Origin: Deltaproteobacteria bacterium | Lineage (GTDB): Bacteria > Desulfobacterota > Binatia > UBA9968 > JAJDTQ01 | Reading direction: 5' to 3' | DNA length: 62,821 bases | Assembly (NCBI GenBank): GCA_028818775.1 | Contig: JAPPNE010000061.1 | Coordinates: forward strand, 1-62,821 | Shown here: in pieces, positions 1 to 62,821 of the stretch | How the letters are laid out: each line of letters begins with the position of its first letter | Numbering within the stretch: the first letter of the stretch is position 1 | Notes under the pieces: generated by a model | The model's database searches: none | The model's input: only the letters and a program-made list of their open reading frames with translations | What the model was told of the DNA's origin: nothing | Position numbers and translations under genes: made by a program

Positions 1-203
1 GCAAGGCCGCCCTCATCGCCCATACGATCAACAACGCCAAGTTGCTGTTCAAGGAGAAGAGTCTCGGGTCGTTGGAAACCGGCAAGCTGGCCGATCTCGT
101 CGTGCTCGACCGGGACTATCTGACGGTCCCGGCGGAAGAGATCGCTGCCATCCGGCCCGTCCTCACCATGACGGGCGGTCGGATCACATTTGTAGAGAAA
201 TAG
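1..203 (+). CDS. Amidohydrolase, C-terminal fragment (cut by window edge)
   Basis: The reading frame enters at base 3 and ends at a TAG at 201-203, giving the last 66 residues of a protein whose start lies outside the window. The stretch with Gly-Ser-Leu-Glu-Thr-Gly-Lys-Leu-Ala-Asp-Leu-Val-Val-Leu-Asp is the typical C-terminal beta-sandwich return of metal-dependent amidohydrolases of the YtcJ / amidohydrolase-3 type, where the chain comes back into the composite domain after the TIM barrel. No catalytic residues are visible in the fragment, so the substrate cannot be named. It runs toward the minus-strand genes that follow, so it ends in a convergent arrangement. Confidence 0.7.
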   Translation, partial: KAALIAHTINNAKLLFKEKSLGSLETGKLADLVVLDRDYLTVPAEEIAAIRPVLTMTGGRITFVEK

Positions 204-318
204 GTCGTGCGAATTCGCCGGAAAGGACACTAACTTAGCCGTGTAGGGTTTGTCCTACCGCCAGTATCAGAGTTATCGAATCATGGGCGGGTTTGAAATC
301 CGCCTCTACACGCGCCCC

Positions 319-1410
319 TCAGTTGGGCGCGATGTCGTAGAGCCGCTGCGCGTTCTCTCCCATGATCTTGGGCAGCGCGTCCGCGGCGATGTCGTCCCGC
401 TCCAGCACCTCCTTGACCACGTTGGGGAACTTGCAGTCGCCGTGGTTGTAGTCCGAGGCGAACACGAGCCGGTCGTCGCCGATGAAGTCCATGACGTAGG
501 GCAGGGTGGTCTCGTCGGGCTCGAAGGAGAAGAAGACGTCGCGTTGCCGGATGTACTCGCTCGGCGGCATGGTCAGGAGCGGCACCGCCGCCTGCATGTA
601 CTCGTAGTGCTCGTCCAGCCGCTCCATCCAGAACGGCACCCAGCCGGCGCCGGCTTCCAGGAACGCCACCTTGAGCCTGGGGAACTTCTCCAGGACGCCG
701 CCGCCGACGACGCACATGACGCCGATCATCTGCTCGAAGGGGTGGGTGGTGGCGTGCACGAACAGGGCGTTGTCGAAGCGGTCGGCGGCGGCCGCGGGCC
801 GGCCCGAGCCCACGTGGACGCACACCGGCACGCCCAGCTCCTCGGCCGCGGCGTAGAACGGGTCGAAGTCGGGGTGGTCGAGGTTGCGCCCGGCGGAGTG
901 GGCCGCGGTGGCCACGGCCACGAAGCCCAGGTCGTTCACGCAGCGCCGCAGCTCGGCCGCGGCCTCCACCGGGTCCTGCATGGGCACCAGGGCGACCCCC
1001 TTGAGCCGCTCGGGCGCGTGGGTGCAGTACTCGTGAAGCCAGTTGTTGTAGGCCTTGGACACGGCGCAGGCGTAGTCCTTGTCCTCGAGGAACGGCAGGC
1101 TCAGGAACACGGTGGTGCCGAAGTTCACCGAGATGGTGATCTGCTCCAGGTCCATGTCCTTGAGCCGCTGCACCGGGTCCCACATGCCGGTGGTGGGCTG
1201 CGGCGAGCGGTTGTGGGGCACCGCGCCGATGCCGCAGCCCACCCCCGAGGGCTTGGCCCAGATGCGCCCCTCCATGAGCAGTTGATCGCGGCCGTCGGCC
1301 TTCACCACCCGGGGAGCCTTCTTCTTGTAGGGCCCCTCCAGCAGGTCCTCCCACGGCGCGAACTTCTCCTGCACGTGGCCGTCGGCATCGATGATCGGGA
1401 AACTTGCCAT
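319..1410 (-). CDS. Amidohydrolase family 2 (metal-dependent TIM-barrel hydrolase or decarboxylase)
   Basis: The 363-residue protein starts at an ATG 13 bases after the stop of the upstream dienelactone hydrolase, so the two are co-transcribed. A longer in-frame extension to 1587 would overlap that gene and reads as antisense noise. The N-terminal Asp-Ala-Asp-Gly-His-Val-Gln-Glu places a metal-binding His near residue 12 with Glu replacing the second His of the usual HxH, as in the ACMSD / gamma-resorcylate decarboxylase branch. A middle strand with Cys-Val-His-Val-Gly-Ser-Gly and a late Ala-Ser-Asp-Tyr supply the barrel His and catalytic Asp. The family hydrolyses or decarboxylates cyclic acids; the substrate here is unknown. 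Its closest look-alike in the window is the protein at 51712-52749. Confidence 0.85.
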   Translation of the reverse strand: MASFPIIDADGHVQEKFAPWEDLLEGPYKKKAPRVVKADGRDQLLMEGRIWAKPSGVGCGIGAVPHNRSPQPTTGMWDPVQRLKDMDLEQITISVNFGTTVFLSLPFLEDKDYACAVSKAYNNWLHEYCTHAPERLKGVALVPMQDPVEAAAELRRCVNDLGFVAVATAAHSAGRNLDHPDFDPFYAAAEELGVPVCVHVGSGRPAAAADRFDNALFVHATTHPFEQMIGVMCVVGGGVLEKFPRLKVAFLEAGAGWVPFWMERLDEHYEYMQAAVPLLTMPPSEYIRQRDVFFSFEPDETTLPYVMDFIGDDRLVFASDYNHGDCKFPNVVKEVLERDDIAADALPKIMGENAQRLYDIAPN

Positions 1411-1423
1411 GGCGGTCGACCGG

Positions 1424-2083
1424 CTACTTGAGGTTCTGGGCCAGGAACGCCGTGCTCCGGTCCCATGCCAGCTTGCAGGCGTCGGCGTCGTAGTTCGCCC
1501 CGGTCTCGTTCCCGAAGGCATGCTTCGCCTGGTAGCGGAAGATCTCGTGGGTGACGTTGCCCTCCTTGAGGCGCTCTTCCAGGGCATCCACCTGATCCGG
1601 CGTGAAGAAGCCGTCCTCCAGCGCGAAGTGACCCTGGAACGGCATGGCGATGGTGCGCGTGTCGGCCGCTTCGGCCGGGGGAACGCCGTACCAGCAGCAG
1701 GCCGCGTCCGTGGCCTTGGAGTACACCGCCGCCAGCACCGTCAGGGCGCCGCCCATGCAAAAGCCGATGACCCCCACCTTGGGACAGCTCTGCTTCAGGT
1801 GCTCCGCCGCGCTGCACACGTCCGTATTGGCATCGGCGAAGTCCAGGTTCTGCATGAGGTGGCTGGCTTCCTCCGCCTCCACCGTCACCACGCCCCGGTA
1901 GAGGTCCGGCACCAGCGCGTTGTAACCCAGACCGGCCAGCTTGTCGGCCACGCTCTTGATCTGGTCGTTGACGCCCCACCATTCCTGGATCACCACCACG
2001 CCGGGAGCGTTGTCGCCCGACGCCGCGTAATATCCCGATGCTTCCTTGCCGTCGGGCCTCTTGAAAGTGATCGTCTCTCCCAT
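1424..2083 (-). CDS. Dienelactone hydrolase family protein
   Basis: A 219-residue cytoplasmic alpha/beta hydrolase. The nucleophile elbow reads Gly-Phe-Cys-Met-Gly-Gly, with Cys as nucleophile, as in carboxymethylenebutenolidase. The C-terminal Ala-Lys-His-Ala-Phe supplies the catalytic His, and an acidic residue lies in the segment before it. Length matches the family (about 220-240). The ATG is preceded by a good AGGAGGGAGAG ribosome site. It is the first gene of a two-gene unit with the amidohydrolase downstream. Dienelactone hydrolases open the lactone ring in modified ortho-cleavage of chloro-aromatics, but the family is broad and the true substrate is not evident. Confidence 0.88.
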   Translation of the reverse strand: MGETITFKRPDGKEASGYYAASGDNAPGVVVIQEWWGVNDQIKSVADKLAGLGYNALVPDLYRGVVTVEAEEASHLMQNLDFADANTDVCSAAEHLKQSCPKVGVIGFCMGGALTVLAAVYSKATDAACCWYGVPPAEAADTRTIAMPFQGHFALEDGFFTPDQVDALEERLKEGNVTHEIFRYQAKHAFGNETGANYDADACKLAWDRSTAFLAQNLK

Positions 2084-2195
2084 GACTCTCCCTCCTGAAT
2101 TCTCCGAGAATGTTCGGCGTCCGCCGCCGACGGGGAGTCAGAATAGTACGTCTCGATTTGCGAGTCCAGCCGTTGCCGGAGGCCCGCGGGCGCGG

Positions 2196-2225
2196 TTGAC
2201 GCGCGTTTCGGATTCTTGTTAACAA
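2196..2225 (+). promoter_or_regulatory. Possible sigma-70 promoter for accB-accC
   Basis: TTGACG at 2196-2201 matches five of six bases of a -35 box. A weak -10-like TTAACA or TAACAA lies 17-18 bases downstream. It sits about 90 bases before the TTG start of accB and is divergent from the dienelactone hydrolase gene. The -10 is poor, so this is only a candidate. Confidence 0.35.
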
Positions 2226-2310
2226 TACCGCCAATTCAGGGCCTTCGCGTCTTTACGCCCGCCACGGCGGTCGCCGGAAACGCAGCGGAACAGGAAGAGA
2301 GGACACGCCA

Positions 2311-2835
2311 TTGACCGAGGATGAAGTACTGCAAATTCTGGACTTGGTGGAGAAATCGAACTTCGACTATCTCGACCTGGAGATAGGCGATCTGAAGCTC
2401 ACCGTCAGCAAGTCGGGCGTTCCCGCGGTGCCCGCGACCGTCAGCGTGACCCAGGCCGCGCCCGCGGCGGCTGCCGCTCCGGCAGCGGCTCCCGCGGCCG
2501 AGGCGCCGGCAGCTCCCGCCGCGGCAGCGCCCGAACCCGCCCCGGCGGCGGAAAGCGCCCCCGCGGCCCAGGCGGTCACCGTCAAGGAGGGCACCGTTCC
2601 CGTTCCCGCGCCCATGGTCGGCACGTTCTACGCCACGCCCGAGCCCGGAGCGCCGCCGTTCGTGAAGCTCGGCGACCACGTGGACGCCGAGACCACCGTG
2701 GGCCTCGTGGAGGTCATGAAGGTCTTCAACGCCGTGAGCGCGGGCGCCGCCGGCACCATCGACGAAGTCTGCGTCGAGAGCGGCCAGTTCGTCGAGCACG
2801 GCCAGACCCTCTTCCTGGTGCGGCCGGATGCCTAG
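2311..2835 (+). CDS. accB: Biotin carboxyl carrier protein of acetyl-CoA carboxylase
   Basis: A 174-residue protein starting at TTG, with an AAGAGAGGA ribosome site seven bases upstream. Residues 1-35 form the helical N-terminal domain common to AccB. Residues 37-90 are a very long Ala/Pro-rich flexible linker. Residues 95-174 are the biotinyl domain, including the thumb region Pro-Met-Val-Gly-Thr-Phe-Tyr that marks ACC-type carriers. The biotinylated Lys is about residue 137 in the sequence Glu-Val-Met-Lys-Val-Phe-Asn. The usual motif is Ala-Met-Lys-Met or Leu, so Val on both sides is a mild deviation. It carries carboxybiotin between biotin carboxylase and carboxyltransferase in fatty-acid synthesis. 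The carboxylase follows after 14 bases. Confidence 0.93.
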   Translation: MTEDEVLQILDLVEKSNFDYLDLEIGDLKLTVSKSGVPAVPATVSVTQAAPAAAAAPAAAPAAEAPAAPAAAAPEPAPAAESAPAAQAVTVKEGTVPVPAPMVGTFYATPEPGAPPFVKLGDHVDAETTVGLVEVMKVFNAVSAGAAGTIDEVCVESGQFVEHGQTLFLVRPDA

Positions 2836-2849
2836 CGAGGGTTGCGCCG

Positions 2850-4217
2850 GTGGCCGTTAGCCGTCTCCTGGTCGCCAACCGGGGCGAGATAGCGGTCCGC
2901 ATCATCAGAGCCTGCCAGTCCCTGGGCATCGAGTCGGTGGCCGTGGTCTCCGAGGCCGACCGCGACAGCATGCCGGCGCGCCTCGCCAACCGCACCGTGT
3001 GCATCGGACCGGCCCGTTCCACCGAGAGCTACCTCAAGGTCGAGGCGCTGGTGGCCACCGCCCTGGGCACCGGCTGCGACGCCCTTCACCCGGGCTACGG
3101 CTTCCTCGCCGAGAAGTCCGAGCTGGCCGAGGCCTGCGCCAAGCACGGCGTCACCTTCGTGGGTCCGCGCGCCGACAGCATCCGCCAGATGGGCAACAAG
3201 TTGCTGGCCCGGGCCACGGTCGGGGCCTTCGGGGTGCCGCTGGTGCCCGGTTCGGACAACGTGCGCGGCTTCGAGGACGCGGCGGAGGTGGCCGCGGAAG
3301 TGGGTTATCCGGTGCTGCTCAAGGCCGCGGCCGGCGGCGGCGGCAAGGGCATCAAGATCGTCCGGGAAGACGGCGAGCTCCAGACCGCCTTCGAGACCGC
3401 TTCGGCGGAGGCCCGGGCGGCCTTCGGCGATCCCACGCTGTACATGGAGCGCTACATCCCCAACGCCCGCCACATCGAGGTGCAGGTCATCGGCGACCGC
3501 TTCGGCAACGTGGTGCACGTGGGCGAGCGCGACTGCTCGCTGCAGCGGCGCTACCAGAAGGTGGTGGAGGAGGCGCCGGCGGCGTGTATTCCGGTGGAGT
3601 TGCGGGAACGCATCCGCGACGCCGGACACAAGGTCGCCAAGGAGATCAAGTACGAGAACGCCGGCACCGTGGAGTTCATCTACGACGAGGACCGGCAGGA
3701 CTTCTTCTTCCTGGAGATGAATACGCGCATCCAGGTGGAGCATCCGGTCACCGAGATGATCACCGGCATCGACCTCGTGCGCGAGCAGATCCGCGTCGCC
3801 GGCGGCGAGCGACTGTCCTTCTCCCAGGAGGACGTGAACTTCAACGGCCACGCCATCGAGTGCCGCATCACCGCCGAGGCGCCGTGGCAGGGGTTCCGGC
3901 CGTGTCCCGGCGTGCTCACCGAGTGGAGCCCGCCCCAAGGGCCGGGCATCCGGGTGGACACCCAGTGCTTCCCGGGCTACCGGGTCCCGCCGTTCTACGA
4001 TTCGCTGCTGGCCAAGCTCATCGTCCACGCCGGCGACCGAGAGCAGGCGGTGGCGCGCATGAAGCAGTCCCTGACGCAGTTCGCCGCCGCCGGCATCGAC
4101 ACCACCATCCCGTTCCTGACCGCGGTCATGGACGAGCCGGACTACGTCAGCGGCAGGGTCAGCACCCGCTGGCTCGAGGGCCGGCTCGACGACCTGGCCG
4201 CGCGCCACGCTTCCTGA
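2850..4217 (+). CDS. accC: Biotin carboxylase subunit of acetyl-CoA (or acyl-CoA) carboxylase
   Basis: A 455-residue ATP-grasp enzyme that carboxylates the biotin of AccB using ATP and bicarbonate. It has the N-terminal Leu-Val-Ala-Asn-Arg-Gly-Glu-Ile-Ala, the ATP-binding glycine loop Ala-Ala-Gly-Gly-Gly-Gly-Lys-Gly near residues 158-165, the Arg-Asp-Cys-Ser-Leu-Gln-Arg-Arg block, and the catalytic Glu-Met-Asn-Thr-Arg-Ile-Gln-Val-Glu-His motif. Length matches E. coli AccC (449). The start is a GTG with GAGGG just upstream. It forms an operon with accB; no accA or accD is present here. A separate biotin-dependent carboxyltransferase at 46923-48383 could be another partner of this pair. Confidence 0.95.
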   Translation: MAVSRLLVANRGEIAVRIIRACQSLGIESVAVVSEADRDSMPARLANRTVCIGPARSTESYLKVEALVATALGTGCDALHPGYGFLAEKSELAEACAKHGVTFVGPRADSIRQMGNKLLARATVGAFGVPLVPGSDNVRGFEDAAEVAAEVGYPVLLKAAAGGGGKGIKIVREDGELQTAFETASAEARAAFGDPTLYMERYIPNARHIEVQVIGDRFGNVVHVGERDCSLQRRYQKVVEEAPAACIPVELRERIRDAGHKVAKEIKYENAGTVEFIYDEDRQDFFFLEMNTRIQVEHPVTEMITGIDLVREQIRVAGGERLSFSQEDVNFNGHAIECRITAEAPWQGFRPCPGVLTEWSPPQGPGIRVDTQCFPGYRVPPFYDSLLAKLIVHAGDREQAVARMKQSLTQFAAAGIDTTIPFLTAVMDEPDYVSGRVSTRWLEGRLDDLAARHAS

Positions 4218-4280
4218 GCTTTGTCGAAAGGCTCACTCCCCCACCGTTCGCCCTGAGCGTAGCGCAGCGAAGTCGAAGGG
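4212..4280. repeat. Dispersed intergenic repeat, family 2 (copy A)
   Basis: This segment carries CCTGAGC-TTTGTCGAAAGG and then CCCTGAGCGTAGCGCA followed by GCGAAGTCGAAGGG. Related blocks occur at 39137-39185 (inverted) and 51616-51670. The copy overlaps the accC stop codon and fills the gap to the convergent hydrolase gene, so it may act as a bidirectional mRNA end. Confidence 0.7.
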
Positions 4281-4282
4281 CC

Positions 4283-5089
4283 TCAGTCCCGGATGAACTC
4301 CCGGATCGCCTTGTGCGCGGCCTCCGGGTTCGTGAAGAAATAGCTGTGCCGCTCTCCCGGAAGCACCACCAGCCTGGCGTTGGGGATGCCGGTTGCCAGG
4401 ATCTCCGCTCCCTTGCGGTGCGACATGTCGCTCACCACCGCGTGGTCGTCCTCGCCCACCAGCACCAGCGCCGGCACGCCGATGTCCTTCAGGCGCTCGC
4501 TGGTGTCGTGCTCCTGCCGCGCGATCACGTGCCGAAAATAGCACTCCACCGACGACATATTGGCCATGCGCACCTTGAGGCAATGCTCGATCTCGGCCGG
4601 GTGGTCCGCCTGGTACTGCTCGGTCCAGCCCACCTCGATGGTGTGCTCGCGCACGTATTTCTCGTAGCCCATCTCCACCATTTCCGTGGCGATGCGCAGG
4701 GGTATGCCCCGGGCGTCGGGGTGCGAGGCGCCCGACGAGGCGAGGATGAGCTTCTTGACCCGCCCGGGATGCTCCAGGGCGAGCAACTGCGCCACCCGGC
4801 CGCCCATGGAATGCCCGCACACGACGGCGTCGGTGGCGTCGATGTGATCCATGACCGCCGCGACGTCTTCGGCGAACATGCGCGTGGTGTAGCGCATGGG
4901 TGTCCGGGTGGAGCGCCCCGTGCCGCGGAAGTCCGTGATGAGGGTGCGGTGGTCGCGCGAGAACTCGGGCACCTGGAAGATGTTCCAGACGTCGCCGTCG
5001 CACGCGGTTTCCGAGATGAACACGAACGGAGGCCCGTCTCCCTGGACCTCGTAGTAGATGTCGGCGTCGCCGACGTTGAGTGTTGGCAT
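4283..5089 (-). CDS. Alpha/beta hydrolase
   Basis: A 268-residue hydrolase of the AB_hydrolase_1 type. The nucleophile elbow is Gly-His-Ser-Met-Gly-Gly near residue 93. The oxyanion and lid region follows, an Asp sits in Gly-Glu-Asp-Asp-His-Ala, and the catalytic His is in Pro-Gly-Glu-Arg-His-Ser-Tyr near the end. The residues before the strand-4 segment (Thr-Asp-Phe-Arg-Gly-Thr-Gly-Arg-Ser) are typical of haloperoxidase and 3-oxoadipate enol-lactonase relatives. The ATG has a GGAGG ribosome site. It stands alone on the minus strand, divergent from the TctC-type gene. The substrate is unknown; lactone, ester or C-C hydrolysis are all possible. Confidence 0.85.
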   Translation of the reverse strand: MPTLNVGDADIYYEVQGDGPPFVFISETACDGDVWNIFQVPEFSRDHRTLITDFRGTGRSTRTPMRYTTRMFAEDVAAVMDHIDATDAVVCGHSMGGRVAQLLALEHPGRVKKLILASSGASHPDARGIPLRIATEMVEMGYEKYVREHTIEVGWTEQYQADHPAEIEHCLKVRMANMSSVECYFRHVIARQEHDTSERLKDIGVPALVLVGEDDHAVVSDMSHRKGAEILATGIPNARLVVLPGERHSYFFTNPEAAHKAIREFIRD

Positions 5090-5237
5090 GGCAAACCTCC
5101 TTGGGGTAGACGGACTAGCACAAACCGCCGGTTGGAAACAGAATGCCGTGAAACCGGTTCAAGGGTTGGCATTGTGCGGGCCGATGTGCGACAATGCGGG
5201 ATTTATTTTGGGGCAAATCCAACCTAAGGGGGTTCTT

Positions 5238-6278
5238 ATGGTCAGGAAGACAGGATTGGCAGTCGCACTGGTTGCGGCGCTCGGCCTGGTCGCCGGCAGC
5301 ACCGCCGTGGCCGCCGATTTCTTCAAGGGGAAGACCATCCGGGTCGTCGTCGGCTACGCGCCCGGAGGCGGTTATGACACCTACACCCGGCAGGTCGTGC
5401 GCCACATGGGCAAGTACATTCCGGGAAACCCGAAGTTCATCGTGCAGAACATGACGGGGGCCGGCAGTCTGGTTTCGGCCAACTACATCCAGAGGCGGGC
5501 GAAGCGGGACGGGACCGTCCTGGGCGTGTGGAACAGCGGCTTCGTGCTCATGCAGGCCCTGGGTGATCGCAAGGTGCAGATCAAGGCCAGGGAGCTGGGC
5601 TGGATCGGCGCCCCGGTCAAGGGCAACCCCACGTGCGCCTTCATGGGCTGGTCCGGCGTCAGGACGCTCGCCGACATCACCGATCCCAACAAGAAGATCA
5701 AGGTGGGCGGCACCCGTACCGGCTCCACCGGTGTCGACATGCCGAAGCTCCTCAACCAGACCGCGGGCACGAACTTCGACGTGGTCGCGGGTTATTCGGG
5801 GACCGCTACGTCACGCATCGCCATGCAGTCCAAGGAAGTCGCGGGTGCCTGTTGGGGTTGGGAATCCATGCGCGTGACCGCGCGGGGCATGCTCGATGCC
5901 AAGGGCGACGACAAAATGATCCCGGTGCTGGTCACCCACAAGATCGATGACCCGGAGCTCAAGGACTCGCTGCTGGTTCACGAGGTGGTGGAGAAGCGAG
6001 GAGGAAAGGAAGGGCTCGCAACCTACCAGGCATGGGGCGGCCAGTATGAGTTCCAGCGCCCGTTCGTGGCTCCGCCGGGAGTGCCCGCCGACCGCCTTGA
6101 GGTCCTGAGAGAGGGTTTCCGGAAGACGTTGCAGGATCCCGCTTTCCTTGAAGAGGCCAAAAAGGTCAAGCTCATCGTTCAGTACGTCCCGCCGAAGGAA
6201 ATCGATGGGCACGTCGACACGATTCTCGGCATTCCTCAGGAGTCCAAGGACGCACTGAGCTTCCTGGTGCGGAAGTAG
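5238..6278 (+). CDS. Tripartite tricarboxylate transporter (TctC/Bug family) periplasmic binding protein
   Basis: A 346-residue secreted protein. I chose the ATG at 5238 because it is followed at once by a Sec signal peptide (Met-Val-Arg-Lys, about 17 hydrophobic residues, then Ala-Val-Ala-Ala near residue 25) and preceded by AAGGGGG; an upstream in-frame ATG at 5058 would add unrelated residues. The mature start (Phe-Lys-Gly-Lys-Thr-Ile-Arg-Val-Val-Val-Gly-Tyr-Ala-Pro-Gly-Gly-Gly-Tyr-Asp) is the Bug signature for carboxylate binding. Bug proteins deliver carboxylates to TctA/TctB membrane subunits, which are absent here, as is common for orphan members. A strong hairpin follows the stop. Confidence 0.88.
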   Translation: MVRKTGLAVALVAALGLVAGSTAVAADFFKGKTIRVVVGYAPGGGYDTYTRQVVRHMGKYIPGNPKFIVQNMTGAGSLVSANYIQRRAKRDGTVLGVWNSGFVLMQALGDRKVQIKARELGWIGAPVKGNPTCAFMGWSGVRTLADITDPNKKIKVGGTRTGSTGVDMPKLLNQTAGTNFDVVAGYSGTATSRIAMQSKEVAGACWGWESMRVTARGMLDAKGDDKMIPVLVTHKIDDPELKDSLLVHEVVEKRGGKEGLATYQAWGGQYEFQRPFVAPPGVPADRLEVLREGFRKTLQDPAFLEEAKKVKLIVQYVPPKEIDGHVDTILGIPQESKDALSFLVRK

Positions 6279-6302
6279 ACTGTTTCCTGCGCCGACCAGG
6301 TG

Positions 6303-6334
6303 ATCAGGGAGGGGGCATGCCCTCTCCCTGATTT
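6303..6334 (+). terminator. Hairpin terminator after the TctC-type gene
   Basis: ATCAGGGAG (6303-6311) pairs with CTCCCTGAT (6324-6332), and the interior GGGGCATGCCCT extends the stem by further G-C pairs. A short T run with Cs follows. It lies 25 bases after the stop codon. The T tract is weak, so termination may be partial. Confidence 0.6.
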
Positions 6335-6402
6335 CCTCCCTTCCGCTGAATACCTCCCACCAACCCAACGGGCCTCCTCCAAACGCGCCCGCGTCACGGG
6401 CG

Positions 6403-7296
6403 GTGGCGCGCCGCACCGAGCGCGCCGCGATTCTGGCGTTGTTCGTCGGCGCCGTGGTCACGGCCTTCGCCCCCATTCTCGTGCGCGTCAGCGAAGTGGG
6501 TCCAAGCCCCACGGCGTTTTACCGTTTCCTGCTGGCGATACCCGTTTACTGGACTCTCGCGCTGGCCGTGTCCACGGGAGGCCGGCGCGCTGCCCACAGA
6601 AAGCCCACCGGTTCGAGGATCTATCTGCTGATGGCCCTGGCGGGCGCATGCCTCGCCGGAGACATGGCGGCGTGGCACTACTCGATTCACATGACCTCCG
6701 TGGCCAATGCCACGCTGCTCTTGAACGTCACGCCGGCGTTCGTGGTCCTGGGCGGGTGGCTCCTGTTCCGCACGCGGGTGACCGGGACGTTCATGCTCGG
6801 CCTCGTGACGGCCATGACGGGTATCCTCGCGCTCTCGGGCGCAAGCCTGGCGCTAAGCCGCACGCGTTTCGTGGGCGACCTGCTGGGACTGGTGACCGCC
6901 ATGTTCTATGCCGGATACCAGATGACCGTGGAACGCCTGCGGCGGCGCTTTTCCACGCTCACCATCATGATCTACGCGATACCTGTCAGCGCCCTGGTGA
7001 CTTTGGTGGTGGCGCTCCTGAGCCGTGAGACCATGGCGGTGGTGACGCCCGCGGGGTGGGTCGTGCTGGTGGCGCTGGCCGTCGGCCCGCAGGTGCTCGG
7101 CCAGGGCCTGATCGCCTGGGCCTTGGCGCACCTGCCGGTGGCGTTCGTCTCCGTGAGCCTCCTGGTGCAGCCGATCGTCGCCGCCACCGCCGCTTGGCTT
7201 TTCTTCGACGAACGCATCGGCGGCCAGCAGGCGCTGGGCGCCGTTGCCGTTCTCGGGGGCATCGCCATCGCCCGGCGCGGGAGCGTGCGGCGGTAA
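6403..7296 (+). CDS. EamA/DMT-family membrane transporter
   Basis: A 297-residue integral membrane protein with about ten hydrophobic segments arranged as two five-helix EamA repeats (roughly residues 8-140 and 155-292). The first repeat contains Ala-Phe-Ala-Pro-Ile-Leu-Val-Arg-Val-Ser, and the second ends in the usual Glu-Arg-Ile-Gly-Gly-Gln-Gln-Ala-Leu-Gly-Ala segment. These inner-membrane carriers export amino acids, metabolites or drugs. I used the GTG at 6403, directly before Ala-Arg-Arg-Thr-Glu-Arg; the start is not certain. The glycerate kinase gene begins five bases after the stop, so the two are translated from one message. Confidence 0.85.
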   Translation: MARRTERAAILALFVGAVVTAFAPILVRVSEVGPSPTAFYRFLLAIPVYWTLALAVSTGGRRAAHRKPTGSRIYLLMALAGACLAGDMAAWHYSIHMTSVANATLLLNVTPAFVVLGGWLLFRTRVTGTFMLGLVTAMTGILALSGASLALSRTRFVGDLLGLVTAMFYAGYQMTVERLRRRFSTLTIMIYAIPVSALVTLVVALLSRETMAVVTPAGWVVLVALAVGPQVLGQGLIAWALAHLPVAFVSVSLLVQPIVAATAAWLFFDERIGGQQALGAVAVLGGIAIARRGSVRR

Positions 7297-7301
7297 CTCG
7301 A

Positions 7302-8537
7302 ATGGACGCTAAGGTGCTTCTCCGCGGCCTGTTCGACGCCGCGGTCGCCGCCGCCGATCCGGCCCATGTCGTGCCGCCGCACCTTCCCGCGCCGCCCCCG
7401 GGACGCACCCTGGTGCTGGCGGCGGGCAAGGCGGCCGCCTCCATGGCGCGGCCCGTCGAGCGGAACTGGCCGGGCGCCATCGAGGGCATAGCGGTCACGC
7501 GATACGGACACGGCGTCGAGTGCCAACGCGTCGAGGTGGTCGAGGCCGGTCATCCGTTGCCCGACGCGGCAGGACAGGGCGCCGCCGCGCGTTTTCTCTC
7601 GGCCGCCGCCCGCCTGGGGCGCGACGACCTGCTGCTGTTCCTCGTTTCCGGGGGCGCGTCCGCGCTGCTGGTGGAACCGCAACCGGGCCTCGGCCTGACC
7701 GACAAACAGGCCGTCAACCGCGCGCTGCTGCGGGCGGGCGCTCCCATCGCCCAGATGAACTGCCTGCGCAAGCACCTCTCCGCCGTCAAGGGGGGACGCC
7801 TTGCCGCAGCGGCCGCGCCGGCCCGGGTCGTAACCTTGGCCATCTCGGACGTGCCCGGAGACGACCCGGCGGTCATCGGCTCCGGCCCGACCGTCTCCGA
7901 CCCCACCACCTGTGCCGATGCGCTGGCGATCGCCGCACAGTACAAAATCGTTCTACCGGAAGTCGCGAGGAGAGCCCTGCAGCAAGCCAGATGGGAAACC
8001 GTGAAGCCCGGCGACCCGCGTCTCGCCCGGACCGATTACACGATCGTCGCTCGTCCTGCCGACGCGCTGGCCGCGGCCGCTGCCAGCGCCCGCGCGCTGA
8101 ATCTCAAGGTGCTGAATCTGGGAGACGATCTCCAAGGAGAGGCACGCGATCTGGGCGCCGCGCACGCTGATTTGGCCCTCCAACACACGCCCGGCGTGCT
8201 CATTTCGGGCGGCGAAGCCACGGTCACCCTCAACGCCCCGGGCGCAACCGGCGGCCCCAACCTCGAATACCTGCTGTCCCTGGCGGTGGCCCTCGACGGC
8301 GCCCCCAACGTCCACGCCATCGCCTGCGACACCGACGGCATCGACGGCTTCACCAACGCCGCCGGCGCCTGCATCAGCCCCGACACCCTGGCGCGCGCCC
8401 GCGCCGCCGGAACGGACCCGCGCGAAATGCTCGCCAGGCACGACAGTTACGAATTCTTCCGACGTCTGGGCGATTTGGTGGTGACCGGTCCGACGCGGAC
8501 CAACGTCAACGATTTCCGGGCAGTGCTGGCAACTTGA
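7302..8537 (+). CDS. Glycerate 2-kinase (MOFRL family, TtuD/GckA type)
   Basis: A 411-residue cytoplasmic enzyme phosphorylating D-glycerate to 2-phosphoglycerate; older annotations call this family hydroxypyruvate reductase. N-terminal features include Leu-Val-Leu-Ala-Ala-Gly-Lys-Ala-Ala near residue 38, the Leu-Val-Ser-Gly-Gly-Ala-Ser-Ala-Leu loop near residue 112, and the conserved Lys-His-Leu-Ser-Ala-Val-Lys-Gly-Gly block. The C-terminal MOFRL domain has Gly-Gly-Glu-Ala-Thr-Val, Gly-Gly-Pro-Asn-Leu-Glu and Asp-Thr-Asp-Gly-Ile-Asp-Gly. The ATG lies five bases after the DMT transporter stop; upstream in-frame codons belong to the transporter region. It feeds glycerate from glyoxylate or tartrate-type catabolism into glycolysis, and it converges on selD. 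Confidence 0.9.
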   Translation: MDAKVLLRGLFDAAVAAADPAHVVPPHLPAPPPGRTLVLAAGKAAASMARPVERNWPGAIEGIAVTRYGHGVECQRVEVVEAGHPLPDAAGQGAAARFLSAAARLGRDDLLLFLVSGGASALLVEPQPGLGLTDKQAVNRALLRAGAPIAQMNCLRKHLSAVKGGRLAAAAAPARVVTLAISDVPGDDPAVIGSGPTVSDPTTCADALAIAAQYKIVLPEVARRALQQARWETVKPGDPRLARTDYTIVARPADALAAAAASARALNLKVLNLGDDLQGEARDLGAAHADLALQHTPGVLISGGEATVTLNAPGATGGPNLEYLLSLAVALDGAPNVHAIACDTDGIDGFTNAAGACISPDTLARARAAGTDPREMLARHDSYEFFRRLGDLVVTGPTRTNVNDFRAVLAT

Positions 8538-8551
8538 GCGGCGCGGATAGC

Positions 8552-9601
8552 TCACACCAACCGCACCCCATACTCCTCCCGCCCGGTCACGTGTCCGACG
8601 AGGGCCGCCGCGGGCACGTCCCGGTCGATCAGCGCTTTGACCAGCGCTTCGCCGTCCTTTTCCGCCACGGCGATGAGCAGACCCCCGGAGGTCTGCGGGT
8701 CCAGTGCCACCTCGGCGAGGGCGTCGGAGACGCTCCCGTCGATGACGGTCTTGTCGTCGAGCCATTCGCGGTTGCGCTTGCAGCCGCCGGTGAGGTTGCC
8801 GCCGGACTCGGCGAGTTGGGCGACGTCCGGCAGTACCGGCAGCCGGGCGGCCTCGAAGGTGATGCTGACGCTGCCGTCGAGGGTCATCTCCAGGCCGTGG
8901 CCGAGCAGGCCGTAGCCGGTGATGTCGGAGCAGGCGTGGACGTCGAAGTCCCTCATGACCTCGGCGGCGTACTTGTTGAGGGTGGCCATGGAGGCAATGG
9001 CCTGGTCGATGCTCGTCTGGGAAACGTTGCCGCGCTTGACGGCGGTGGTGGCGATGCCGGTGCCCAGGGCCTTGGTGAGAACCAGCACGTCGCCCTCACG
9101 GGCGCCGATGTTGCGCAGGATGCGGTCGGGGTGCACGGTGCCGGTGACGGCCAAGCCGTACTTGATCTCCTCGTCGATGATGGAGTGGCCGCCGACGATG
9201 ACGGCGCCGGACTCCTTCACCTTGTCGGCGCCCCCGCGCAGCACCTCGCCCAGCACCTCGATGTCCATCTTCCCCTTGGGGAAGCAGACGATGTTGAGGG
9301 CGGTGGCGGGCACCCCGCCCATGGCGTAGACGTCGCTCAAGGAGTTGGTGGCGGCGATCTGGCCGAACATGTAGGGGTCGTCGACGATGGGCGTGAAGAA
9401 GTCCACGGTGTTGACGATGGCCAGGTCGGGACGCAACTGGAAGACGCCGGCGTCGTCGGCCGTCTCGGTGCCTACCAGCAGATCAGCGGATTCGAACTTG
9501 GGAAGCCGGTGCAGAACCTGCACCAGATCGGCGGGGCCGAGCTTGGCCGCTCAACCCGCGGCCTTGACTTCCTGGGTCAGCCGGATGGCTTCCATGGACA
9601 T
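8552..9601 (-). CDS. selD: Selenide, water dikinase; itself a selenoprotein (Sec17 encoded by UGA)
   Basis: The full gene has 349 residues if the in-frame TGA at 9551-9553 is read as selenocysteine. Reading from the ATG at 9601 (AAGGAG seven bases upstream), residues 7-20 give Arg-Leu-Thr-Gln, then Ala-Gly-Sec17-Ala-Ala-Lys20. These positions match the catalytic Cys17 and Lys20 of E. coli SelD. Downstream the fit stays good: Asp-Asp-Ala near residue 43, the Asp-Phe-Phe segment, Gly-Gly-His-Ser, and Asp-Pro-Gln-Thr-Ser-Gly-Gly near the C terminus. The enzyme makes selenophosphate from selenide and ATP for SelA. A gene caller stopping at TGA would start at GTG 9523 and lose the active site. A SECIS-like hairpin lies 26 bases after the UGA. 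It is the last gene of selA-selB-selD. Confidence 0.95.
9506..9526 (-). promoter_or_regulatory. Candidate bacterial SECIS element within selD
   Basis: In the mRNA a 9-bp stem forms between CUGGUGCAG and CUGCACCGG (one G-U pair) around a GUU loop. The stem begins 26 bases after the UGA and the loop starts about 35 bases after it, with G as the first loop base. That resembles bacterial SECIS elements bound by SelB. Pairing is read directly; function is inferred. Confidence 0.7.
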
Positions 9602-9642
9602 TTGAGAACTCCTTGAGACTGCTCTCGCGGTCTCGTTGGCGA

Positions 9643-11553
9643 TCAGTTTCTCCCCGGCTTGAGCCTCCTCACGTCGCCCACCCGCATGGTCACGCCGGTG
9701 CGGTCGAAGTACTCTAGCACGGGGATGGTGTACTTGCGGCTCGACTGCAGGATGTCCCTGAAGGTGGCCGCGCTCATTTCCTCGTGGCTCTCGAAGTAGC
9801 TATATAAATCGGCCTTGATCCTGTCAATGGAAGCCTTGAGATAGTAGAGCTCGGTGGTCACCCGGACGATCTCCCCCTGCCGTTCCATGACCCGGATCAC
9901 CTCGTTCAGCTTCGGGCGCTCCACCCCGAGAGCCTTCTCGATCTCCTTCAGGTAGGGCGGGGCGAGCGGGTTCCTGGCCAGCGCGGCGGAGATCTCGCCG
10001 GACAGCGACTTCTCCCGCGCGCCCAACTCTACGCGATGATCCGGCAGGCGCAGGTGGTTGCCGTCCCGGACGCACACGCCCTCGGCCGCCAGGAGGTCCG
10101 TCAGGTCCCGGAACAGCCGCGCCGACGCGCCGCTGGCCAGTCTCGCGCGGACCTCTTCGAGGTCCATGCCCGGCGCCAGCGGATGGCTCTCGTGGAACGC
10201 CGCCAGGGCGGAGCGCAGCCGCTCCCGGAAGCCGTCCCACTTCTCCTCGGTGGTGTAGACGCGCTCCCGCTCGGAATCGAAGGAGCGGAGCCCCTCGGTC
10301 CGTTCCAGCCAGTCGCGCGTTTCCTCCCGCTTCAGGTTGAGGAACTGGCAGATGGAATCGGCCCCGGTGGCCAGACTCGCGTCCCCGGCCAGGAAGCTCC
10401 GGATCATCTCCGGCGTGTCGCCTTCGCGCAATGTCCGCAGCCGCTGCTCGACGTCCTTCTCCCGGCGCCGGTGCCGCCGCGCCCGCGGGTCCACGACCTC
10501 GCCGCCCCCCAGGGTCTTCTGCGCGGTCTCGTCGCGCACGATGAAGTGGTCGCCGCGCATGACCAGCAGCGGCTCGGTCAACAGCACCTGGCAGTAGGTC
10601 GTCTCCTTGGGCTCCACCTTCTCGGTGTCGCCCAGGAAGACGAGCTTTCCCATGCGTTCGGCCGTCCCCAGGTGAATCCGCACCCGCTGGTGGTTCTTGA
10701 TCCCCTTGGCGGCCGCCGGCCGCACCTCCAGGTGGGCGTCGAAGCGCGTCGACGCCAGGGTCAGCTCCTCGTGGCAGATCATGTGGCCGCGTTCCAGGGC
10801 GCCGCGATCCTGGCCGGTGAGGTTGAGAGCCACGCGCTGGCCCCAGCCCGCCGACTCCACCGACTGGCCGTGCACCTGGATACTGCGGACGCGGAACTTC
10901 TGGCCGCCGGGGACCGCGTGGACGTGGTCGCCGGTGCGCACCTCGCCCGCCAGCCCGGTGCCGGTGACGATGACCCCGTGCCCCTGGAGCACGAACACGC
11001 GGTCCACCGGCAGCCGGAAGAAGCCGCTGGGGGCCGGCCGGTCGATGTCCGTCAACGCGTCGAAGATCCCCTTCCGCACCTCTTCCAGTCCGTCTCCCGA
11101 GACGGCGGAGAAGTGGACCACCGGCGATCCTTCCAGCGCGGTCTCGAAGGTCAGGATCTCGATCTCCTCCTCCACTTCCCGGACCCGCGCCTCGGACACC
11201 AGGTCCACCTTGGTGATGACGAACAGCGCCGTCCGAACTCCTAGGAGGTGGACGATGTCGAGGTGCTCCTCGGTCTGCGGCATGACCCCGTCGTCCGCCG
11301 CCACCGTGAACAGCACGAGGTCGATGCCGTGGGCGCCGGCGAGCATGTTGCGGATGAAGCGCTCGTGGCCGGGCACGTCGACGATGCCGGCCTCGCTGCC
11401 GTCGGGCAGGGACAGGTGCGCGAACCCCAGGTCGATGGAGATGCCGCGCTCCTTCTCCTCCTTGAGGCGGTCGGTGTCCGCGCCGGTGAGGGCCTTGATG
11501 AGGCTCGTCTTGCCGTGGTCGATGTGGCCGGCGGTGCCGATGATGTATGGCAT
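9643..11553 (-). CDS. selB: Selenocysteine-specific translation elongation factor
   Basis: A 636-residue GTPase, close to E. coli SelB (614). The G1 loop is Gly-His-Ile-Asp-His-Gly-Lys-Thr-Ser near residues 9-17, G3 is Asp-Val-Pro-Gly-His-Glu, and G4 is Thr-Lys-Val-Asp. EF-Tu-like beta-barrel domains fill about residues 170-340. The C-terminal third carries winged-helix segments (for example Leu-Lys-Glu-Ile-Glu-Lys-Ala-Leu-Gly and Thr-Phe-Arg-Asp-Ile-Leu-Gln-Ser-Ser-Arg-Lys) that bind the SECIS RNA. It brings Sec-tRNA(Sec) to UGA codons preceding SECIS hairpins. It lies between selA (108-base gap) and selD (41-base gap) on the same strand. Confidence 0.97.
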   Translation of the reverse strand: MPYIIGTAGHIDHGKTSLIKALTGADTDRLKEEKERGISIDLGFAHLSLPDGSEAGIVDVPGHERFIRNMLAGAHGIDLVLFTVAADDGVMPQTEEHLDIVHLLGVRTALFVITKVDLVSEARVREVEEEIEILTFETALEGSPVVHFSAVSGDGLEEVRKGIFDALTDIDRPAPSGFFRLPVDRVFVLQGHGVIVTGTGLAGEVRTGDHVHAVPGGQKFRVRSIQVHGQSVESAGWGQRVALNLTGQDRGALERGHMICHEELTLASTRFDAHLEVRPAAAKGIKNHQRVRIHLGTAERMGKLVFLGDTEKVEPKETTYCQVLLTEPLLVMRGDHFIVRDETAQKTLGGGEVVDPRARRHRRREKDVEQRLRTLREGDTPEMIRSFLAGDASLATGADSICQFLNLKREETRDWLERTEGLRSFDSERERVYTTEEKWDGFRERLRSALAAFHESHPLAPGMDLEEVRARLASGASARLFRDLTDLLAAEGVCVRDGNHLRLPDHRVELGAREKSLSGEISAALARNPLAPPYLKEIEKALGVERPKLNEVIRVMERQGEIVRVTTELYYLKASIDRIKADLYSYFESHEEMSAATFRDILQSSRKYTIPVLEYFDRTGVTMRVGDVRRLKPGRN

Positions 11554-11661
11554 GGCGTGTGCGGTCCCGTGCCGGTCAGAGTGGACTCGACGCTTGCTCG
11601 ATCATGGTCGCCGTTGTGCCCGCGGTCCCGGGTGCCGGCTGACGGCGAGAGTCTTGCGCGA

Positions 11662-13074
11662 TCATCGCGTCCCTTCAGGCGACATGAGGGGCTCGAGGTT
11701 GGGCACCACCGACTCGGGGTCGCCGGCGCTTCTCAGGTCGAGGATGAAGCGGTCGTTGTGAATGCGGCCGATGACGGGCGGGTCGGCCTGCCGAAAGAAC
11801 CGCGCCACCTCGTCGGGGCTCATGCCGCGGCCGCGCACGGCGATGCCCTTGCTCGGGATCTCCTCGGTGGGGAGGGCGCCGCTGCCGATCTGGCAGGTGC
11901 AGTCCACGAGCTCCAGCTCGTAGTCTGGCCCCAGGCGCTCCCGCAAGAGCGGCAGCACTCTCCGGCCGCCTTCCTCGATCTCGTCCGGCGGACGGCTGAA
12001 GGCGCGCAAGGTGGGGATCTCCCGGGTCAGGTCGGGGGACTGCACGTAGCTCCGGAGCGTCGCCTCCAGCGCCGCCAAGGTGAGCTTGTCGCAGCGCAGC
12101 GCGCGCTTGAGAGGGTTGCGGTTCATGCTCTCGATCCAGCCCTTGGTGCCGGCCACGAGCCCCGCCTGGGGTCCGCCGAGGATCTTGTCGCCGCTGAAGG
12201 TGACCACGTCCGCGCCCATGGCCACGCGCTCCGCCACCAGCGGCTCCCGCGGCAGCCCGAGCTTGCCGAGGTCCACAAGCGCGCCGCTCCCCAAGTCCTC
12301 CATCACCGGCACCCCGCGCTCCCGGCCGATGGCCACGAGGTCCTTCAACTCCACCTCCGCGGCGAAACCCACCACCCGGTAGTTGCTGGTGTGCACCTTG
12401 AGCAGCAGCCCGGTGTTCTCGTCGATGGCCTCGGCGTAGTCCCGCGGGTGGGTGCGGTTGGTGGTGCCCACCTCTCGCAGGATGGCGCCGCTCTTGGCCA
12501 TGACCTCCGGGATGCGGAAAGAGCCGCCGATTTCGATCAGCTCGCCCCGCGACACGACGACGTGCTTGCCCTCGGCCATGGAGTTGAGCCCCAGCAGCAC
12601 CGCCGCCGCGTTGTTGTTCACCGCCGCCGCGGCCTCGGCCCCGGTCAGCTCCCGCAGCAGCGCCTCGATGCCCGCCTCCCGCTGGCCCCGCTTGCCGTGC
12701 TCGAGGTCGAACTCCAGGTTGACGGGGTGGCGCGCGGCGAGGGCGGCCGCCGCGGCCGCGGCCTCCGAGAGCAGGGCCCGCCCCAGGTTCGTGTGCAGGA
12801 TGGTGCCGGAGGCGTTGACTACCCGCACCATGCCGGGCCGGGCGGCGCGGGCGAGCTTCCTTTCCAGGTCCGTTATGATAGATTCCTCGTGCAAACGGTC
12901 GGACGGAAGGTCGCGGCCGGATCGTATGACCTGCCTCAGTTCATCCATGAGGCCCCGCAGGGTCGCCGTCACGAACGGCCGGCTGAACCGCTCCAGCAAC
13001 GGCGCCGCGGCAGGGTGATTCATGACGCGGTCCACGGAGGGCAGCTCACGCAGCAGGTCGGTTTCCGGTTTCAT
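11662..13074 (-). CDS. selA: L-seryl-tRNA(Sec) selenium transferase
   Basis: A 470-residue PLP enzyme (E. coli SelA is 463) that converts Ser-tRNA(Sec) to Sec-tRNA(Sec) with selenophosphate. The N-terminal domain contains Leu-Pro-Ser-Val-Asp-Arg. Later come Asn-Leu-Gly-Arg-Ala, the Val-Asn-Asn-Asn-Ala-Ala-Ala-Val segment, and the PLP-binding Lys in Phe-Ser-Gly-Asp-Lys-Ile-Leu-Gly-Gly-Pro-Gln-Ala-Gly near residue 300. It is the first gene of the selA-selB-selD unit and is divergent from the MFS gene over about 55 bases. The tRNA gene selC is not in this window. Confidence 0.97.
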   Translation of the reverse strand: MKPETDLLRELPSVDRVMNHPAAAPLLERFSRPFVTATLRGLMDELRQVIRSGRDLPSDRLHEESIITDLERKLARAARPGMVRVVNASGTILHTNLGRALLSEAAAAAAALAARHPVNLEFDLEHGKRGQREAGIEALLRELTGAEAAAAVNNNAAAVLLGLNSMAEGKHVVVSRGELIEIGGSFRIPEVMAKSGAILREVGTTNRTHPRDYAEAIDENTGLLLKVHTSNYRVVGFAAEVELKDLVAIGRERGVPVMEDLGSGALVDLGKLGLPREPLVAERVAMGADVVTFSGDKILGGPQAGLVAGTKGWIESMNRNPLKRALRCDKLTLAALEATLRSYVQSPDLTREIPTLRAFSRPPDEIEEGGRRVLPLLRERLGPDYELELVDCTCQIGSGALPTEEIPSKGIAVRGRGMSPDEVARFFRQADPPVIGRIHNDRFILDLRSAGDPESVVPNLEPLMSPEGTR

Positions 13075-13129
13075 GAGTCAGCATCATCAAACTAGCCCTT
13101 CGGTCCGGTAGACGCAAATCTCACCGCAC

Positions 13130-14332
13130 GTGACACCCTCCTCCTCACCCTCACCCCGGCGCTGGTTCTATCTGTTCATCACGACGCTGGCGCAGACCGC
13201 GCTGGCGACCATCCACATGGGCATCCCGACGCTGGTGCCGCTCATCCAGAAGGAGCTCTCGCTGACCCTCACCGAGGTCGGCATCCTCGTTTCGATGATC
13301 AACGTCGGGGTCGTGGCCGCCGTCCTCGCCGCCGGCAAGGCAGCGGACCGCTACGGCGAGCGGCGCATCATCGGCTACGGCACCGCGGCGTGCGGCGTGC
13401 TCGTACTCGCGGTGTTTTTTGCACGGGACTTCCCCGGCCTCCTCGTCCTCTTCCTGCTCCTGGGGCTCCCCATCGCCACCGGCACCCCGGCTGGCAGCAA
13501 GGCCATCGCCGGCTGGTTCCCGGACCGCGAGCGCGGCACCGCCATGGGCATCCGCCAGACCGGCATCCCTCTGGGCGGCACCATCGCGGCGCTCACGCTG
13601 CCGTCCCTGGGCTTGGTCTACGGCTGGCGCCCGGCGCTGTCCGTGGTGGGCGTCGTCACGGTGGCCACCGGGGTGCTGGTGCTGCTGTTCTACCGGGAAC
13701 CGGAGCGGGCGCGGGTCGCGGACGGCGCGGCGCCCGCGGTGGGGTTGAGGGAGATCATCCGAAGCGGGGACATCTGGGCGGGGGCGTTCTACGCCGCGGT
13801 GCTCGCGGGATGCCAGTGGTGCTACATCAGCTACATCGAGCTGTATCTCACCGAGGACGTGTTCTTCTCGCTGGTCTTCGCCGCCGCGTTGCTGGCGGTG
13901 GGACAGGCCTGCGGCGGCGCCGGGCGCATCGGCTTCGGCATCGTCAGCGACAGGGCCTTCTACGGGCGGCGCGTGCCCGTGCTCATGATGCTGGCGCTGC
14001 TCGGCTCCGCCGCCGGCGCGGCCACCGCCTTCCTGTCGCCCGGGATGCCCTGGTGGCTCGTGGCCGTGGTCGTGTCGCTTCTCGGCCTCGGCACCATGAG
14101 CTGGCAGGGACTGTACCTCGCCCTGGTCGCCAAGGTCGTCGGCATCCGCATCGCCGGCGTCGCCATCGGCCTGACCAACACCGTGGCCTTCGCCGGCGTG
14201 GTGGTGCTGCCTCCGGCCTTCGGTTTCATCGCCGACTACACCGAGTCCTACAAGATGGCCTGGATCGCCCTGGCCATCGCCATCGCCGTGCCGCTGCCGT
14301 TCCTGTGGAGGGTCCGGGAGGACGCGCTATAG
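13130..14332 (+). CDS. Major facilitator superfamily transporter
   Basis: A 400-residue inner-membrane protein with about twelve hydrophobic helices. The loop between helices 2 and 3 reads Gly-Lys-Ala-Ala-Asp-Arg-Tyr-Gly-Glu-Arg-Arg, the MFS motif A. A second conserved block, Asp-Arg-Glu-Arg-Gly-Thr-Ala-Met-Gly-Ile-Arg-Gln-Thr, follows helix 4 and is frequent in carriers of organic anions (nitrate/oxalate/formate-like MFS). The proposed GTG start is uncertain because no clear ribosome site is visible; a later in-frame start is possible. The substrate cannot be inferred. The gene converges on the deacetylase gene, with repeat family 1 between them. Confidence 0.85.
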   Translation: MTPSSSPSPRRWFYLFITTLAQTALATIHMGIPTLVPLIQKELSLTLTEVGILVSMINVGVVAAVLAAGKAADRYGERRIIGYGTAACGVLVLAVFFARDFPGLLVLFLLLGLPIATGTPAGSKAIAGWFPDRERGTAMGIRQTGIPLGGTIAALTLPSLGLVYGWRPALSVVGVVTVATGVLVLLFYREPERARVADGAAPAVGLREIIRSGDIWAGAFYAAVLAGCQWCYISYIELYLTEDVFFSLVFAAALLAVGQACGGAGRIGFGIVSDRAFYGRRVPVLMMLALLGSAAGAATAFLSPGMPWWLVAVVVSLLGLGTMSWQGLYLALVAKVVGIRIAGVAIGLTNTVAFAGVVVLPPAFGFIADYTESYKMAWIALAIAIAVPLPFLWRVREDAL

Positions 14333-14360
14333 GTTTTCCCTCTGTCATACGCGCCTCCTT

Positions 14361-14479
14361 CCGTCATTCCCGGGGAACAGGCTGTGTCAGAACACCATCT
14401 GAGAGAGGCAACAACCCCCTGAATCGTCATTCCCGCGAAAGCTTGCCCTCGACCCCGATCGGGGGCGGGAATCCAGGGG
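14361..14479 (+). repeat. Composite dRS3-like repeat, family 1 (left copy)
   Basis: The copy has two GTCATTCCCG modules. The first continues as GGGAACAGGC-GTGT and the second ends as GGGCGGGAATCCAGGGG, joined by a linker containing GGCAACAACC. An inverted copy lies at 15372-15460, and the second module (55 bases, 14425-14479) is repeated base for base at 18877-18931. ATTCCC-N-GGGAAT cores resemble Neisseria dRS3 elements. Confidence 0.8.
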
Positions 14480-14502
14480 GGGACGGGGGACCCGAAACCC
14501 GA

Positions 14503-15339
14503 TTAGCCACCCAGACAATACTCCGCGATCTCTCGATAAGTGGGTTGCCAGATCTCGCCGCGGTGCCGGTTGACGTACTCGATGATGCGTTCGAAGCCGG
14601 CGGCGAGGTAGGGCCGGCCGCCCAGTTCGGCGTGGACGCAGGCGTCGATCATGCCCGGGCGCCCTCGGTTGGCCTCTTCGTAGACGAAGTCGAAGCCGTC
14701 CTTGAATCCGGTGAAGAAGGTGCTGGCGTTGCCGAGGCCGTTGCCCCAGGCGCGCCAGTCGTTGGCGTACCAAGTCTTGGGGATCACGCAGATGCGCCGG
14801 CCGTCGACCGACTCCACGTGAGGGATGTCGTCGTCCGACGGGTCCCCGGACCACAGGTAGCCTGCCTCGGCGAGGAGTCCCAGCGTGACATCTGTGTGAT
14901 GCCCGCCCGGACCGAACCAGCCCACCGGCCGCGCCCCGGTGATGTCCTCCAGGATCCGGGTGCAGGAGGCGATCTCCTCTTGCTGTTCTTCCGGACTCAG
15001 CTCGATCATGCTGACTTCGTTGGTGGTGCCGTGGCCGGCGATCTCGTGTCCGGCCTCGTGCAGCGCGCGCACCGCGTCCGGCCACTTCTCCGCCGCCAGC
15101 GAGTTCACCAGGATCATGGCGCGCACGTTCTGCCGCTCGAGGATCTCGAGGATGCGCCAGACGCCGGCGTTGCCGCCGTACTCCGCATGCGAGAGCGAGC
15201 TGTGGTTCACGTCGATGCGTGAATCCATCTTGAAGCGGCCGGTCTTGCGGAAGGCCTCCAGCGCGATGCTGAAAGTGCAGCAGACGAGCTTGTCGTCGGG
15301 CCACCGGATGGTGCGTCGAAAAGCGGAGTCGTTGGCCAT
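14503..15339 (-). CDS. Polysaccharide deacetylase family protein (NodB-homology domain)
   Basis: A 278-residue protein starting at the ATG at 15339, chosen for its AAAGGAA ribosome site; an extension to 15375 lacks one. The NodB fold is seen as Ala-Met-Ile-Leu-Val-Asn then Glu-Ala-Gly-His-Glu-Ile-Ala-Gly-His-Gly-Thr, which supplies the metal His residues. A later Pro-Val-Gly-Trp-Phe-Gly-Pro-Gly-Gly strand follows. The closest functional subclass is the PuuE-like / cyclic-imidase group, whose members cleave C-N bonds of small molecules such as allantoin or imides rather than chitin, and the lack of a signal peptide agrees. The gene is bracketed by inverted copies of repeat family 1. Confidence 0.85.
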   Translation of the reverse strand: MANDSAFRRTIRWPDDKLVCCTFSIALEAFRKTGRFKMDSRIDVNHSSLSHAEYGGNAGVWRILEILERQNVRAMILVNSLAAEKWPDAVRALHEAGHEIAGHGTTNEVSMIELSPEEQQEEIASCTRILEDITGARPVGWFGPGGHHTDVTLGLLAEAGYLWSGDPSDDDIPHVESVDGRRICVIPKTWYANDWRAWGNGLGNASTFFTGFKDGFDFVYEEANRGRPGMIDACVHAELGGRPYLAAGFERIIEYVNRHRGEIWQPTYREIAEYCLGG

Positions 15340-15371
15340 GATCGGTTCCTTTCGTAACTCGCGGCCCCTCC

Positions 15372-15460
15372 CCACCCCTGGATTCCCGCTTCCGCGGGAA
15401 TGACGTTTAGGGAGGTTGTTGCCTTTGTGGTTTACACGGCCTGTTCCGCGGGAATGACGG
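15372..15460 (-). repeat. Composite dRS3-like repeat, family 1 (right copy, inverted)
   Basis: Read on the minus strand this has the same order as the left copy: GTCATTCCCGCGGAACAGGC, GTGT, GGCAACAACC, GTCATTCCCGCGGAAGCGGGAATCCAGGGG. It lacks about 12 bases of the linker and the roughly 20-base insertion seen in the second module of the left copy. It fills the gap between the deacetylase and acyl-CoA dehydrogenase genes. Confidence 0.8.
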
Positions 15461-15490
15461 TGTGGGGTGGCGATGCCACTTCTCCTATCG

Positions 15491-16600
15491 TCACGCCGCC
15501 CGTGACGAAAGCCGCGCGTAGCGCTTGCGGTGTGCGGCGGCGTTGCCGTACTGCGCCGACAGCGACATGGCCCGGCGCAGGTACAGGCTCGCGTCGTACT
15601 CGTCGGTGAAGCCGATGGCGCCGTGCATCTGCACCATGGACTTGGTCACCGAGAGCGCGGCGTCCGAGGCGCGGGCCTGGACCGCCGCAACCATCGCGCG
15701 GTTGCCGCGCCCCTCGTCCATGGCGGCGCATACCTGGTAGAGCAGGGAGCGCGTCAACTCGATGTCGATGTGGTCGTTGACGGCCCGATGCTGCAATGCC
15801 TGGAACGAGCCGATGAGCCGTCCGAACTGCTCGCGCGTTCCCAGGTAGTCCACCGCCAGGGCCAGCCCCTGCTCCATGATGCCCAGCATCTCGGCGGACG
15901 TTCCGAGAAGCACCAAATCCAGCGTGGCCGTGGCGACTTCCGTGCCTCGTGCGCCTTGCGCGATCACCGCGTCCGGGGCGATGTCCACGTCCGCCAATGT
16001 CAGCGCCGCGTGACCGGTGCCGTCCACGCGCCCGCGCTGTACGACCTCCAGTCCGCCGGCGTCGCGCGGCACAAGGCACACCACCGTGCCGTCGCCGCTC
16101 CGGGCGCCGACGATGAAACCGTCGGCCGCGGCCGCACCGGGAACCGCGCCGATCTGCCCGGTGAGCCGAAAGCCGCCGTCTTCGGCCACCGCCTGGACGC
16201 GCGTGCCCTCCGGGTCCTCCGCGGCAGGGTCGTGCAGCGCCGGTACGACAACGGAGCGGCCCGTTGTCAACTCCACCAGGGCCGCGCCCATAGTCCCGGG
16301 TCCCGAAGCCACGGCCCGCGCCGCCGCCATCACCGCCGCGACAGGCTCGGTCATCAGGCCCCGGCCGGCGGCTTCCAGCACTAGCGCCGCCTCGGTGGTA
16401 CCGAGACCCAGGCCGTCCCGTTCCTCCGGAACCAGCAGCGACAGCCACCCGGCTTCCGCCACCTCCACGAGCCGCGCCCGATCGAAGCCGTGTTCGGTTG
16501 TACGGAGTTCCCGGAAACGGGCGGGTCCGGCGTGCCGTTCGACGAGCTTGTCCGCGCTCTCCCGAAGAATCGTCTGTGCCTCATCGAGGACCAGTTCCAT
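15491..16600 (-). CDS. Acyl-CoA dehydrogenase family protein (smaller, divergent subunit)
   Basis: A 369-residue member of the acyl-CoA dehydrogenase superfamily. The N-terminal helical domain reads Trp-Leu-Ser-Leu-Leu-Val-Pro-Glu-Glu-Arg-Asp-Gly-Leu-Gly-Leu-Gly. The C-terminal domain has Arg-Glu-Gln-Phe-Gly-Arg-Leu-Ile-Gly-Ser-Phe-Gln-Ala-Leu-Gln-His, and the end carries Met-His-Gly-Ala-Ile-Gly-Phe-Thr. The middle beta-domain is shorter and Ala-rich, as in non-catalytic or partner subunits of heteromeric dehydrogenases used for steroid and branched-chain acyl-CoAs. It sits 18 bases downstream of the ADP-forming synthetase. The full-length partner at 18992-20152 could complete an alpha2beta2 enzyme; this pairing is inference. 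Confidence 0.88.
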   Translation of the reverse strand: MELVLDEAQTILRESADKLVERHAGPARFRELRTTEHGFDRARLVEVAEAGWLSLLVPEERDGLGLGTTEAALVLEAAGRGLMTEPVAAVMAAARAVASGPGTMGAALVELTTGRSVVVPALHDPAAEDPEGTRVQAVAEDGGFRLTGQIGAVPGAAAADGFIVGARSGDGTVVCLVPRDAGGLEVVQRGRVDGTGHAALTLADVDIAPDAVIAQGARGTEVATATLDLVLLGTSAEMLGIMEQGLALAVDYLGTREQFGRLIGSFQALQHRAVNDHIDIELTRSLLYQVCAAMDEGRGNRAMVAAVQARASDAALSVTKSMVQMHGAIGFTDEYDASLYLRRAMSLSAQYGNAAAHRKRYARLSSRAA

Positions 16601-16618
16601 GGCTTCGCCTTTCTTGTG

Positions 16619-18820
16619 TCACCGCCCTGCTGCCGGTCCGACCACCGCCAGCGCGTCCAGCGCCAGCCCGCCGGCGCCCTCGGGCAGCGCCAGGAACGGG
16701 TTGATGTCCAGGCTTTCGATGACGTCGCCGGCCGCGGCCGCCAATCGCCCCACGGCCACCAGAGCATCGATGACGGCGTCGCGGTCGTAGGGGTCCTGGC
16801 CGCGGTATCCGTCCAGCAGCTTGCCGGCGCGTGTGGAATCGATGAGCCGGGCGCCGCCGGCGCGGGTCATCCCGGGCGGGCCGAAGGCCACGTCCTTCAC
16901 CAGTTCCAGCCACACGCCGCCGGCGCCGAACATCACCACCGGCCCCATCTCGGGGTCCCGCTGGATGCCCAGCACCAGTTCCAGGCCGGGCGGCGCCATC
17001 CGCGCCACCAGCCAGCCGTCCAGGCGGATGCTCGGGTCATGGGCGGCGGCGTTGCGCGCGATTTCCCGGCAGGCCTGTTGCACGGCCGCCGCGTCGCCGA
17101 CGTTGACCCGTACGGCCCCGGCGTCGCTCTTGTGGGTGAGGCTCGCGGCCACGCCCTTGACCACCACCGGGTAACCGATACGTTCGGCCAGTTCTTGCGC
17201 TTCCTTCTCGGTTTGCGCCAGCCCTTCCTCGACCAGGGGCACCCCGAAAGCGCCTGCCAGCTCCTTGGATTCCGGTTCGGTCAGCGGGAACGGCGTGGCC
17301 GCGGCGGCGGCCCGTTGCCGCAGTGTGTCCATTCGCACCGTCAGCGAATCCGGCAAGGCGGGCACCCCCGCGACCTCCGCCTCTCGGCAGCGCCGCCGGT
17401 AGTCCATGACAGCGCGGATGGCCCGGAACGCGCGCTCGGGCTCGTTGAGACAGGCCATGTGCGGGAAGCGGCGCCGGGCGGTGCGGCTGAACTCCGTGAG
17501 GTCGTAGGACGCCGGGGAGACGAGGGCGAAGGGCTTGCGGTCGGCGCCCAGAAACTGCCGGTCGATGGCCTCCATGGTGGCCAGCACCCGCGCGGCGCGG
17601 CGCCGGTTGGCGTCGTTGGCGCCCTCGTGGGGCGGCAGGTCCTCCTGGAACACCACCATGTCCACGCCCGGGTCGTTGTACACGGCGTCCACGACCTTGA
17701 GCGCGTCCTCCAGCGGGCGGTTGAGGTAGCCGTTGGCGTCCAGCGGGTTGCTGATGGATTGGGCCTCCCCCAACAACTCGCGGAGGCGCGCCCGGGTCTC
17801 GGGCGCGAACTCGGGCAGCGGTACCCGGTGCCGGTCGGCGGCGTCCTCGGCCAGTCCGCGCACCCCGCCGGAGTAGACCAGGCCGCCGACGTTCTCGCCG
17901 CGCGGCTCGCTGGCGTGGAGCAGCATGTCGATGACGCCCACCGCTCCGTCGGCGCTCTCCACCCGGATGACGCCGGCGGGTCCGGCGACCGCGTCGAAGG
18001 CCTCCACCCGGCCGGCCATGGAGCCCGTGTGGGACAGGGCGGCGCGGCGTCCCCCCTCGGACACGCCCATCTTGAGCACCACCACCGGCTTGCCGGCGTC
18101 GCGGGCGCCGCGGCAGGCGGCGAGGAAGTCCTCGGACCGGCGCACCGCCTCCACCAGGCAAAAGACCAGCCGCACCTCCGGATCGGTAACGAAGTAGCGG
18201 ATGTAGTCCGCGGTGATGAGACCGGTTTCGTTGCCGCTGGTGATGACGTAGCTCACGTCGATGCCCCGTTCCATCAGCGTACGCGCGATGTTGGGCGTGG
18301 TAGTGCCGCTCTGCCCCACCATGGCCACCGGGCCGGGGACCAGTTCTTGCACCCGGTCGTCCGGCAGCGTCAGCACGCGCGCGCGGGCCGAGAGGTTGCC
18401 GAGACAGTTGGGACCGGAAACGGCGAGCCCGGTCTCCGCGATGGCCTCGCGCAGCTCCGCCTCCAGGGCTCGACCCGCGTCGGTGCCGGCTTCGGAGAAA
18501 CCGGTGGCGTACACGGTGGCGCTGCGCGTGCCCATGGCCGCGGCCTCCCGCAGGATGCCGGCGACGCTGGCCGCGGCCCGCATCACCACCAGGTGGTCGG
18601 GCACCGTGGGCAGCGAGCGCAAGTCGGGAAAACACTCCACACCCCACATGCGCTCGTGGTTGGGGTTCACCGGGTACACCGGTCCGTCGAAATCGAAGCG
18701 GATCAGGTTGGCGAAGATGCGCGCCGTCCATCCGCTCGGGTTCTCCCGGGCGCCCAGGATGGCGACGCTCTCGGGATTCAGCAGTGTTGCGACCTTGTCG
18801 GTGCTCGTTTGGGCGCTCAT
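16619..18820 (-). CDS. Acyl-CoA (acetate-CoA) synthetase, ADP-forming, fused alpha-beta chain
   Basis: A 733-residue single-chain NDP-forming acyl-CoA synthetase. Residues 1-140 are the CoA-binding Rossmann domain (Val-Ala-Ile-Leu-Gly-Ala-Arg). Residues 150-460 hold the succinyl-CoA-ligase-like domains, including the phosphohistidine loop Ser-His-Thr-Gly-Ser-Met-Ala-Gly. Residues 500-733 are ATP-grasp with Thr-His-Lys-Ser-Asp-Ala-Gly-Ala-Val and the closing Ile-Asn-Pro-Phe-Leu-Ala-Leu. I start it at the ATG at 18820; longer readings run antisense into the neighbouring gene. It interconverts acyl-CoA + ADP + Pi with acid + ATP, and the flanking dehydrogenases suggest a specific organic acid is activated here. 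Confidence 0.92.
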   Translation of the reverse strand: MSAQTSTDKVATLLNPESVAILGARENPSGWTARIFANLIRFDFDGPVYPVNPNHERMWGVECFPDLRSLPTVPDHLVVMRAAASVAGILREAAAMGTRSATVYATGFSEAGTDAGRALEAELREAIAETGLAVSGPNCLGNLSARARVLTLPDDRVQELVPGPVAMVGQSGTTTPNIARTLMERGIDVSYVITSGNETGLITADYIRYFVTDPEVRLVFCLVEAVRRSEDFLAACRGARDAGKPVVVLKMGVSEGGRRAALSHTGSMAGRVEAFDAVAGPAGVIRVESADGAVGVIDMLLHASEPRGENVGGLVYSGGVRGLAEDAADRHRVPLPEFAPETRARLRELLGEAQSISNPLDANGYLNRPLEDALKVVDAVYNDPGVDMVVFQEDLPPHEGANDANRRRAARVLATMEAIDRQFLGADRKPFALVSPASYDLTEFSRTARRRFPHMACLNEPERAFRAIRAVMDYRRRCREAEVAGVPALPDSLTVRMDTLRQRAAAAATPFPLTEPESKELAGAFGVPLVEEGLAQTEKEAQELAERIGYPVVVKGVAASLTHKSDAGAVRVNVGDAAAVQQACREIARNAAAHDPSIRLDGWLVARMAPPGLELVLGIQRDPEMGPVVMFGAGGVWLELVKDVAFGPPGMTRAGGARLIDSTRAGKLLDGYRGQDPYDRDAVIDALVAVGRLAAAAGDVIESLDINPFLALPEGAGGLALDALAVVGPAAGR

Positions 18821-18876
18821 GATGTGGCCGGGAGTATAGGCGACGATTCCGGGTGGTGGCAACGGCCACCCTATAC

Positions 18877-18931
18877 CGTCATTCCCGCGAAAGCTTGCCC
18901 TCGACCCCGATCGGGGGCGGGAATCCAGGGG
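18877..18931 (+). repeat. dRS3-like repeat, family 1 (single 55-base module)
   Basis: This is identical over 55 bases to 14425-14479, including the internal CTCGACCCCGATCGGGGGCG. It lies between the divergent synthetase and dehydrogenase genes, where promoters are expected. Confidence 0.85.
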
Positions 18932-18991
18932 TGGGGAGGGGAAACGGTCTGCTTCTCGCAGGCCGGAGCGGGATCTGCTAGTGTCCGGCCC

Positions 18992-20152
18992 ATGAGCACC
19001 ATCAGCTTCATCGCGGACACCAAAGAGGACGCGGCGTTCCGGCTGGAGGTCCGAAACTGGCTGGAGGAGAACCTGCCGGCGGAGCTCAAGGGCTGGTCCA
19101 CGCGGCCGCCGCCGGAGATGATCCGTCCGTGGCAGCGCAAGCTCTACGAGCGCGGCTGGATCGCGCCGGGCTGGCCGAAGCAGTACGGCGGCATGGAGGC
19201 TACGGTCAACCAGCAGTTGATCCTCCAGGAGGAGTTCGGGCGCGCCGAGGCGCCGGTGCTGTCGCGCCAGGCGGTGGGGCACATCGGGCCGATCCTGATC
19301 CGCCACGGCACCGAGGAGCAGAAGGCCGAGCACCTGCCCAAGATGCTCTCCGGCGAGGTGCTCTGGGCCCAGGGCTATTCCGAGCCGGGGTCGGGCTCCG
19401 ATCTGGCGAGCCTGCGTACCCGCGGAGAAATCGACGGCGACCACGTGGTCATCAACGGCCACAAGATCTGGACCACCGGCGGCCACTACGCCGACTGGAT
19501 GTACGCGCTGATCCGCACCGACCCCGACGCGCCGCGCAAGCAGTTGGGCATCTCCATGGTGCTCATCGACTTGAGGACGCCGGGCATCACCATCCGCCCC
19601 ATCAAGACGCTGGCGGACGACGAGGAGTTCGCCGAGGAGTTCTTCGACAATGTGCGCGTGCCCCTCGCCAACGTGGTGGGGAAGCTCAACGACGGATGGC
19701 GCGTGGCCAAGGCGCTGCTGGACGGGGAACGGCTCGGCAACGCCAACCCGCAACTGGCCCTGGACATGCTGGAGCGGGTGCGCAAGGTGGCGCGCGCCAC
19801 CGGCGCCTTCGACGACCCGGTGTTCCAGGACCGGCTGACCCAGGCGGAGCTGGACGTGCTGGCGCAGTCGGCGGTGTTCGCCCACGCGGTCCAGATCGCG
19901 CGCGCGGGCCGGGAGATCGGCGCCGACTCGTCCTTCATCAAGATCGTCTCCACCGACATCGTGCAGCGCATCGCCGACCTGCTGCTCGACGCGGCCGGCG
20001 AGCACGCCGCCGACGCCGGTCCCCTGGACACTCCGGAGGGCCCGGTGGAGGTGTCGGTGCTGTGGCGCGAGGTACGGCGCATGTCCATCTACGCCGGCAC
20101 CAGCGAGATCCAGCGCAATGTCACCGCCAAGCGGGTGCTGAGACTGCCGTAG
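18992..20152 (+). CDS. Acyl-CoA dehydrogenase
   Basis: A 386-residue flavoprotein starting at ATG 18992; the long open frame upstream of it is antisense to the synthetase gene. Signatures in order: Trp-Pro-Lys-Gln-Tyr-Gly-Gly near residue 56, the FAD/substrate segment [14 protein letters not shown] near residues 127-140, Gly-His-Lys-Ile-Trp-Thr-Thr, and the C-terminal [10 protein letters not shown] block. These match the FadE17/FadE27-like subgroup used on bulky or branched acyl-CoAs. It is divergent from the synthetase and may pair with the smaller subunit at 15491-16600. Electrons would go to ETF. Confidence 0.92.
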
Positions 20153-20193
20153 GGAGGGAGTTCCCGCTTTCCAGGGGCGGGGAGGGGCCCCGC

Positions 20194-21102
20194 ATGCCCG
20201 AGTTGCCGGACGTCGAACTCTACATCCATGCGCTGAGACCGCGGGTCGTGGGCGAGACCTTGGAAAAGGTCCGGCTTGCGAGCCCGTTCCTGCTCCGGTC
20301 CGTGGACCCGCCGATCCGCGAAGCGGAAGGTCGCGAGGTGCTGGGTCTCCGCCGGCTGGGCAAGCGCATCGTCTTCGAACTCCAAGGCGACCTGTTCCTG
20401 GTCTTCCACCTGATGATCGCCGGGCGCTTCCGCTGGCGCCCGCGCGGAGCGCGCGTTCCGGGCAAGCTGGGTCTGGCGGCCTTCGACCTCTCCTCGGGCA
20501 CTCTCGTCCTCACCGAGGCCGCCTCCATGAAACGCGCGTCGCTCCACCTCGTGCGCGGCGCCGCCGGCCTGACGCAACACGACCCCGGCGGCATCGAGGT
20601 GCTGGAGTGCGACCTGGACGCGTTCCGGCGCGCGCTCCAGGGCGAGAACCACACCCTCAAGCGCTCCCTCACTGACCCGCGCCTGTTCAGCGGCATCGGC
20701 AACGCCTACTCCGACGAAATTCTCCACCGCGCGGGGCTGTCCCCGATGAAGCAGACGCGCCATCTCGACCAGGCTGAGATCGAAACCCTCTTCGCGGCGG
20801 TCCGGGAGGTTCTCCAGGAGTGGTGCCGAAGACTCCGCGAGGAGACCGGCGGCGGCTTTCCCGAGAAGGTCACGGCGTTCCGTCCGGGCATGGCCGTGCA
20901 CGGCCGCTACCGTGAGCCTTGCCCCGTGTGCGGCGCGCGCGTGCAGCGCATCCGTTACGCGGCCAATGAGTGCAACTACTGCGCCCGCTGCCAGACCGGC
21001 GGCCGTCTCCTGGCCGACCGCTCCCTGTCACGCCTCATGAAGAGCGACTGGCCGCGCACTCTGGAGGAGCTGGAAGAGATCAGGACGGAGCGGAGTCTCT
21101 GA
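20194..21102 (+). CDS. Formamidopyrimidine-DNA glycosylase (Fpg/Nei family)
   Basis: A 302-residue base-excision repair glycosylase/AP lyase. The N terminus is Met-Pro-Glu-Leu-Pro-Asp-Val-Glu, placing the catalytic Pro and Glu right after the initiator Met. The conserved Lys is in Leu-Gly-Lys-Arg-Ile. The helix-two-turn-helix lies at [12 protein letters not shown]. The zinc finger has Cys-Pro-Val-Cys and Cys-Asn-Tyr-Cys-Ala-Arg-Cys near residues 250-275. Asp at the sixth position instead of Glu, and a longer C-terminal tail (about 25 residues after the zinc finger), differ slightly from E. coli MutM (269). It follows the dehydrogenase by 41 bases. Confidence 0.93.
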
Positions 21103-21115
21103 GCAACTCGAGACA

Positions 21116-21910
21116 CTAACGCAGCTTGACCCCCTGCCGCCGCTTCTCCTCCGCCACTTCCCAACCGCCCTGCGCGTACCATTCCACCTGGCGGAACAGT
21201 CCGCTGAGGATCTTGACGTCGCGCTCCTCCAGGCCGGCGCGGCCCAGGACGCGGCGCAGTGCGAGCAGGATGTGCTCGGGGTTCTGCGGGTCGAGGAAGC
21301 CGACCTTGAGCAACGTGTCCTTCATGCGGTCGAACAGGGCCTCGACCGCTTCCGCGGGCGCGCGCTTGAGGCGCTCATCGCGCGGCGCGCCCAGGGCGGC
21401 CGCGACGTAGATTTCGTAGAGGCAGACCATCACCGCTTGCGCCAGATTGAGGGAGGGCTGCTCCGGGTGGCTGGGGATGGTGACGAGGCGCTGGCAGTGC
21501 TTGAGGTCGGCGTTGCTGAGGCCGTGGTCCTCGGGGCCGAAGAGGAGGGCGGCGGGTGGGGCGTCCGGGCCGGCCACCGCCGCGACCATGTCCCGGGCCA
21601 ACTCGCGCGGCAACTCGACGTGGTCGCGGTAGAGTCCCTTGCGGCAGGTGGTGCCCACCACCAGACCGCAGTCGGCGACGGCTTCGCGTATGGTCCCGAA
21701 CCGGCGCGCGCCGTCGAGGATGTCGCGGGCGTGCACGGCCATGGAGCGGGCCGAAAGGCTCTCGGTGCGGCCGCCGCCCACGAGCGCCAGCTCCCGCAGG
21801 CCGGTGTTCTTCATGGCCCGGGCCACCGAGCCGATGTTGCCCGAGCCCTTGGGGCGCACGAGGACGACGCGGATCTTTGCGAGTGTCTCCGTTACGGTGG
21901 AGTCAGGCAT
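21116..21910 (-). CDS. trmJ: tRNA (cytidine/uridine-2'-O-)-methyltransferase, TrmJ-like SPOUT enzyme
   Basis: A 264-residue SpoU/TrmH-family methyltransferase. Motif 1 is Val-Leu-Val-Arg-Pro-Lys-Gly-Ser-Gly-Asn-Ile-Gly-Ser-Val-Ala-Arg-Ala, motif 2 is Leu-Phe-Gly-Pro-Glu-Asp-His-Gly-Leu-Ser-Asn, and motif 3 is Pro-Ser-Leu-Asn-Leu-Ala-Gln-Ala-Val. Together they form the trefoil knot that binds S-adenosylmethionine. The roughly 90-residue C-terminal extension is typical of TrmJ, which 2'-O-methylates position 32 of tRNAs. It converges on the Fpg gene with a 13-base gap. Confidence 0.9.
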   Translation of the reverse strand: MPDSTVTETLAKIRVVLVRPKGSGNIGSVARAMKNTGLRELALVGGGRTESLSARSMAVHARDILDGARRFGTIREAVADCGLVVGTTCRKGLYRDHVELPRELARDMVAAVAGPDAPPAALLFGPEDHGLSNADLKHCQRLVTIPSHPEQPSLNLAQAVMVCLYEIYVAAALGAPRDERLKRAPAEAVEALFDRMKDTLLKVGFLDPQNPEHILLALRRVLGRAGLEERDVKILSGLFRQVEWYAQGGWEVAEEKRRQGVKLR

Positions 21911-21955
21911 GAGGCGCGGTGCCTCGAAGCACGCCGGTGACGAAACGGCCTTGGG

Positions 21956-22714
21956 TCAGGAACCCTCGGCCCTGGCTTTGGCGATCATCCGGCTCAGCTC
22001 CGCAAGGGGCACCATGCCCCGGGCGATCTGGTTGCCGACGATTATGGCGGGAGTCCCGTTGATGCTCAACGTCCTGGCAAGTTTGAGGGTCTTGCCGATG
22101 ATGTCCTGTATCTTGGGGTTCTCCATGTCCTTCTTGAGCCGTTCGGTGTCCAGACCCACCGAACGCGCGACGCGCATGAGGGTCTTTTCGTCAAGGGAGT
22201 TCCCCCTGACGCGCATCAAGGCCTCGTGAAACTCGACGTAGCGTCCCTGGTTCCGCGCCGCCAGCGCCGCCTGGGCTCCTCTTATCGAGTCGGGTCCCAG
22301 GACTGGAAACTCCTTGTAAACCACCCGGAGCTTCGGGTCCTGTTTCTTGATCTTCTCCAGGGCGGGAGCGAACCGCTTGCAGTAGCCGCAGCGGTAGTCG
22401 AAGAACTCCACCAGGGTCACGTCGCCGTCCGGGTTGCCCCCCACGAACGAGTCCGGATCCGCCAGGAGCGCCTGCCGGTGCTGCTTCAGGAGAGCCCGGT
22501 CGCGCTGGGCCTGTAGCTGCCGTTGCTTCTCCTGGTGTCGCGCCGCCGCTTCGAAGATCACTTCCGGGTTGTTGAGCAGGTATTCGCGGATGATCTCCCC
22601 GATCTCCTCTTTCGAGCGCTGCCCCGTCGCCGGATCGGCGCCCATGGCCGGCACCGCGCCCGCAAGAAAAAGCGAGAGCAAGAGCAGCAGACATCCTGCC
22701 GTGAGTCGCAACAT
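21956..22714 (-). CDS. DsbA-family periplasmic thiol-disulfide oxidoreductase
   Basis: A 252-residue exported protein. The ATG at 22714 has an AGGGAGGAA ribosome site and is followed by a signal peptide (hydrophobic residues 4-22, cleavage near residue 26). Residues 30-90 are a charged helical segment seen in Com1-like DsbA relatives. The thioredoxin fold follows with the active site Cys109-Gly-Tyr-Cys112 and the cis-Pro loop Gly-Thr-Pro-Ala. CGYC is common in Com1/DsbG-type proteins. It probably oxidises or isomerises disulfides in the envelope. No dsbB or dsbD is nearby. Confidence 0.9.
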   Translation of the reverse strand: MLRLTAGCLLLLLSLFLAGAVPAMGADPATGQRSKEEIGEIIREYLLNNPEVIFEAAARHQEKQRQLQAQRDRALLKQHRQALLADPDSFVGGNPDGDVTLVEFFDYRCGYCKRFAPALEKIKKQDPKLRVVYKEFPVLGPDSIRGAQAALAARNQGRYVEFHEALMRVRGNSLDEKTLMRVARSVGLDTERLKKDMENPKIQDIIGKTLKLARTLSINGTPAIIVGNQIARGMVPLAELSRMIAKARAEGS

Positions 22715-22889
22715 CGCGTTCCTCCCTGGATGGTTCGATCGTGTCCCGGTGGTTCGTGTCAACGCGCCGGGATATGCGCCCGGATGCGCCACCGACGGAC
22801 GGTCAGTCTATGCCAGATCGACCGGCCGCGCCAGTCCGCTGGCGGGTAGCGTCTTCAAGAAACTGAGACACTACTCACTGGTGATGGGC

Positions 22890-22916
22890 TTGCCGGGTCG
22901 GGCGAAAGATCATAAT
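22890..22916 (+). promoter_or_regulatory. Weak candidate promoter for the DUF4143 ATPase
   Basis: TTGCCG (22890-22895) and CATAAT (22911-22916) are separated by 15 bases, somewhat short. The following 35 bases are strikingly A/T-rich with CTATAT and TATATAG strings, unlike the rest of the window. Between 22715 and 22889 I see no other feature. Confidence 0.3.
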
Positions 22917-22951
22917 ATAGGACTATTCTATATCGATTCCGACGGTACTAT

Positions 22952-24286
22952 ATGTCAATTTCGTATATAGCTCGGCATGGAGAAAGCGAACTCGCTCGGC
23001 ACATCGCCGATGCCACGCCTTTCAAGCCGGTGCTGCTCCTGGAGGGCGCCCGTCAAGTGGGAAAGACCACGCTGGCGGAGCGTGTCCTGCGGCAATCACC
23101 CAAGCGCGCCGTACACGTGAACCTGGAGCGGGACTCGCTGATCCGGTCGGCTCTTGATGCCTGCCGGGATTTTGCCGAATACGAAGACGTGCTGCGCGAT
23201 CGCTTCGATTTCCGGGGCGATGCAGATCGGGTCCTGTTCATCGACGAGGCGCAGGAGAGCCGCAAACTCGGTGAGTTCGTGCGCTTCATGAAGGAAGAGT
23301 GGTCGAAAGCCACGGTCATCCTGTCGGGCTCCACGCTCACTCGTCTGTTCCGCCCCACGACCCGCTATCCCGTGGGCCGCGTCCGCCGTTTCGTTCTGGG
23401 TCCGTTCTCGTTCTCGGAGTTCCTGGTAGCCTTGGGCCGGCGGCACCTCGCCGACCTCGTGGTGAGCACCCAAACTCGCATAAGCGATCAACGGCACGCA
23501 CAACTCCTCACCCTGTTCGACGCCTTTCTCGCCGTCGGCGGGCTGCCCGCGGTCGTGCAGGCGCATGCTTCCGGTGACGACCACGGGTTGGTCCTGAGAC
23601 AGATCATCGCCGATTATGAACAGGACTTTATCCGTATCTTCGGGGAAGACAGCATCGATATCGCCATGGCCTGTTTGCGCAGCGTGGCCAACTTCGCCGG
23701 CGGTGCGTCGAAGAACACCGCCGTCGTCCCGGCTCCGAGCACCCGCGTCAACGAGCGCATCAACCACGTGTTCGCCCGGTTCGAGGGCTGGCATCTGGTC
23801 TTGCGCTCGGACCAGATGGGCATGAACCCGCAAGCCAGCCACGGCTATCTGCCCAAGCGGTACCTGTTCGACACGGGCGTGCTGCGCGAGTTGCGCGAGT
23901 CCGCCGTGCCGTCCATCAGCGCCGTCCGCACCCTGTCCGCCGCGGCACGAACGCCTCTCGGCGCGGTCATCGAGAACCAGACGGCCATCGAGCTGATGCG
24001 TTCCCGCGCGGATCTCTCCGGCTGGAAGCGGACTCCTTCGGGCGCGGAGATCGACTTCGTCGTGAAGCGGGGCGGCACGGTCTTCCCGGTCGAATGCAAG
24101 GCCGCGCTGACGGTGAACCGAAAGCACATGCGCGGTGTGACCGGATATCTGCGGCAGCACGGGCTCCGCACCGGATACCTGGTGAGTCTGGCGCCCTACT
24201 CCACGACGACACTGGACGACGTGCGGATCGTGAACCTGCCGGGCTATCTCCTGGAACGGGTCGGCTGTACGTCTGATTCGCCGTAG
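22952..24286 (+). CDS. DUF4143-type AAA ATPase with C-terminal nuclease-like fold
   Basis: A 444-residue protein of the widespread AAA_14/DUF4143 class. Walker A is Gly-Ala-Arg-Gln-Val-Gly-Lys-Thr-Thr near residues 32-40, and Walker B is Val-Leu-Phe-Ile-Asp-Glu-Ala-Gln near residue 93. A Ser-Gly-Ser sensor strand precedes Gly-Arg-Val-Arg-Arg-Phe. The C-terminal DUF4143 part has Ala-Val-Ile-Glu-Asn-Gln, Ala-Glu-Ile-Asp-Phe-Val and Val-Glu-Cys-Lys-Ala, the pattern of a restriction-endonuclease-like fold. Function is not established; such genes are usually single, spread horizontally, and may be stress or toxin-like modules. The A/T-rich leader supports a separate history. Confidence 0.88.
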   Translation: MSISYIARHGESELARHIADATPFKPVLLLEGARQVGKTTLAERVLRQSPKRAVHVNLERDSLIRSALDACRDFAEYEDVLRDRFDFRGDADRVLFIDEAQESRKLGEFVRFMKEEWSKATVILSGSTLTRLFRPTTRYPVGRVRRFVLGPFSFSEFLVALGRRHLADLVVSTQTRISDQRHAQLLTLFDAFLAVGGLPAVVQAHASGDDHGLVLRQIIADYEQDFIRIFGEDSIDIAMACLRSVANFAGGASKNTAVVPAPSTRVNERINHVFARFEGWHLVLRSDQMGMNPQASHGYLPKRYLFDTGVLRELRESAVPSISAVRTLSAAARTPLGAVIENQTAIELMRSRADLSGWKRTPSGAEIDFVVKRGGTVFPVECKAALTVNRKHMRGVTGYLRQHGLRTGYLVSLAPYSTTTLDDVRIVNLPGYLLERVGCTSDSP

Positions 24287-24322
24287 ACCCTTCAGCACCC
24301 TGTTCGGCGATTTCGGATCTCT

Positions 24323-24338
24323 GCGGAACGCGTTCCGC
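24323..24338. repeat. Perfect 16-base palindrome
   Basis: GCGGAACG followed by CGTTCCGC is self-complementary. It lies 37 bases after the ATPase stop in the 255-base gap before arsR. There is no T run, so it could be a protein-binding site or a weak hairpin. Apart from the arsR operator, the gap shows nothing else I can name. Confidence 0.5.
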
Positions 24339-24523
24339 CGGCGCGCTATCTGCTCAACGCCCTTTTCGATAGCGTCTGCCTTGTCACTTGCTTCGCGCGG
24401 GTCGGCAGGATCGAGGAACGAAGGGGATGTATGAGAGACCTGTTATCGGAGAATGTTCCGATCTGATGGGCGTCTTGGGTGCCTGAGAACTCAAGCGTTG
24501 AGCTGTTTGTTTTTCCAACAAGT

Positions 24524-24547
24524 TTCCATAATACTAGAAATATGGAA
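24524..24547 (+). promoter_or_regulatory. Probable ArsR operator overlapping the arsR start
   Basis: TTCCATA (24524-24530) and TATGGAA (24541-24547) are perfect 7-base inverted arms around 10 A/T-rich bases. The right arm contains the arsR ATG, and a CATAAT -10-like hexamer lies inside the left arm at 24527-24532. A dimer bound here would block both transcription and initiation, as expected for autoregulation. Confidence 0.65.
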
Positions 24548-24907
24548 CATGATCGCGCGGTGGTCGCCTTGGCGGCTCTTGCGCAGGACACGCGGCTTAA
24601 TATCTTTCGCCTTCTGGTGGAAACAGGCTTCGAGGGGCTGCCCGCCGGACAGATCGGCAAGCGGCTCGGGCTGCCCTTGGCGACCCTTTCGTTCCACCTG
24701 AATACGCTCAAGCAGGCGGGCCTCGTGGATTTCAGGCGCGAGTCGCGCTCGCTCATCTACCGGTCCAACTTCGAGACAATGAACGACCTGCTCCGCTATC
24801 TGACGGACAACTGTTGCGGCGGCAACCCCGAGGCGTGCGGCATCCCGGTTCCGGAAGATCCGTGGGACAAGCCCAAGAGAACCCGAAAGACCTCCCGCGT
24901 CGCCTGA
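24542..24907 (+). CDS. arsR: ArsR-family metalloregulator with C-terminal Cys cluster
   Basis: A 121-residue winged-helix repressor starting at ATG 24542, where the ArsR fold begins (Ala-Leu-Ala-Gln-Asp-Thr-Arg-Leu). The recognition helix is Leu-Pro-Leu-Ala-Thr-Leu-Ser-Phe-His-Leu-Asn-Thr-Leu near residues 44-56. It lacks the classical Cys-Val-Cys inducer site in that helix. It instead has Cys91-Cys92 and Cys99 near the C terminus, resembling the Acidithiobacillus ferrooxidans type of arsenite site. Its gene overlaps the next by 46 bases with the proposed GTG start. It should repress the arsR-aqpS-arsC unit through the palindrome at its own start. Confidence 0.88.
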   Translation: MEHDRAVVALAALAQDTRLNIFRLLVETGFEGLPAGQIGKRLGLPLATLSFHLNTLKQAGLVDFRRESRSLIYRSNFETMNDLLRYLTDNCCGGNPEACGIPVPEDPWDKPKRTRKTSRVA

Positions 24908-25578
24908 CGGCGGAGGCCGTCGGCACGGCCTTTCTGCTGGCCGCGGTGGTGGGCTCCGGCATCATGGGCGAGCGGCTGGCCGGCGGCAACGAGGCGGTGG
25001 CTTTGCTGGCCAACACCGTGTCCACGGGCGCGGCCCTCTCGGTGCTGATCCTGGTGTTCGGCCCCATCTCCGGCGCACACTTCAACCCGGCGGTGACGGT
25101 GGCCGAGGGTTTCCTCGGCGGACTCGCGTGGCGTGACGTTCCGGGCTACCTGGCGGTGCAGGTCACCGGCGCCATCGCCGGGGTGGTCGTGGCGAACCTG
25201 ATGTTCGACGAGCCCGCGGTGTTCTTCTCGCAGAAGGAGCGCTTCGGCGCGGGGCAGTGGCTGGGCGAGTTCGTCGCGACCTTCGGCCTCCTGGCGGTGA
25301 TCCAGGGGTGCGTCCGGCTGCGCGGCTCCGCGGTGCCGTTGGCCGTGGGCGGCTACATCACCGCCGCCTACTGGTTCACCTCGTCCACCTCGTTCGCCAA
25401 TCCCGCGGTGACCATTGCGCGAACGCTCTCCGACACGTTCGCCGGCATCGACCCCTTGCACGCGCCCGCGTTCATCGCGATGCAGTTCGCCGGCGCGGCG
25501 GCGGCCACGGCGCTTTTCTGGTGGCTGGTGCCGCCCGAGGCCGAGGGTTCGATAACGACCCCCTGGAGGTCCACATGA
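24862..25578 (+). CDS. aqpS: Aquaglyceroporin of the arsenic operon (AqpS-like)
   Basis: A 238-residue MIP-family channel with six hydrophobic helices and both pore motifs, His-Phe-Asn-Pro-Ala-Val-Thr and Phe-Ala-Asn-Pro-Ala-Val-Thr. I chose the GTG at 24862 because GGAAG lies just upstream and the protein then starts shortly before helix 1; an ATG at 24814 would add 16 unlikely residues. In Sinorhizobium meliloti an arsR-aqpS-arsC order lets arsenite made by ArsC leave through the channel, replacing an ArsB pump. Here the order is the same and arsC overlaps the stop by ATGA, so the same role is inferred. Confidence 0.88.
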   Translation: MGQAQENPKDLPRRLTAEAVGTAFLLAAVVGSGIMGERLAGGNEAVALLANTVSTGAALSVLILVFGPISGAHFNPAVTVAEGFLGGLAWRDVPGYLAVQVTGAIAGVVVANLMFDEPAVFFSQKERFGAGQWLGEFVATFGLLAVIQGCVRLRGSAVPLAVGGYITAAYWFTSSTSFANPAVTIARTLSDTFAGIDPLHAPAFIAMQFAGAAAATALFWWLVPPEAEGSITTPWRST

Positions 25579-26108
25579 GCAAGGACGACAGACGCTTCAA
25601 CGTGCTTTTCCTGTGCACCGGTAATTCCGCCCGCAGTGTCTTGGGCGAATGCATCCTGAACCGCCTCGGACGCGGGCGGTTCCAGGCGTTCAGCGCCGGC
25701 AGCCACCCCAAGGGCGCGATCCACCCGCTGACCATAGAGACCCTGAAAAAGCTCAACTACGTGACCGACGGCCTCCGCCCCAAGAGCTGGGAAGAGTTCG
25801 CCGCGCCGGGCGCGCCCGAGTTGCACTTCGTCTTTACGGTGTGCGATCAGGCGGCCCGGGAGGTCTGTCCGCTTTGGCCCGGCCAGCCCATGTCGGCCCA
25901 CTGGGGCATTCCCGACCCGGCGGCGGTGGGAGGCAGCGAGGCGGAGCAGGTCATCGCCTTCGCCGACGCCTACCGGATGCTCTTCAACCGCATCTCGATC
26001 TTCGTGAACCTGCCGCTGACCTCCCTCGACCGGCTGGCGCTGCAACGGCGTCTCGACGAGATCGGCGGGAGCGGACAGTCATCCGGCGACAGCGCGGCGC
26101 CGTCCTAG
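25575..26108 (+). CDS. arsC: Arsenate reductase, thioredoxin-coupled LMW-phosphatase type
   Basis: A 177-residue cytoplasmic enzyme. The phosphatase-like loop Cys14-Thr-Gly-Asn-Ser-Ala-Arg-Ser holds the arsenate-attacking Cys. Cys90 and Cys98 in Thr-Val-Cys-Asp-Gln-Ala-Ala-Arg-Glu-Val-Cys-Pro are the relay pair that passes a disulfide to thioredoxin, and Asp-Pro in Ile-Pro-Asp-Pro-Ala supplies the general acid. It reduces arsenate to arsenite. The ATG overlaps the aqpS stop (ATGA), so translation is coupled, and GGAGGT is a good ribosome site. The C-terminal tail after residue 160 is Ser/Gly-rich and probably disordered. Confidence 0.92.
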   Translation: MSKDDRRFNVLFLCTGNSARSVLGECILNRLGRGRFQAFSAGSHPKGAIHPLTIETLKKLNYVTDGLRPKSWEEFAAPGAPELHFVFTVCDQAAREVCPLWPGQPMSAHWGIPDPAAVGGSEAEQVIAFADAYRMLFNRISIFVNLPLTSLDRLALQRRLDEIGGSGQSSGDSAAPS

Positions 26109-26186
26109 CTCGCCGCGCGGAAAGTCCCACGATTTCAAGCGGTTGGGTTGGTATCGTCCAAGTGGGGTCCACGTGCGCGCCGCAGC

Positions 26187-26247
26187 CGTAACACACTTGT
26201 AACAGTGGTTTCATTCGCGTGTGATGTCGCCGTCATAGAAGGATAAT
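26187..26247 (+). promoter_or_regulatory. Extended Pho box array and -10 upstream of pstS
   Basis: Five heptamers start every 11 bases: CGTAACA at 26187, TGTAACA at 26198, TTTCATT at 26209, TGTGATG at 26220 and CGTCATA at 26231. PhoB half-sites are 7 bases with 4-base spacers (consensus TGTCATA/TGTAACA), so this is a run of two overlapping Pho boxes or more. GATAAT at 26242-26247 fits a -10. The remaining 95 bases to pstS include a good AGGAGGT site. Bases 26109-26186 show nothing else. Confidence 0.75.
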
Positions 26248-26343
26248 TGCCCTTGGTTAGATTGCCGCCAAAACGGCAGGGTCATTGGGACCCTCTTCGG
26301 GTGTCGTGTTTGGTGACAAGACTCTAACCGCAGGAGGTTATCC

Positions 26344-27387
26344 ATGCAGCGGAAGAGTGTGTTGATGGCGGCAGTGGTGGCACTGGCCGTGGCGGGAATG
26401 GCGACCGCCGTCTCGGCGCAGTCGCGCGACTACATCCAGATCGTCGGCTCGTCCACGGTCTATCCGTTCACCACGGTGGCGGCCGAGCAGTTCGGCAAGA
26501 CAACCAAGTTCAAGACCCCCAAGGTGGAGTCCACGGGCTCGGGCGGCGGCCTCAAGCTGTTCTGCGCGGGCGTAGGCGTGGAGCACCCGGACATGACCAA
26601 CTCTTCGCGGCGCATCAAGAAGAGCGAGGTCGAGCGCTGTGGCAAGAACGGCGTCAGGGAGATCGTCGAGCTGAAGGTCGGCTACGACGGCATCGCGGTG
26701 GCCAGCTCGAAGAAGAGCAGGTCCCTGAGCCTCACCCCGCGGGATCTCTTTCTCGCCCTGGCCAAGGACGTGCCGGCCAACGCCGACGGCAGCGAGCGCA
26801 AGCCCAACCCCAACAAGACCTGGAAGGACGTCAACCCCAAGCTCCCGGCTCTGAAGATCGAGGTGCTGGGTCCCCCGCCGACGTCCGGCACCCGCGACGC
26901 TTTCGTGGAGTTGGTGATGGATGCGGGCTGCGGCATGTTTGCCGCCATCAAGAGCATGGAGAAGAAGGCGAAGAGGGCCGCTTGCCGCACCATGCGTGAG
27001 GACGGTGCTTTCGTCGAGGCGGGCGAGAACGACAACCTGATCGTGCAGAAGCTCGACGCCAACCCCAACGCCTTCGGCATCTTCGGCTTCAGCTTCCTGG
27101 ACCAGAACACGGACAAGCTCCATGGCGCCTCCATCAACGGCGTGAAGCCCGAGTTCGAGACCATCGCCGACGGCAGCTATCCGGTGGCGCGGCCGCTGTA
27201 CATCTACATCAAGAAGGCCCACCTGGACGTGATCGCCGGCATGAGGGAGTTCCTCGCCGAGTACACCAGCGAGAAGGCCTGGGGCGACGAGGGCTATCTG
27301 ACCGACAAGGGACTGATCCCGATGCCCAAGAAGGAGCGCCAGCAGTTCTCCTCGGACGTGAAGAACCTGAAGAACCTGGCTCTGTAG
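26344..27387 (+). CDS. pstS: Phosphate ABC transporter, periplasmic phosphate-binding protein
   Basis: A 347-residue protein with a Sec signal peptide (Lys-Arg-Lys-like start, hydrophobic residues 5-22, cleavage after Ser-Ala-Gln near residue 26). The mature chain begins Gln-Ile-Val-Gly-Ser-Ser-Thr-Val-Tyr-Pro-Phe, with the phosphate-binding Ser/Thr loop. Later it has Ser-Thr-Gly-Ser-Gly-Gly-Gly, the Ser-Ser-Arg-Arg segment, and Thr-Ser-Gly-Thr-Arg-Asp near residue 180. It is preceded by the Pho box array and is first in pstSCAB, so it should be induced by phosphate limitation. Confidence 0.95.
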   Translation: MQRKSVLMAAVVALAVAGMATAVSAQSRDYIQIVGSSTVYPFTTVAAEQFGKTTKFKTPKVESTGSGGGLKLFCAGVGVEHPDMTNSSRRIKKSEVERCGKNGVREIVELKVGYDGIAVASSKKSRSLSLTPRDLFLALAKDVPANADGSERKPNPNKTWKDVNPKLPALKIEVLGPPPTSGTRDAFVELVMDAGCGMFAAIKSMEKKAKRAACRTMREDGAFVEAGENDNLIVQKLDANPNAFGIFGFSFLDQNTDKLHGASINGVKPEFETIADGSYPVARPLYIYIKKAHLDVIAGMREFLAEYTSEKAWGDEGYLTDKGLIPMPKKERQQFSSDVKNLKNLAL

Positions 27388-27444
27388 CAACGAGTTCGAG
27401 TCCGGCCGTGGCGCGCGATGCGTCCCGGCCGGACCTTCAACCCT

Positions 27445-27462
27445 GCCGGCCTTGCGGCCGGC
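27445..27462 (+). promoter_or_regulatory. Intercistronic hairpin between pstS and pstC
   Basis: GCCGGCC pairs with GGCCGGC around a TTGC loop. It lies 57 bases after the pstS stop and before the preferred pstC start. Such a stem could protect the pstS message or stop some transcripts, giving more binding protein than membrane subunit. There is no T run directly after the stem. Confidence 0.5.
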
Positions 27463-27489
27463 GTTTCGCGCAAAGGTTTTCTTGAGTCC

Positions 27490-28869
27490 ATGGGCTCCCC
27501 AAGTCTGATCCTCGCGCTCCTTGGCCTCAGCTCCGTCAGCTACTACCTCGGCTGGCGGCGCTCCATCTCGCTGGCCCAGGGCACTGTCCGCAACCTGCAT
27601 TCCCTTCCCGGCTACCACGGTCTGTACACCGCCCTCTGGGCCGCGGTGCCCGCGCTCTTGCTTCTTTGCATCGGCGTGGCCCTCAAGGGCCCCATCGTCA
27701 CCAGCATCGTCGTGGCCGACCTGCCGCGGGAGGTCCGGAGCCTGCCCGAAGAGCGGCTCAACCTAGTGATCAACGACATCCGCAACCTCGCCTCCGGCAA
27801 CATCGCCTCGCAGAAGACACCCGCCATGCTGGCCGCGGCGGAGCGTTACGTCCGCCTGCAGGGCTACGGCGCCATCGCCATCACCGTGGCCGTGCTGGTC
27901 TTGGCCGCGTTCTGCGGCGCCATGGCCTGGCGCACCATCAAGCCCGGGAAGCGTGCGCGCAACGCTGTGGAACGCATCATCCTGGGCTTCCTCATGGCCA
28001 GTTCCACCATCGCCATCCTCACCACGGTGGGGATCGTGCTGTCGGTGCTGTTCGAGTCCATCCGCTTCTTCCAGGCCATCCCCTTGACCGACTTCATCTT
28101 CGGCCTCGATTGGAGCCCGCAGACCGCCATCCGCGCGGACCAGGTGGGCGCGTCGGGCGCCTTCGGCGCGATTCCGCTGTTCGTCGGAACGCTGCTGATC
28201 TCGTTCATCGCCATGGTCGTGGCCGTGCCCGTGGGCCTCATGTCGGCCATCTACCTCGCCGAGTACGCGCGCCCGCGAGTCCGCGCCGTGGTGAAGCCCC
28301 TGCTCGAAGTGCTGGCGGGCATCCCCACCGTGGTGTACGGCTTCTTCGCGGCTCTCACGGTGGCGCCGTTCATCCGTGGGATGGGCCAACACGTCGGCCT
28401 CGAGGTGGCCTCCGAGAGTGCCTTGGCCGCGGGGCTGGTCATGGGGATCATGATCATCCCGTTCGTATCCTCGCTTTCCGATGACGTCATCAACGCGGTG
28501 CCTCAAGCCATGCGCGACGGCGCGTATGCGCTGGGCGCGACCCAGTCCGAGACCATCAGACAGGTGGTTATCCCGGCGGCGCTTCCGGGAATCGTCGGGG
28601 GCGTTCTCCTGGCCGTGTCGCGCGCCATCGGCGAAACCATGATCGTGGTCATGGCCGCCGGGCTGGCCGCGAACCTCACCGTCAATCCGCTCCGGGCTGT
28701 CACCACGGTGACGGTCCAGATCGTGACCTTGCTGACCGGCGACCAGGAGTTCGACAGCCCCAAGACTCTGGCCGCGTTCGCGTTGGGCCTGGTGTTGTTC
28801 GTCGTGACCCTGGGCTTGAACGTCATCGCCCTGCAAGTGGTGCGCAAGTACCGGGAGCAGTACGAGTAG
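27490..28869 (+). CDS. pstC: Phosphate ABC transporter permease PstC
   Basis: A 459-residue inner-membrane protein. The ATG at 27490 begins Gly-Ser-Pro-Ser-Leu-Ile-Leu just before the first membrane helix; an ATG at 27418 would put the intercistronic hairpin inside the gene. After two N-terminal helices (about residues 5-20 and 45-65) there is a periplasmic section of about 65 residues, then further helices and the ABC permease core. The EAA-like loop reads Ala-Tyr-Ala-Leu-Gly-Ala-Thr-Gln-Ser-Glu-Thr-Ile. The protein is longer than E. coli PstC (319) because of the N-terminal extension, a form known in many alpha- and deltaproteobacteria. pstA follows after two bases. Confidence 0.92.
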   Translation: MGSPSLILALLGLSSVSYYLGWRRSISLAQGTVRNLHSLPGYHGLYTALWAAVPALLLLCIGVALKGPIVTSIVVADLPREVRSLPEERLNLVINDIRNLASGNIASQKTPAMLAAAERYVRLQGYGAIAITVAVLVLAAFCGAMAWRTIKPGKRARNAVERIILGFLMASSTIAILTTVGIVLSVLFESIRFFQAIPLTDFIFGLDWSPQTAIRADQVGASGAFGAIPLFVGTLLISFIAMVVAVPVGLMSAIYLAEYARPRVRAVVKPLLEVLAGIPTVVYGFFAALTVAPFIRGMGQHVGLEVASESALAAGLVMGIMIIPFVSSLSDDVINAVPQAMRDGAYALGATQSETIRQVVIPAALPGIVGGVLLAVSRAIGETMIVVMAAGLAANLTVNPLRAVTTVTVQIVTLLTGDQEFDSPKTLAAFALGLVLFVVTLGLNVIALQVVRKYREQYE

Positions 28870-28871
28870 TC

Positions 28872-30161
28872 ATGGCCGCACCCACAAACAGCACCATCGA
28901 CATTGTGCGCGCCACCCTGGCCCGCCGGAACCGCGCCGAACGGCGCTTCAGGAACTTCGGGCGCGCGGCGGTTGTCGTGGGGCTCGTGTTCCTGGTGTTG
29001 ATGTTCGTCAACATCATCGCCACCGGTTACTCCGCCTTCCGGCAGACCTACGTGAAGCTCCCGGTCCACTTCGACGCGCAGGTGATCGATCCCCAGGGCA
29101 CCGGGGATCCCGACACCCTCGGGTCCGCCGACTACGGCGCCCTGGTCAAGGCGTCGGTGCGTTCGCTCTTTCCCGAGGTGAAGGGGAGGCGGCACCGGCG
29201 GGACGTGGCCATGCTGGTCAGCCGGGGAACCGTCTTCGAGCTTCGCCGCATGGTCCTGGAGGATCCGTCGCTGGTAGGCGCCAGGGCCGAGATATGGGTG
29301 CCCGCCGACGACGACTACGACATGCTGCACAAAGGGAACGTCGACCGGAACCTCCCGGAAGGGGACCGGCGGCTGTCCGACATGCAGATCGGCTGGTTCG
29401 ACGAATTGGTGGCCCAAGGGCGGGTGGAGTCGCGCTTCAACAAGACGTTCTTCACCGCCGGCGATTCGCGCGAGCCGGAACTCGCCGGCATCTGGGGCGC
29501 GGCCATGGGGTCGTTCTTCACCCTGATCGTGACCTTGGCGCTGTCGTTCCCGCTGGGCGTGGCCACCGCCGTCTACCTGGAGGAGTACGCTCCCCGGAAT
29601 CGCGTGACCGCGCTGATCGAGGTGAACATCAACAACCTGGCGGCGGTACCGTCCATCGTCTTCGGCCTTCTCGGGCTGGCGGTGTTCATCAACCTGTTCG
29701 GTCTGCCGCGCTCGGCACCTCTGGTGGGAGGGCTGGTGCTCACCCTCATGACGCTTCCGACCATCATCATCGCGGGCCGCGCGGCGCTCACGTCCGTGCC
29801 GCCGTCGATTCGGGAGGCGGCCTTGGGGGTGGGGGCATCCAAGTTGCAGATGATCGTGCACCACGTGTTGCCGCTGGCCATGCCCGGCATGTTGACCGGG
29901 ACCATCATCGGCATGGCCCGGGCCCTTGGAGAGACCGCGCCGCTGCTCATGATCGGAATGGTCGCGTTCGTGGTGGACATTCCGCAGGGCGTAACGGATG
30001 CAGCGACGGCGCTGCCCGTGCAGATTTTTCTCTGGCTGGACAGCCCGGAGCGTGCCTTCGTCGAAAGGGCGTCCGCCGCCATCATGGTCCTGCTGGCGTT
30101 TCTCGTTGCCATGAACGCCTTGGCCATCGTGCTGCGGCGACGCTTTGAAAGACGCTGGTAA
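28872..30161 (+). CDS. pstA: Phosphate ABC transporter permease PstA with DUF3333 N-terminal domain
   Basis: A 429-residue inner-membrane protein. One helix at about residues 32-52 is followed by a roughly 150-residue extracytoplasmic domain of the DUF3333 type and then the permease core (Ala-Met-Gly-Ser-Phe-Phe-Thr-Leu onward). The coupling loop for PstB is Glu-Ala-Ala-Leu-Gly-Val-Gly-Ala-Ser-Lys-Leu-Gln-Met-Ile. Compared with E. coli PstA (296) the N-terminal domain is the extra part. It pairs with PstC as the membrane channel for phosphate import. The gene starts two bases after pstC, so the subunits are made together. Confidence 0.92.
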   Translation: MAAPTNSTIDIVRATLARRNRAERRFRNFGRAAVVVGLVFLVLMFVNIIATGYSAFRQTYVKLPVHFDAQVIDPQGTGDPDTLGSADYGALVKASVRSLFPEVKGRRHRRDVAMLVSRGTVFELRRMVLEDPSLVGARAEIWVPADDDYDMLHKGNVDRNLPEGDRRLSDMQIGWFDELVAQGRVESRFNKTFFTAGDSREPELAGIWGAAMGSFFTLIVTLALSFPLGVATAVYLEEYAPRNRVTALIEVNINNLAAVPSIVFGLLGLAVFINLFGLPRSAPLVGGLVLTLMTLPTIIIAGRAALTSVPPSIREAALGVGASKLQMIVHHVLPLAMPGMLTGTIIGMARALGETAPLLMIGMVAFVVDIPQGVTDAATALPVQIFLWLDSPERAFVERASAAIMVLLAFLVAMNALAIVLRRRFERRW

Positions 30162-30242
30162 ACCGGCAAGAACGAAGGTGTCGGCCGGCGAGCCCTTGTC
30201 GGGGATCGGAGGCGGCACGGTAACAGCTCAGGAGGCGCCGTT

Positions 30243-31121
30243 ATGGCCGACCAACCAAGTGTAGCCGTCATGGAAGCAGGAACGCTGGAATTCCGTGGAG
30301 CCGAGGCCGACCTTGTCGACGAGCGACGTGAAAGCCGCGAAACCGTGGGCACGCCGTTCGTCGACGATGCGCGCATGACCTGCCGCAACGTCGACGTCTA
30401 TTACGGCGACAACCATGCCATCAAGAACGTGAGCCTGGACATAGGGCGGGAGCAGGTGCTGGCCATGATCGGCCCGTCCGGGTGCGGCAAGTCCACGTTC
30501 CTGCGCGCGCTCAACCGCATGAACGACACCATCGACGGCTGTCGCATGACGGGTGAGATCAAGCTCGATGGCAACGATATCTACTCCAAGGACATGGACG
30601 TGGTACCGTTGCGAGCCCAGGTGGGCATGGTGTTCCAGAAGCCCAACCCCTTTCCCAAGTCCATCTTCGACAACATCGCCTACGGCGTGCGCATCCACGG
30701 CCTGGCGGAATCCAAGTCCGAGCTCGAGGGCATCGTGGAGCACAGCCTCAAGCGCGCCGGCCTGTGGGAAGAGGTGAACGACCGCCTCGACCAGCCCGGC
30801 ACCGGCTTGTCCGGCGGCCAGCAGCAGCGCCTGTGCATCGCCCGCACCATCGCCGTGAGTCCCGAGGTCATCCTCATGGACGAGCCCTGCTCCGCCCTCG
30901 ACCCCATCGCCACCGCGCGCGTTGAGGACCTCATCAACGAGCTCGGCGCGGACTACACCATCGCCATCGTCACCCATTCCATGCAGCAGGCCGCCCGTGT
31001 GTCGCAGCGCACCGCCTATTTTCACCTGGGAGACTTGCTGGAGGTGGGGCCGACCGACCAGATATTCACCAACCCCATCCACCCACTCACCGAGGACTAC
31101 ATCACCGGCCGGTTCGGGTGA
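30243..31121 (+). CDS. pstB: Phosphate ABC transporter ATP-binding protein
   Basis: A 292-residue ATPase. The first 40 residues are a non-conserved extension, then Asn-Val-Asp-Val-Tyr-Tyr-Gly-Asp starts the nucleotide-binding domain. Walker A is Gly-Pro-Ser-Gly-Cys-Gly-Lys-Ser-Thr, the signature is Leu-Ser-Gly-Gly-Gln-Gln-Gln-Arg, and Walker B is [12 protein letters not shown]. The [10 protein letters not shown] segment is diagnostic for PstB. AGGAGG precedes the ATG. It ends the operon; no phoU or phoBR follows, since the next gene is convergent. Confidence 0.96.
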
Positions 31122-31127
31122 TTGAGG

Positions 31128-32054
31128 TCAGTTCCCCGTCACCGAGTCCACATCCCCGAACAGCGCCTCCAGCCGCTCCAGCGCCCCGGCCGGCAACGGC
31201 GGCTTGAGCGCCGCCTCGATGTTGGCCGCCAGGTGCCCTTCGTCCCCGGTGCCCGTCAGCACCACGTCCGCGCCCGGCTCGTGCACGCAGAAGCGGTAGG
31301 CCGCCTCGGTCAGACTCCCGGCGCAACCGTCGTCCGTGAGGAATCCCAGGTCCGCGCCCGGTGCCACGAGGCCGTTCTGCTCCATTTCCACCAGCAGCCG
31401 TGCAAGCCGCACCGGCTGGCTCAGCGCCCGCCGCACCGCGAACATCACCAGCGTCCCCACGCCCTTTTCCCGCGTGAGCGGGAATACGCTGCGCCGTGCC
31501 GACGGGTTCAGCAGGTTGAATCCCACCATGACCACGTCCCACCACGGATCCCGCAGCCCGCGCCGGAGCATCTCGTGCCGCGGGTTCGCCGGGAATTCCT
31601 CGGTGATGCCCACCGCGCGAATCTTCCCTTCCTCGCGCAGCTTCGTCAGGACCGGCGCCATCACGTTCGCCGCGAAGTCGTAGCGCGCCTCGCTCACGCC
31701 GTGGAGATGAAAGACGTCCACGTAGTCCGTGCCCAGCCGCTCGAGGCTCGCCTCCACTCCCGCGCGCATGAACCCCGCCGGATCGGGATGGTCCGGCTCG
31801 GGCATGATCTTCTTGGTGGATATCACGATGCGGTCCCGCGGCACGTCGCGGATGGCCGCGCGGACGATCTCTTCCGTGCCGTAGTTCTCCGCGGTGTCCA
31901 GGAAGTTCACGCCCAGGTCCAGCGCCTGCCGCACCAGGCGGACGGAGTGGTCCGTACTCTTCCCGCCACGCTGGCCGAGCCGGCTGGGACCGCCGCAGCC
32001 GAGTCCGACGACGCTCACCTCAAGTTCGGTGTTGCCGAGTCTGGTGTAGTTCAT
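31128..32054 (-). CDS. Aldo/keto reductase
   Basis: A 308-residue TIM-barrel NADPH-type oxidoreductase. It has the N-terminal Leu-Gly-Asn-Thr-Glu-Leu-Glu-Val-Ser, then Phe-Leu-Asp-Thr-Ala-Glu-Asn-Tyr-Gly with catalytic Asp and Tyr near residues 53-58. A strand Ile-Ser-Thr-Lys-Lys carries the Lys, and Asp-Val-Phe-His-Leu-His-Gly the His. The C-terminal cofactor loop is less typical. It is most like the L-galactose dehydrogenase / YdjG-like branch, so sugar aldehydes or keto compounds are possible substrates. The ATG overlaps the S9 peptidase stop by four bases (ATGA), making it the third gene of a minus-strand operon. Confidence 0.9.
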   Translation of the reverse strand: MNYTRLGNTELEVSVVGLGCGGPSRLGQRGGKSTDHSVRLVRQALDLGVNFLDTAENYGTEEIVRAAIRDVPRDRIVISTKKIMPEPDHPDPAGFMRAGVEASLERLGTDYVDVFHLHGVSEARYDFAANVMAPVLTKLREEGKIRAVGITEEFPANPRHEMLRRGLRDPWWDVVMVGFNLLNPSARRSVFPLTREKGVGTLVMFAVRRALSQPVRLARLLVEMEQNGLVAPGADLGFLTDDGCAGSLTEAAYRFCVHEPGADVVLTGTGDEGHLAANIEAALKPPLPAGALERLEALFGDVDSVTGN

Positions 32055-34006
32055 GGGTGCAGATGCTCCTCCAGAAACGCCGCTAACGACGCAACGATAT
32101 GTGATTTCCTGCCCGCACTCCAGATCCTGTGGCGCGCGGACTCGAACTCGACAAGTTGCACCGTCTTGCCGCTCTCCTTCAACAGATGGAACATCTCCTG
32201 GGAGTGGGAGGGTGGGACGCGGCGGTCACGAGATCCCGCGATCAACTGGACCGGAGCGACGATACGGTCGAAGTTGTTGACCGGCGACACCTCGGCCAAG
32301 GCCACCTCAGGAAGCAAATCGCTATCGAAGAATTCTTGCCAGGCTACACGGTTGTTGGGACGCCGCCAGTCGGTTCTCCAGAATTCGACCGCATCCGTGA
32401 CGGCATTGATGGCGATCCCCGCCTTGAATCGGTCGGGGTGATGCGCCAGCATCACGAGCGTCAGGAATCCGCCGAAACTGCCCCCCAACAGCGCGATCCC
32501 ATCGCGCGCGGCGTGCTCGTTCGCGACGGCCCATTCGGCGGCATCCAGGACATCGTGCTGCATGCTCCCGAACAGAGTCCCTTTCCCGGCGGCGAGAAAG
32601 CTTCGATCGTAGCCGGTGGATCCGCGGTAGTTCAGCCTGAGCACCGCGTATCCCTCGCCGGCGAGAAACTGAACCAACGCGCCGTCCGGCCAGAAGTACC
32701 TGGACCATGGCCCGCCGTGAAGCATGAGTATCATCGGCGGGGGACGGGCGGCATCGGGGTCCGGAGGCAAGGTGAGATAGCCGTAAAGCTCAAGTCCGTC
32801 GCGTGCCGGGAACGTCACGGGTCGAGAGGGAGACGGCGCATACGACGCCAGAGAACTGGCCGACAGTTCACGGGACGTTTTCTTTTCGAGATCCAGAAGA
32901 TACCAGCTACGATACAGCCGAGGGTTCTCCACCAGGACGACGGCGGATTTCCCCATCCGGTCCAGGCTCACCAGATCGATACGCGACGGTCGGCCGACCT
33001 TTTCGTACAGCGCCTCGTACGCAGCCGCAAGTCCGTCATGGAAATGCACGACGACCTGGTAGTCCGGGTCATAGCTGGCCAGCAAGGGCGTGCCTTCCCC
33101 GTCCTCGTCGAATAGTATGACGGCCTTGGTCAGATCATGGTGCTCGTGCTCGAAGAAGACCTCCTCCTCGCCCGTCTCGACATTCAGCCGGACCAGCGCT
33201 ACCCGCTCGCGCTGCCGGTTGGATAGTGCCCATACCGTGCCGTCCCGCTGCACGAACCGGATAGGCTTCAGCTCTGTGTAGTGCGGGGCAAAGTGGAACC
33301 GGTAGTCCCACTCTCCCGTCGGCGTCAGGGATTGGAATACACGTTGTCCGGTGATCGACAACTTGATCCTGGCGACGAGTCGGCCCTTGGCCGTCGTGAG
33401 CCAGCGCACCACGCTCCGCCCATCTTCGATCAACACACGGCACCGGGTCTCCGTTCGATGTTCGGTCGAGGCGGGACTCAAATCGCAACGATAGACCGGC
33501 CGGTGCCGTCGTGAACCTCGGGCGAGGAGAAAGGGAACGGTCCGTGACGGAAAGACGAGGACCCTGGGAGCCTGGTGCGCCGGGATAGCTTCCGGTCCGG
33601 TAAGGGCCACCTTGTCCATTCGTACGGTCTCGGCGTCCAGTGACAACCGGTAGACCTGCTTGTCCTTGGCGACCGCGTAAGCGACGTTGCTGTTCTCGCC
33701 CCAAACGGCACGAACGAAGGAGTGCTTCAGGAGTCCGAGAGATCGACCTGAAGAGGTTTCCACCACGTCGAACAGTGTCTCCCCTTCATGCTCCTCCTGG
33801 ACGATCATCCTGGCGCCGTCGTAGGACAGGATATGCCGCTCCGTCCGGGGCGGCGCATGAAGCTGAAGGGTAGCCGTGGCATGACGGCAGGATGCCGCCA
33901 CCATGGCCGCCACGAGAGCGATCAAGGCCAGAGCGCGACCTGTCCGCCGTCCGGGAACAGGCCCGCCCGCGTGGGGGTACGGGCCCCGTGACGCTTGGGC
34001 GGCCAC
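32051..34006 (-). CDS. S9 prolyl-oligopeptidase family serine peptidase, probable lipoprotein
   Basis: A 651-residue enzyme. I prefer the GTG at 34006, one base after the stop of the ankyrin gene. It gives an Arg-rich N terminus, a hydrophobic stretch ending Val-Ala-Ala-Ser-Cys near residue 39, and so a lipobox-like lipidation site. Residues 50-390 form a beta-propeller. Residues 400-650 are the peptidase domain with Gly-Gly-Ser-Phe-Gly-Gly (nucleophile Ser), Gly-Ser-Arg-Asp-Arg-Arg-Val-Pro (Asp) and Ala-Arg-His-Arg-Ile-Trp (His). The usual Gly-Gly-Pro-Trp-Ser before the oxyanion region is present. It would cleave short peptides at the envelope. It is coupled to the aldo/keto reductase downstream. 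Confidence 0.88.
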   Translation of the reverse strand: MAAQASRGPYPHAGGPVPGRRTGRALALIALVAAMVAASCRHATATLQLHAPPRTERHILSYDGARMIVQEEHEGETLFDVVETSSGRSLGLLKHSFVRAVWGENSNVAYAVAKDKQVYRLSLDAETVRMDKVALTGPEAIPAHQAPRVLVFPSRTVPFLLARGSRRHRPVYRCDLSPASTEHRTETRCRVLIEDGRSVVRWLTTAKGRLVARIKLSITGQRVFQSLTPTGEWDYRFHFAPHYTELKPIRFVQRDGTVWALSNRQRERVALVRLNVETGEEEVFFEHEHHDLTKAVILFDEDGEGTPLLASYDPDYQVVVHFHDGLAAAYEALYEKVGRPSRIDLVSLDRMGKSAVVLVENPRLYRSWYLLDLEKKTSRELSASSLASYAPSPSRPVTFPARDGLELYGYLTLPPDPDAARPPPMILMLHGGPWSRYFWPDGALVQFLAGEGYAVLRLNYRGSTGYDRSFLAAGKGTLFGSMQHDVLDAAEWAVANEHAARDGIALLGGSFGGFLTLVMLAHHPDRFKAGIAINAVTDAVEFWRTDWRRPNNRVAWQEFFDSDLLPEVALAEVSPVNNFDRIVAPVQLIAGSRDRRVPPSHSQEMFHLLKESGKTVQLVEFESARHRIWSAGRKSHIVASLAAFLEEHLHP

Positions 34007-34007
34007 G

Positions 34008-35057
34008 TCACCGGGAAGGGTCTTCGAGCAGCTTCTCGACAATGTCGTCAGCTTTGAGTCGCTTCGCCAAATCGATCGCGGAGAGACCGCCCCGCCGGCC
34101 ACAGTGATCGTAGTGTTTCAGTTCCGGGTCCTTTTTGAGCAGCACGTCAACTATTTGGGGATGCTTCATGGCAATGGCCGCACAGATCGCTCCGGACGAT
34201 CGCCCCCGCGTGGTGGCGCCCTTCTTCAGCAGGAACACCACCATCTCGGTCCGGCCGAAGAGAGCCGCCGCCATGAGGATCGGTCTCCTTATGACGCGGC
34301 CGCCCGCGAAACGCGGATGCTGAAAGGGAACGATCGTGTCCGGGTCGAAGTCCTTGACCGCGGCCCTGCGCAACCCCTTGATGTCACCGGTGGCCACGAG
34401 GATCGTGAGAGGGTGCGTCGTGGGGCTCCGCGATACCGGCGGACCGCCGGCGCGTGGCTCTTCCACCTTCGGAACGGCGATGCCGCGCACGCCCACCTTG
34501 GAGAGAAGGGACTCCAGGGTTCGGGCATCAACTCGAGCGGAAAGCGGGCAGTAGAAACCCATCAGATCACCGTTGCCGAGCGTGTCCGCCCGGCGGATGG
34601 TGCCGTCATCGAGATAGAGGTGAAACACGCCGCATCGGCGCTCGCCGCCCTCGAGAATCAGAAACTCGGCCGGCCCCACCGCGGTTCCGGCGGTGCCGGT
34701 CTCAACGGTCGACATCGGCACGTTCTTGAACCTCGCGAAAACCTTTGTGAACCGATCAACCAAAGGAACTTCCCGGTCGGTGGGGAAGTGGTGATCGGGA
34801 GGGAGTATCCTCAGATCAATCCGAAAGACGGTTCGACGACCGGGACCGACCGTCCATCGAGCCCGGTAGCTCTCCTGGGAGTTGCTTGCGTCGAAGGGCT
34901 GGTAGTAGTGAAGCGCCAGGTAGTCGTCCAAGTCGCTTCCGGAGAATACGATCTTGTTCTCCGCTTCGGTGATTCCCTGCCACTTCTGCGCGAAAGCTTC
35001 CGTGGATGCCGCCAGAACGAGTGCGGTGCTCAGCGCGAACAGTCGGCCAAGTCGCAT
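34008..35057 (-). CDS. Secreted protein with C-terminal ankyrin repeats
   Basis: A 349-residue protein. The ATG at 35057 (Met-Arg-Leu-Gly-Arg) opens a clear Sec signal peptide ending near Ala-Phe-Ala-Gln (residue 24); a longer reading from 35129 would bury it. Residues 25-225 match no family I can name. Residues 225-345 contain ankyrin-like helices: Leu-Met-Ala-Ala-Ala-Leu-Phe-Gly-Arg-Thr-Glu-Met-Val-Val-Phe-Leu-Leu-Lys, then a repeat ending Val-Asp-Val-Leu-Leu-Lys-Lys, and a third with Ala-Ile-Asp-Leu-Ala-Lys. It probably mediates periplasmic protein contacts. It is the first gene of the operon with the S9 peptidase and aldo/keto reductase. Confidence 0.8.
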   Translation of the reverse strand: MRLGRLFALSTALVLAASTEAFAQKWQGITEAENKIVFSGSDLDDYLALHYYQPFDASNSQESYRARWTVGPGRRTVFRIDLRILPPDHHFPTDREVPLVDRFTKVFARFKNVPMSTVETGTAGTAVGPAEFLILEGGERRCGVFHLYLDDGTIRRADTLGNGDLMGFYCPLSARVDARTLESLLSKVGVRGIAVPKVEEPRAGGPPVSRSPTTHPLTILVATGDIKGLRRAAVKDFDPDTIVPFQHPRFAGGRVIRRPILMAAALFGRTEMVVFLLKKGATTRGRSSGAICAAIAMKHPQIVDVLLKKDPELKHYDHCGRRGGLSAIDLAKRLKADDIVEKLLEDPSR

Positions 35058-35162
35058 GGAACGGGTCAGATGATTCGATTGCACCGAAATGCCCTCGCAT
35101 TTCATATGCGTGCTTGTGGCCAAGCACACTATCAGTGGACAAATGATCGGTCAATAATCTCC

Positions 35163-36680
35163 TCAAGGGCACGCTGGTGAGAGTTGCCGGCTCGTCCGTT
35201 CAAACGCGTACGCCGCTCGATAGAGCGTGAACTCGTCGAAGTGCCTGCCCGCCAGCATCATCCCCACGGGCAGTCCGTCGGCCGTCGTGCCACAGGGAAT
35301 CGTCATGGCGGGATGTCCGGTGAGGTTGAAGGGGCCGGTGTTGGCGAGCATCTCGCCCGCCCGCCGGGCGCGCTCGGCCGGGCCGGCGTCGGTGTCGGGC
35401 AAGGGCGTGGCCGCCATGGGGGTGGTGGGCATGAGCAGCAGGTCGTAGCCGGAGAGGGCCTCGTCGTAGGCGCGGCGGATGGTCCGGCGCAGGCGCTGCG
35501 CCTTGACGTAGTGGTGTCCGGGGGCACGGGCGCGCACGAAGGCGCCGAACAGGATCAGCGCCAACACGTTCTCCGGCAACTCCCGCCAGCGGTCGCTCCA
35601 GGTGGCGAACTTCTCGGCCAGGCCCGGGCCGAGGCCTTCGGCGTCGGGCATGACCCCCGATCGCCCCATGGAGTGGGCGAGGCCTTCGACGTAGATGGGC
35701 TGGGCGAGCAGCCAGGCCCGCTTGTGTACGGGGACGGACGCCTCCTCCACCGCCAACCCGGCTCGGACCAGGGTGTCGGCCGCGGACCGCACGTGTTCTT
35801 CGACTTCAGCCTCGGCATTGTGCCGGCCGAAGCCTTCCTTGACCACGGCCACGCGCAAGCCCTTGGCGCCGGCGCGGCGCGCTGCCGTGTATTTCACCGG
35901 CTGCCAAGTGCTGGGCTGGCGTGGATCCATGCCGTCGCGTCCGGCGAGCACTTCCAGCAGCAAGGCGTTGTTGTCCACGTCGCGCGTCATGGGGCCGCAG
36001 TGGTCCACCACGGGGTCCACTCCCAGGATCCCGGTGTACGGGACGAGGCCGTGGGTGGGCTTCATGCCCACGATGCCGCACCACGCCGCGGGCACCCGGA
36101 TGGAACCGGCCTGATCGCAGCCCAGGGCCATGCCCGCGTCCCCCACGGCCACGGCCACCGCGCTCCCGGACGACGAGCCGCCCGCCGAATAGCCCTCCTT
36201 GTACGGATTGACGACCGGCCCGTTGGCGCAGGTGTGGCTTCCGCCCGAGAGAGACAGATACTCGCAGTTGGTCTTGCCGACGATCTCCGCGCCGGCGTGG
36301 AGCGCGCGGGTGACCACGGTGGCGTCGACGTCGGGCACGTGGCCCTCCAGGAACGAAGCACCGTTCATCATCGGCACGCCGGCCACGCTGATGGAGTCCT
36401 TCACCGCCAGGGTCTTGCCCGCGAGCCGTCCGCGGTATTCCTCCCGGATGGACGTCTTGACGTACCATGCGTTGTAGCGGTTCTCCGCCGGTCTCGGCCG
36501 GCGCGCGGGCGCGCGCCGTTGCCCCACCGCCGGGTCGGGCGCCTCGCCCACCAGCGCATAGGCGCGGGCGAATCCCTCCATCTGCTCCAGGTACCCGGTC
36601 AGTTCGTCGTCGGAAAGGTCGACGCCGAGGCCGTCCGCGACGGCCCGCAGTTGTTCGCGTGTCGGTTTATCAATAGACAT
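35163..36680 (-). CDS. Amidase (amidase signature family)
   Basis: A 505-residue hydrolase with the Ser-cisSer-Lys triad: Lys in Leu-Ala-Val-Lys-Asp-Ser near residue 92, the Gly/Ser-rich signature Gly-Gly-Ser-Ser-Ser-Gly-Ser-Ala near residue 168, and the nucleophile Ser in Asp-Gln-Ala-Gly-Ser-Ile-Arg-Val-Pro-Ala. I use the ATG at 36680 (Met-Ser-Ile-Asp-Lys-Pro-Thr); an extension to 36761 lacks support. It resembles aryl-acylamidase/AtzF-like bulk amidases rather than GatA, because no gatB or gatC is near. It likely releases ammonia from an organic amide. It is divergent from vapBC. Confidence 0.92.
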   Translation of the reverse strand: MSIDKPTREQLRAVADGLGVDLSDDELTGYLEQMEGFARAYALVGEAPDPAVGQRRAPARRPRPAENRYNAWYVKTSIREEYRGRLAGKTLAVKDSISVAGVPMMNGASFLEGHVPDVDATVVTRALHAGAEIVGKTNCEYLSLSGGSHTCANGPVVNPYKEGYSAGGSSSGSAVAVAVGDAGMALGCDQAGSIRVPAAWCGIVGMKPTHGLVPYTGILGVDPVVDHCGPMTRDVDNNALLLEVLAGRDGMDPRQPSTWQPVKYTAARRAGAKGLRVAVVKEGFGRHNAEAEVEEHVRSAADTLVRAGLAVEEASVPVHKRAWLLAQPIYVEGLAHSMGRSGVMPDAEGLGPGLAEKFATWSDRWRELPENVLALILFGAFVRARAPGHHYVKAQRLRRTIRRAYDEALSGYDLLLMPTTPMAATPLPDTDAGPAERARRAGEMLANTGPFNLTGHPAMTIPCGTTADGLPVGMMLAGRHFDEFTLYRAAYAFERTSRQLSPACP

Positions 36681-36809
36681 GGGACGGATTTCTGATGCCC
36701 GGACAACGAAGGGTTCACGGACGATCACGCGTAACTCAACATTAACCGGGAAGGGGGTCAAGATGCACTTGCCTCGCCGTCAAAGTAACACACCTCCCTG
36801 GGAGCTTCC

Positions 36810-36846
36810 TTGCCGACGGCCGGCATTTGGTGTATTGCAGGTGTAT
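36810..36846 (+). promoter_or_regulatory. Candidate promoter and operator of vapBC
   Basis: TTGCCG (36810-36815), 17 bases, then TATTGC (36833-36838) could be the promoter, putting the transcript start at or next to the ATG at 36845. GGTGTAT occurs twice with an 11-base period (36829-36835 and 36840-36846), the second copy covering the start codon. Direct repeats here could bind the VapBC complex. The rest of the 164-base gap shows nothing. Confidence 0.4.
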
Positions 36847-37045
36847 GGCACGTACCAACATTGACATTGATGATGAAGCATGCGCGGAAGTGATGCGCCG
36901 CTACCGTCTACCCAGCAAGCGCGAAGCGGTCAACTTCGCCCTTCGAGCCCTCGCGGCCGAGCCCTTCAGTGTCGAGGAAGCCCGGCGCCTTCGGGGGGCG
37001 GGATGGGAAGGTGACCTGGACGAGATGCGGACCCGCCCCTCGTGA
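36845..37045 (+). CDS. vapB: VapB-type antitoxin
   Basis: A 66-residue protein. The N-terminal Arg-Thr-Asn-Ile-Asp-Ile-Asp-Asp-Glu is the ribbon-helix-helix-like start shared with DUF2191/VapB antitoxins, followed by helices Ala-Cys-Ala-Glu-Val-Met-Arg-Arg-Tyr and Lys-Arg-Glu-Ala-Val-Asn-Phe-Ala-Leu-Arg-Ala-Leu. The C-terminal region with Trp-Glu-Gly-Asp-Leu-Asp-Glu-Met-Arg should wrap the toxin. The ATG at 36845 starts exactly at the domain and may be leaderless. The toxin gene overlaps the end by four bases (GTGA), as expected for a two-gene toxin-antitoxin operon. Confidence 0.88.
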   Translation: MARTNIDIDDEACAEVMRRYRLPSKREAVNFALRALAAEPFSVEEARRLRGAGWEGDLDEMRTRPS

Positions 37046-37428
37046 TCCTGATCGACACGTCCGCCTGGATCGAGTTCCTTCGCAACACGGGCTCCCCGAT
37101 CTGCGACCGTGTCGATGCCCTGCTCGAAGAAGAGATTGCCGTCTGCGACGCGATTCGGATGGAGGTGCTCGCCGGCGCCCGCGACGAGCGGCACCTCCAG
37201 GCACTCCGGCGATTGCTCGCGCTTGCGACGGTGTTGCCGACGGAGCCTGCCCGCTACGACGACGCCGCGGCGTTGTACCGTGCATGTCGCAGGGAAGGCG
37301 AGACCGTTCGCAAGTTGATCGACTGCCTCATCGCCGCCGTCGCCATCCACGCCCGTATACCTGTTCTCCACGGAGATGCCGACTTCGAGGTCCTGGTCCG
37401 TCATACGGAACTGGAAACAGCGACATGA
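37042..37428 (+). CDS. vapC: VapC-type PIN-domain ribonuclease toxin
   Basis: A 128-residue PIN nuclease starting at GTG 37042, overlapping vapB by GTGA. The acidic active site is complete: Asp5 in Leu-Ile-Asp-Thr-Ser-Ala-Trp, Glu in Ile-Arg-Met-Glu-Val-Leu-Ala, Asp in Lys-Leu-Ile-Asp-Cys-Leu-Ile-Ala, and Asp in His-Gly-Asp-Ala-Asp-Phe. These toxins cleave tRNAs or rRNA when the antitoxin is lost. The module is small and typical of mobile stress cassettes. The 211 bases after it (37429-37639) show no feature I recognise. Confidence 0.92.
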   Translation: MILIDTSAWIEFLRNTGSPICDRVDALLEEEIAVCDAIRMEVLAGARDERHLQALRRLLALATVLPTEPARYDDAAALYRACRREGETVRKLIDCLIAAVAIHARIPVLHGDADFEVLVRHTELETAT

Positions 37429-37639
37429 GTTGCGACGGTGTTGCGCGACCGGCGGACGACTGCAAGAAGTCTGCGTGGAGGCGGCATCCTCTCCTTGCCG
37501 CAGCCTCACTCTGCGTCCTCCCAAGCCAAACTCACCTTCGGGCCGCTCGACTTGTTGATATTGGCTCCGCCATTCACGTAGAGTCGGCCGGCAGCGCGAG
37601 GCAGTGGCGGGGTGAAGCCCCGGATAAAGGGAGGTGCAC

Positions 37640-39100
37640 GTGGCAACGACTCCACAGGGCGCGCGTCTGGCCGGCGCCAAGGCGCCGAGCTACGTTCGGG
37701 CGGTCAACGAGGTCGAGGCGCGGTCAAGCCGGTATACGGCGCGCTACATGCTCGCCAGCGACGTCGCCTACGTGCTGACGGCGGCGGAGATGAACCTGAC
37801 GCCGGTGGAGTCGGCGAAAGAGTTGCTGGAGGCGGTGCTGGCGCTGATCGATGACCTGGACGCCGTCGACACCACCACGCCGCCCGGCGATATCGTGGCG
37901 CAGCGCGAGGCGTGGATGCGTGAGAGAGTCGGGGCGCGGCACGCGGCCTGGCTTCACTTGGGGCGCAATCGCGGCGAGAGCCTGCGGGCGTACTTGCCGC
38001 GGCTCTATTTCCGGCACACGCTGTACGAGGAACGCCGCGCGGTGACGGGAATGCTGCGGGTGCTGGTGGAGAAGGCCGAGCCCGTCCTGGAGGCGGTGGC
38101 GCCCAACTACCACCATCTGCAGCATTCCGGCTTCGGGACGCTCGGCGAGTACTTGCTCTCGTGGGTGCCGGTGTTCCTGTCTCACCTGGAACGGCTGGAG
38201 CAGGCCGAACAGCGCCTGGACTACGGGCCGTCGGTCATCGGCGCGCGCAAGGAAGTGCACGCGCTGTACGACAGGGTGAGCCGCCGGCTGGGCTTTTCGC
38301 GGCGCGCCTGGCTGCGGCGCGACGGCATCTGGATGCACGGCCAGTTCACCGAGCCGTTCTTCGCCCTGTCGCTGGTGGCGGTGGACGTCGCCCGCATGGC
38401 CCAGGACATGCGCATCTGGATGACGCCGGAGTTCGGCTTCTTCGTGCCCGCGGACGCGCACTCGGGCGGAAGCAGCGCCTTGCCCCACGCCAAGGTGCCG
38501 TTCGGCTTCCAGGCGGTCATCGGCGGCGCCATCATGGCCGCGACCCGCCTCGCCGGCGAAATGTCGGCCGCCGCCGGGGGACCGTCGGAAGGGTCCGAGC
38601 CCATCTACCATTCCGCGAGCCTGTACGAAGGCGCGGCGGATATCGTCGCCCGCACCCGCTACATGGCCGAGGTGATCGAGCACGGCCGGTTCGACCTGGA
38701 GGAGCTCAGACGCAAGTCCACCACCGACTACGCGGGCTCCAGCGAAGCCCACGACCGGCTGGTGTACGATTTCGGCGTGCCGTTCCGTACCGGCCACCGG
38801 CTCCTGGGCGCCATGGCCCGGGCGGACTACCTGGGCGAGCCGCGGATCGACCTCAAGCAGGCGCTGCGGGAGGAGACCGGGCGCGACCTCGACGTCGACC
38901 AGGACGAGATCATGGACATCGTGCTGGGCCGGCGGCTGTGGCCGACCACGTTCGACTTCGACCGGCTGAGGGAGTTGTGGGCGGAGTTCGGCAACGAGGT
39001 CGCGGGAGCGGAGGGAAAGCTGGCGGACCAGAATCCGGTGGAGAGGACGCTGGAGGCGCTGCTGGCCGAGGCGCGGGCGTGGCTTGCCCGGCAGGGGTGA
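37640..39100 (+). CDS. Argininosuccinate lyase-like protein (fumarase/aspartase superfamily)
   Basis: A 486-residue protein related to ArgH. The start is the GTG at 37640, five bases after an AGGGAGG ribosome site. It retains the middle helix-rich fold with His-Leu-Gln-His-Ser-Gly-Phe-Gly-Thr and the C-terminal helical part. The superfamily signature, usually Gly-Ser-Ser-x-Met-Pro-x-Lys-x-Asn, reads Gly-Ser-Ser-Ala-Leu-Pro-His-Ala-Lys-Val-Pro near residue 275. A swapped Met and missing Asn point to a changed substrate. ArgH-like lyases for C-N elimination from other aspartate adducts are known, so a catabolic lyase is likely. It precedes racemase-like, CoA-ligase and GlcG-like genes. Confidence 0.75.
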   Translation: MATTPQGARLAGAKAPSYVRAVNEVEARSSRYTARYMLASDVAYVLTAAEMNLTPVESAKELLEAVLALIDDLDAVDTTTPPGDIVAQREAWMRERVGARHAAWLHLGRNRGESLRAYLPRLYFRHTLYEERRAVTGMLRVLVEKAEPVLEAVAPNYHHLQHSGFGTLGEYLLSWVPVFLSHLERLEQAEQRLDYGPSVIGARKEVHALYDRVSRRLGFSRRAWLRRDGIWMHGQFTEPFFALSLVAVDVARMAQDMRIWMTPEFGFFVPADAHSGGSSALPHAKVPFGFQAVIGGAIMAATRLAGEMSAAAGGPSEGSEPIYHSASLYEGAADIVARTRYMAEVIEHGRFDLEELRRKSTTDYAGSSEAHDRLVYDFGVPFRTGHRLLGAMARADYLGEPRIDLKQALREETGRDLDVDQDEIMDIVLGRRLWPTTFDFDRLRELWAEFGNEVAGAEGKLADQNPVERTLEALLAEARAWLARQG

Positions 39101-39136
39101 GGCGTAGAAGGACGGCGCCAATCGATTGTGTTGGCG

Positions 39137-39185
39137 CCCTTCGACTTCGCGCCGCTGACGCGGCGCTACGCTCAGGGTGAACGGG
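39137..39185 (-). repeat. Dispersed intergenic repeat, family 2 (copy B)
   Basis: Read on the minus strand this copy gives CGTTCACCCTGAGCGTAGCG, a 7-bp hairpin (GCGCCGC/GCGGCGC), and GCGAAGTCGAAGGG. It matches copy A near 4245-4280 apart from the hairpin insertion. It lies between the lyase-like and racemase-like genes. Confidence 0.7.
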
Positions 39186-39232
39186 GTTGGGCTCGCCCGC
39201 ATCTGCTCGGAGGACGGAAAGGAGAATCAGCC

Positions 39233-39949
39233 ATGGCTCGTGTTGCCTTCGTCGTCGGCGACTACCCTTCGGAGGAGCGCACCCGGCGCGAGAAGGTCGC
39301 CCTGTCCTACGCCACCGCGGAGGTCGAGGTCGGCATCGTGTCCGCGCCGGTCACCCCCTACTTTCACGGCATGACGCAGGCCGAGATCACGATGGTGTCG
39401 CCCGCGCTCATCCAGGCGTTCCGGGAGGCCGAAGCGCAAGGCTACGACGCCGCGGTGCCGCTGGGGTTCCTCGACCTGGGAGTGGACGGCGGACGGTCCG
39501 CGGTCGACATTCCCATTCTTGCGCCCTTCGAGACCGCGCTTCACGTCGCCGCGCTGATGGGCGACCGGTTCGGTTGCATCGCCTACAACGAGATTCACTT
39601 CCCGGTGCTGCAAGGTCTCGCGCGGCGCTACGGCATGGAGCACAAGATCGTCGGCTGGGCCGGATCGGGTTTCGACCTGCCGGACATCGCGGCCAACCAC
39701 GATGCCATGGTCGAGAACTTCGTCGCCTCGGCCCGCAAGCTCATCGATCGGGACGGCGCCGACGTGATCATTCCCACCGGCATCACTCAGTGTCCGGTCC
39801 ATATCGATCCCAAGTGGTTGATGAAGGAGTTGGGCGTTCCGGTATCGGAAGGCATCGGCGCACCCATCCGCATCGCCGCGGTCTTCGCGGACCTGGGCTT
39901 GCACCAAAGCCGCAAGCGCTGGCTGAAATCCCGTTCGTTCGAGGGGTAA
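39233..39949 (+). CDS. Asp/Glu/hydantoin racemase superfamily protein
   Basis: A 238-residue protein starting at ATG 39233 behind AAAGGAGAA. The two-domain fold is seen in Ala-Glu-Ala-Gln-Gly-Tyr-Asp-Ala-Ala-Val-Pro-Leu-Gly, then Ile-Pro-Ile-Leu-Ala-Pro-Phe-Glu-Thr-Ala, and Gly-Ala-Asp-Val-Ile-Ile-Pro-Thr-Gly-Ile-Thr-Gln-Cys-Pro. The C-terminal Cys in Thr-Gln-Cys is kept. The N-terminal catalytic Cys, expected after Asp-Ala-Ala-Val near residue 72, is replaced in Pro-Leu-Gly-Phe. A two-base racemase needs both, so it may be a one-Cys isomerase or decarboxylase. The CoA-ligase gene starts 26 bases later. Confidence 0.78.
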   Translation: MARVAFVVGDYPSEERTRREKVALSYATAEVEVGIVSAPVTPYFHGMTQAEITMVSPALIQAFREAEAQGYDAAVPLGFLDLGVDGGRSAVDIPILAPFETALHVAALMGDRFGCIAYNEIHFPVLQGLARRYGMEHKIVGWAGSGFDLPDIAANHDAMVENFVASARKLIDRDGADVIIPTGITQCPVHIDPKWLMKELGVPVSEGIGAPIRIAAVFADLGLHQSRKRWLKSRSFEG

Positions 39950-39975
39950 CGCGGGAGTCGGCCGCTATCCGAACC

Positions 39976-41514
39976 ATGCTCGGTTCCCTGACGCTGCGGA
40001 ACTCGCGGCTGAGACCCGATGCGGCGGCTATCCTGTTCGAGGGACGGACCATAACGCACCGTGTCTTCGCCGAGCGCGCCCTCCGGCTTGCCGCCGCGCT
40101 GCGGCGCCGCGGGGTGGCGCGCGGCGACCGGGTCGCCATCCTGACGCAGAACTGCCCCGAGTTTCTCGAAGCGTACGCCGCCGGCGAGTTGGGCGGCTGG
40201 ACCAGCGTGACGGTGAACTACCGGCTGGCACCTCCCGAGATCGACGTCATCCTCGCCGACAGCGAGCCCAAGGCGATGATCGTGGGTGCCGAGTCCCTCG
40301 ACCGGTTGAGCCCGGCTGCATCGGCCCGGCTCGATCATGTCCTGGTCATCGGCGACGCCTCGTCCGACGTGGCTTACGACGCGGCGCTGGCGGCGGAAGA
40401 ACCCGAGCCCCCGCGTGCCGGGCCCGAACCGGACGACTGCGCCTACCTGATCTACACCAGCGGCACCACCGGGAAGCCCAAGGGCGTCATGCTGAGCCAC
40501 CGCGGCATGATGGAAGCCGCACGCCTCACCGCCCTCGAGTCGTTGGTCCGGCCCGACGACCGGGTTGCGCTTACGATGCCGCTCTACCACATCGGCGGGC
40601 GGCTCACGTCGCTGTCGTACGCTTTGCACGGCTGCGCCATCGTCCTTCACCGGAACTACCGCCCGCGGGCGTTCTTCGAGTCCCTCCGGGCCGACGGCGT
40701 GACCGCGACGCTGCTCGCGCCCACCATGCTCGGCGACCTGCTGGAGACGACGCCGGCCGGCCGCGGGTCGCTGCCCAGGCTGTCCAGGCTCTTCTATTCG
40801 GCGGCGCCCATGCCGGAAGCCCTGCTGCGCCGCGCCATGAAGGCGTTCGGGCCGATCTTCGCGCAGTTCTACGGCATGACCGAATCCGCCGGCCCAGGAT
40901 GCGTGCTGCACGCCCATCAGCACCTGCTGGACGGCCCCGAGCCCGTGGTGCGCCGGCTGCGCTCCGCGGGCCAGCCCATGATTGGCTGCGACGTGCGGGT
41001 GGTGGACCCGGAAGGCATCCCCTGCGCGATCGGCGAGCCCGGCGAGATCGTCATCCAAAGCCCCTCGCTCATGACCGGATACTGGCGCAACCCCGAGGCC
41101 ACGGCCGAGACCATCCGCCACGGCTGGCTCCATACCGGCGACGCCGGCATGGCGGACGAGGAAGGGTTCATCTTCGTCATCGACCGGCTCAAGGACATGA
41201 TCATCTCGGGGGGAGAGAACATCTACTCCCGAGAGGTGGAGGACGCGCTGGTGAGCCACCCCGGCGTGGTCGAGGCGGCGGTCGTCGGGCGCCCGGACGC
41301 GCGCTGGGGTGAATCGGTGCTCGCCTTCGTGGTGCGGCGCGAGGTTCCCGGCGTCACGGAAGAGACCTTGATCGACCACTGCCGGCGGAAGATCGCGCCG
41401 TACAAGAGGCCCAGGGAGATACGCTTCGTCGACTCACTGCCCAAGCTGCCCAACGGGAAGGTCGAGAAGGCGAAACTGCGCGCACAGGTCACCACACTGC
41501 CAACCGCGCCATAA
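39976..41514 (+). CDS. AMP-dependent acyl-CoA synthetase/ligase
   Basis: A 512-residue adenylate-forming enzyme beginning at ATG 39976; in-frame sequence before it is antisense-like. The phosphate loop is Tyr-Thr-Ser-Gly-Thr-Thr-Gly-Lys-Pro-Lys-Gly near residues 157-167. The Tyr-Gly-Met-Thr-Glu-Ser motif is near residue 299. Then come Gly-Trp-Leu-His-Thr-Gly-Asp and the hinge Asp-Arg-Leu-Lys-Asp-Met-Ile-Ile-Ser-Gly-Gly-Glu-Asn-Ile-Tyr-Ser. The C-terminal catalytic Lys is in Leu-Pro-Asn-Gly-Lys-Val-Glu-Lys. It activates a carboxylic acid, most likely the product of the preceding lyase/racemase-like steps, to its CoA thioester. The acid is not identified. Confidence 0.92.
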   Translation: MLGSLTLRNSRLRPDAAAILFEGRTITHRVFAERALRLAAALRRRGVARGDRVAILTQNCPEFLEAYAAGELGGWTSVTVNYRLAPPEIDVILADSEPKAMIVGAESLDRLSPAASARLDHVLVIGDASSDVAYDAALAAEEPEPPRAGPEPDDCAYLIYTSGTTGKPKGVMLSHRGMMEAARLTALESLVRPDDRVALTMPLYHIGGRLTSLSYALHGCAIVLHRNYRPRAFFESLRADGVTATLLAPTMLGDLLETTPAGRGSLPRLSRLFYSAAPMPEALLRRAMKAFGPIFAQFYGMTESAGPGCVLHAHQHLLDGPEPVVRRLRSAGQPMIGCDVRVVDPEGIPCAIGEPGEIVIQSPSLMTGYWRNPEATAETIRHGWLHTGDAGMADEEGFIFVIDRLKDMIISGGENIYSREVEDALVSHPGVVEAAVVGRPDARWGESVLAFVVRREVPGVTEETLIDHCRRKIAPYKRPREIRFVDSLPKLPNGKVEKAKLRAQVTTLPTAP

Positions 41515-41561
41515 CGCCCCCGCGCATCCGCGAAGCCTCACGGAAAGGAAGACACAAGACC

Positions 41562-41966
41562 ATGCGCAGCAAGTTCAGCCTGACACTCGAGGACGTGCAC
41601 CGGATCGTTGCCGCATGCCGGCGCGAAGCCGGCAGGGCAGGGCGGGCCGCGACCATCGCCGTCGTGGACGGCTCCGGCGTGCTCATGTACCTGGAGCGGC
41701 CCGACGACCAGCCCGTCAACAGCGTCGACATGGCCACCGGCAAGGCCCGGACCGCCGCCTTCCGCGAACGCCCCAGCTCCAGTCTCGAAGCCCGCGTGAA
41801 GGAGCGCCCGGGCTTCCTCACCTACCCCAACGCCATCGCGGTGACCGGCGGCGTGCCGCTGATCTACCAAGGCCAATGCGTCGGCGGCGTCGGCGTTTCG
41901 GGCATCGCCGATGATGACGAGGTCGTGGCAAAGGCCGGCGCCGAGGCGCTGGCCGGTGGTGGTTGA
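41562..41966 (+). CDS. GlcG/HbpS family (DUF336) protein
   Basis: A 134-residue protein of the GlcG/Corc/HbpS fold. It has Thr-Ile-Ala-Val-Val-Asp-Gly-Ser-Gly-Val-Leu-Met-Tyr-Leu-Glu-Arg in strand 2, Met-Ala-Thr-Gly-Lys-Ala-Arg-Thr-Ala-Ala-Phe and Gly-Gly-Val-Pro-Leu-Ile-Tyr. The ending Cys-Val-Gly-Gly-Val-Gly-Val-Ser-Gly is standard. Members bind heme or are accessory proteins in glycolate, propanediol or aromatic catabolic operons. No signal peptide is present, so it is cytoplasmic. It follows the ligase by 47 bases behind AAAGGAAG. Confidence 0.88.
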   Translation: MRSKFSLTLEDVHRIVAACRREAGRAGRAATIAVVDGSGVLMYLERPDDQPVNSVDMATGKARTAAFRERPSSSLEARVKERPGFLTYPNAIAVTGGVPLIYQGQCVGGVGVSGIADDDEVVAKAGAEALAGGG

Positions 41967-42007
41967 TACGCCCCTGGCCATGAAGGACTGCATTTCCGGC
42001 GCCGGTG

Positions 42008-43411
42008 TCAGCACTGCGGCAGGTTCACGGCGAGGCCGCCGAGGCTGGTCTCCTTGAAGCGCGTGCTCATTTCCTGGCCGGTTTCGCGCATGGCCGCGAT
42101 GCAGTTGTCGAGGGGCATGAAGTGGCTGCCGTCTCCTCGCAGCGCCAGCGAGGCGGCCGCCACCGCCTTGTTTGCGCCGATGCCGTTGCGCTCGATGCAG
42201 GGGATCTGGACCAGGCCCGCCACCGGGTCGCAGGTCATGCCGAGGTGGTGTTCGAGGGCGATCTCGGCCGCGTTTTCGACCTGCGCCGGCGTACCGCCAA
42301 GAACGGCGCACAGGCCCGCGGCGGCCATGGCGGCGGCGGAGCCGACCTCGGCCTGGCAGCCGGCGTCGGCGCCGGAGATCGACGCGTTGTGCTTGATGAG
42401 CCCGCCGATGGCGGACGCGGTGAGCAGGAAGTCGGGGATGCGGTCCTCGGCGGCGCCGATGCAGTGGTCCCGATAGTATCGAAGCACCGCCGGAACGACC
42501 CCGGCCGCGCCGTTGGTGGGCGCGGTCACCACCTTGCCTCCAGCCGCGTTCTCTTCGTTCACGGCCATGGCGTAGACGTTGAGCCAGTCCGTGACCACGT
42601 GCGGCTGCATCCGGTTGGAATCCCGTTCGCGGTGCAACTGTTCGAACAGCGCGCTCGCGCGCCGCTTCACTTTCAACCCACCCGACAGTTCCCCGCGCGC
42701 GGCCAGGCCGCGCTCCACGCATTCGTTCATCGCGTTCCAGATGGACCGGAGCCCGGCGTCCAACTCACCGTCGGACCGCTGGACGCGCTCGTTCGCGCGT
42801 GCCATCTCCGCGATGCTCTTGCCGCTCTCGCCGGCCATCCGCAGCATGGTTGCGGCAGTGTCGAAGGGGAACGGGTGGGACCGGTCCTCGTCCTCGCCGC
42901 CGGCCGCGGGCGCGCCTTGGGCGAGTTCTTCCTCGGTGACGATGAAGCCGCCGCCGATCGAATAGTACACTTGGGCGAGCCGGACCGCGCCGGCCGAATC
43001 CACCGCCTCGAAACGAAGCCCGTTGGGATGACCCGGCAGACGCACGCGCCGGTCGAAAACCAGATCGTCGTCCGGGTCGAACGCAAGAGAGAGGCCGTCC
43101 GATGGAGGCAGGAGGCGGTTTTGCCGCAAAGAGTCGAGGTCGGCCTCCGCCCGGTCGAGGTCCAGGTCCGCGGCCCGATGGCCCAGGAGCCCGAGCATGA
43201 CCGCCCGGTCCGTCGCGTGCCCCTTGCCGGTAAAGGCGAGAGAGCCGTGAAGCGAAGCGCGGACGCGCAGCCAGCGGCCCGGCGGCACCTGGCCCCGGCA
43301 GCGTTCCCGAACCAGCTCGACAAAGGCGCCGGCCGCCGCCATCGGCCCCATCGTGTGGGAGGACGACGGACCGACGCCCACCTTGAAGAGATCGAAGACG
43401 CTCAGAAACAT
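42008..43411 (-). CDS. sdaA: L-serine ammonia-lyase, iron-sulfur, single-chain
   Basis: A 467-residue enzyme (E. coli SdaA is 454) converting L-serine to pyruvate and ammonia. The beta domain begins [17 protein letters not shown]. The alpha domain has [12 protein letters not shown] and the 4Fe-4S Cys residues in Gly-Met-Thr-Cys-Asp-Pro and Ile-Pro-Cys-Ile-Glu-Arg. A third Cys sits before His-Asn-Ala. The ATG lacks a strong ribosome site. It runs opposite to the preceding catabolic genes and is the last minus-strand gene before the lower-GC module. Confidence 0.94.
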
Positions 43412-43465
43412 CGTGCACCAAGGGGAATCCGGCCAGCTTGAGTGCTATTGCTTCGCCTTGCAAGA

Positions 43466-44002
43466 TCAGTTCAACAGTCTGTTGTTGGCTGTCAGTATGG
43501 TCACTCCTTCTCCGGCGAAGTCCGCGTCGTCCGTCACAAGTTTCAGGAGGTTCCTCTTGCAGGTCTCGCGGATGACTTGATCATTGAAATCCGCCCGACC
43601 GTCTCCATACTCGGCAGTTACCGCGTCCAGGTCAAGTGTGGGGAAGCCACTTTCCACTGGTGAACATTGCCTCAATATGCGCCGTGTGTCGGCGGCGATA
43701 TGGAGAGCGATCGGTTTGAAGGCGTCACTGTTGCGGAAAGCCTTGAAGCTGAATCCGGTCCCCGATTCCTGGTAGTGAAATCTGGCCCAACGATTGATGA
43801 CCTCCGATAGGACGAGCACGTCGATATAGATACGGCACTTTGCCTCCAGGATGCGCCGAAATGCGCTGGAGTAGTAGTGTGTTCTGGGGCCACGACTGGG
43901 CCGTTGTGGTCCATGGATGTACAGCCAAACATTGGCGTCGAGGAACAATTCATCAGCAGACGAAAAACGGTAGTCCCTGACGTGTAAGACCTCACCCGCC
44001 AT
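43466..44002 (-). CDS. PIN-domain nuclease, third gene of the STAS/HATPase module
   Basis: A 178-residue PIN-like protein from the ATG at 44002; a longer reading from 44089 would overlap its upstream neighbour without support. The acidic residues line up with the PIN active site: Leu-Phe-Leu-Asp-Ala-Asn-Val-Trp near residue 20, Val-Leu-Ser-Glu-Val-Ile-Asn-Arg near residue 59, Asp-Phe-Asn-Asp-Gln-Val near residue 138, and Val-Thr-Asp-Asp-Ala-Asp-Phe near residue 158. It starts within the last 11 bases of the STAS-like gene. Unlike VapC it has no antitoxin of the usual kind. GC content is clearly lower than in flanking genes. Control by the two upstream proteins is inferred. Confidence 0.8.
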   Translation of the reverse strand: MAGEVLHVRDYRFSSADELFLDANVWLYIHGPQRPSRGPRTHYYSSAFRRILEAKCRIYIDVLVLSEVINRWARFHYQESGTGFSFKAFRNSDAFKPIALHIAADTRRILRQCSPVESGFPTLDLDAVTAEYGDGRADFNDQVIRETCKRNLLKLVTDDADFAGEGVTILTANNRLLN

Positions 44003-44360
44003 TGTCGTCCTCGCTGTCCAGGGTTTCACGAGCGGCTTGGTTAAATCTCTCAGGGTCTTTGAAGTACAGCTTCGCGGTGTCAACAACACGCTTCAAAAGG
44101 GCAAGATCCTCAGCCTCCATGTCTTCGACGCTAAGCAATTCACGAATCTGGTTCTCTTTGAACTCGCCATACAACTGGCCGATGGCCGTGTTGAGAAAGG
44201 CCGATGTCAGCGTCGAAACATTGAGGAACGAGAGTACGACACGGCGATTCTGCCTGAGCGTGGCGGCTAGCCGGTCATGGACCTTCTGTCCGTCGCCCGA
44301 GGCGACGCACAAGGGGCTGCCGACCACACCGAATACGGATATCGCAACACTTTTGTTCAT
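43992..44360 (-). CDS. STAS-like protein (DUF4325)
   Basis: A 122-residue protein. The centre reads Val-Val-Leu-Ser-Phe-Leu-Asn-Val-Ser-Thr-Leu-Thr-Ser-Ala-Phe-Leu-Asn-Thr-Ala with Ile-Gly-Gln-Leu-Tyr-Gly, the pattern of DUF4325, a family with the STAS fold of anti-anti-sigma factors. The C-terminal 50 residues are charged helices ending in acidic Asp-Ser-Glu-Asp-Asp-Asn. It lies between a HATPase protein (9-base gap) and a PIN nuclease (11-base overlap). A Ser/Thr at the end of strand 3 (Ser-Thr-Leu-Thr-Ser) could be the phosphorylation site used in partner switching; that is inference. Confidence 0.75.
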   Translation of the reverse strand: MNKSVAISVFGVVGSPLCVASGDGQKVHDRLAATLRQNRRVVLSFLNVSTLTSAFLNTAIGQLYGEFKENQIRELLSVEDMEAEDLALLKRVVDTAKLYFKDPERFNQAARETLDSEDDNGG

Positions 44361-44369
44361 CGGAGGACC

Positions 44370-45242
44370 TTAAAAAATGTCGTCTGTCTCAAGTTCGGAG
44401 GAAAGTCTGTAAGAATTCCGATCCGCGGTATCGATTTCCACACTCACAACGGTGCCGGGGAATGCGTTCCTCAGTCGCGCCTTGTTGTTGCGTCGGTTCT
44501 TCCGTCTCCAATAGCCGGCGTCAGACACGATCTGGAGGGAGCCGCCGTTCAAGTCTATGAACTCGCACAGCAATTTCAAACCCAATCCGCCAGGGACATC
44601 TCCTCGTTTGGTCGTGTTGTTTGCCTGGGTGGCCCATTCGATGGCTTCCTCTGGAGCCAAGTCAACTCCGGTATGGCGGTGTACGTTCCGCTGTATCCCT
44701 ACTCCTAAATCGGCCACACAGAAGTCGAGTTTAGATCGGGTTGGAAAAAATTGCCCGCAACTGAAGATGCCCAGTTTGGTCCGGGAATGCAGGACGGCGT
44801 TGCTGAAGATCTCGAAGATGCTTTCGCAGAACTTTTTTCGGAGGCCGGTGGACATCTCCGGTATTTCCGAGCGCTGGATGAATTCGTCCTCAATGTAACG
44901 AGCAAAGTAGCGATCATCGTCAGCGTCGAATCGCTTGTAGGAAATCGTCGTCCCCCAGTGATCAGGAACCTTGGTGCGGCCGTAGTGACTGAGGAAGCCG
45001 TTTTTCGACAGGATGCTTTCGACGGCTGGGCGGATATGGGTCAGGCGGACTGTGTTCAGATTGTCTTCCAGACCGTACAAGATTGCGCCAAGGGCGGCGC
45101 ACATGTCGGCGTCGAGCCAATCCGTCGCGCGCATGTCGATCTCGACATCGTCCAGGAAACAGTCCGCGGTCTGGGCATGAAGACCTGCGAGGACCAAGAA
45201 TCCATGGCGATCGTGGTGGATCGCGGACAGGGGGATTTTCAT
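44370..45242 (-). CDS. STAS-HATPase fusion (GHKL ATPase, anti-sigma kinase-like)
   Basis: A 290-residue protein read from the ATG at 45242 (a GTG at 45281 would overlap pgi). Residues 15-85 resemble a STAS domain (Asp-Trp-Leu-Asp-Ala-Asp-Met-Cys-Ala-Ala-Leu-Gly). Residues 110-270 are a GHKL ATPase: N-box Glu144-Ile-Phe-Ser-Asn148, G1 box Asp178-Leu-Gly-Val-Gly182, and G2 box Gly-Gly-Leu-Gly-Leu near residue 219. No His phosphorylation site is present, so it is like SpoIIAB/RsbW rather than a sensor kinase. It heads a three-gene unit with a STAS-like protein and a PIN nuclease. The base composition is about 50% GC, far below the flanking genes. Confidence 0.8.
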   Translation of the reverse strand: MKIPLSAIHHDRHGFLVLAGLHAQTADCFLDDVEIDMRATDWLDADMCAALGAILYGLEDNLNTVRLTHIRPAVESILSKNGFLSHYGRTKVPDHWGTTISYKRFDADDDRYFARYIEDEFIQRSEIPEMSTGLRKKFCESIFEIFSNAVLHSRTKLGIFSCGQFFPTRSKLDFCVADLGVGIQRNVHRHTGVDLAPEEAIEWATQANNTTKRGDVPGGLGLKLLCEFIDLNGGSLQIVSDAGYWRRKNRRNNKARLRNAFPGTVVSVEIDTADRNSYRLSSELETDDIF

Positions 45243-45277
45243 GCCGACATCCGGGCGGTCGTTACCTCGCGCCCCCC

Positions 45278-46906
45278 TCACCCCCGCAAACGCCGGTAGC
45301 GCCGTATCAACGCGTTTGTTGAGCTGTCGTGGGCCAGCTCCGGCGCCGCTTCGCTTTCCAGTTCAGGGACGATGCGTTGCGCCAGGGCCTTGCCCAGCTC
45401 CACGCCCCACTGGTCGAAGGAGTTGATGCCCCAGATGGAGCCCTGGACGAACACCTTGTGCTCGTAGAGGCCGATGATCTTGCCCAGGGTTTCCGGGGTC
45501 AACCGCTCCGCCAGGATGGTGTTGGTGGGGCGGTTGCCCTCGAAGGTCCGGTGCGGCACCTGGAAGGCTTCCATGCCCTCGGCGGCCGCCTCCTCCCCGG
45601 TCTTGCCGAAGGCCAGGGCCTCGGTCTGGGCGAACAGGTTCGCCATCAGCAAGTCGTGGTGGTTCCCCAGCGGGTTCAGGGTCCGGCAGAAGCCGATGAA
45701 GTCGCAGGGGATGAGCTTCGTGCCCTGGTGGATCAACTGGTAGTAGGCGTGCTGTCCGTTGGTGCCGGGCTGTCCCCAGATGATCGGGCCGGTCTGGTAG
45801 TCCACGGCCTCGCCGTCCAGGGTGACATGCTTGCCGTTGCTCTCCATGTCGAGTTGCTGGCAGTAGGCGCTCAGGCGCCAGAGGTACTGGTCGTAGGGCA
45901 GGATGGAGTGGGTCTCGGCGCCGAAGAAGTTGTTGTACCAGATGCCCAGGAGGCCCAGCAGCACCGGCAGGTTCTCCTCGAAGGGGGCGGTGCGGAAATG
46001 CCCGTCCATGGCGTGGAGGCCGCCGAGCATGGCTCGGAAGTTGTCCGGACCGACCGCGATCATCAGCGACAGGCCGATGGCGGAGTCGTAGGAATAGCGG
46101 CCCCCGACCCAGTCCCAGAAGCCGAACATGTTGTCGGTGTCGATGCCGAAGCGCCGCACCTCGTCGTGGTTGGTGGACACGGCCACGAAGTGGCGCGCCA
46201 CGGCGGCGTCGTCCTTGAGGGCGGCCAGGCACCATTCCCGCGCCGTGTGGGCGTTCTTCAGGGTCTCCAGGGTGGTGAAGGTCTTGGAGCTGACGATGAA
46301 CAGGGTCTCGGCCGGGTCCAGGCCATGGGTGGTCTCGACGAAGTCCGTGGCGTCCACGTTGGAGACGAAGCCCAGGTCGAGGGAGCGGTCGCTGTAGTGC
46401 CGCAGGGCCTCGTAGGCCATCACCGGGCCCAGGTCCGAGCCGCCGATGCCGATGTTGACCACGTTGCGGATGCGCTTCCCGGTGTGCCCTTTCCACTCGC
46501 CCGAGCGTACCCGGTCGGCGAAGGACGTCATCCGGTCCAGCACCGCGTGCACCTCGGGCACCACGTCCTCGCCGTCCACCAGGATCCGGCGGTCGCGCGG
46601 CGCCCGCAGCGCCACGTGCAGCACCGGCCGTCCCTCGGTGACGTTGATGCGCTCGCCGCCGAACATGGCGTCGATGCGCGCTCGGAGCCCGGTGGCCCCG
46701 GCCAGCTCCAGCAGGAGCCCCAGGGTCTCGTCTGTGACGCGGTTCTTGGAGTAGTCGAGATAGAGCCCCGCGCCCTCCACCGCGAAGCGCTCGCCGCGGG
46801 TCGCGTCCTCGGCGAACAGCGCGCGCAGGTGCATGTCCTTGATCTTGCGGTGGTGGGCGGCGAGGGCTTTCCACGCCGGCAGATCGGTCAGGCGATGAGT
46901 GGCGAT
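45278..46906 (-). CDS. pgi: Glucose-6-phosphate isomerase, apparent AUC start
   Basis: A 542-residue enzyme interconverting glucose- and fructose-6-phosphate. It has Asp-Tyr-Ser-Lys-Asn-Arg, [11 protein letters not shown], Val-Ser-Asn-Val-Asp, Ser-Ser-Lys-Thr-Phe-Thr-Thr, Gly-Gly-Arg-Tyr-Ser, the catalytic Glu in Gly-Gln-Pro-Gly-Thr-Asn-Gly-Gln and [12 protein letters not shown]. The first ATG (46834) would cut off the conserved N-terminal helix. The frame continues upstream through [10 protein letters not shown] to an ATC at 46904-46906 placed seven bases after AGGAGG and 16 bases after the preceding stop. No ATG, GTG or TTG lies there; a CTG is 22 bases from the ribosome site. Confidence 0.9.
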
Positions 46907-46922
46907 GGCGGCTCCTCCTGCG

Positions 46923-48383
46923 TTATTCGGCCCGGTTCAGCGTCACGGAGAGATCGCCCTTGGCCACCCGCACGTGCGCGAGGTCGGATTTCCTGGCGAG
47001 CTGCTCCACCAACGCCACCATCGGCGGGCGGGTGCTCACGTAGGCCTGGGGCGGCGCGGCCGCGCGCATGGCGGCGATCTCCTCTTCGCTCATGAGCCAG
47101 CGCAGCAGCAGCTCCTCGTCCGACACCCCGTCGCCACCCAGCCGGGCGCGCATCTCCGAGAGCGGCGTGTCCTCGGGTTCTTGTGCGGCGATCTCCCGCG
47201 CCCGCGGCCGGTCGAGGATCTTGTCCCTGACGTTCGGGTCCATGAGCCGGGCGCCTTCCTCGCCGGCGCGCCCGAGGGCGTAGCGGATCACCTGGTCGGT
47301 GACCTCTTTGTAGCGTTCCCCGACGATGACGTTGAGCGCCGCCTGGCTGCCCACGAACTGGGACAGCGGCGTCACCATGATGGGATAGCCGAACTCGGCG
47401 CGCACCTGGATGGATTCCTCCAGGGCTTGAGGGAACCGGTCGCCCAGGCGCACTTTGTCGAGTTGGTGCTGGAGGTTGGACAGCATGCCGCCGGGCACCT
47501 GGTGCTGGTACTGGGCATAGTCGTATTCCACCGGCTTGCCGATGGGGAAGCCCTCGCGCCTGGCGATGGTCATGAAGTGCTCGGAGACGGGCTCCAGCAC
47601 CGACTCGTCCACCAGCGGGTTGTAGCCCAGCGCCCGGGCGTTGCGGGCGACGTTGAAGACCGAGGGATTGGAGGAGCTGTCCGCCAGCGGCGGCACCGCG
47701 GTGTTGACGCTGCGGATCCCCAGGTCCATGGCCTCAATGCAGCACAGCGGCCCCAGGCCGGTGGTGCAGTGGGTGTGAAGCTCGATGGGGATGCCGTTGC
47801 AGTTCTCGTACATCACCGGCACCAGCGTGCGCATGCGCTCGGGCGTGAGCAGCCCTCCGGGGTCCTTGAGGCAGATGATCGGCACCTCCAGAGAGGCCGC
47901 CTCGCGGGTCTTCTGCGCGAAGTACTCGTCGGTGTGCTTGGGCGACACCGAGTAGATCATGTTGATGATGGGCTTGATGCCCACCTCCCGCGACACCTTC
48001 ACCTTGCGCGTCCAGCCCGCCAGGTCGTTCCACTCCTCGGAGATGCGCGCCTCGCGGATGCCGTTGGCGGCCATGCGTTCCATGAACAACCGGTACATGC
48101 ACAGCGGGTTAAACTCGAAGGTGTTGACCCGCCCGGCGATGACCCGGAGCGGCGTCTCGGTGATGCGCTGCGCCACCAGCCGCACCCGCTCCCACGGATC
48201 CTCCTTCAGTTCCCGCACGCACTTCTTGAGATGCGACCCGGAGATCAGCTCCATGGCCTCGAACCCCGCCCGGTCCATCTGCTCGGCCACCGAAAGCATC
48301 ATGCCCGTGGTCATGTTCTCCGCCCACAGGCTCTGGTGCCCGTCGCGCAGGGTGGTGTCGACAAAGGTGATGTCCTTGCTCAT
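46923..48383 (-). CDS. Biotin-dependent carboxyltransferase subunit (PycB/5S-like) lacking the biotinyl domain
   Basis: A 486-residue HMGL-like TIM barrel. It starts at ATG 48383 behind GGAGG (a GTG-type extension to 48395 adds four residues). It has [10 protein letters not shown], the active-site Lys in [10 protein letters not shown] near residue 180, and the metal His pair Glu-Leu-His-Thr-His near residue 206. The last 30 residues ([11 protein letters not shown] and Gly-Asp-Leu-Ser-Val-Thr-Leu) look like the first domain of AccB. No linker or biotin Lys follows. It should act with a separate carrier, possibly the AccB of this window. pgi follows directly. Confidence 0.88.
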
Positions 48384-48473
48384 GTGGTCCTCCAAACCTG
48401 CACCTGAACTTAGGGCGCGGGCGGGGAAATCTCAACCGTTGCGGCTACAACGCGAGGTGCCGTGTCGGCACGC

Positions 48474-48812
48474 CTATGATTTGGCCGGACGGGCCTCCTT
48501 GTCGAGAGCAGCGATGCCGGTCAACGTAATCGGAGGACGGTCGGGAAACTCTGCCACAAGGCTCAACTTGCCGCCCATCGCTTCAACGTAGCCGCTGAGT
48601 GTGGATATCAGAAGATCGCTGCGCTTCTCGATTCGCGATACGTTTTCCTGCTTGATGCCAAGCTCTTTCGCCACGTGGACCTGAGTCTTCTTTCGCGCCT
48701 TGCGCAGGTCTTGCAAAGACATCTCCTCGGCAATCAGTGCCCTTGCCCGTTCCAGTACCTTCTTTCGCCGGGCTTTGGGGAGTTTCCCGATTCTCTCCGT
48801 CAGGGTCGTCAT
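48474..48812 (-). CDS. higA: HigA-type XRE antitoxin
   Basis: A 112-residue DNA-binding protein. The helix-turn-helix is at Lys-Lys-Thr-Gln-Val-His-Val-Ala-Lys-Glu-Leu-Gly-Ile-Lys-Gln-Glu-Asn-Val-Ser-Arg near residues 41-60, preceded by a helical N terminus and followed by Leu-Ser-Gly-Tyr-Val-Glu-Ala-Met-Gly-Gly-Lys-Leu, typical of HigA. The ATG overlaps the toxin stop by four bases, in the toxin-first order of higBA. The neutralising part is probably N-terminal. It should bind the palindrome in front of higB and repress the operon. Confidence 0.88.
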   Translation of the reverse strand: MTTLTERIGKLPKARRKKVLERARALIAEEMSLQDLRKARKKTQVHVAKELGIKQENVSRIEKRSDLLISTLSGYVEAMGGKLSLVAEFPDRPPITLTGIAALDKEARPAKS

Positions 48813-49177
48813 CGCGACCTCCTTCCGCGTTTCAGCCGGTCCAAATGAGCATCGAACCTTTCGTCGGCTTTCTTGATCAGTGCCGTGTAAAAGCGTCTTG
48901 CCTTCACACCTGACTTGTCGCCGGCCACCAGGACGATGGCTTGCCGCCGGGGATCAAACGCAAAAGCGACTCTCCAAACCCCCTTGTCGGCCTGAAAGCG
49001 CAACTCCTTCATGTTCGCGTGTCGCGATCCCTTCAAGGTGTCTACCCGCGGCCGACCCAATGCCGGGCCCAACGCCTCGATGAGTTTCGCCTGTGCGAGC
49101 AGTTCATCCTGTACCAGAACCGGGAGGGCATCGAATTCCGGGTCGAAAGCTGGGTCGAATTCGACTTTCCACGCCAT
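48809..49177 (-). CDS. higB: HigB/RelE-type mRNA interferase toxin
   Basis: A 122-residue protein of the phage Gp49-like (HigB) family. It has Val-Asp-Thr-Leu-Lys-Gly-Ser-Arg-His-Ala-Asn-Met-Lys-Glu-Leu-Arg-Phe, the central Gly-Val-Trp-Arg-Val-Ala-Phe-Ala-Phe-Asp-Pro and Ala-Ile-Val-Leu-Val-Ala-Gly-Asp-Lys, which form the RelE-like beta-sheet and catalytic basic residues. It cleaves mRNA on the ribosome when freed. It is the first gene of the operon; the start codon lies only five bases from the -10 box, so the transcript appears leaderless. Base composition is lower in GC than the flanks. Confidence 0.88.
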   Translation of the reverse strand: MAWKVEFDPAFDPEFDALPVLVQDELLAQAKLIEALGPALGRPRVDTLKGSRHANMKELRFQADKGVWRVAFAFDPRRQAIVLVAGDKSGVKARRFYTALIKKADERFDAHLDRLKRGRRSR

Positions 49178-49181
49178 AGTC

Positions 49182-49221
49182 GATTATGACTCAAGACGCA
49201 TATGTCGTCAAGGTCATAATC
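49182..49221 (-). promoter_or_regulatory. higBA promoter inside an inverted repeat
   Basis: On the minus strand TTGACG (49206-49211) and CATAAT (49183-49188) are 17 bases apart, each matching five of six consensus bases. Perfect 9-base arms, GATTATGAC (49182-49190) and GTCATAATC (49213-49221), overlap the -10 and flank the -35. This is a likely autoregulatory site. The higB ATG begins five bases after the -10. Confidence 0.72.
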
Positions 49222-49251
49222 CGATCTAGCAGTTCGTATGTCCGCAACCGC

Positions 49252-50368
49252 TCAGTCGAGCCCGTAGAACCGGCGCGGATTGTCGCAGAGGATTTTCTCC
49301 ACCACCTCGGAAGAGACGTTCTCCTTGCGGCGCATGACCGCCACCATGCCGTTTTCCCGGGACTGGTCCTGGTGGCCGTAGTCGGAGCCAATGATGATGT
49401 GGTCTTCGCCGATGTGGGTAAGCAGGTAAGGCAGGTCTTCGTCGGCTTCCGCGGCCACGTAGAGCCGGTAGTCGCGGAACAAGCCGGGGCCCCAGTCGAG
49501 CGAGGCGTCCGCGTCGCCGCCGGCGTTGAGCTTCGCACCGCTCGCTCGCTGCAGATGGTGCAGGATGTAGGGGACCCACGAGGCGGAGGCCTCGATGAAG
49601 CCCGAAGCGGACGTCCGGGAAACGCTCCGGGATCTTGTGCGCCACGAGGTCGCGGAAGGCGAACAGCGGCAGAGAGCGCACGTGGGGCAGGTTGTGGCTG
49701 AAGTTCCGGTCGAACACCTTGGTGATGTCCGGAGCACCCGCGCCGGTGTGGATGCATATGGCCATGCCCAGCCGGTTGGCCGCTTCATAAACCGGAAAGA
49801 AATACGATTCCGCCAACGAGCGGTCGCCCTCCACGCCGCGGAAGAACACTCCCACCGCGCCGTGGTCCCGCGCCGTCTCGATCTCCCGCACCGACGCGTC
49901 CATGTCCCGCAACGGCGGCACCACCACCCATCGCAGCCGGTCCCCGGCGGTCTTCCAGGCCTGCCCCAGAAAGCGGTTGTACGCTTGGCAGACGGCCACC
50001 TCCAGGGCCACGTTCACGTCCAGGTAGCTCAGCAGCAGGGTAGGGTACACCACCTCCGTGTCCACGCCGCGCTTGTCCATGTCCCGCACCCGCGCCTCCG
50101 GGTCGGTGACGTACCGCACCGCCGCCGCGATGTCCGTTCGGGCATTCTCCCTGTCCGAGCCGCCCACCGCCACCAGCGCGCTGCCTTTGCCGAAACGCTT
50201 CGGCACGGCCATGCCGTCGATGAGCCAAACCTGGTTGTTCTCCCCGTAGACGCTGTCCACCGTGGTCGACGCCAGCACCGGCCGCCGCTGGTACAGTGCC
50301 GGGTCGAAAAGCTCCCACATCCCCGGATGCTCGATAATGTGCGTGTCCGCGTCCACGACACCTGGCAT
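49252..50368 (-). pseudogene. Amidohydrolase family 2, frameshifted by one extra base
   Basis: The ATG at 50368 has an AAGGAGG site. The chain begins Val-Asp-Ala-Asp-Thr-His-Ile-Ile-Glu (metal-binding His and Glu) and runs well through about 255 residues to Phe-Pro-Asp-Val-Arg-Phe-Gly. A run of three Cs at 49601-49603 has one base too many for the frame. The next frame continues Phe-Ile-Glu-Ala-Ser-Ala-Ser-Trp-Val-Pro and ends Asp-Asn-Pro-Arg-Arg-Phe-Tyr-Gly-Leu-Asp. The neighbouring gene at 50536 has Phe-Gly-Phe-Ile-Glu-Thr-Ala-Ala-Ser-Trp at the same spot. It may be a true mutation or a homopolymer error. The uncorrected frame ends at 49226. Confidence 0.82.
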
Positions 50369-50535
50369 GGTGGCCTCCTTCTGGTAGGTGTGTCCTGCAT
50401 GGCAGGATTCGGGTGACAGGTCAACGCGGAATGTTCGTTCTGGAGCAGGGTCTTGAAGGCAGGTTGACTGCCTCGCTTCAACCCGGATAATCTCGGACCG
50501 TATCCCACAGCTATCCACGGAAGGAGACCGATCCA

Positions 50536-51612
50536 ATGGGATGGGTAGACGCTGACGCGCATGTCGTCGAGAGCCCGCGTACGTGGGACTATCTCACGCC
50601 GTCGGAGCAGAAGTACCGGCCGGCCCTTTTCGACCCGAACGACGGGACGGAGCGGCAGAATTGGGTCATCGACGGGAAGATTCGCGGGCTGTTCCGGTTC
50701 ACGTTCACCGAGGAGGCGCTGGTGGAGCGGTCGCGCAGGACCGGCAGGCAGATGACTACCTCCATGGAGACCCGCGACGTGGCCAACGTGGGGGCGCGGC
50801 TGGCGCACATGGACGAGCTGGGCATCGACGTGCAGGTCCTCTACACGAGCATCTTCCTGGACCAGTGCACCGAGCGGCCGGAGGTGGACGTGGCCCTTTG
50901 CGGCGCCTACAACCGCTGGCTGGCGGACATCTGGAAGGAAGGCAAGGGGCGGCTCCGCTGGATGTGCGTGCTGCCGTTTCTCAGCATGCCCGATGCCATG
51001 GACCAGTTGCGCTTCGCCAAGGAGAACGGCGCCTGCGGCATCTTCATGCGGCCCATGGAGGGCCCCCGCCCCGTGGACGACCCGTACTTCTTTCCGATCT
51101 ACGAGGAGGCTTCGAAACTGGATCTGTGCATCGGGCTGCACCAGTCCAACGGCAATGCCAACCTGGTGGACATGATGGGCAACCCCGACGGCAGCCGGGA
51201 GTTTTTCAACCAGTACCGCATCTTCAACGTTGGCGCCTTCTTCCGCCTGGTCAGCTCCGGCATCCCCAAGACCTTTCCAAAGCTCCGGTTCGGCTTCATC
51301 GAGACCGCGGCGTCTTGGATCCCGTGGGTGGTCTACGAGCTGCGGCGGCGGATCGACACGGTGGACGACAAGCTGCCGGAGGATCTGCTGAAGGAGTACA
51401 ACATGTACGTGACCTGCCAGATCGGGGACGACGTGCCGTACTTGGTGCAACAGGCCGGCGAGGGCACCCTGATGATCGGGACGGACTACGGGCACGCCGA
51501 CTCGTCCACCGAGCTTGAGGCGCTCACCTCGCTCAAGGAAAGCGGCGGCATCAGCGACGAGATGCACACCCGGATCGTGGAGGACAACCCGCGGGAGTTC
51601 TACGGGCTTTAG
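50536..51612 (+). CDS. Amidohydrolase family 2
   Basis: A 358-residue TIM-barrel enzyme starting at ATG 50536 behind GGAGAC. The metal-binding start is Val-Asp-Ala-Asp-Ala-His-Val-Val-Glu. The middle strand has Ile-Gly-Leu-His-Gln-Ser-Asn, and the late catalytic Asp is in Met-Ile-Gly-Thr-Asp-Tyr-Gly-His-Ala-Asp. The C-terminal Val-Glu-Asp-Asn-Pro-Arg-Glu-Phe-Tyr-Gly-Leu is the family's usual close. It is the closest relative of the frameshifted gene at 49252-50368, from which it is divergent over about 170 bases, so the two look like a duplicated pair. The acid it acts on is unknown. Confidence 0.87.
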   Translation: MGWVDADAHVVESPRTWDYLTPSEQKYRPALFDPNDGTERQNWVIDGKIRGLFRFTFTEEALVERSRRTGRQMTTSMETRDVANVGARLAHMDELGIDVQVLYTSIFLDQCTERPEVDVALCGAYNRWLADIWKEGKGRLRWMCVLPFLSMPDAMDQLRFAKENGACGIFMRPMEGPRPVDDPYFFPIYEEASKLDLCIGLHQSNGNANLVDMMGNPDGSREFFNQYRIFNVGAFFRLVSSGIPKTFPKLRFGFIETAASWIPWVVYELRRRIDTVDDKLPEDLLKEYNMYVTCQIGDDVPYLVQQAGEGTLMIGTDYGHADSSTELEALTSLKESGGISDEMHTRIVEDNPREFYGL

Positions 51613-51615
51613 CGT

Positions 51616-51670
51616 CCTTCGACTTCGCGACGTTTCACGTCGCGAAGCCTGTCCTGAGCCTGTCGAAGGG
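51616..51670 (+). repeat. Dispersed intergenic repeat, family 2 (copy C) with perfect hairpin
   Basis: Outer arms CCTTCGAC and GTCGAAGG enclose a perfect 11-base stem, CTTCGCGACGT and ACGTCGCGAAG around a TTC loop (51623-51647), then CCTGTCCTGAGCC. It lies between two amidohydrolase genes in the same orientation and could stabilise or separate their transcripts. Confidence 0.75.
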
Positions 51671-51711
51671 CTCGGGACGGAGGGTGAAGGGGCGCAAGAA
51701 GGGAACACGAG

Positions 51712-52749
51712 ATGATCGGATATCCTGTCATTGACGCGGACGGGCACCTGACCGAGCCCATGACCGCATACCGGGAGAGGATCCCGGAGCCTTACAGCAC
51801 GGCCCGGGAGCTGTTTCCCCAGGACGGCTGGGACCGCGACCTGGGGCGCATGGGGCACCGGGTGGCGGACCCCGAGCGGGAGCTGGCGGACATCGACGCC
51901 GAGGGCATCGACACCGCGGTGCTGTTCCCCACCGCGGGCTTGAGCATCGGCAACGTGCGCGACCCGGCCCGGGCCCGGGTGCTGGCGACGGCGTACAATG
52001 AATGGCTGCATGAGTTCTGCAGCGCCTCGCCGGAGCGCATCAAGGGCGTGGGCATCGTCGGCCTCCAGGAGGTCGAGAGCGCGGTGGAGGAGCTGGAGCG
52101 GCTGGTGGAGCTGGGCATGGTGGCGGTGCAGGTGCCCACCTACGTGGCTTGGCGCAAGCTCTCCGACCGGGAGCTGGACCCGTTCTATGCCGCGGTGGAG
52201 CGGCTGAACGTACCCATCGCCGTCCACAGCCAGCCGCGCGACGCCGCCGGCACGGATCGTTTCGACAAGTTCCTGGCGATCCACGCCGTGACCCATCCCT
52301 TCGAGCAGATGATCGCCATGACCCAGCTCATCTTCGGGGGCGTGCTGGAGCGCTATCCCAAGCTGAAGGTCGGTTTCCTGGAGTCCGGCGCCGGTTGGGT
52401 GCCCTACTGGATGGACCGGCTGGACGAGGAGTGGGAGAAGCGCGGCGACGTGGAGGCGCCGCTGTGCAAGCGCGCGCCCAGCGAGTACGTGAAGAGCGGA
52501 CGGTGCTACTTCGGCGTGGAGTGCGAGGAGCTCACAATCCCCGACGCCATCCGCCACATCGGCGACCGCTGCCTGCTGTACTCGTCCGACAACCCCCACT
52601 GGGACACGGACTGGCCCCACTCGGTGGAGAAGCTGCGCCGGCGCGACGACCTGACCGAGGAGAACAAGCAGCGCATCCTGTGCCGGAACGCCGCGGATTT
52701 CTATGGGGTGCCGGTGAGCGAGATCGCCGCCGTGCCGGCGCAGGCGTAG
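51712..52749 (+). CDS. Amidohydrolase family 2
   Basis: A 345-residue enzyme with the N-terminal Val-Ile-Asp-Ala-Asp-Gly-His-Leu-Thr-Glu. It has an Ile-Ala-Val-His-Ser-Gln strand near residue 167, then Ala-Val-Thr-His-Pro-Phe-Glu-Gln-Met-Ile near residue 192, and a late Tyr-Ser-Ser-Asp-Asn-Pro-His-Trp. Its middle and C-terminal motifs (His-Pro-Phe-Glu-Gln-Met-Ile; Gly-Ala-Gly-Trp-Val-Pro) match the protein at 319-1410 better than its neighbour, so the paralogs belong to two subgroups. The ATG is behind GGGAACACGAG, a moderate ribosome site. The enzyme is cytoplasmic with unknown substrate. Confidence 0.87.
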   Translation: MIGYPVIDADGHLTEPMTAYRERIPEPYSTARELFPQDGWDRDLGRMGHRVADPERELADIDAEGIDTAVLFPTAGLSIGNVRDPARARVLATAYNEWLHEFCSASPERIKGVGIVGLQEVESAVEELERLVELGMVAVQVPTYVAWRKLSDRELDPFYAAVERLNVPIAVHSQPRDAAGTDRFDKFLAIHAVTHPFEQMIAMTQLIFGGVLERYPKLKVGFLESGAGWVPYWMDRLDEEWEKRGDVEAPLCKRAPSEYVKSGRCYFGVECEELTIPDAIRHIGDRCLLYSSDNPHWDTDWPHSVEKLRRRDDLTEENKQRILCRNAADFYGVPVSEIAAVPAQA

Positions 52750-52853
52750 CGCCTGCAATCAGTGTGTTGGGGGATTGGGGGAGTCAGCCTTCCGCGTCCC
52801 AAGCGGGCCGGAAAGGCTGACTCCGGGAAAGCCGTCCTGCCTGGAAACCGGGT

Positions 52854-53174
52854 CTACAGGGTTCCCGAGCTCTTCACCGGAGGCATGTGTTCCTCCGGCC
52901 CTTCGTTCTCGTCGATCCAGCCGCCCCGCTCCGCTTCGTCCAGCACGTTGAGGATGGTGTCCACCAGCTTGCGGGCCGACTCCACGCTCAACTCCACGGC
53001 CACGCGGGCGCCCGTTCCCTCGGCCTCGTTGACGAAGTCGATGTTGACGGAGTGCTCCCGGAAGACGTGGTAGGGATGGTCATAGGCGACGTTGGCCTGG
53101 TTGACCTTGAACCAGTCCTCCGACTGCTTGCCGCTGCCCTCCATAACGACCTTTCTGGCGATCATCGTGCACAT
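52854..53174 (-). CDS. DUF6295 family protein
   Basis: A 106-residue protein with no recognised function. The sequence begins Met-Cys-Thr-Met-Ile-Ala, has Gly-Ser-Gly-Lys near residue 13, and Gln-Ala-Asn-Val-Ala-Tyr-Asp-His-Pro-Tyr-His near residues 27-37. His and Asp residues there and Ile-Asp-Phe-Val-Asn-Glu-Ala suggest a metal or small-molecule site. It starts behind AAAGGAG. It lies 40 bases downstream of a dienelactone hydrolase on the same strand, and DUF6295 proteins are often found near such hydrolases, so a shared catabolic role is plausible but unproven. Confidence 0.7.
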   Translation of the reverse strand: MCTMIARKVVMEGSGKQSEDWFKVNQANVAYDHPYHVFREHSVNIDFVNEAEGTGARVAVELSVESARKLVDTILNVLDEAERGGWIDENEGPEEHMPPVKSSGTL

Positions 53175-53214
53175 GGTCGTCTCCTTTCGTGCTCTCCGGA
53201 AATGCCCCGCGTTC

Positions 53215-53970
53215 CTAGCCGAGTTGCTTCCCGAAGAAATCGAGGAGCTTTTTCCAGCCGTCCACCGCCTGCTCCTGACGGTAGGCGGGGCGGTCGTAGT
53301 AGAAGAAGCCGTGGCCGGCGCCGTCGTAGCGGTGGAACTCGTAGTCCTTGCCGTGCTTCTTGAGCTCGGCCTCGTGCTGGTCCACCTGTTCCGGCGAAGG
53401 GCTCTTGTCGTCGTTGCCGAAGATGCCCAGGATCGGGCAGGAGAGGTCGGCGGTGTAGTCGATGGGGGCGACGGGCTGCTTCTCGGTCAGGTCGTCGCCA
53501 CTGGCCACCACGCGGCCGCCCCAGCACTCCACCACCGCGTCGAAGCCCTGGGCGCGGCAGGCGGTGAGAAAGGCGTGGCGCCCGCCCGAGCAGGTACCCC
53601 AGATGCCCACCTTGCCGTTGTGGTAGGGCATGGAGCGCAGGTAGTTCATGGCGCCCGTGAGGTCGCCCACCACCTGGTCGTCGGCCACGCCGCCGTCGGC
53701 GCGGATCTTGGCGGCCACGTCTTCCGGCGTGCCGGCGCCGGCCCGATGATAAAGGTCCGGCGAGATGGTGGCGAAGCCGTGGTGCGCGAGCCGGCGCGTG
53801 GCTTCCCGGTACCACTCGTCCCAGCCGGGCAGGTGGTGGATGGCCACCACGCCGGGGAACGGCCCCGCGCCCAGCGGACGCGCGTAATAGGCGTTGATGG
53901 TGTCGCCGTTGTGGCCCTGGATGGTGATGGTCTCGGCCAGCATGCCCTCGTATTGGTCGGTCGTGTACAT
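53215..53970 (-). CDS. Dienelactone hydrolase family protein
   Basis: A 251-residue alpha/beta hydrolase from ATG 53970, which has AAGGAGG five bases upstream; an ATG at 53985 is less well placed. The nucleophile elbow reads Gly-Thr-Cys-Ser-Gly-Gly (Cys nucleophile). An Asp lies in Phe-Gly-Asn-Asp-Asp-Lys, and the catalytic His is in Gly-Ala-Gly-His-Gly-Phe. The early Ile-His-His-Leu-Pro-Gly-Trp forms the oxyanion loop. It differs in sequence from the dienelactone hydrolase at 1424-2083. It starts a two-gene unit with DUF6295. Lactone or ester hydrolysis in ring-cleavage pathways is the likely role. Confidence 0.88.
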   Translation of the reverse strand: MYTTDQYEGMLAETITIQGHNGDTINAYYARPLGAGPFPGVVAIHHLPGWDEWYREATRRLAHHGFATISPDLYHRAGAGTPEDVAAKIRADGGVADDQVVGDLTGAMNYLRSMPYHNGKVGIWGTCSGGRHAFLTACRAQGFDAVVECWGGRVVASGDDLTEKQPVAPIDYTADLSCPILGIFGNDDKSPSPEQVDQHEAELKKHGKDYEFHRYDGAGHGFFYYDRPAYRQEQAVDGWKKLLDFFGKQLG

Positions 53971-54172
53971 GATTACCTCCTTCAAGATTTGCCTTGGATG
54001 AAACCGACTCCGAAGACGCCGCGAGGGTCTCGTGCGGCGTCCCTTTCGCAGTGAGAACTAATACCAAGGCGCCGGGAAATTCAACCCCGCGCGTCTTGAC
54101 GGGGTGGCGGGGGCTTCAGTAGATTGGACCGGCAAGAAACGCAAAGGCAAATCGCGCGAAGGAGGACTGATC

Positions 54173-55285
54173 ATGTTCGTTTGTCTATCCCCTGGAGGCC
54201 AACTGCTGACCCATGGCGAAACCGCTACCGACAAGCTGCTCGTAGGCACCGTGGACGGCGTCTTCTCGTTCCGCCGCGACAATGGCTCGTGGCGGCAGGA
54301 CAGCGTGCACCTGCCCGGCAAGCACGCCAGTTCCGTCATCTTCGAGCCGGCGACGAAGACGCTCTTCGTCGGCACCTACGGCTGCGAGATCTACGCCAGC
54401 GCCGACGAGGGCGGCACCTGGGAGAAGCGCGACAGCGGCATCGGCGACAAGGAGATCTACTCGCTGGCCACCCAGTTGGTGGACGGCAAGCCCAGGGTCT
54501 ACGCCGGCACGCAGCCCGCGCACCTCTACTACAGCGACGACCTCGGCAAGAGCTGGACCGACATGCCGGGGTTGCGCCAGGTACCCGGCGTCGAGAAGTG
54601 GACCTTTCCGGGACCGCCGCACCAGGCCCATGCCAAGAGCATCACGTTCCATCCCACGGACCCCGACATCATCCACGTGGCGGTGGAGGTGGGCGGCTTC
54701 CTGCGCACCACGGACGGCGGCGAGACCTGGACCACCATCGACAACATCAACCCGGACGCGCACCGCGTGTTCATCCCGTCCAACGACCCGGACAAGCTCT
54801 ACGGCACGGCGCCCACCACCAACTGCGGCCCCGAGGTCATGGCGGGCTTCTGCGTGAGCGGCGACGGCGGCGCCACTTGGCAAAACATGACCCCGCGGGA
54901 CTTCCGCATCGGCTACGTGGACCCGTTCTTCGTCCATCCGCAGGACTCCAACCTGCTGTTCGTGGCCGGCGCCAAGACCGGCCCGGGTACGTGGCGCAAG
55001 CTCCACACCGCGGACGCGCGCGTGGCGCGCAGCCGTGACGGCGGCCAGACCTGGGACATCCTGGGCGAGGGCCTGCCCGAGCACATCCGCGCCAACATCG
55101 AGGCCATGTGCATGGATGCGTGGAACGGCGGCTACGCCATCTTCGCCGGCACCACCGACGGCGACATCTTCTACAGCGACGACGAGGGCGAGCACTGGAC
55201 CACCCTCGCCAAGGGCATCGGCCCGGTGTCCAAGTCCCACCACCACATCAACCTCGCCCTGGAGGGCGAGGCCGCGCATCACTAG
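54173..55285 (+). CDS. Asp-box (BNR) beta-propeller protein, sialidase/VPS10-like fold
   Basis: A 370-residue protein starting at ATG 54173 behind GGAGGACTG. Six Asp-box repeats (Ser-x-Asp-x-Gly-x-x-Trp) are visible: Ala-Asp-Glu-Gly-Gly-Thr-Trp, Asp-Asp-Leu-Gly-Lys-Ser-Trp, Thr-Asp-Gly-Gly-Glu-Thr-Trp, Gly-Asp-Gly-Gly-Ala-Thr-Trp, Arg-Asp-Gly-Gly-Gln-Thr-Trp and Asp-Asp-Glu-Gly-Glu-His-Trp. They build a propeller as in sialidase and Ycf48-like proteins. No signal peptide or sialidase Arg triad is evident, so it may be a binding or scaffolding protein rather than a glycosidase. Two strong hairpins follow the gene. Confidence 0.85.
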   Translation: MFVCLSPGGQLLTHGETATDKLLVGTVDGVFSFRRDNGSWRQDSVHLPGKHASSVIFEPATKTLFVGTYGCEIYASADEGGTWEKRDSGIGDKEIYSLATQLVDGKPRVYAGTQPAHLYYSDDLGKSWTDMPGLRQVPGVEKWTFPGPPHQAHAKSITFHPTDPDIIHVAVEVGGFLRTTDGGETWTTIDNINPDAHRVFIPSNDPDKLYGTAPTTNCGPEVMAGFCVSGDGGATWQNMTPRDFRIGYVDPFFVHPQDSNLLFVAGAKTGPGTWRKLHTADARVARSRDGGQTWDILGEGLPEHIRANIEAMCMDAWNGGYAIFAGTTDGDIFYSDDEGEHWTTLAKGIGPVSKSHHHINLALEGEAAHH

Positions 55286-55320
55286 CGGGTTCTCCGTGTG
55301 AATCCGCTGCCACACCCGCG

Positions 55321-55381
55321 GGGCTCCCGTGGCCGGCACCGCGCCGGCGACGGGAGCCCTGTCGGGCGAATCGCCCGGACA
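55321..55381. terminator. Two tandem hairpins after the beta-propeller gene
   Basis: The first has 10-base arms GGGCTCCCGT (55321-55330) and ACGGGAGCCC (55350-55359) with an inner GCCGGC/GCCGGC pair. The second is TGTCGGGCG and CGCCC-GGACA around AAT (55360-55381). No T run follows, so termination would be factor-dependent, or the hairpins protect the mRNA end. Confidence 0.55.
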
Positions 55382-55419
55382 AGACACTAGAATTTCTCTG
55401 CACAGGCGGGTGGCCGCCC

Positions 55420-56559
55420 TTGTCCATCCTTTCACACGTCCGGATCGCGTTCCTGAGCCTGGCGCTGCTGCTCCATCTGCTGGGCGGCGAGGGCTTGAGG
55501 AGGCTCCTTCGAGGTTGGCGGCGGCGCAAGCCCGCCGTCCGTACCCTCGCCATCGCCGGCGGCGACCGGCACATGGTCGCCGATCTCTACGCGGTCCAGG
55601 ATGCCCGGCCCCGTGCCGGTCTGCTCGTCACCCACGGGGTGCTCGACACGGGCAAGGACGACCCGCGCCTGGTGGCGCTGGCGGACGAGCTCGCTTCCTG
55701 CGGGTTCGCCGTCCTGGTGCCCGAACTCGAGGGGCTCAAGTCCCTTCGGCTGGAGATGGCCGAGTCCGAGGACATCGCGGCTGCCTTTCGCTTCATGCTC
55801 TCGCGGGACGAGGTGGACGCAACCCGCGCCGGCCTGTTGGGCATCAGCTTCGCCGCCGGTCCGACCCTGAAGGCCGCGGCGGACCCGTCGATCCGGGATA
55901 GGGTGAAGTTCGTGGTGTCCTTCGGCGGCTACTACGACACGGTCAACATAATCCGCTACCTGACCACCGGCCGGGACGAGTACCGGAGCCACCGGCACGT
56001 CGAACCGCCGGAGATCTACGCAAGGTACGTGTTCGTGAAGAACCTCCTGGTCCATGTGACGGTGGCGGAGGATCGCAGGGTGCTGGCGGGTCTGCTCGAT
56101 GACATGCAGCGGGAGGCCGACGCCGGCGTCACCAGATGGGACGGGGAGGCGCCGGTGATCTCGCCGGAACGGCTCACGGAAGACGGACGCGCCGTGTACG
56201 ACTTGATCCGGAACCAAGACCCGGCCCGGGTCCGGAGCCTCGTGGAGGCGACCGAACCCGGCGTGCGGCACTACCTGGAGGGCCTCTCTCTCCGTCCGGT
56301 AGTCCCGCAAGTCACGGCGCGGGTCCTCATCGGCCACGGGGACACCGATCCGCTGATCCCCTCCACCGAGAGCCTGCGGCTGGCGGACGCACTGCCGGAC
56401 CCGAGCCGCGTCTATGTTGCCGTCCTGAAGGTGGTGAGCCACGTGGACGCACGGCTGTCGGTGCAATCCATCCGCGAGTTCCTGACGGCGACCCTGCCCT
56501 CCTGTTGCCGCTTCTATGGTCTGATCTTTCGTATCCTGAAGCAGCAGCTCGACTTATAG
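55420..56559 (+). CDS. Alpha/beta hydrolase with N-terminal membrane segment
   Basis: A 379-residue protein; the start is uncertain. I use the TTG at 55420, directly before a hydrophobic helix (Arg-Ile-Ala-Phe-Leu-Ser-Leu-Ala-Leu-Leu-Leu), because upstream codons run into hairpin DNA. The hydrolase core is Gly-Leu-Leu-Val-Thr-His-Gly-Val and Gly-Leu-Leu-Gly-Ile-Ser-Phe-Ala-Ala-Gly, where Ser is the nucleophile. Later Gly-His-Gly-Asp-Thr-Asp and Ser-His-Val-Asp give Asp and His. A roughly 70-residue insertion after Gly-Gly-Tyr-Tyr-Asp may form a lid. It is probably anchored in the inner membrane. The substrate is unknown. Confidence 0.72.
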   Translation: MSILSHVRIAFLSLALLLHLLGGEGLRRLLRGWRRRKPAVRTLAIAGGDRHMVADLYAVQDARPRAGLLVTHGVLDTGKDDPRLVALADELASCGFAVLVPELEGLKSLRLEMAESEDIAAAFRFMLSRDEVDATRAGLLGISFAAGPTLKAAADPSIRDRVKFVVSFGGYYDTVNIIRYLTTGRDEYRSHRHVEPPEIYARYVFVKNLLVHVTVAEDRRVLAGLLDDMQREADAGVTRWDGEAPVISPERLTEDGRAVYDLIRNQDPARVRSLVEATEPGVRHYLEGLSLRPVVPQVTARVLIGHGDTDPLIPSTESLRLADALPDPSRVYVAVLKVVSHVDARLSVQSIREFLTATLPSCCRFYGLIFRILKQQLDL

Positions 56560-56692
56560 TCGTTTAGGCCGCCGACTCAATTCAGTCGCGCGCATAAATT
56601 TAGCTTCCTTTCTTACTTTTCACGGATGAAACCCTTAAGATCCCCCTTCATCGCGCCTTCATGCGAACATCTCCGAGGAGGAAACCGCATTC

Positions 56693-57955
56693 ATGAGCTT
56701 TGAACCCAAGACACCGGCGTTCTGGGACAAGGGAGCCCTGCGCAAGGAACTCGATCGCGTGTTCGACATCTGCTACGGCTGCACGCTGTGCCACACCCTC
56801 TGTCCGTCGTTCGTGAGCCTGTTCCAGATGATGGACGAGAACTTCGGTGACGCCACCTCCCTCAAGGACGAGCAGATGAAGTCGGTGGTGGACCAGTGCT
56901 ACCAGTGTAAGCTCTGCGATCCCATCTGTCCGTACGTGCCGCCGCACGAGTGGGACATCGACTTTCCCCGGACCATGATGCGGGCGACACTTGTGGAAGC
57001 CAAGGAGAAGGGCGTGAGCTGGGCCGACCGGCTCATGGGAGACACGGACCGGGCCGGGCGGCTGGCGAGCTGGATGGCGCCGCTGGTCAACTGGGCCAAC
57101 CGGACGCCGTTTGTGCGCGGCCTGATGGAGAAGTACCTGGGAGTGCACCGCGACCGGCTGCTGCCGACCTACCACGGACAGACCTTCGCCAAGTGGAACC
57201 GCCGGCGCCCCGCGGCCCCGAAAACCAACGGCGGGGAGAAGGCGGCGCTCTTTTACACCTGCACCGTCAACTACAACGAACCCGACATCGGCAAGGCCGC
57301 GGTGGGCGTGCTGGAGAAGAACGGCGTCGAGTGCACGGTTCCCAAGCAGCAGTGCTGCGGCATGCCGTTCATCGACGTGGGGCTCCTGGACGAGGCGGTG
57401 CGGAAGATCGAGGCCAACGTCAAGAGCCTGAGCGAGGCCGTGCGCCAGGGCTGCAAGATCGTGGTGCCCACCGCGAGCTGCAGCTACATGCTCAAGCAGG
57501 ACTACCCGCGCATGCTGCCCACCGAGGATACGAAGCTGGTGGCCGAGAACACCCTGGACCTGTCGGAGTACCTGGTGCAGTTGCACGAGAGCGGCAAGCT
57601 GGACGTCGACTTCTCACGGGAGGTCGGCAAGATCCGCTACCACCAGCCGTGTCATCTCAAGGCGCAGGACATCGGCTTCAAGGCCCAGGAGCTGATGCAG
57701 CTCATCCCCGACGCGGAGGTCTCCCGCATGCAGTGCTGCAGCGGGCACGACGGGACCTGGAGCGTCAAGAAGGAGAACTTCGAGGCGTCGATGCAGGTGG
57801 GCCGGCCGCTGTTCAAGTTCATGAGGCCGGATGACGCCTGTACGGTGACCGATTGTCCGCTGTCGGCGGTTCAGGTGGAGCAGGGGACCGGCAGAAAGCC
57901 GGTGCACCCCATCATCGTGATGGCGCGGGCCTACGGGCTCGAGGTCGAGCCGTAG
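56693..57955 (+). CDS. (Fe-S)-binding oxidoreductase with CCG domains (GlpC/HdrD-like)
   Basis: A 420-residue soluble protein behind GAGGAGGAAA. Two 4Fe-4S motifs are at the N terminus: Cys-Tyr-Gly-Cys-Thr-Leu-Cys-His-Thr-Leu-Cys-Pro near residue 27, and Cys-Tyr-Gln-Cys-Lys-Leu-Cys-Asp-Pro-Ile-Cys-Pro near residue 69. Two CCG domains follow, one with Gln-Gln-Cys-Cys-Gly-Met and one with Met-Gln-Cys-Cys-Ser-Gly, so the second motif is Cys-Cys-Ser-Gly rather than Cys-Cys-Gly. Such proteins pass electrons between dehydrogenases and quinones or disulfides. No partner dehydrogenase is next to it. The 133-base leader has an A/T-rich stretch that may hold a promoter. Confidence 0.9.
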   Translation: MSFEPKTPAFWDKGALRKELDRVFDICYGCTLCHTLCPSFVSLFQMMDENFGDATSLKDEQMKSVVDQCYQCKLCDPICPYVPPHEWDIDFPRTMMRATLVEAKEKGVSWADRLMGDTDRAGRLASWMAPLVNWANRTPFVRGLMEKYLGVHRDRLLPTYHGQTFAKWNRRRPAAPKTNGGEKAALFYTCTVNYNEPDIGKAAVGVLEKNGVECTVPKQQCCGMPFIDVGLLDEAVRKIEANVKSLSEAVRQGCKIVVPTASCSYMLKQDYPRMLPTEDTKLVAENTLDLSEYLVQLHESGKLDVDFSREVGKIRYHQPCHLKAQDIGFKAQELMQLIPDAEVSRMQCCSGHDGTWSVKKENFEASMQVGRPLFKFMRPDDACTVTDCPLSAVQVEQGTGRKPVHPIIVMARAYGLEVEP

Positions 57956-57991
57956 ACCCGCGCCGGTTCCGTTTTTTTGTCGTTCTCTGGA

Positions 57992-59107
57992 TTACCTCGG
58001 GTCGAGGATCCAGCCGCCTTCCTTTTCCATGCCGATGACGAGCTCGTCGTCGGCATCCGAGGGCATCACCTCTTCCAGGTGCTTCGCGTAGTCCTCGTCG
58101 GACAGCAGCTCTCCGTCGACGCTGTAGGGCTGGCCGGCGTAGTTGCCGATGTAGCGGCGGAACTTGTCGCTGGGAATCGTCAGCGGGGGCTGGTCGTCGG
58201 CGATGTTGTGGTTCAACGCATCCACCAGCGCCTGCACCTCCTTGAAGAAGGTCGTCCTTGACAACTCGTTCAGCCGGTCCATGTCCGCCGGCTCGTCGTA
58301 CAGGTGCTCGTCGTAGCGCCCCTTGAGGCCCCAGACATAGGCCCAGTGGGCGGAGCTGGACTCGTCCTGCCCGAACAGGTCGTAGGCGGTGGAGATCCAC
58401 TTGTTGAAGTACTTCTGGATGATGGGCATGGGGATCTTGCCGGCTTTGACGATGCGCATCAGGCCGATGTTGCCCTGGGCCAGGTGGTAGGCTTCTTCCT
58501 TCAGCATGGGCAACGTGCTGCGGCCTAGCGGCGCGAAGGCGCTCCGGCTCAGCATGTTCAACTGGTACTTGCCGTCGCGGTCGATGAAGCTCGTGTAGAC
58601 GAAGAAGTCGAGCCAGTTGCGCACGGGCTGGTTGAAGGAATCCAGCAGGCGCGAACCCTCGGACGCGCGCCGCTCCAGCAGCCGCTGGGACTGGCGCTTG
58701 CCGGACTCGCCGAACTGGGTCACCAGCACGTAGGCCATCTGCCAGCCGTGGCGCATCTCCTCGCGGTTGATACGGATCAGGTTCTTCAGGTCCACGTCGG
58801 TGGGCGCGCGCTCGATGAGGTTGGTCTGCTGCTCCACCGAGGCGAACTCGGTGTCGCCCTGGAACTCGATCAGGTGCGCCAGCGCGTCCTGGATGCGCTG
58901 GTCGGGGATGTCCGTGACCTTCTCCCACTTGGGCCGGCCGGCGTACTCGCCGAACTCGATCTCGTTGCTCTCCACGTCGTCGAGCTTGGTCTCGAAGGTG
59001 TAGTCGCCGCCGATCAGCTCCATGGGGTAGCCGATATCGTCGTGCCACTGGTGGAACGCATCCACCCAATCGTCGAAGGTGTCGATTCTTTCCTTCTTTA
59101 TCAACAT
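57992..59107 (-). CDS. BoxB/PaaA-like di-iron oxygenase (ferritin-like fold)
   Basis: A 371-residue protein from ATG 59107 behind AAGGAGGAG. It has the Phe-Gln-Gly-Asp-Thr-Glu-Phe-Ala-Ser-Val-Glu-Gln-Gln segment, Arg-Glu-Glu-Met-Arg-His-Gly-Trp-Gln-Met near residues 114-123, and Leu-Lys-Glu-Glu-Ala-Tyr-His-Leu near residue 204. The Glu-x-x-His pairs form the di-iron site seen in benzoyl-CoA 2,3-epoxidase (BoxB) and phenylacetyl-CoA epoxidase PaaA. It is shorter than BoxB (about 470) and has no BoxA/BoxC partner here. It may oxidise an aromatic CoA ester or another substrate. It converges on the Fe-S protein with a 36-base gap. Confidence 0.8.
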   Translation of the reverse strand: MLIKKERIDTFDDWVDAFHQWHDDIGYPMELIGGDYTFETKLDDVESNEIEFGEYAGRPKWEKVTDIPDQRIQDALAHLIEFQGDTEFASVEQQTNLIERAPTDVDLKNLIRINREEMRHGWQMAYVLVTQFGESGKRQSQRLLERRASEGSRLLDSFNQPVRNWLDFFVYTSFIDRDGKYQLNMLSRSAFAPLGRSTLPMLKEEAYHLAQGNIGLMRIVKAGKIPMPIIQKYFNKWISTAYDLFGQDESSSAHWAYVWGLKGRYDEHLYDEPADMDRLNELSRTTFFKEVQALVDALNHNIADDQPPLTIPSDKFRRYIGNYAGQPYSVDGELLSDEDYAKHLEEVMPSDADDELVIGMEKEGGWILDPR

Positions 59108-59229
59108 GCTCTCCTCCTTGATTTCGTAATGAACGTTAGTACGAAAGATTGCCCCAAGCTGACTCCACGCCGGCTGCACCGACAGGAGACTACGCCTGAG
59201 GTTTGATGGGTGTAGGACTATCCATACGC

Positions 59230-59259
59230 CGTTCGGCGCCGATTTGCAAGAGCCGAACG
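59230..59259 (-). terminator. Hairpin after the alpha/beta hydrolase gene
   Basis: CGTTCGGC and GCCGAACG form an 8-base perfect stem around a 14-base loop, 13 bases after the hydrolase stop on the minus strand. No T run follows it in that direction, so this may be a transcript-end stem rather than an intrinsic terminator. Confidence 0.45.
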
Positions 59260-59272
59260 ATCGTCCGCACGA

Positions 59273-60373
59273 TTATTTTCGCAGTTCCCTCTGGAGCCAG
59301 CGGACGATGGTGGGAAGGGTCTGCGGCGTCTGTCCCATGTGGCCTCCGGGGAAGACCCGGGCGGTCTTGGGGCCGCCGTGTTCCAGCAGCAGATACAGGT
59401 CCTCGATGGGCGTCTGCAGGTCGTTCTTCCCGTTGACGATCAGCATGGGGCAGGAGGGCCTGTCCAGCAGCCCCTGGGTCTTCAGCGACAACGACGGGAA
59501 GTACGCCACCAGATCCTCCAGGTCGAGCAGGCCGAAGGCGCTGGCGCGGCAGAACTCGTGGTCCATGAGGTAGCTTTCGGCGTTGGTGGACCGGCGCACC
59601 CACTCCGCCTGAAAGTTGTAGTGGACCCCGCCGCCCCATACGACCGACGCGCGCAGCCGCTCCGGCTCCACGAAGCTCATCTTGGCGGCCCAGTAGCCGC
59701 CGAAGCTGCGACCCAGGATGGCGATGCGCCGCGCATCCACGTCTTCGCGTTCACACAGATAATCGATGACCGCGCCGAACAGGCTCTCGGCGGTGGTGGA
59801 GCCCTTGATGGGTGCTTCCCCCACGCCGGGCATGTCCATGGCGCAAACCCCCAGCCCCGCGTTCAGCAACGCCTCGTCGTACTCGTGGCATTCCGGCTTG
59901 TAGGAGTCGATGCCGCCGAAGTTGATCACCACCGGGCAGGGGCTCACCCCGTCGGGCTTGCGCAGGAAGGCGCGGATCACCAGATCGCCGGGATAGGGGA
60001 TCTCCAGGACTTCCAGCGCCGGCGTGAAGTGGCGCGCGGCGCGCAGGTACAGCTCCAGGCTCTGGCGCGCGCATTCCCGCTTCCCCGGCGAGAGGGGAAC
60101 GGGATAGCGCCCGATGGTGTAGTACACGTAGGCCATGAGGAAGGCCTCCCGCGCCTCCGCCGCGTGTCCCGCCGCCTCGTGCGCCTCGCCGGCGTCCGCG
60201 TAAGGCTCCGCCGCTCGCGACCACTCGGCCGCCCAGAGCTCCGGGTCCTTGGTCGTGAGCCGGTCGAGCACCGGCTCCACGTCCTCGATCCGGGCGCCGC
60301 GGAAAACCGTGCGCTTGCCGGTGCGCTCGCGCACCATTGCCTTGATCTCGTCGAGGTTCTTGATTCGCCCCAT
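59273..60373 (-). CDS. Alpha/beta hydrolase of the FrsA/DUF1100-like type
   Basis: A 366-residue enzyme starting at ATG 60373 (Met-Gly-Arg-Ile-Lys-Asn) behind GAAGG; an ATG at 60415 adds residues that fit poorly. The N-terminal 130 residues are helical, followed by Val-Val-Ile-Asn-Phe-Gly-Gly-Ile-Asp (oxyanion strand). The nucleophile elbow is Leu-Gly-Arg-Ser-Phe-Gly-Gly near residue 221. Asp lies in Asn-Gly-Lys-Asn-Asp-Leu-Gln-Thr-Pro and His in Pro-Gly-Gly-His-Met-Gly near residue 346. Similar proteins include 2,6-dihydroxypseudooxynicotine hydrolase and polyketide-tailoring hydrolases. It probably cleaves C-C or ester bonds of a ring-derived intermediate. Confidence 0.85.
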   Translation of the reverse strand: MGRIKNLDEIKAMVRERTGKRTVFRGARIEDVEPVLDRLTTKDPELWAAEWSRAAEPYADAGEAHEAAGHAAEAREAFLMAYVYYTIGRYPVPLSPGKRECARQSLELYLRAARHFTPALEVLEIPYPGDLVIRAFLRKPDGVSPCPVVINFGGIDSYKPECHEYDEALLNAGLGVCAMDMPGVGEAPIKGSTTAESLFGAVIDYLCEREDVDARRIAILGRSFGGYWAAKMSFVEPERLRASVVWGGGVHYNFQAEWVRRSTNAESYLMDHEFCRASAFGLLDLEDLVAYFPSLSLKTQGLLDRPSCPMLIVNGKNDLQTPIEDLYLLLEHGGPKTARVFPGGHMGQTPQTLPTIVRWLQRELRK

Positions 60374-60418
60374 CTTGCCTTCTCTCCGGTCCGGCGCGTG
60401 CTTCGCCGGTCTCATGTG

Positions 60419-60718
60419 TCACAGGATGTCTTCATATCTGCGCCGCCCGTGCACGACTCTGTACACGCGGACCTGGGATCGAAGAACCTTGTAGAACACA
60501 AGATATTCGCCATGCCGCAGATAGCGGTAGCCGGAGGCCTTGAGAACTGCATCCCGTGGTATTCGTCCACGCTCCGGGAACTCTCCAAGGCTGGCGATCA
60601 GAGCGAGCAGGGCGTTCACGGTGTCCTCGGCCGTCGCGGGATTGTCCCGCGCAATGTATTACTGAATTTCGAGGAGATCCAATTGGGCGCGGCGAAGAAC
60701 GCGGATCTGCCGCGTCAT
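60419..60718 (-). pseudogene. ParE/RelE-family toxin interrupted by a nonsense codon
   Basis: The ATG at 60716-60718 overlaps the antitoxin stop (ATGA). Reading on gives Thr-Arg-Gln-Ile-Arg-Val-Leu-Arg-Arg-Ala-Gln-Leu-Asp-Leu-Leu-Glu-Ile-Gln, then a TAA at 60659-60661 as codon 20. After that the frame continues intact: Tyr-Ile-Ala-Arg-Asp-Asn-Pro-Ala-Thr-Ala-Glu-Asp, and ends Arg-Tyr-Glu-Asp-Ile-Leu. The two parts together make a 98-residue ParE fold with Leu-Val-Phe-Tyr-Lys-Val and Val-Tyr-Arg-Val-Val-His-Gly-Arg-Arg. A GTG at 60619 could restart the last 66 residues, which would lack the first helices. UAA is not a selenocysteine codon. Confidence 0.88.
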
Positions 60719-60978
60719 CCTCGCGCCTCGCGGAGAAGCGCGGCCAAGGCCTTCACGCCGATACCGCGGTCTCCGTGACGCGAATCCTCTTCAGCCGCGT
60801 TCAGCAACTCGTAGAGCTTGAGCCGCGCCTGATCCCGTTCGTAGGCCGCCGCACTCATCACCACTAGCTCACTCTCGCCGTTTTTCGTAATGAAGACCGG
60901 CTCCCCGGATTCATGACAGAGTTTCGAGATTTCGGCGGCCTTGTTGCGCAAATCCGAAACAGGGCGAATGACGGGCAT
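60715..60978 (-). CDS. Phd/YefM-family antitoxin
   Basis: An 87-residue antitoxin. The N-terminal DNA-binding domain is Pro-Val-Ser-Asp-Leu-Arg-Asn-Lys-Ala-Ala-Glu-Ile and Pro-Val-Phe-Ile-Thr-Lys-Asn-Gly-Glu-Ser-Glu-Leu-Val-Val-Met-Ser-Ala, the usual Phd/YefM fold. The C-terminal part (Ala-Leu-Leu-Arg-Glu-Ala-Arg) would bind the toxin. It is first in the operon, and the toxin frame overlaps its stop by ATGA but is broken by a stop codon. It might now neutralise a toxin elsewhere or persist as a repressor. Confidence 0.88.
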   Translation of the reverse strand: MPVIRPVSDLRNKAAEISKLCHESGEPVFITKNGESELVVMSAAAYERDQARLKLYELLNAAEEDSRHGDRGIGVKALAALLREARG

Positions 60979-61073
60979 GGCTTATCCTCCGCACGGAAAG
61001 GCTGTGCGAAAAATCTATCAGAATTCTGGTAATCTGCAACGTGGAACGGTCTCCGAGGATGTGGCCGGCACGC

Positions 61074-61808
61074 TCAGGAGAGCAGGTCTCCATGGCGTGT
61101 GCCCGCCACGGTGTCGAGGGGCTGGCCCGGCAGCGCCCAGCGCCGCTCCAGCAGGCGCACGCCGCGCACGATCAAGAGGGTCAGGAGAAGGTAGATCAGC
61201 CCCGCCAGCGCGAAGAATTCCACCGCCAGGTAGGTGCGTGCGATGAGGGTGCGCGCGACGCCGGTGAGGTCCAGCAGCGTGATGGTGCTCGCGAGGGCGC
61301 TGCCCTTGAGCATCAGGATCACCTCGTTGCCATAGGCCGGCAGCGCTTGCCGCACGGCCCTGGGCAGCACGATAAGGCGTATTTCCTGCCAGCGCGAAAA
61401 TCCGAGGGCCCGCGCCGCCTCCCGCTCGCCGAGGGGCACTGCCAGCATGCCGCCGCGGATGATCTCGGCTGTGTAGGCCGCGGTGTTCAGGCTGAAGGCG
61501 ATGATCGCGCACCAGTACGCCTCGCCCAGGACGGGCCACAGCGGGCTGTCCCTTACCATCTCGAACTGCGCCAAGCCGTAGTAGACCAGGAATATCTGGA
61601 CCAGGAGGGGGGTGCCCCGGAAGAAGAAAACGTAGCCGTAGGCCGGCGCCCGGAGCCAGCCATGGCGTGACGTGCGCATGAGCGCCAGCGGAAAGGCCAG
61701 GGTGGTGCCCGCCAGCATGGCCAGCGCCGTGAGTTGCACCGTGAGCCAGGCGCCGGTCAAGAGCTGCGCAGTGCTCTCGGCGGCCAGACCGTGGAGGGCG
61801 GCCATCAT
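61074..61808 (-). CDS. Polar amino acid ABC transporter permease (HisM/ArtM-like)
   Basis: A 244-residue membrane protein with about five helices. Its ATG overlaps the stop of the other permease (ATGA at 61805-61808). The His/Gln-family loop reads Ile-Ile-Arg-Gly-Gly-Met-Leu-Ala-Val-Pro-Leu-Gly-Glu-Arg-Glu-Ala-Ala-Arg-Ala-Leu-Gly-Phe, the EAA motif that contacts the ATPase. Phe-Phe-Arg-Gly-Thr-Pro-Leu-Leu-Val-Gln is the typical upstream motif. Gly-Asn-Glu-Val-Ile-Leu-Met-Leu-Lys-Gly-Ser-Ala-Leu follows. It pairs with the next permease for import of a polar amino acid or opine-like compound. No ATPase gene is visible. Confidence 0.92.
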   Translation of the reverse strand: MMAALHGLAAESTAQLLTGAWLTVQLTALAMLAGTTLAFPLALMRTSRHGWLRAPAYGYVFFFRGTPLLVQIFLVYYGLAQFEMVRDSPLWPVLGEAYWCAIIAFSLNTAAYTAEIIRGGMLAVPLGEREAARALGFSRWQEIRLIVLPRAVRQALPAYGNEVILMLKGSALASTITLLDLTGVARTLIARTYLAVEFFALAGLIYLLLTLLIVRGVRLLERRWALPGQPLDTVAGTRHGDLLS

Positions 61809-62509
61809 CCGGACCACTCCATTCCGCGTGCCGCACGTCGCTCCAGCACCTGGATGCCGGCCATGGAGACTGCCGTCATGCCGAGGTAGATGAACGCGGC
61901 GGCCACATAGAAAGGGAACGGTTGCTGCGTATAGCTCACCGCGAGAGCGCTTTTTCGCATGAGCTCGTCCAGCCCCACCACCGACACCAGGGACGTATCC
62001 TTGAGCAATACGAGGAACAGGTTGCCCAGCCCCGGGAGCGCCGTGCGCCAGACCTGCGGCAGCAGCACGTGGCGAAACGCGCGCGCCCGTGTAAGCCCCA
62101 GGGAGTAGGCCGCCTCGGTCTGTCCCGGCGGCACGGCCAGGAATGCGCCCCGCAGCACTTCGGCCGCGTAGGCGCCGAAGGTGAGACTGAGCGCCGCCAC
62201 GCCGGCGAGAAAGGGGTTCAGCTCGAAGAAGCCTGTAACGCCGAACAGCGCAGCCACGCGGCCGATGGCGGCGGAGGCGCCGAAGTAGACGATCAGGACC
62301 ACCAGCAGCTCCGGCACGCCGCGTACCGCGGTGGTGTATGCCCGGGCGGCGGTACGCAGCAGCCGCCGGTGGGACATCCGCGCCGCCGCCCCGGCGATGC
62401 CCAGCAACAGGCCGCCGGCGAGGGAGGCGCCCGCTAGCCCGGCGGTTACCAGTGTCCCTGCCGCGAGTTGGGCGCCGAAGCCGATCAGCAGCGCCGGGGG
62501 ATCGTTCAT
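61805..62509 (-). CDS. Polar amino acid ABC transporter permease (HisQ/ArtQ-like)
   Basis: A 234-residue membrane protein. It has Val-Arg-Gly-Val-Pro-Glu-Leu-Leu-Val (the HisM/Q family Arg-Gly-x-Pro motif) and the EAA loop Val-Leu-Arg-Gly-Ala-Phe-Leu-Ala-Val-Pro-Pro-Gly-Gln-Thr-Glu-Ala-Ala-Tyr-Ser-Leu. Leu-Leu-Lys-Asp-Thr-Ser-Leu-Val-Ser follows. The start is ATG 62509, with no strong ribosome site visible. It forms a transport unit with the downstream permease and with the binding protein that ends 79 bases upstream. Its stop codon is used for coupling to the next gene. Confidence 0.92.
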   Translation of the reverse strand: MNDPPALLIGFGAQLAAGTLVTAGLAGASLAGGLLLGIAGAAARMSHRRLLRTAARAYTTAVRGVPELLVVLIVYFGASAAIGRVAALFGVTGFFELNPFLAGVAALSLTFGAYAAEVLRGAFLAVPPGQTEAAYSLGLTRARAFRHVLLPQVWRTALPGLGNLFLVLLKDTSLVSVVGLDELMRKSALAVSYTQQPFPFYVAAAFIYLGMTAVSMAGIQVLERRAARGMEWSG

Positions 62510-62588
62510 GCGGAGAACCGCCGAAGAAAGGGGCCCATGGCAAGACGGAATTTACCCGGCAACGACTCTGCCGTAGGGCCGTGGGCCA

Positions 62589-62821
62589 CTAGTAGATGCT
62601 GAAGGGGAAGTACCGCGCGTTGATCTTGGCGTGGGTGCCGTCGGCGAGTATGGCCGCCAGCGCGGCGTTGAGCCGTTGCCGCAGCACGTTGTCCTCCTTG
62701 CGTACGGCAATGCCGATGCCCTCGTCCAGCTCGTAGGCGTCGCCCACCATCTCGAAACCGGCGCCGGCCTTGGTCTTCAGCCATTCGTGAAGCACCAACC
62801 CATCGGCGAAGATGGCGTCGA
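62589..62821 (-). CDS. Amino acid ABC transporter substrate-binding protein, C-terminal part
   Basis: The gene enters from the right edge and ends at 62589, giving the last 76 or so residues. Asp-Ala-Ile-Phe-Ala-Asp-Gly is the hinge-side segment of the HisJ/ArgT (SBP family 3) fold. It is followed by Ile-Gly-Ile-Ala-Val-Arg-Lys-Glu-Asp and the usual C-terminal Leu-Asn-Ala-Ala-Leu-Ala-Ala-Ile-Leu-Ala-Asp-Gly. The closing Lys-Ile-Asn-Ala-Arg-Tyr-Phe-Pro-Phe resembles Lys/Arg/ornithine-binding proteins. The signal peptide and ligand pocket lie outside the window, so ligand choice is open. Confidence 0.88.
   Translation of the reverse strand, partial: DAIFADGLVLHEWLKTKAGAGFEMVGDAYELDEGIGIAVRKEDNVLRQRLNAALAAILADGTHAKINARYFPFSIY

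Follow-up and report, generated by a model that had tools for sequence, protein, structure and literature searches.

We show that a compact, low-GC locus between two housekeeping genes of an uncultured lineage is a vapKSC operon, a kind already published by Chambers et al. (EMBO J, 9 June 2026; PMC13373217), of which this copy is new. A recently described kinase-gated toxin-antitoxin and anti-phage system is thereby placed in an uncultured lineage. What is new in this analysis is that the predicted phosphosite of the antitoxin VapS is kept alongside an intact kinase and lost in old kinase-free pairs, a pattern across homologs that supports the proposed switch.

In Escherichia, the kinase VapK is modelled to phosphorylate VapS and thereby release the RNase toxin VapC. 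VapC is toxic and VapS neutralises it; the phosphomimetic S48E substitution in VapS abolishes VapC binding and neutralisation, and VapC D28A abolishes toxicity. The operon confers about 2-log phage protection, which requires VapC D28, VapS S48 and VapK F54, and PDB entry 9Z7O is the structure of the VapS-VapC complex (PMC13373217).

The locus and its neighbourhood

The window, the whole stretch of 62,821 nucleotides that was analysed, carries three minus-strand open reading frames, in transcript order 44370-45242 (vapK, P0001, 290 aa), 43992-44360 (vapS, P0002, 122 aa) and 43466-44002 (vapC, P0003, 178 aa); all features of these genes given below are on the same strand. VapK and vapS are separated by 9 bases, and vapS and vapC overlap by 11, so that the tight packing described in a sequence-only reading of the locus was correct to the base. 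The same reading had placed the GC content below that of pgi and sdaA, as we find: the three frames have 54.8, 55.0 and 54.7% GC (54.9% for the module) versus 67.6% for pgi, 69.6% for sdaA and 66.4% for the window, in which the module is the lowest-GC stretch of 1.8 kb.

The flanking housekeeping genes lie close, with 35 nt between the pgi stop and the vapK start and 54 nt between the end of vapC and sdaA. Since all three genes are oriented like pgi, co-transcription with it is possible. A scan for promoters and terminators returned three sites against 0.6 expected, all weak, and no terminator; Rfam and NCBIfam gave nothing useful, and no recognised defence gene was present among the ten neighbouring proteins scanned. 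A HigBA-like toxin-antitoxin pair (Gp49 and HTH_3; 48474-49177, GC 57-58%) lies 3 kb from vapKSC. A repeat of about 60 bp, whose dispersed copies share 90-97% identity, occurs at window positions 14417-14477 and 18864-18929, in L043 (1367-1431) and L044 (1352-1416), and also ahead of sdaA in other genomes of the genus.

What lies downstream of pgi varies within this genus. Besides the window genome, vapKSC occurs there in G007, the closest relative, whose VapK has lost residues 111-195 and carries a frameshift (locus L002). At this site G004 has 39 bp that are 92% identical to vapS (window 44190-44228), after which come an HTH-ImmA/IrrE-like gene and then sdaA; the short vapS match suggests that a former vapKSC was lost. 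An HTH-ImmA/IrrE-like gene also precedes sdaA in G005, a DNA-methylase-like gene occupies the vapKSC side of pgi in G001, and other housekeeping genes are found in G003.

VapK is a STAS-GHKL kinase

P0001 is 29% identical to E. coli VapK over its length. Its AlphaFold model (pLDDT 88.8, pTM 0.87) has a STAS domain at about residues 2-105 followed by a GHKL domain, and in a structure search its first three PDB matches are SpoIIAB in complexes with sigma-F and with SpoIIAA. All 20 homologs compared share the residues E144, N148, D178, G180, G182, G218, G219 and G221; E144 and N148 of the N-box (codons within 44799..44813), which provide Mg/ATP-binding and catalytic residues of the GHKL fold, are also present in E. 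coli VapK. Despite a sub-threshold Pfam HATPase_c match (17.1 bits against a cut-off of 26.4; E=0.008), these invariant residues, the model and the SpoIIAB matches make the GHKL assignment firm, and the earlier description of this gene as STAS-like residues followed by GHKL boxes (Glu144/Asn148, Asp178, Gly218-221) holds. P0001 also resembles DrmA weakly in PADLOC, but over its GHKL part alone, and this match was rejected.

W42 of VapK (codon 45117..45119) falls in the alignment column of Escherichia VapK F54 and CapK W68, and is the putative ssDNA-stacking aromatic. It aligns with F49 of the annotated E. coli VapK frame, which would be the F54 of the published strain if translation starts at an in-frame ATG five codons upstream. 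An earlier candidate, the L43 column (Leu here, Phe in most homologs), would have implied loss of the sensor and was rejected after E. coli VapK had been recovered.

The identity of the contact residue bears on what activates the kinase. It is improbable, though the most serious of the alternatives we considered, that VapK responds to something other than ssDNA, such as another nucleic acid, a phage protein or a nucleotide state, with the steps from VapK through VapS to VapC otherwise unchanged. ssDNA activation has been measured for CapK only; Escherichia VapK was insoluble, and its kinase activity and ssDNA activation were inferred from CapK, modelling and mutants (PMC13373217). The residue also varies, Trp here and Phe in Escherichia. 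Against such a different trigger, the column is Trp in 24 of 24 homologs and still aromatic (Phe) in E. coli, and VapK F54A loses phage protection in Escherichia (PMC13373217). We infer that ssDNA is the trigger of this VapK.

VapS and VapC match the structurally characterized pair

The second protein belongs to the DUF4325 family (Pfam PF14213, E=2.7e-15, above cut-off) and matches Escherichia VapS (9z7o_A) with E=2.7e-14 in a PDB sequence search; a match to VapS with profile A1 is circular, as A1 includes a 9z7o fragment. S53 of VapS (codon 44202..44204) aligns with Escherichia S48 and is the predicted phosphosite, and residues of about 94-122 align with the C-terminal region of Escherichia VapS (94-116), which follows the STAS domain. 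The third protein is a PIN-domain RNase (Pfam PIN, E=1.4e-6, above cut-off) that matches Escherichia VapC (9z7o_C) with E=0.012 by sequence and 1.3e-11 by profile, the profile in question (A3) holding no Escherichia VapC. Its residues D22, E67, D138, D141, D159 and D161 are invariant, and D22 (codon 43937..43939) corresponds to the catalytic D28 of Escherichia. Identity to the Escherichia proteins is about 30% for VapS and about 20% for VapC. Both a STAS-like second gene and a third gene with the acidic residues of a PIN domain had been recognised from the letters alone; loss of those residues in homologs, which would have spoken against the proposed switch on a ribonuclease, was looked for and conservation was found instead.

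A kinase paired with a STAS protein recalls CapK and CapS, in which the STAS protein is a substrate of a STAS-GHKL kinase and transcription is repressed (PMC13373217), and the gene order here would be compatible with a repressor switch acting on adjacent genes and carrying the PIN gene as mere cargo. We give this reading very little credence, less than any other. An N-terminal HTH is part of CapK and a C-terminal wHTH part of CapS, whereas P0001 begins with STAS and neither P0001 nor P0002 has an HTH match in Pfam; the partner in the window is a nuclease; and the structure known for the family of P0002, a DUF4325 protein of 122 aa, shows the antitoxin bound to VapC (9z7o). When CapK-like proteins were sought to fix the register of the ssDNA-contact column, the VapK profile recovered other GHKL/STAS architectures from 369 gammaproteobacteria, and no clear CapK.

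The VapKSC assignment rests instead on a shared gene order, a STAS-GHKL kinase with an aromatic at the ssDNA-contact column, a DUF4325 STAS antitoxin with the conserved Ser and C-terminal tail, and a PIN toxin with the same acidic site. The window copy differs from the Escherichia system in its host (a record from the same genus carries the annotation Candidatus Binatia), in its identity of only about 20-30%, in having Trp rather than Phe at the contact site, and in lying between pgi and sdaA, whereas the copy in E. coli JNE25-001 adjoins phage genes. Like SpoIIAB/SpoIIAA and RsbW/RsbV, VapKSC sets a GHKL kinase on a STAS Ser, SpoIIAB supplying the top structural matches of the VapK model; unlike in those sigma switches, there is no sigma-factor gene in the operon, and an RNase is bound by the STAS protein instead. 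VapBC likewise pairs a PIN RNase toxin with a small antitoxin that neutralises it, but the antitoxin here is a DUF4325/STAS protein, not a DNA-binding VapB, and a kinase is the third gene.

A probable phosphorylation-gated toxin

The VapKSC switch is very probably the right account of this locus, and we infer from homology that this copy behaves as Escherichia VapKSC does. At rest, VapS would bind VapC via its STAS domain, with the C-terminal tail of VapS at the PIN active site, keeping the RNase silent. ssDNA arising from DNA damage or phage infection would bind to VapK between its STAS domain and its GHKL domain, stacking on W42, and would switch the kinase on. VapK would then phosphorylate VapS at S53, phospho-VapS would drop VapC, and the freed toxin would cut RNA, presumably rRNA or tRNA, stop growth and limit phage spread. 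Our support for this account comes from gene content, homology, diagnostic residues, the VapK fold, the conserved neighbourhood and the coupled loss of kinase and phosphosite; counting against it are the low identity to the tested Escherichia proteins, the values being those given above for each protein, the broken VapK of G007, the lack of a recognised defence gene among the ten neighbouring proteins scanned, and the small number of old losses, two, behind the phosphosite coupling.

The sequence-only reading had suggested that partner switching might control a ribonuclease in a toxin-like or anti-phage module not of the usual two-gene kind. Control of an RNase by a kinase and a STAS protein is supported, as in Escherichia vapKSC, but the switch would be a phosphorylation-triggered release of toxin and need not involve an exchange of VapK between two partners. 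The homologous operon of Escherichia has a demonstrated toxic and anti-phage function (PMC13373217), and the triplet of kinase, STAS antitoxin and PIN toxin is, as there, not the usual pair.

Loss of the kinase and of the predicted phosphosite

The phosphosite is Ser (38 loci) or Thr (5) in all 43 non-redundant loci in which VapK and VapC are both intact. Four VapS-VapC loci lack the kinase, and at these the site is Gly (L009), Ala (L132 and L133) or Ser (L115). A Fisher test done by hand on 0/43 versus 3/4 gives p ~2.5e-4 (0.003 by events), L132 and L133 being from one genus, so that the four loci count as three loss events, two of them with the site lost, and the coupling is based on two independent old losses. 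Because L009, L132/L133 and L115 are nested inside kinase-bearing clades (local support 0.68-1.0), they represent kinase losses, and as read from the tree L009 and L132/L133 are two independent old ones. L115 is nearly identical to kinase-bearing relatives, which points to a recent loss with the Ser still kept. Where the kinase is broken but present (L002, L004, L014 and L028), the VapS Ser is kept as well.

Searching the whole of the four kinase-free genomes, two of them incomplete, turned up no intact VapK at another place; in G1202 a VapK fragment of 180 aa lies on a different contig. L009 is flanked by a type III methyltransferase gene and a PD-T4-4_A/PDC-M47A-like AAA gene, L132 and L133 adjoin tilS, and L115/L145 follows genes that, by eye, resemble type I restriction genes.

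On evolutionary grounds, and separately from the mutants already published, this pattern across phyla supports the phosphorylation step that biochemistry could not demonstrate for VapK. It is tempting to go further and propose that VapS-VapC repeatedly sheds its kinase, after which the phosphosite decays from Ser to Gly or Ala and leaves a stable kinase-free pair that is switched otherwise. We hold this tentatively, at a little short of an even chance; if true, kinase-free VapS-VapC would be a distinct two-gene variant, and the sequence pattern would independently back the three-gene phospho-switch. The kinase-free derivative is the least-known part of the system.

The existence of such pairs, and the broken VapK of the closest relative, also give some room to the view that the locus is a plain two-gene VapS-VapC toxin-antitoxin serving element maintenance, with a vestigial VapK. 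This is very unlikely for the window copy, as all catalytic residues are present in a VapK of full length and its VapS keeps the phosphosite. Since the VapK of the same-genus G007 is broken, kinase control is nevertheless dispensable in some lineages.

Distribution and related architectures

A scan of genome contigs with VapS identified 27 loci in many different phyla, and at nearly all of these vapK lies upstream and vapC downstream of vapS. A conserved gene neighbourhood, which the earlier reading had proposed to look for, thus exists, and as many phyla share the triplet in this order it is evidently not a chance arrangement. At one locus the order is rearranged to VapS-VapC-VapK, with the kinase downstream (L008:4980-6919). 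One of the 27 belongs to a metagenome-assembled genome (MAG) labelled Methanosarcinales (L015), where a binning error is possible. Among sampled genomes, VapS was present in 3/369 Gammaproteobacteria; by phylum, the figures were 3/384 for that of Treponema, 27/386 for that of a Bacteroidales MAG and 12/385 for that of the window, the lowest-scoring matches in these samples being distant relatives.

The E. coli operon was recovered by back-translating a VapS fragment and searching E. coli genomes, 2 of 5,426 of which carry vapKSC (L095 and L096), with mntR and phage tail genes next to it. In E. coli JNE25-001 (L095, 976833-989132), the operon has mntR on one side and phage tail/baseplate genes on the other, apparently at a prophage end. 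Among plasmids the triplet was found only in Deinococcus gobiensis P5; among phages, one unannotated fecal scaffold had a match, and on viral contigs neither P0002 nor Escherichia VapS had a relative.

The window genome also encodes a single-chain fusion of MarR-like HTH, GHKL and DUF4325 domains (343 aa; G000:C84, at about 154 kb; L032:670-1701, plus strand), which looks like a one-protein regulator of the CapK/CapS type. DUF4325 occurs in a similar-sized frame in G003, G005, G007, G041 and G046, and the fusion layout recurs in a gammaproteobacterium (L078). Elsewhere, a GHKL gene overlaps a small STAS gene (L067 and L071), and GHKL-STAS fusions are found in L094 and in L068, the latter following an AAA-type gene and a gene that may be PIN-like. 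In L141 (582-2604), a GHKL and STAS pair is followed directly by a nucleotidyltransferase and HEPN pair of the MNT/HEPN toxin-antitoxin type, perhaps another effector of the same switch.
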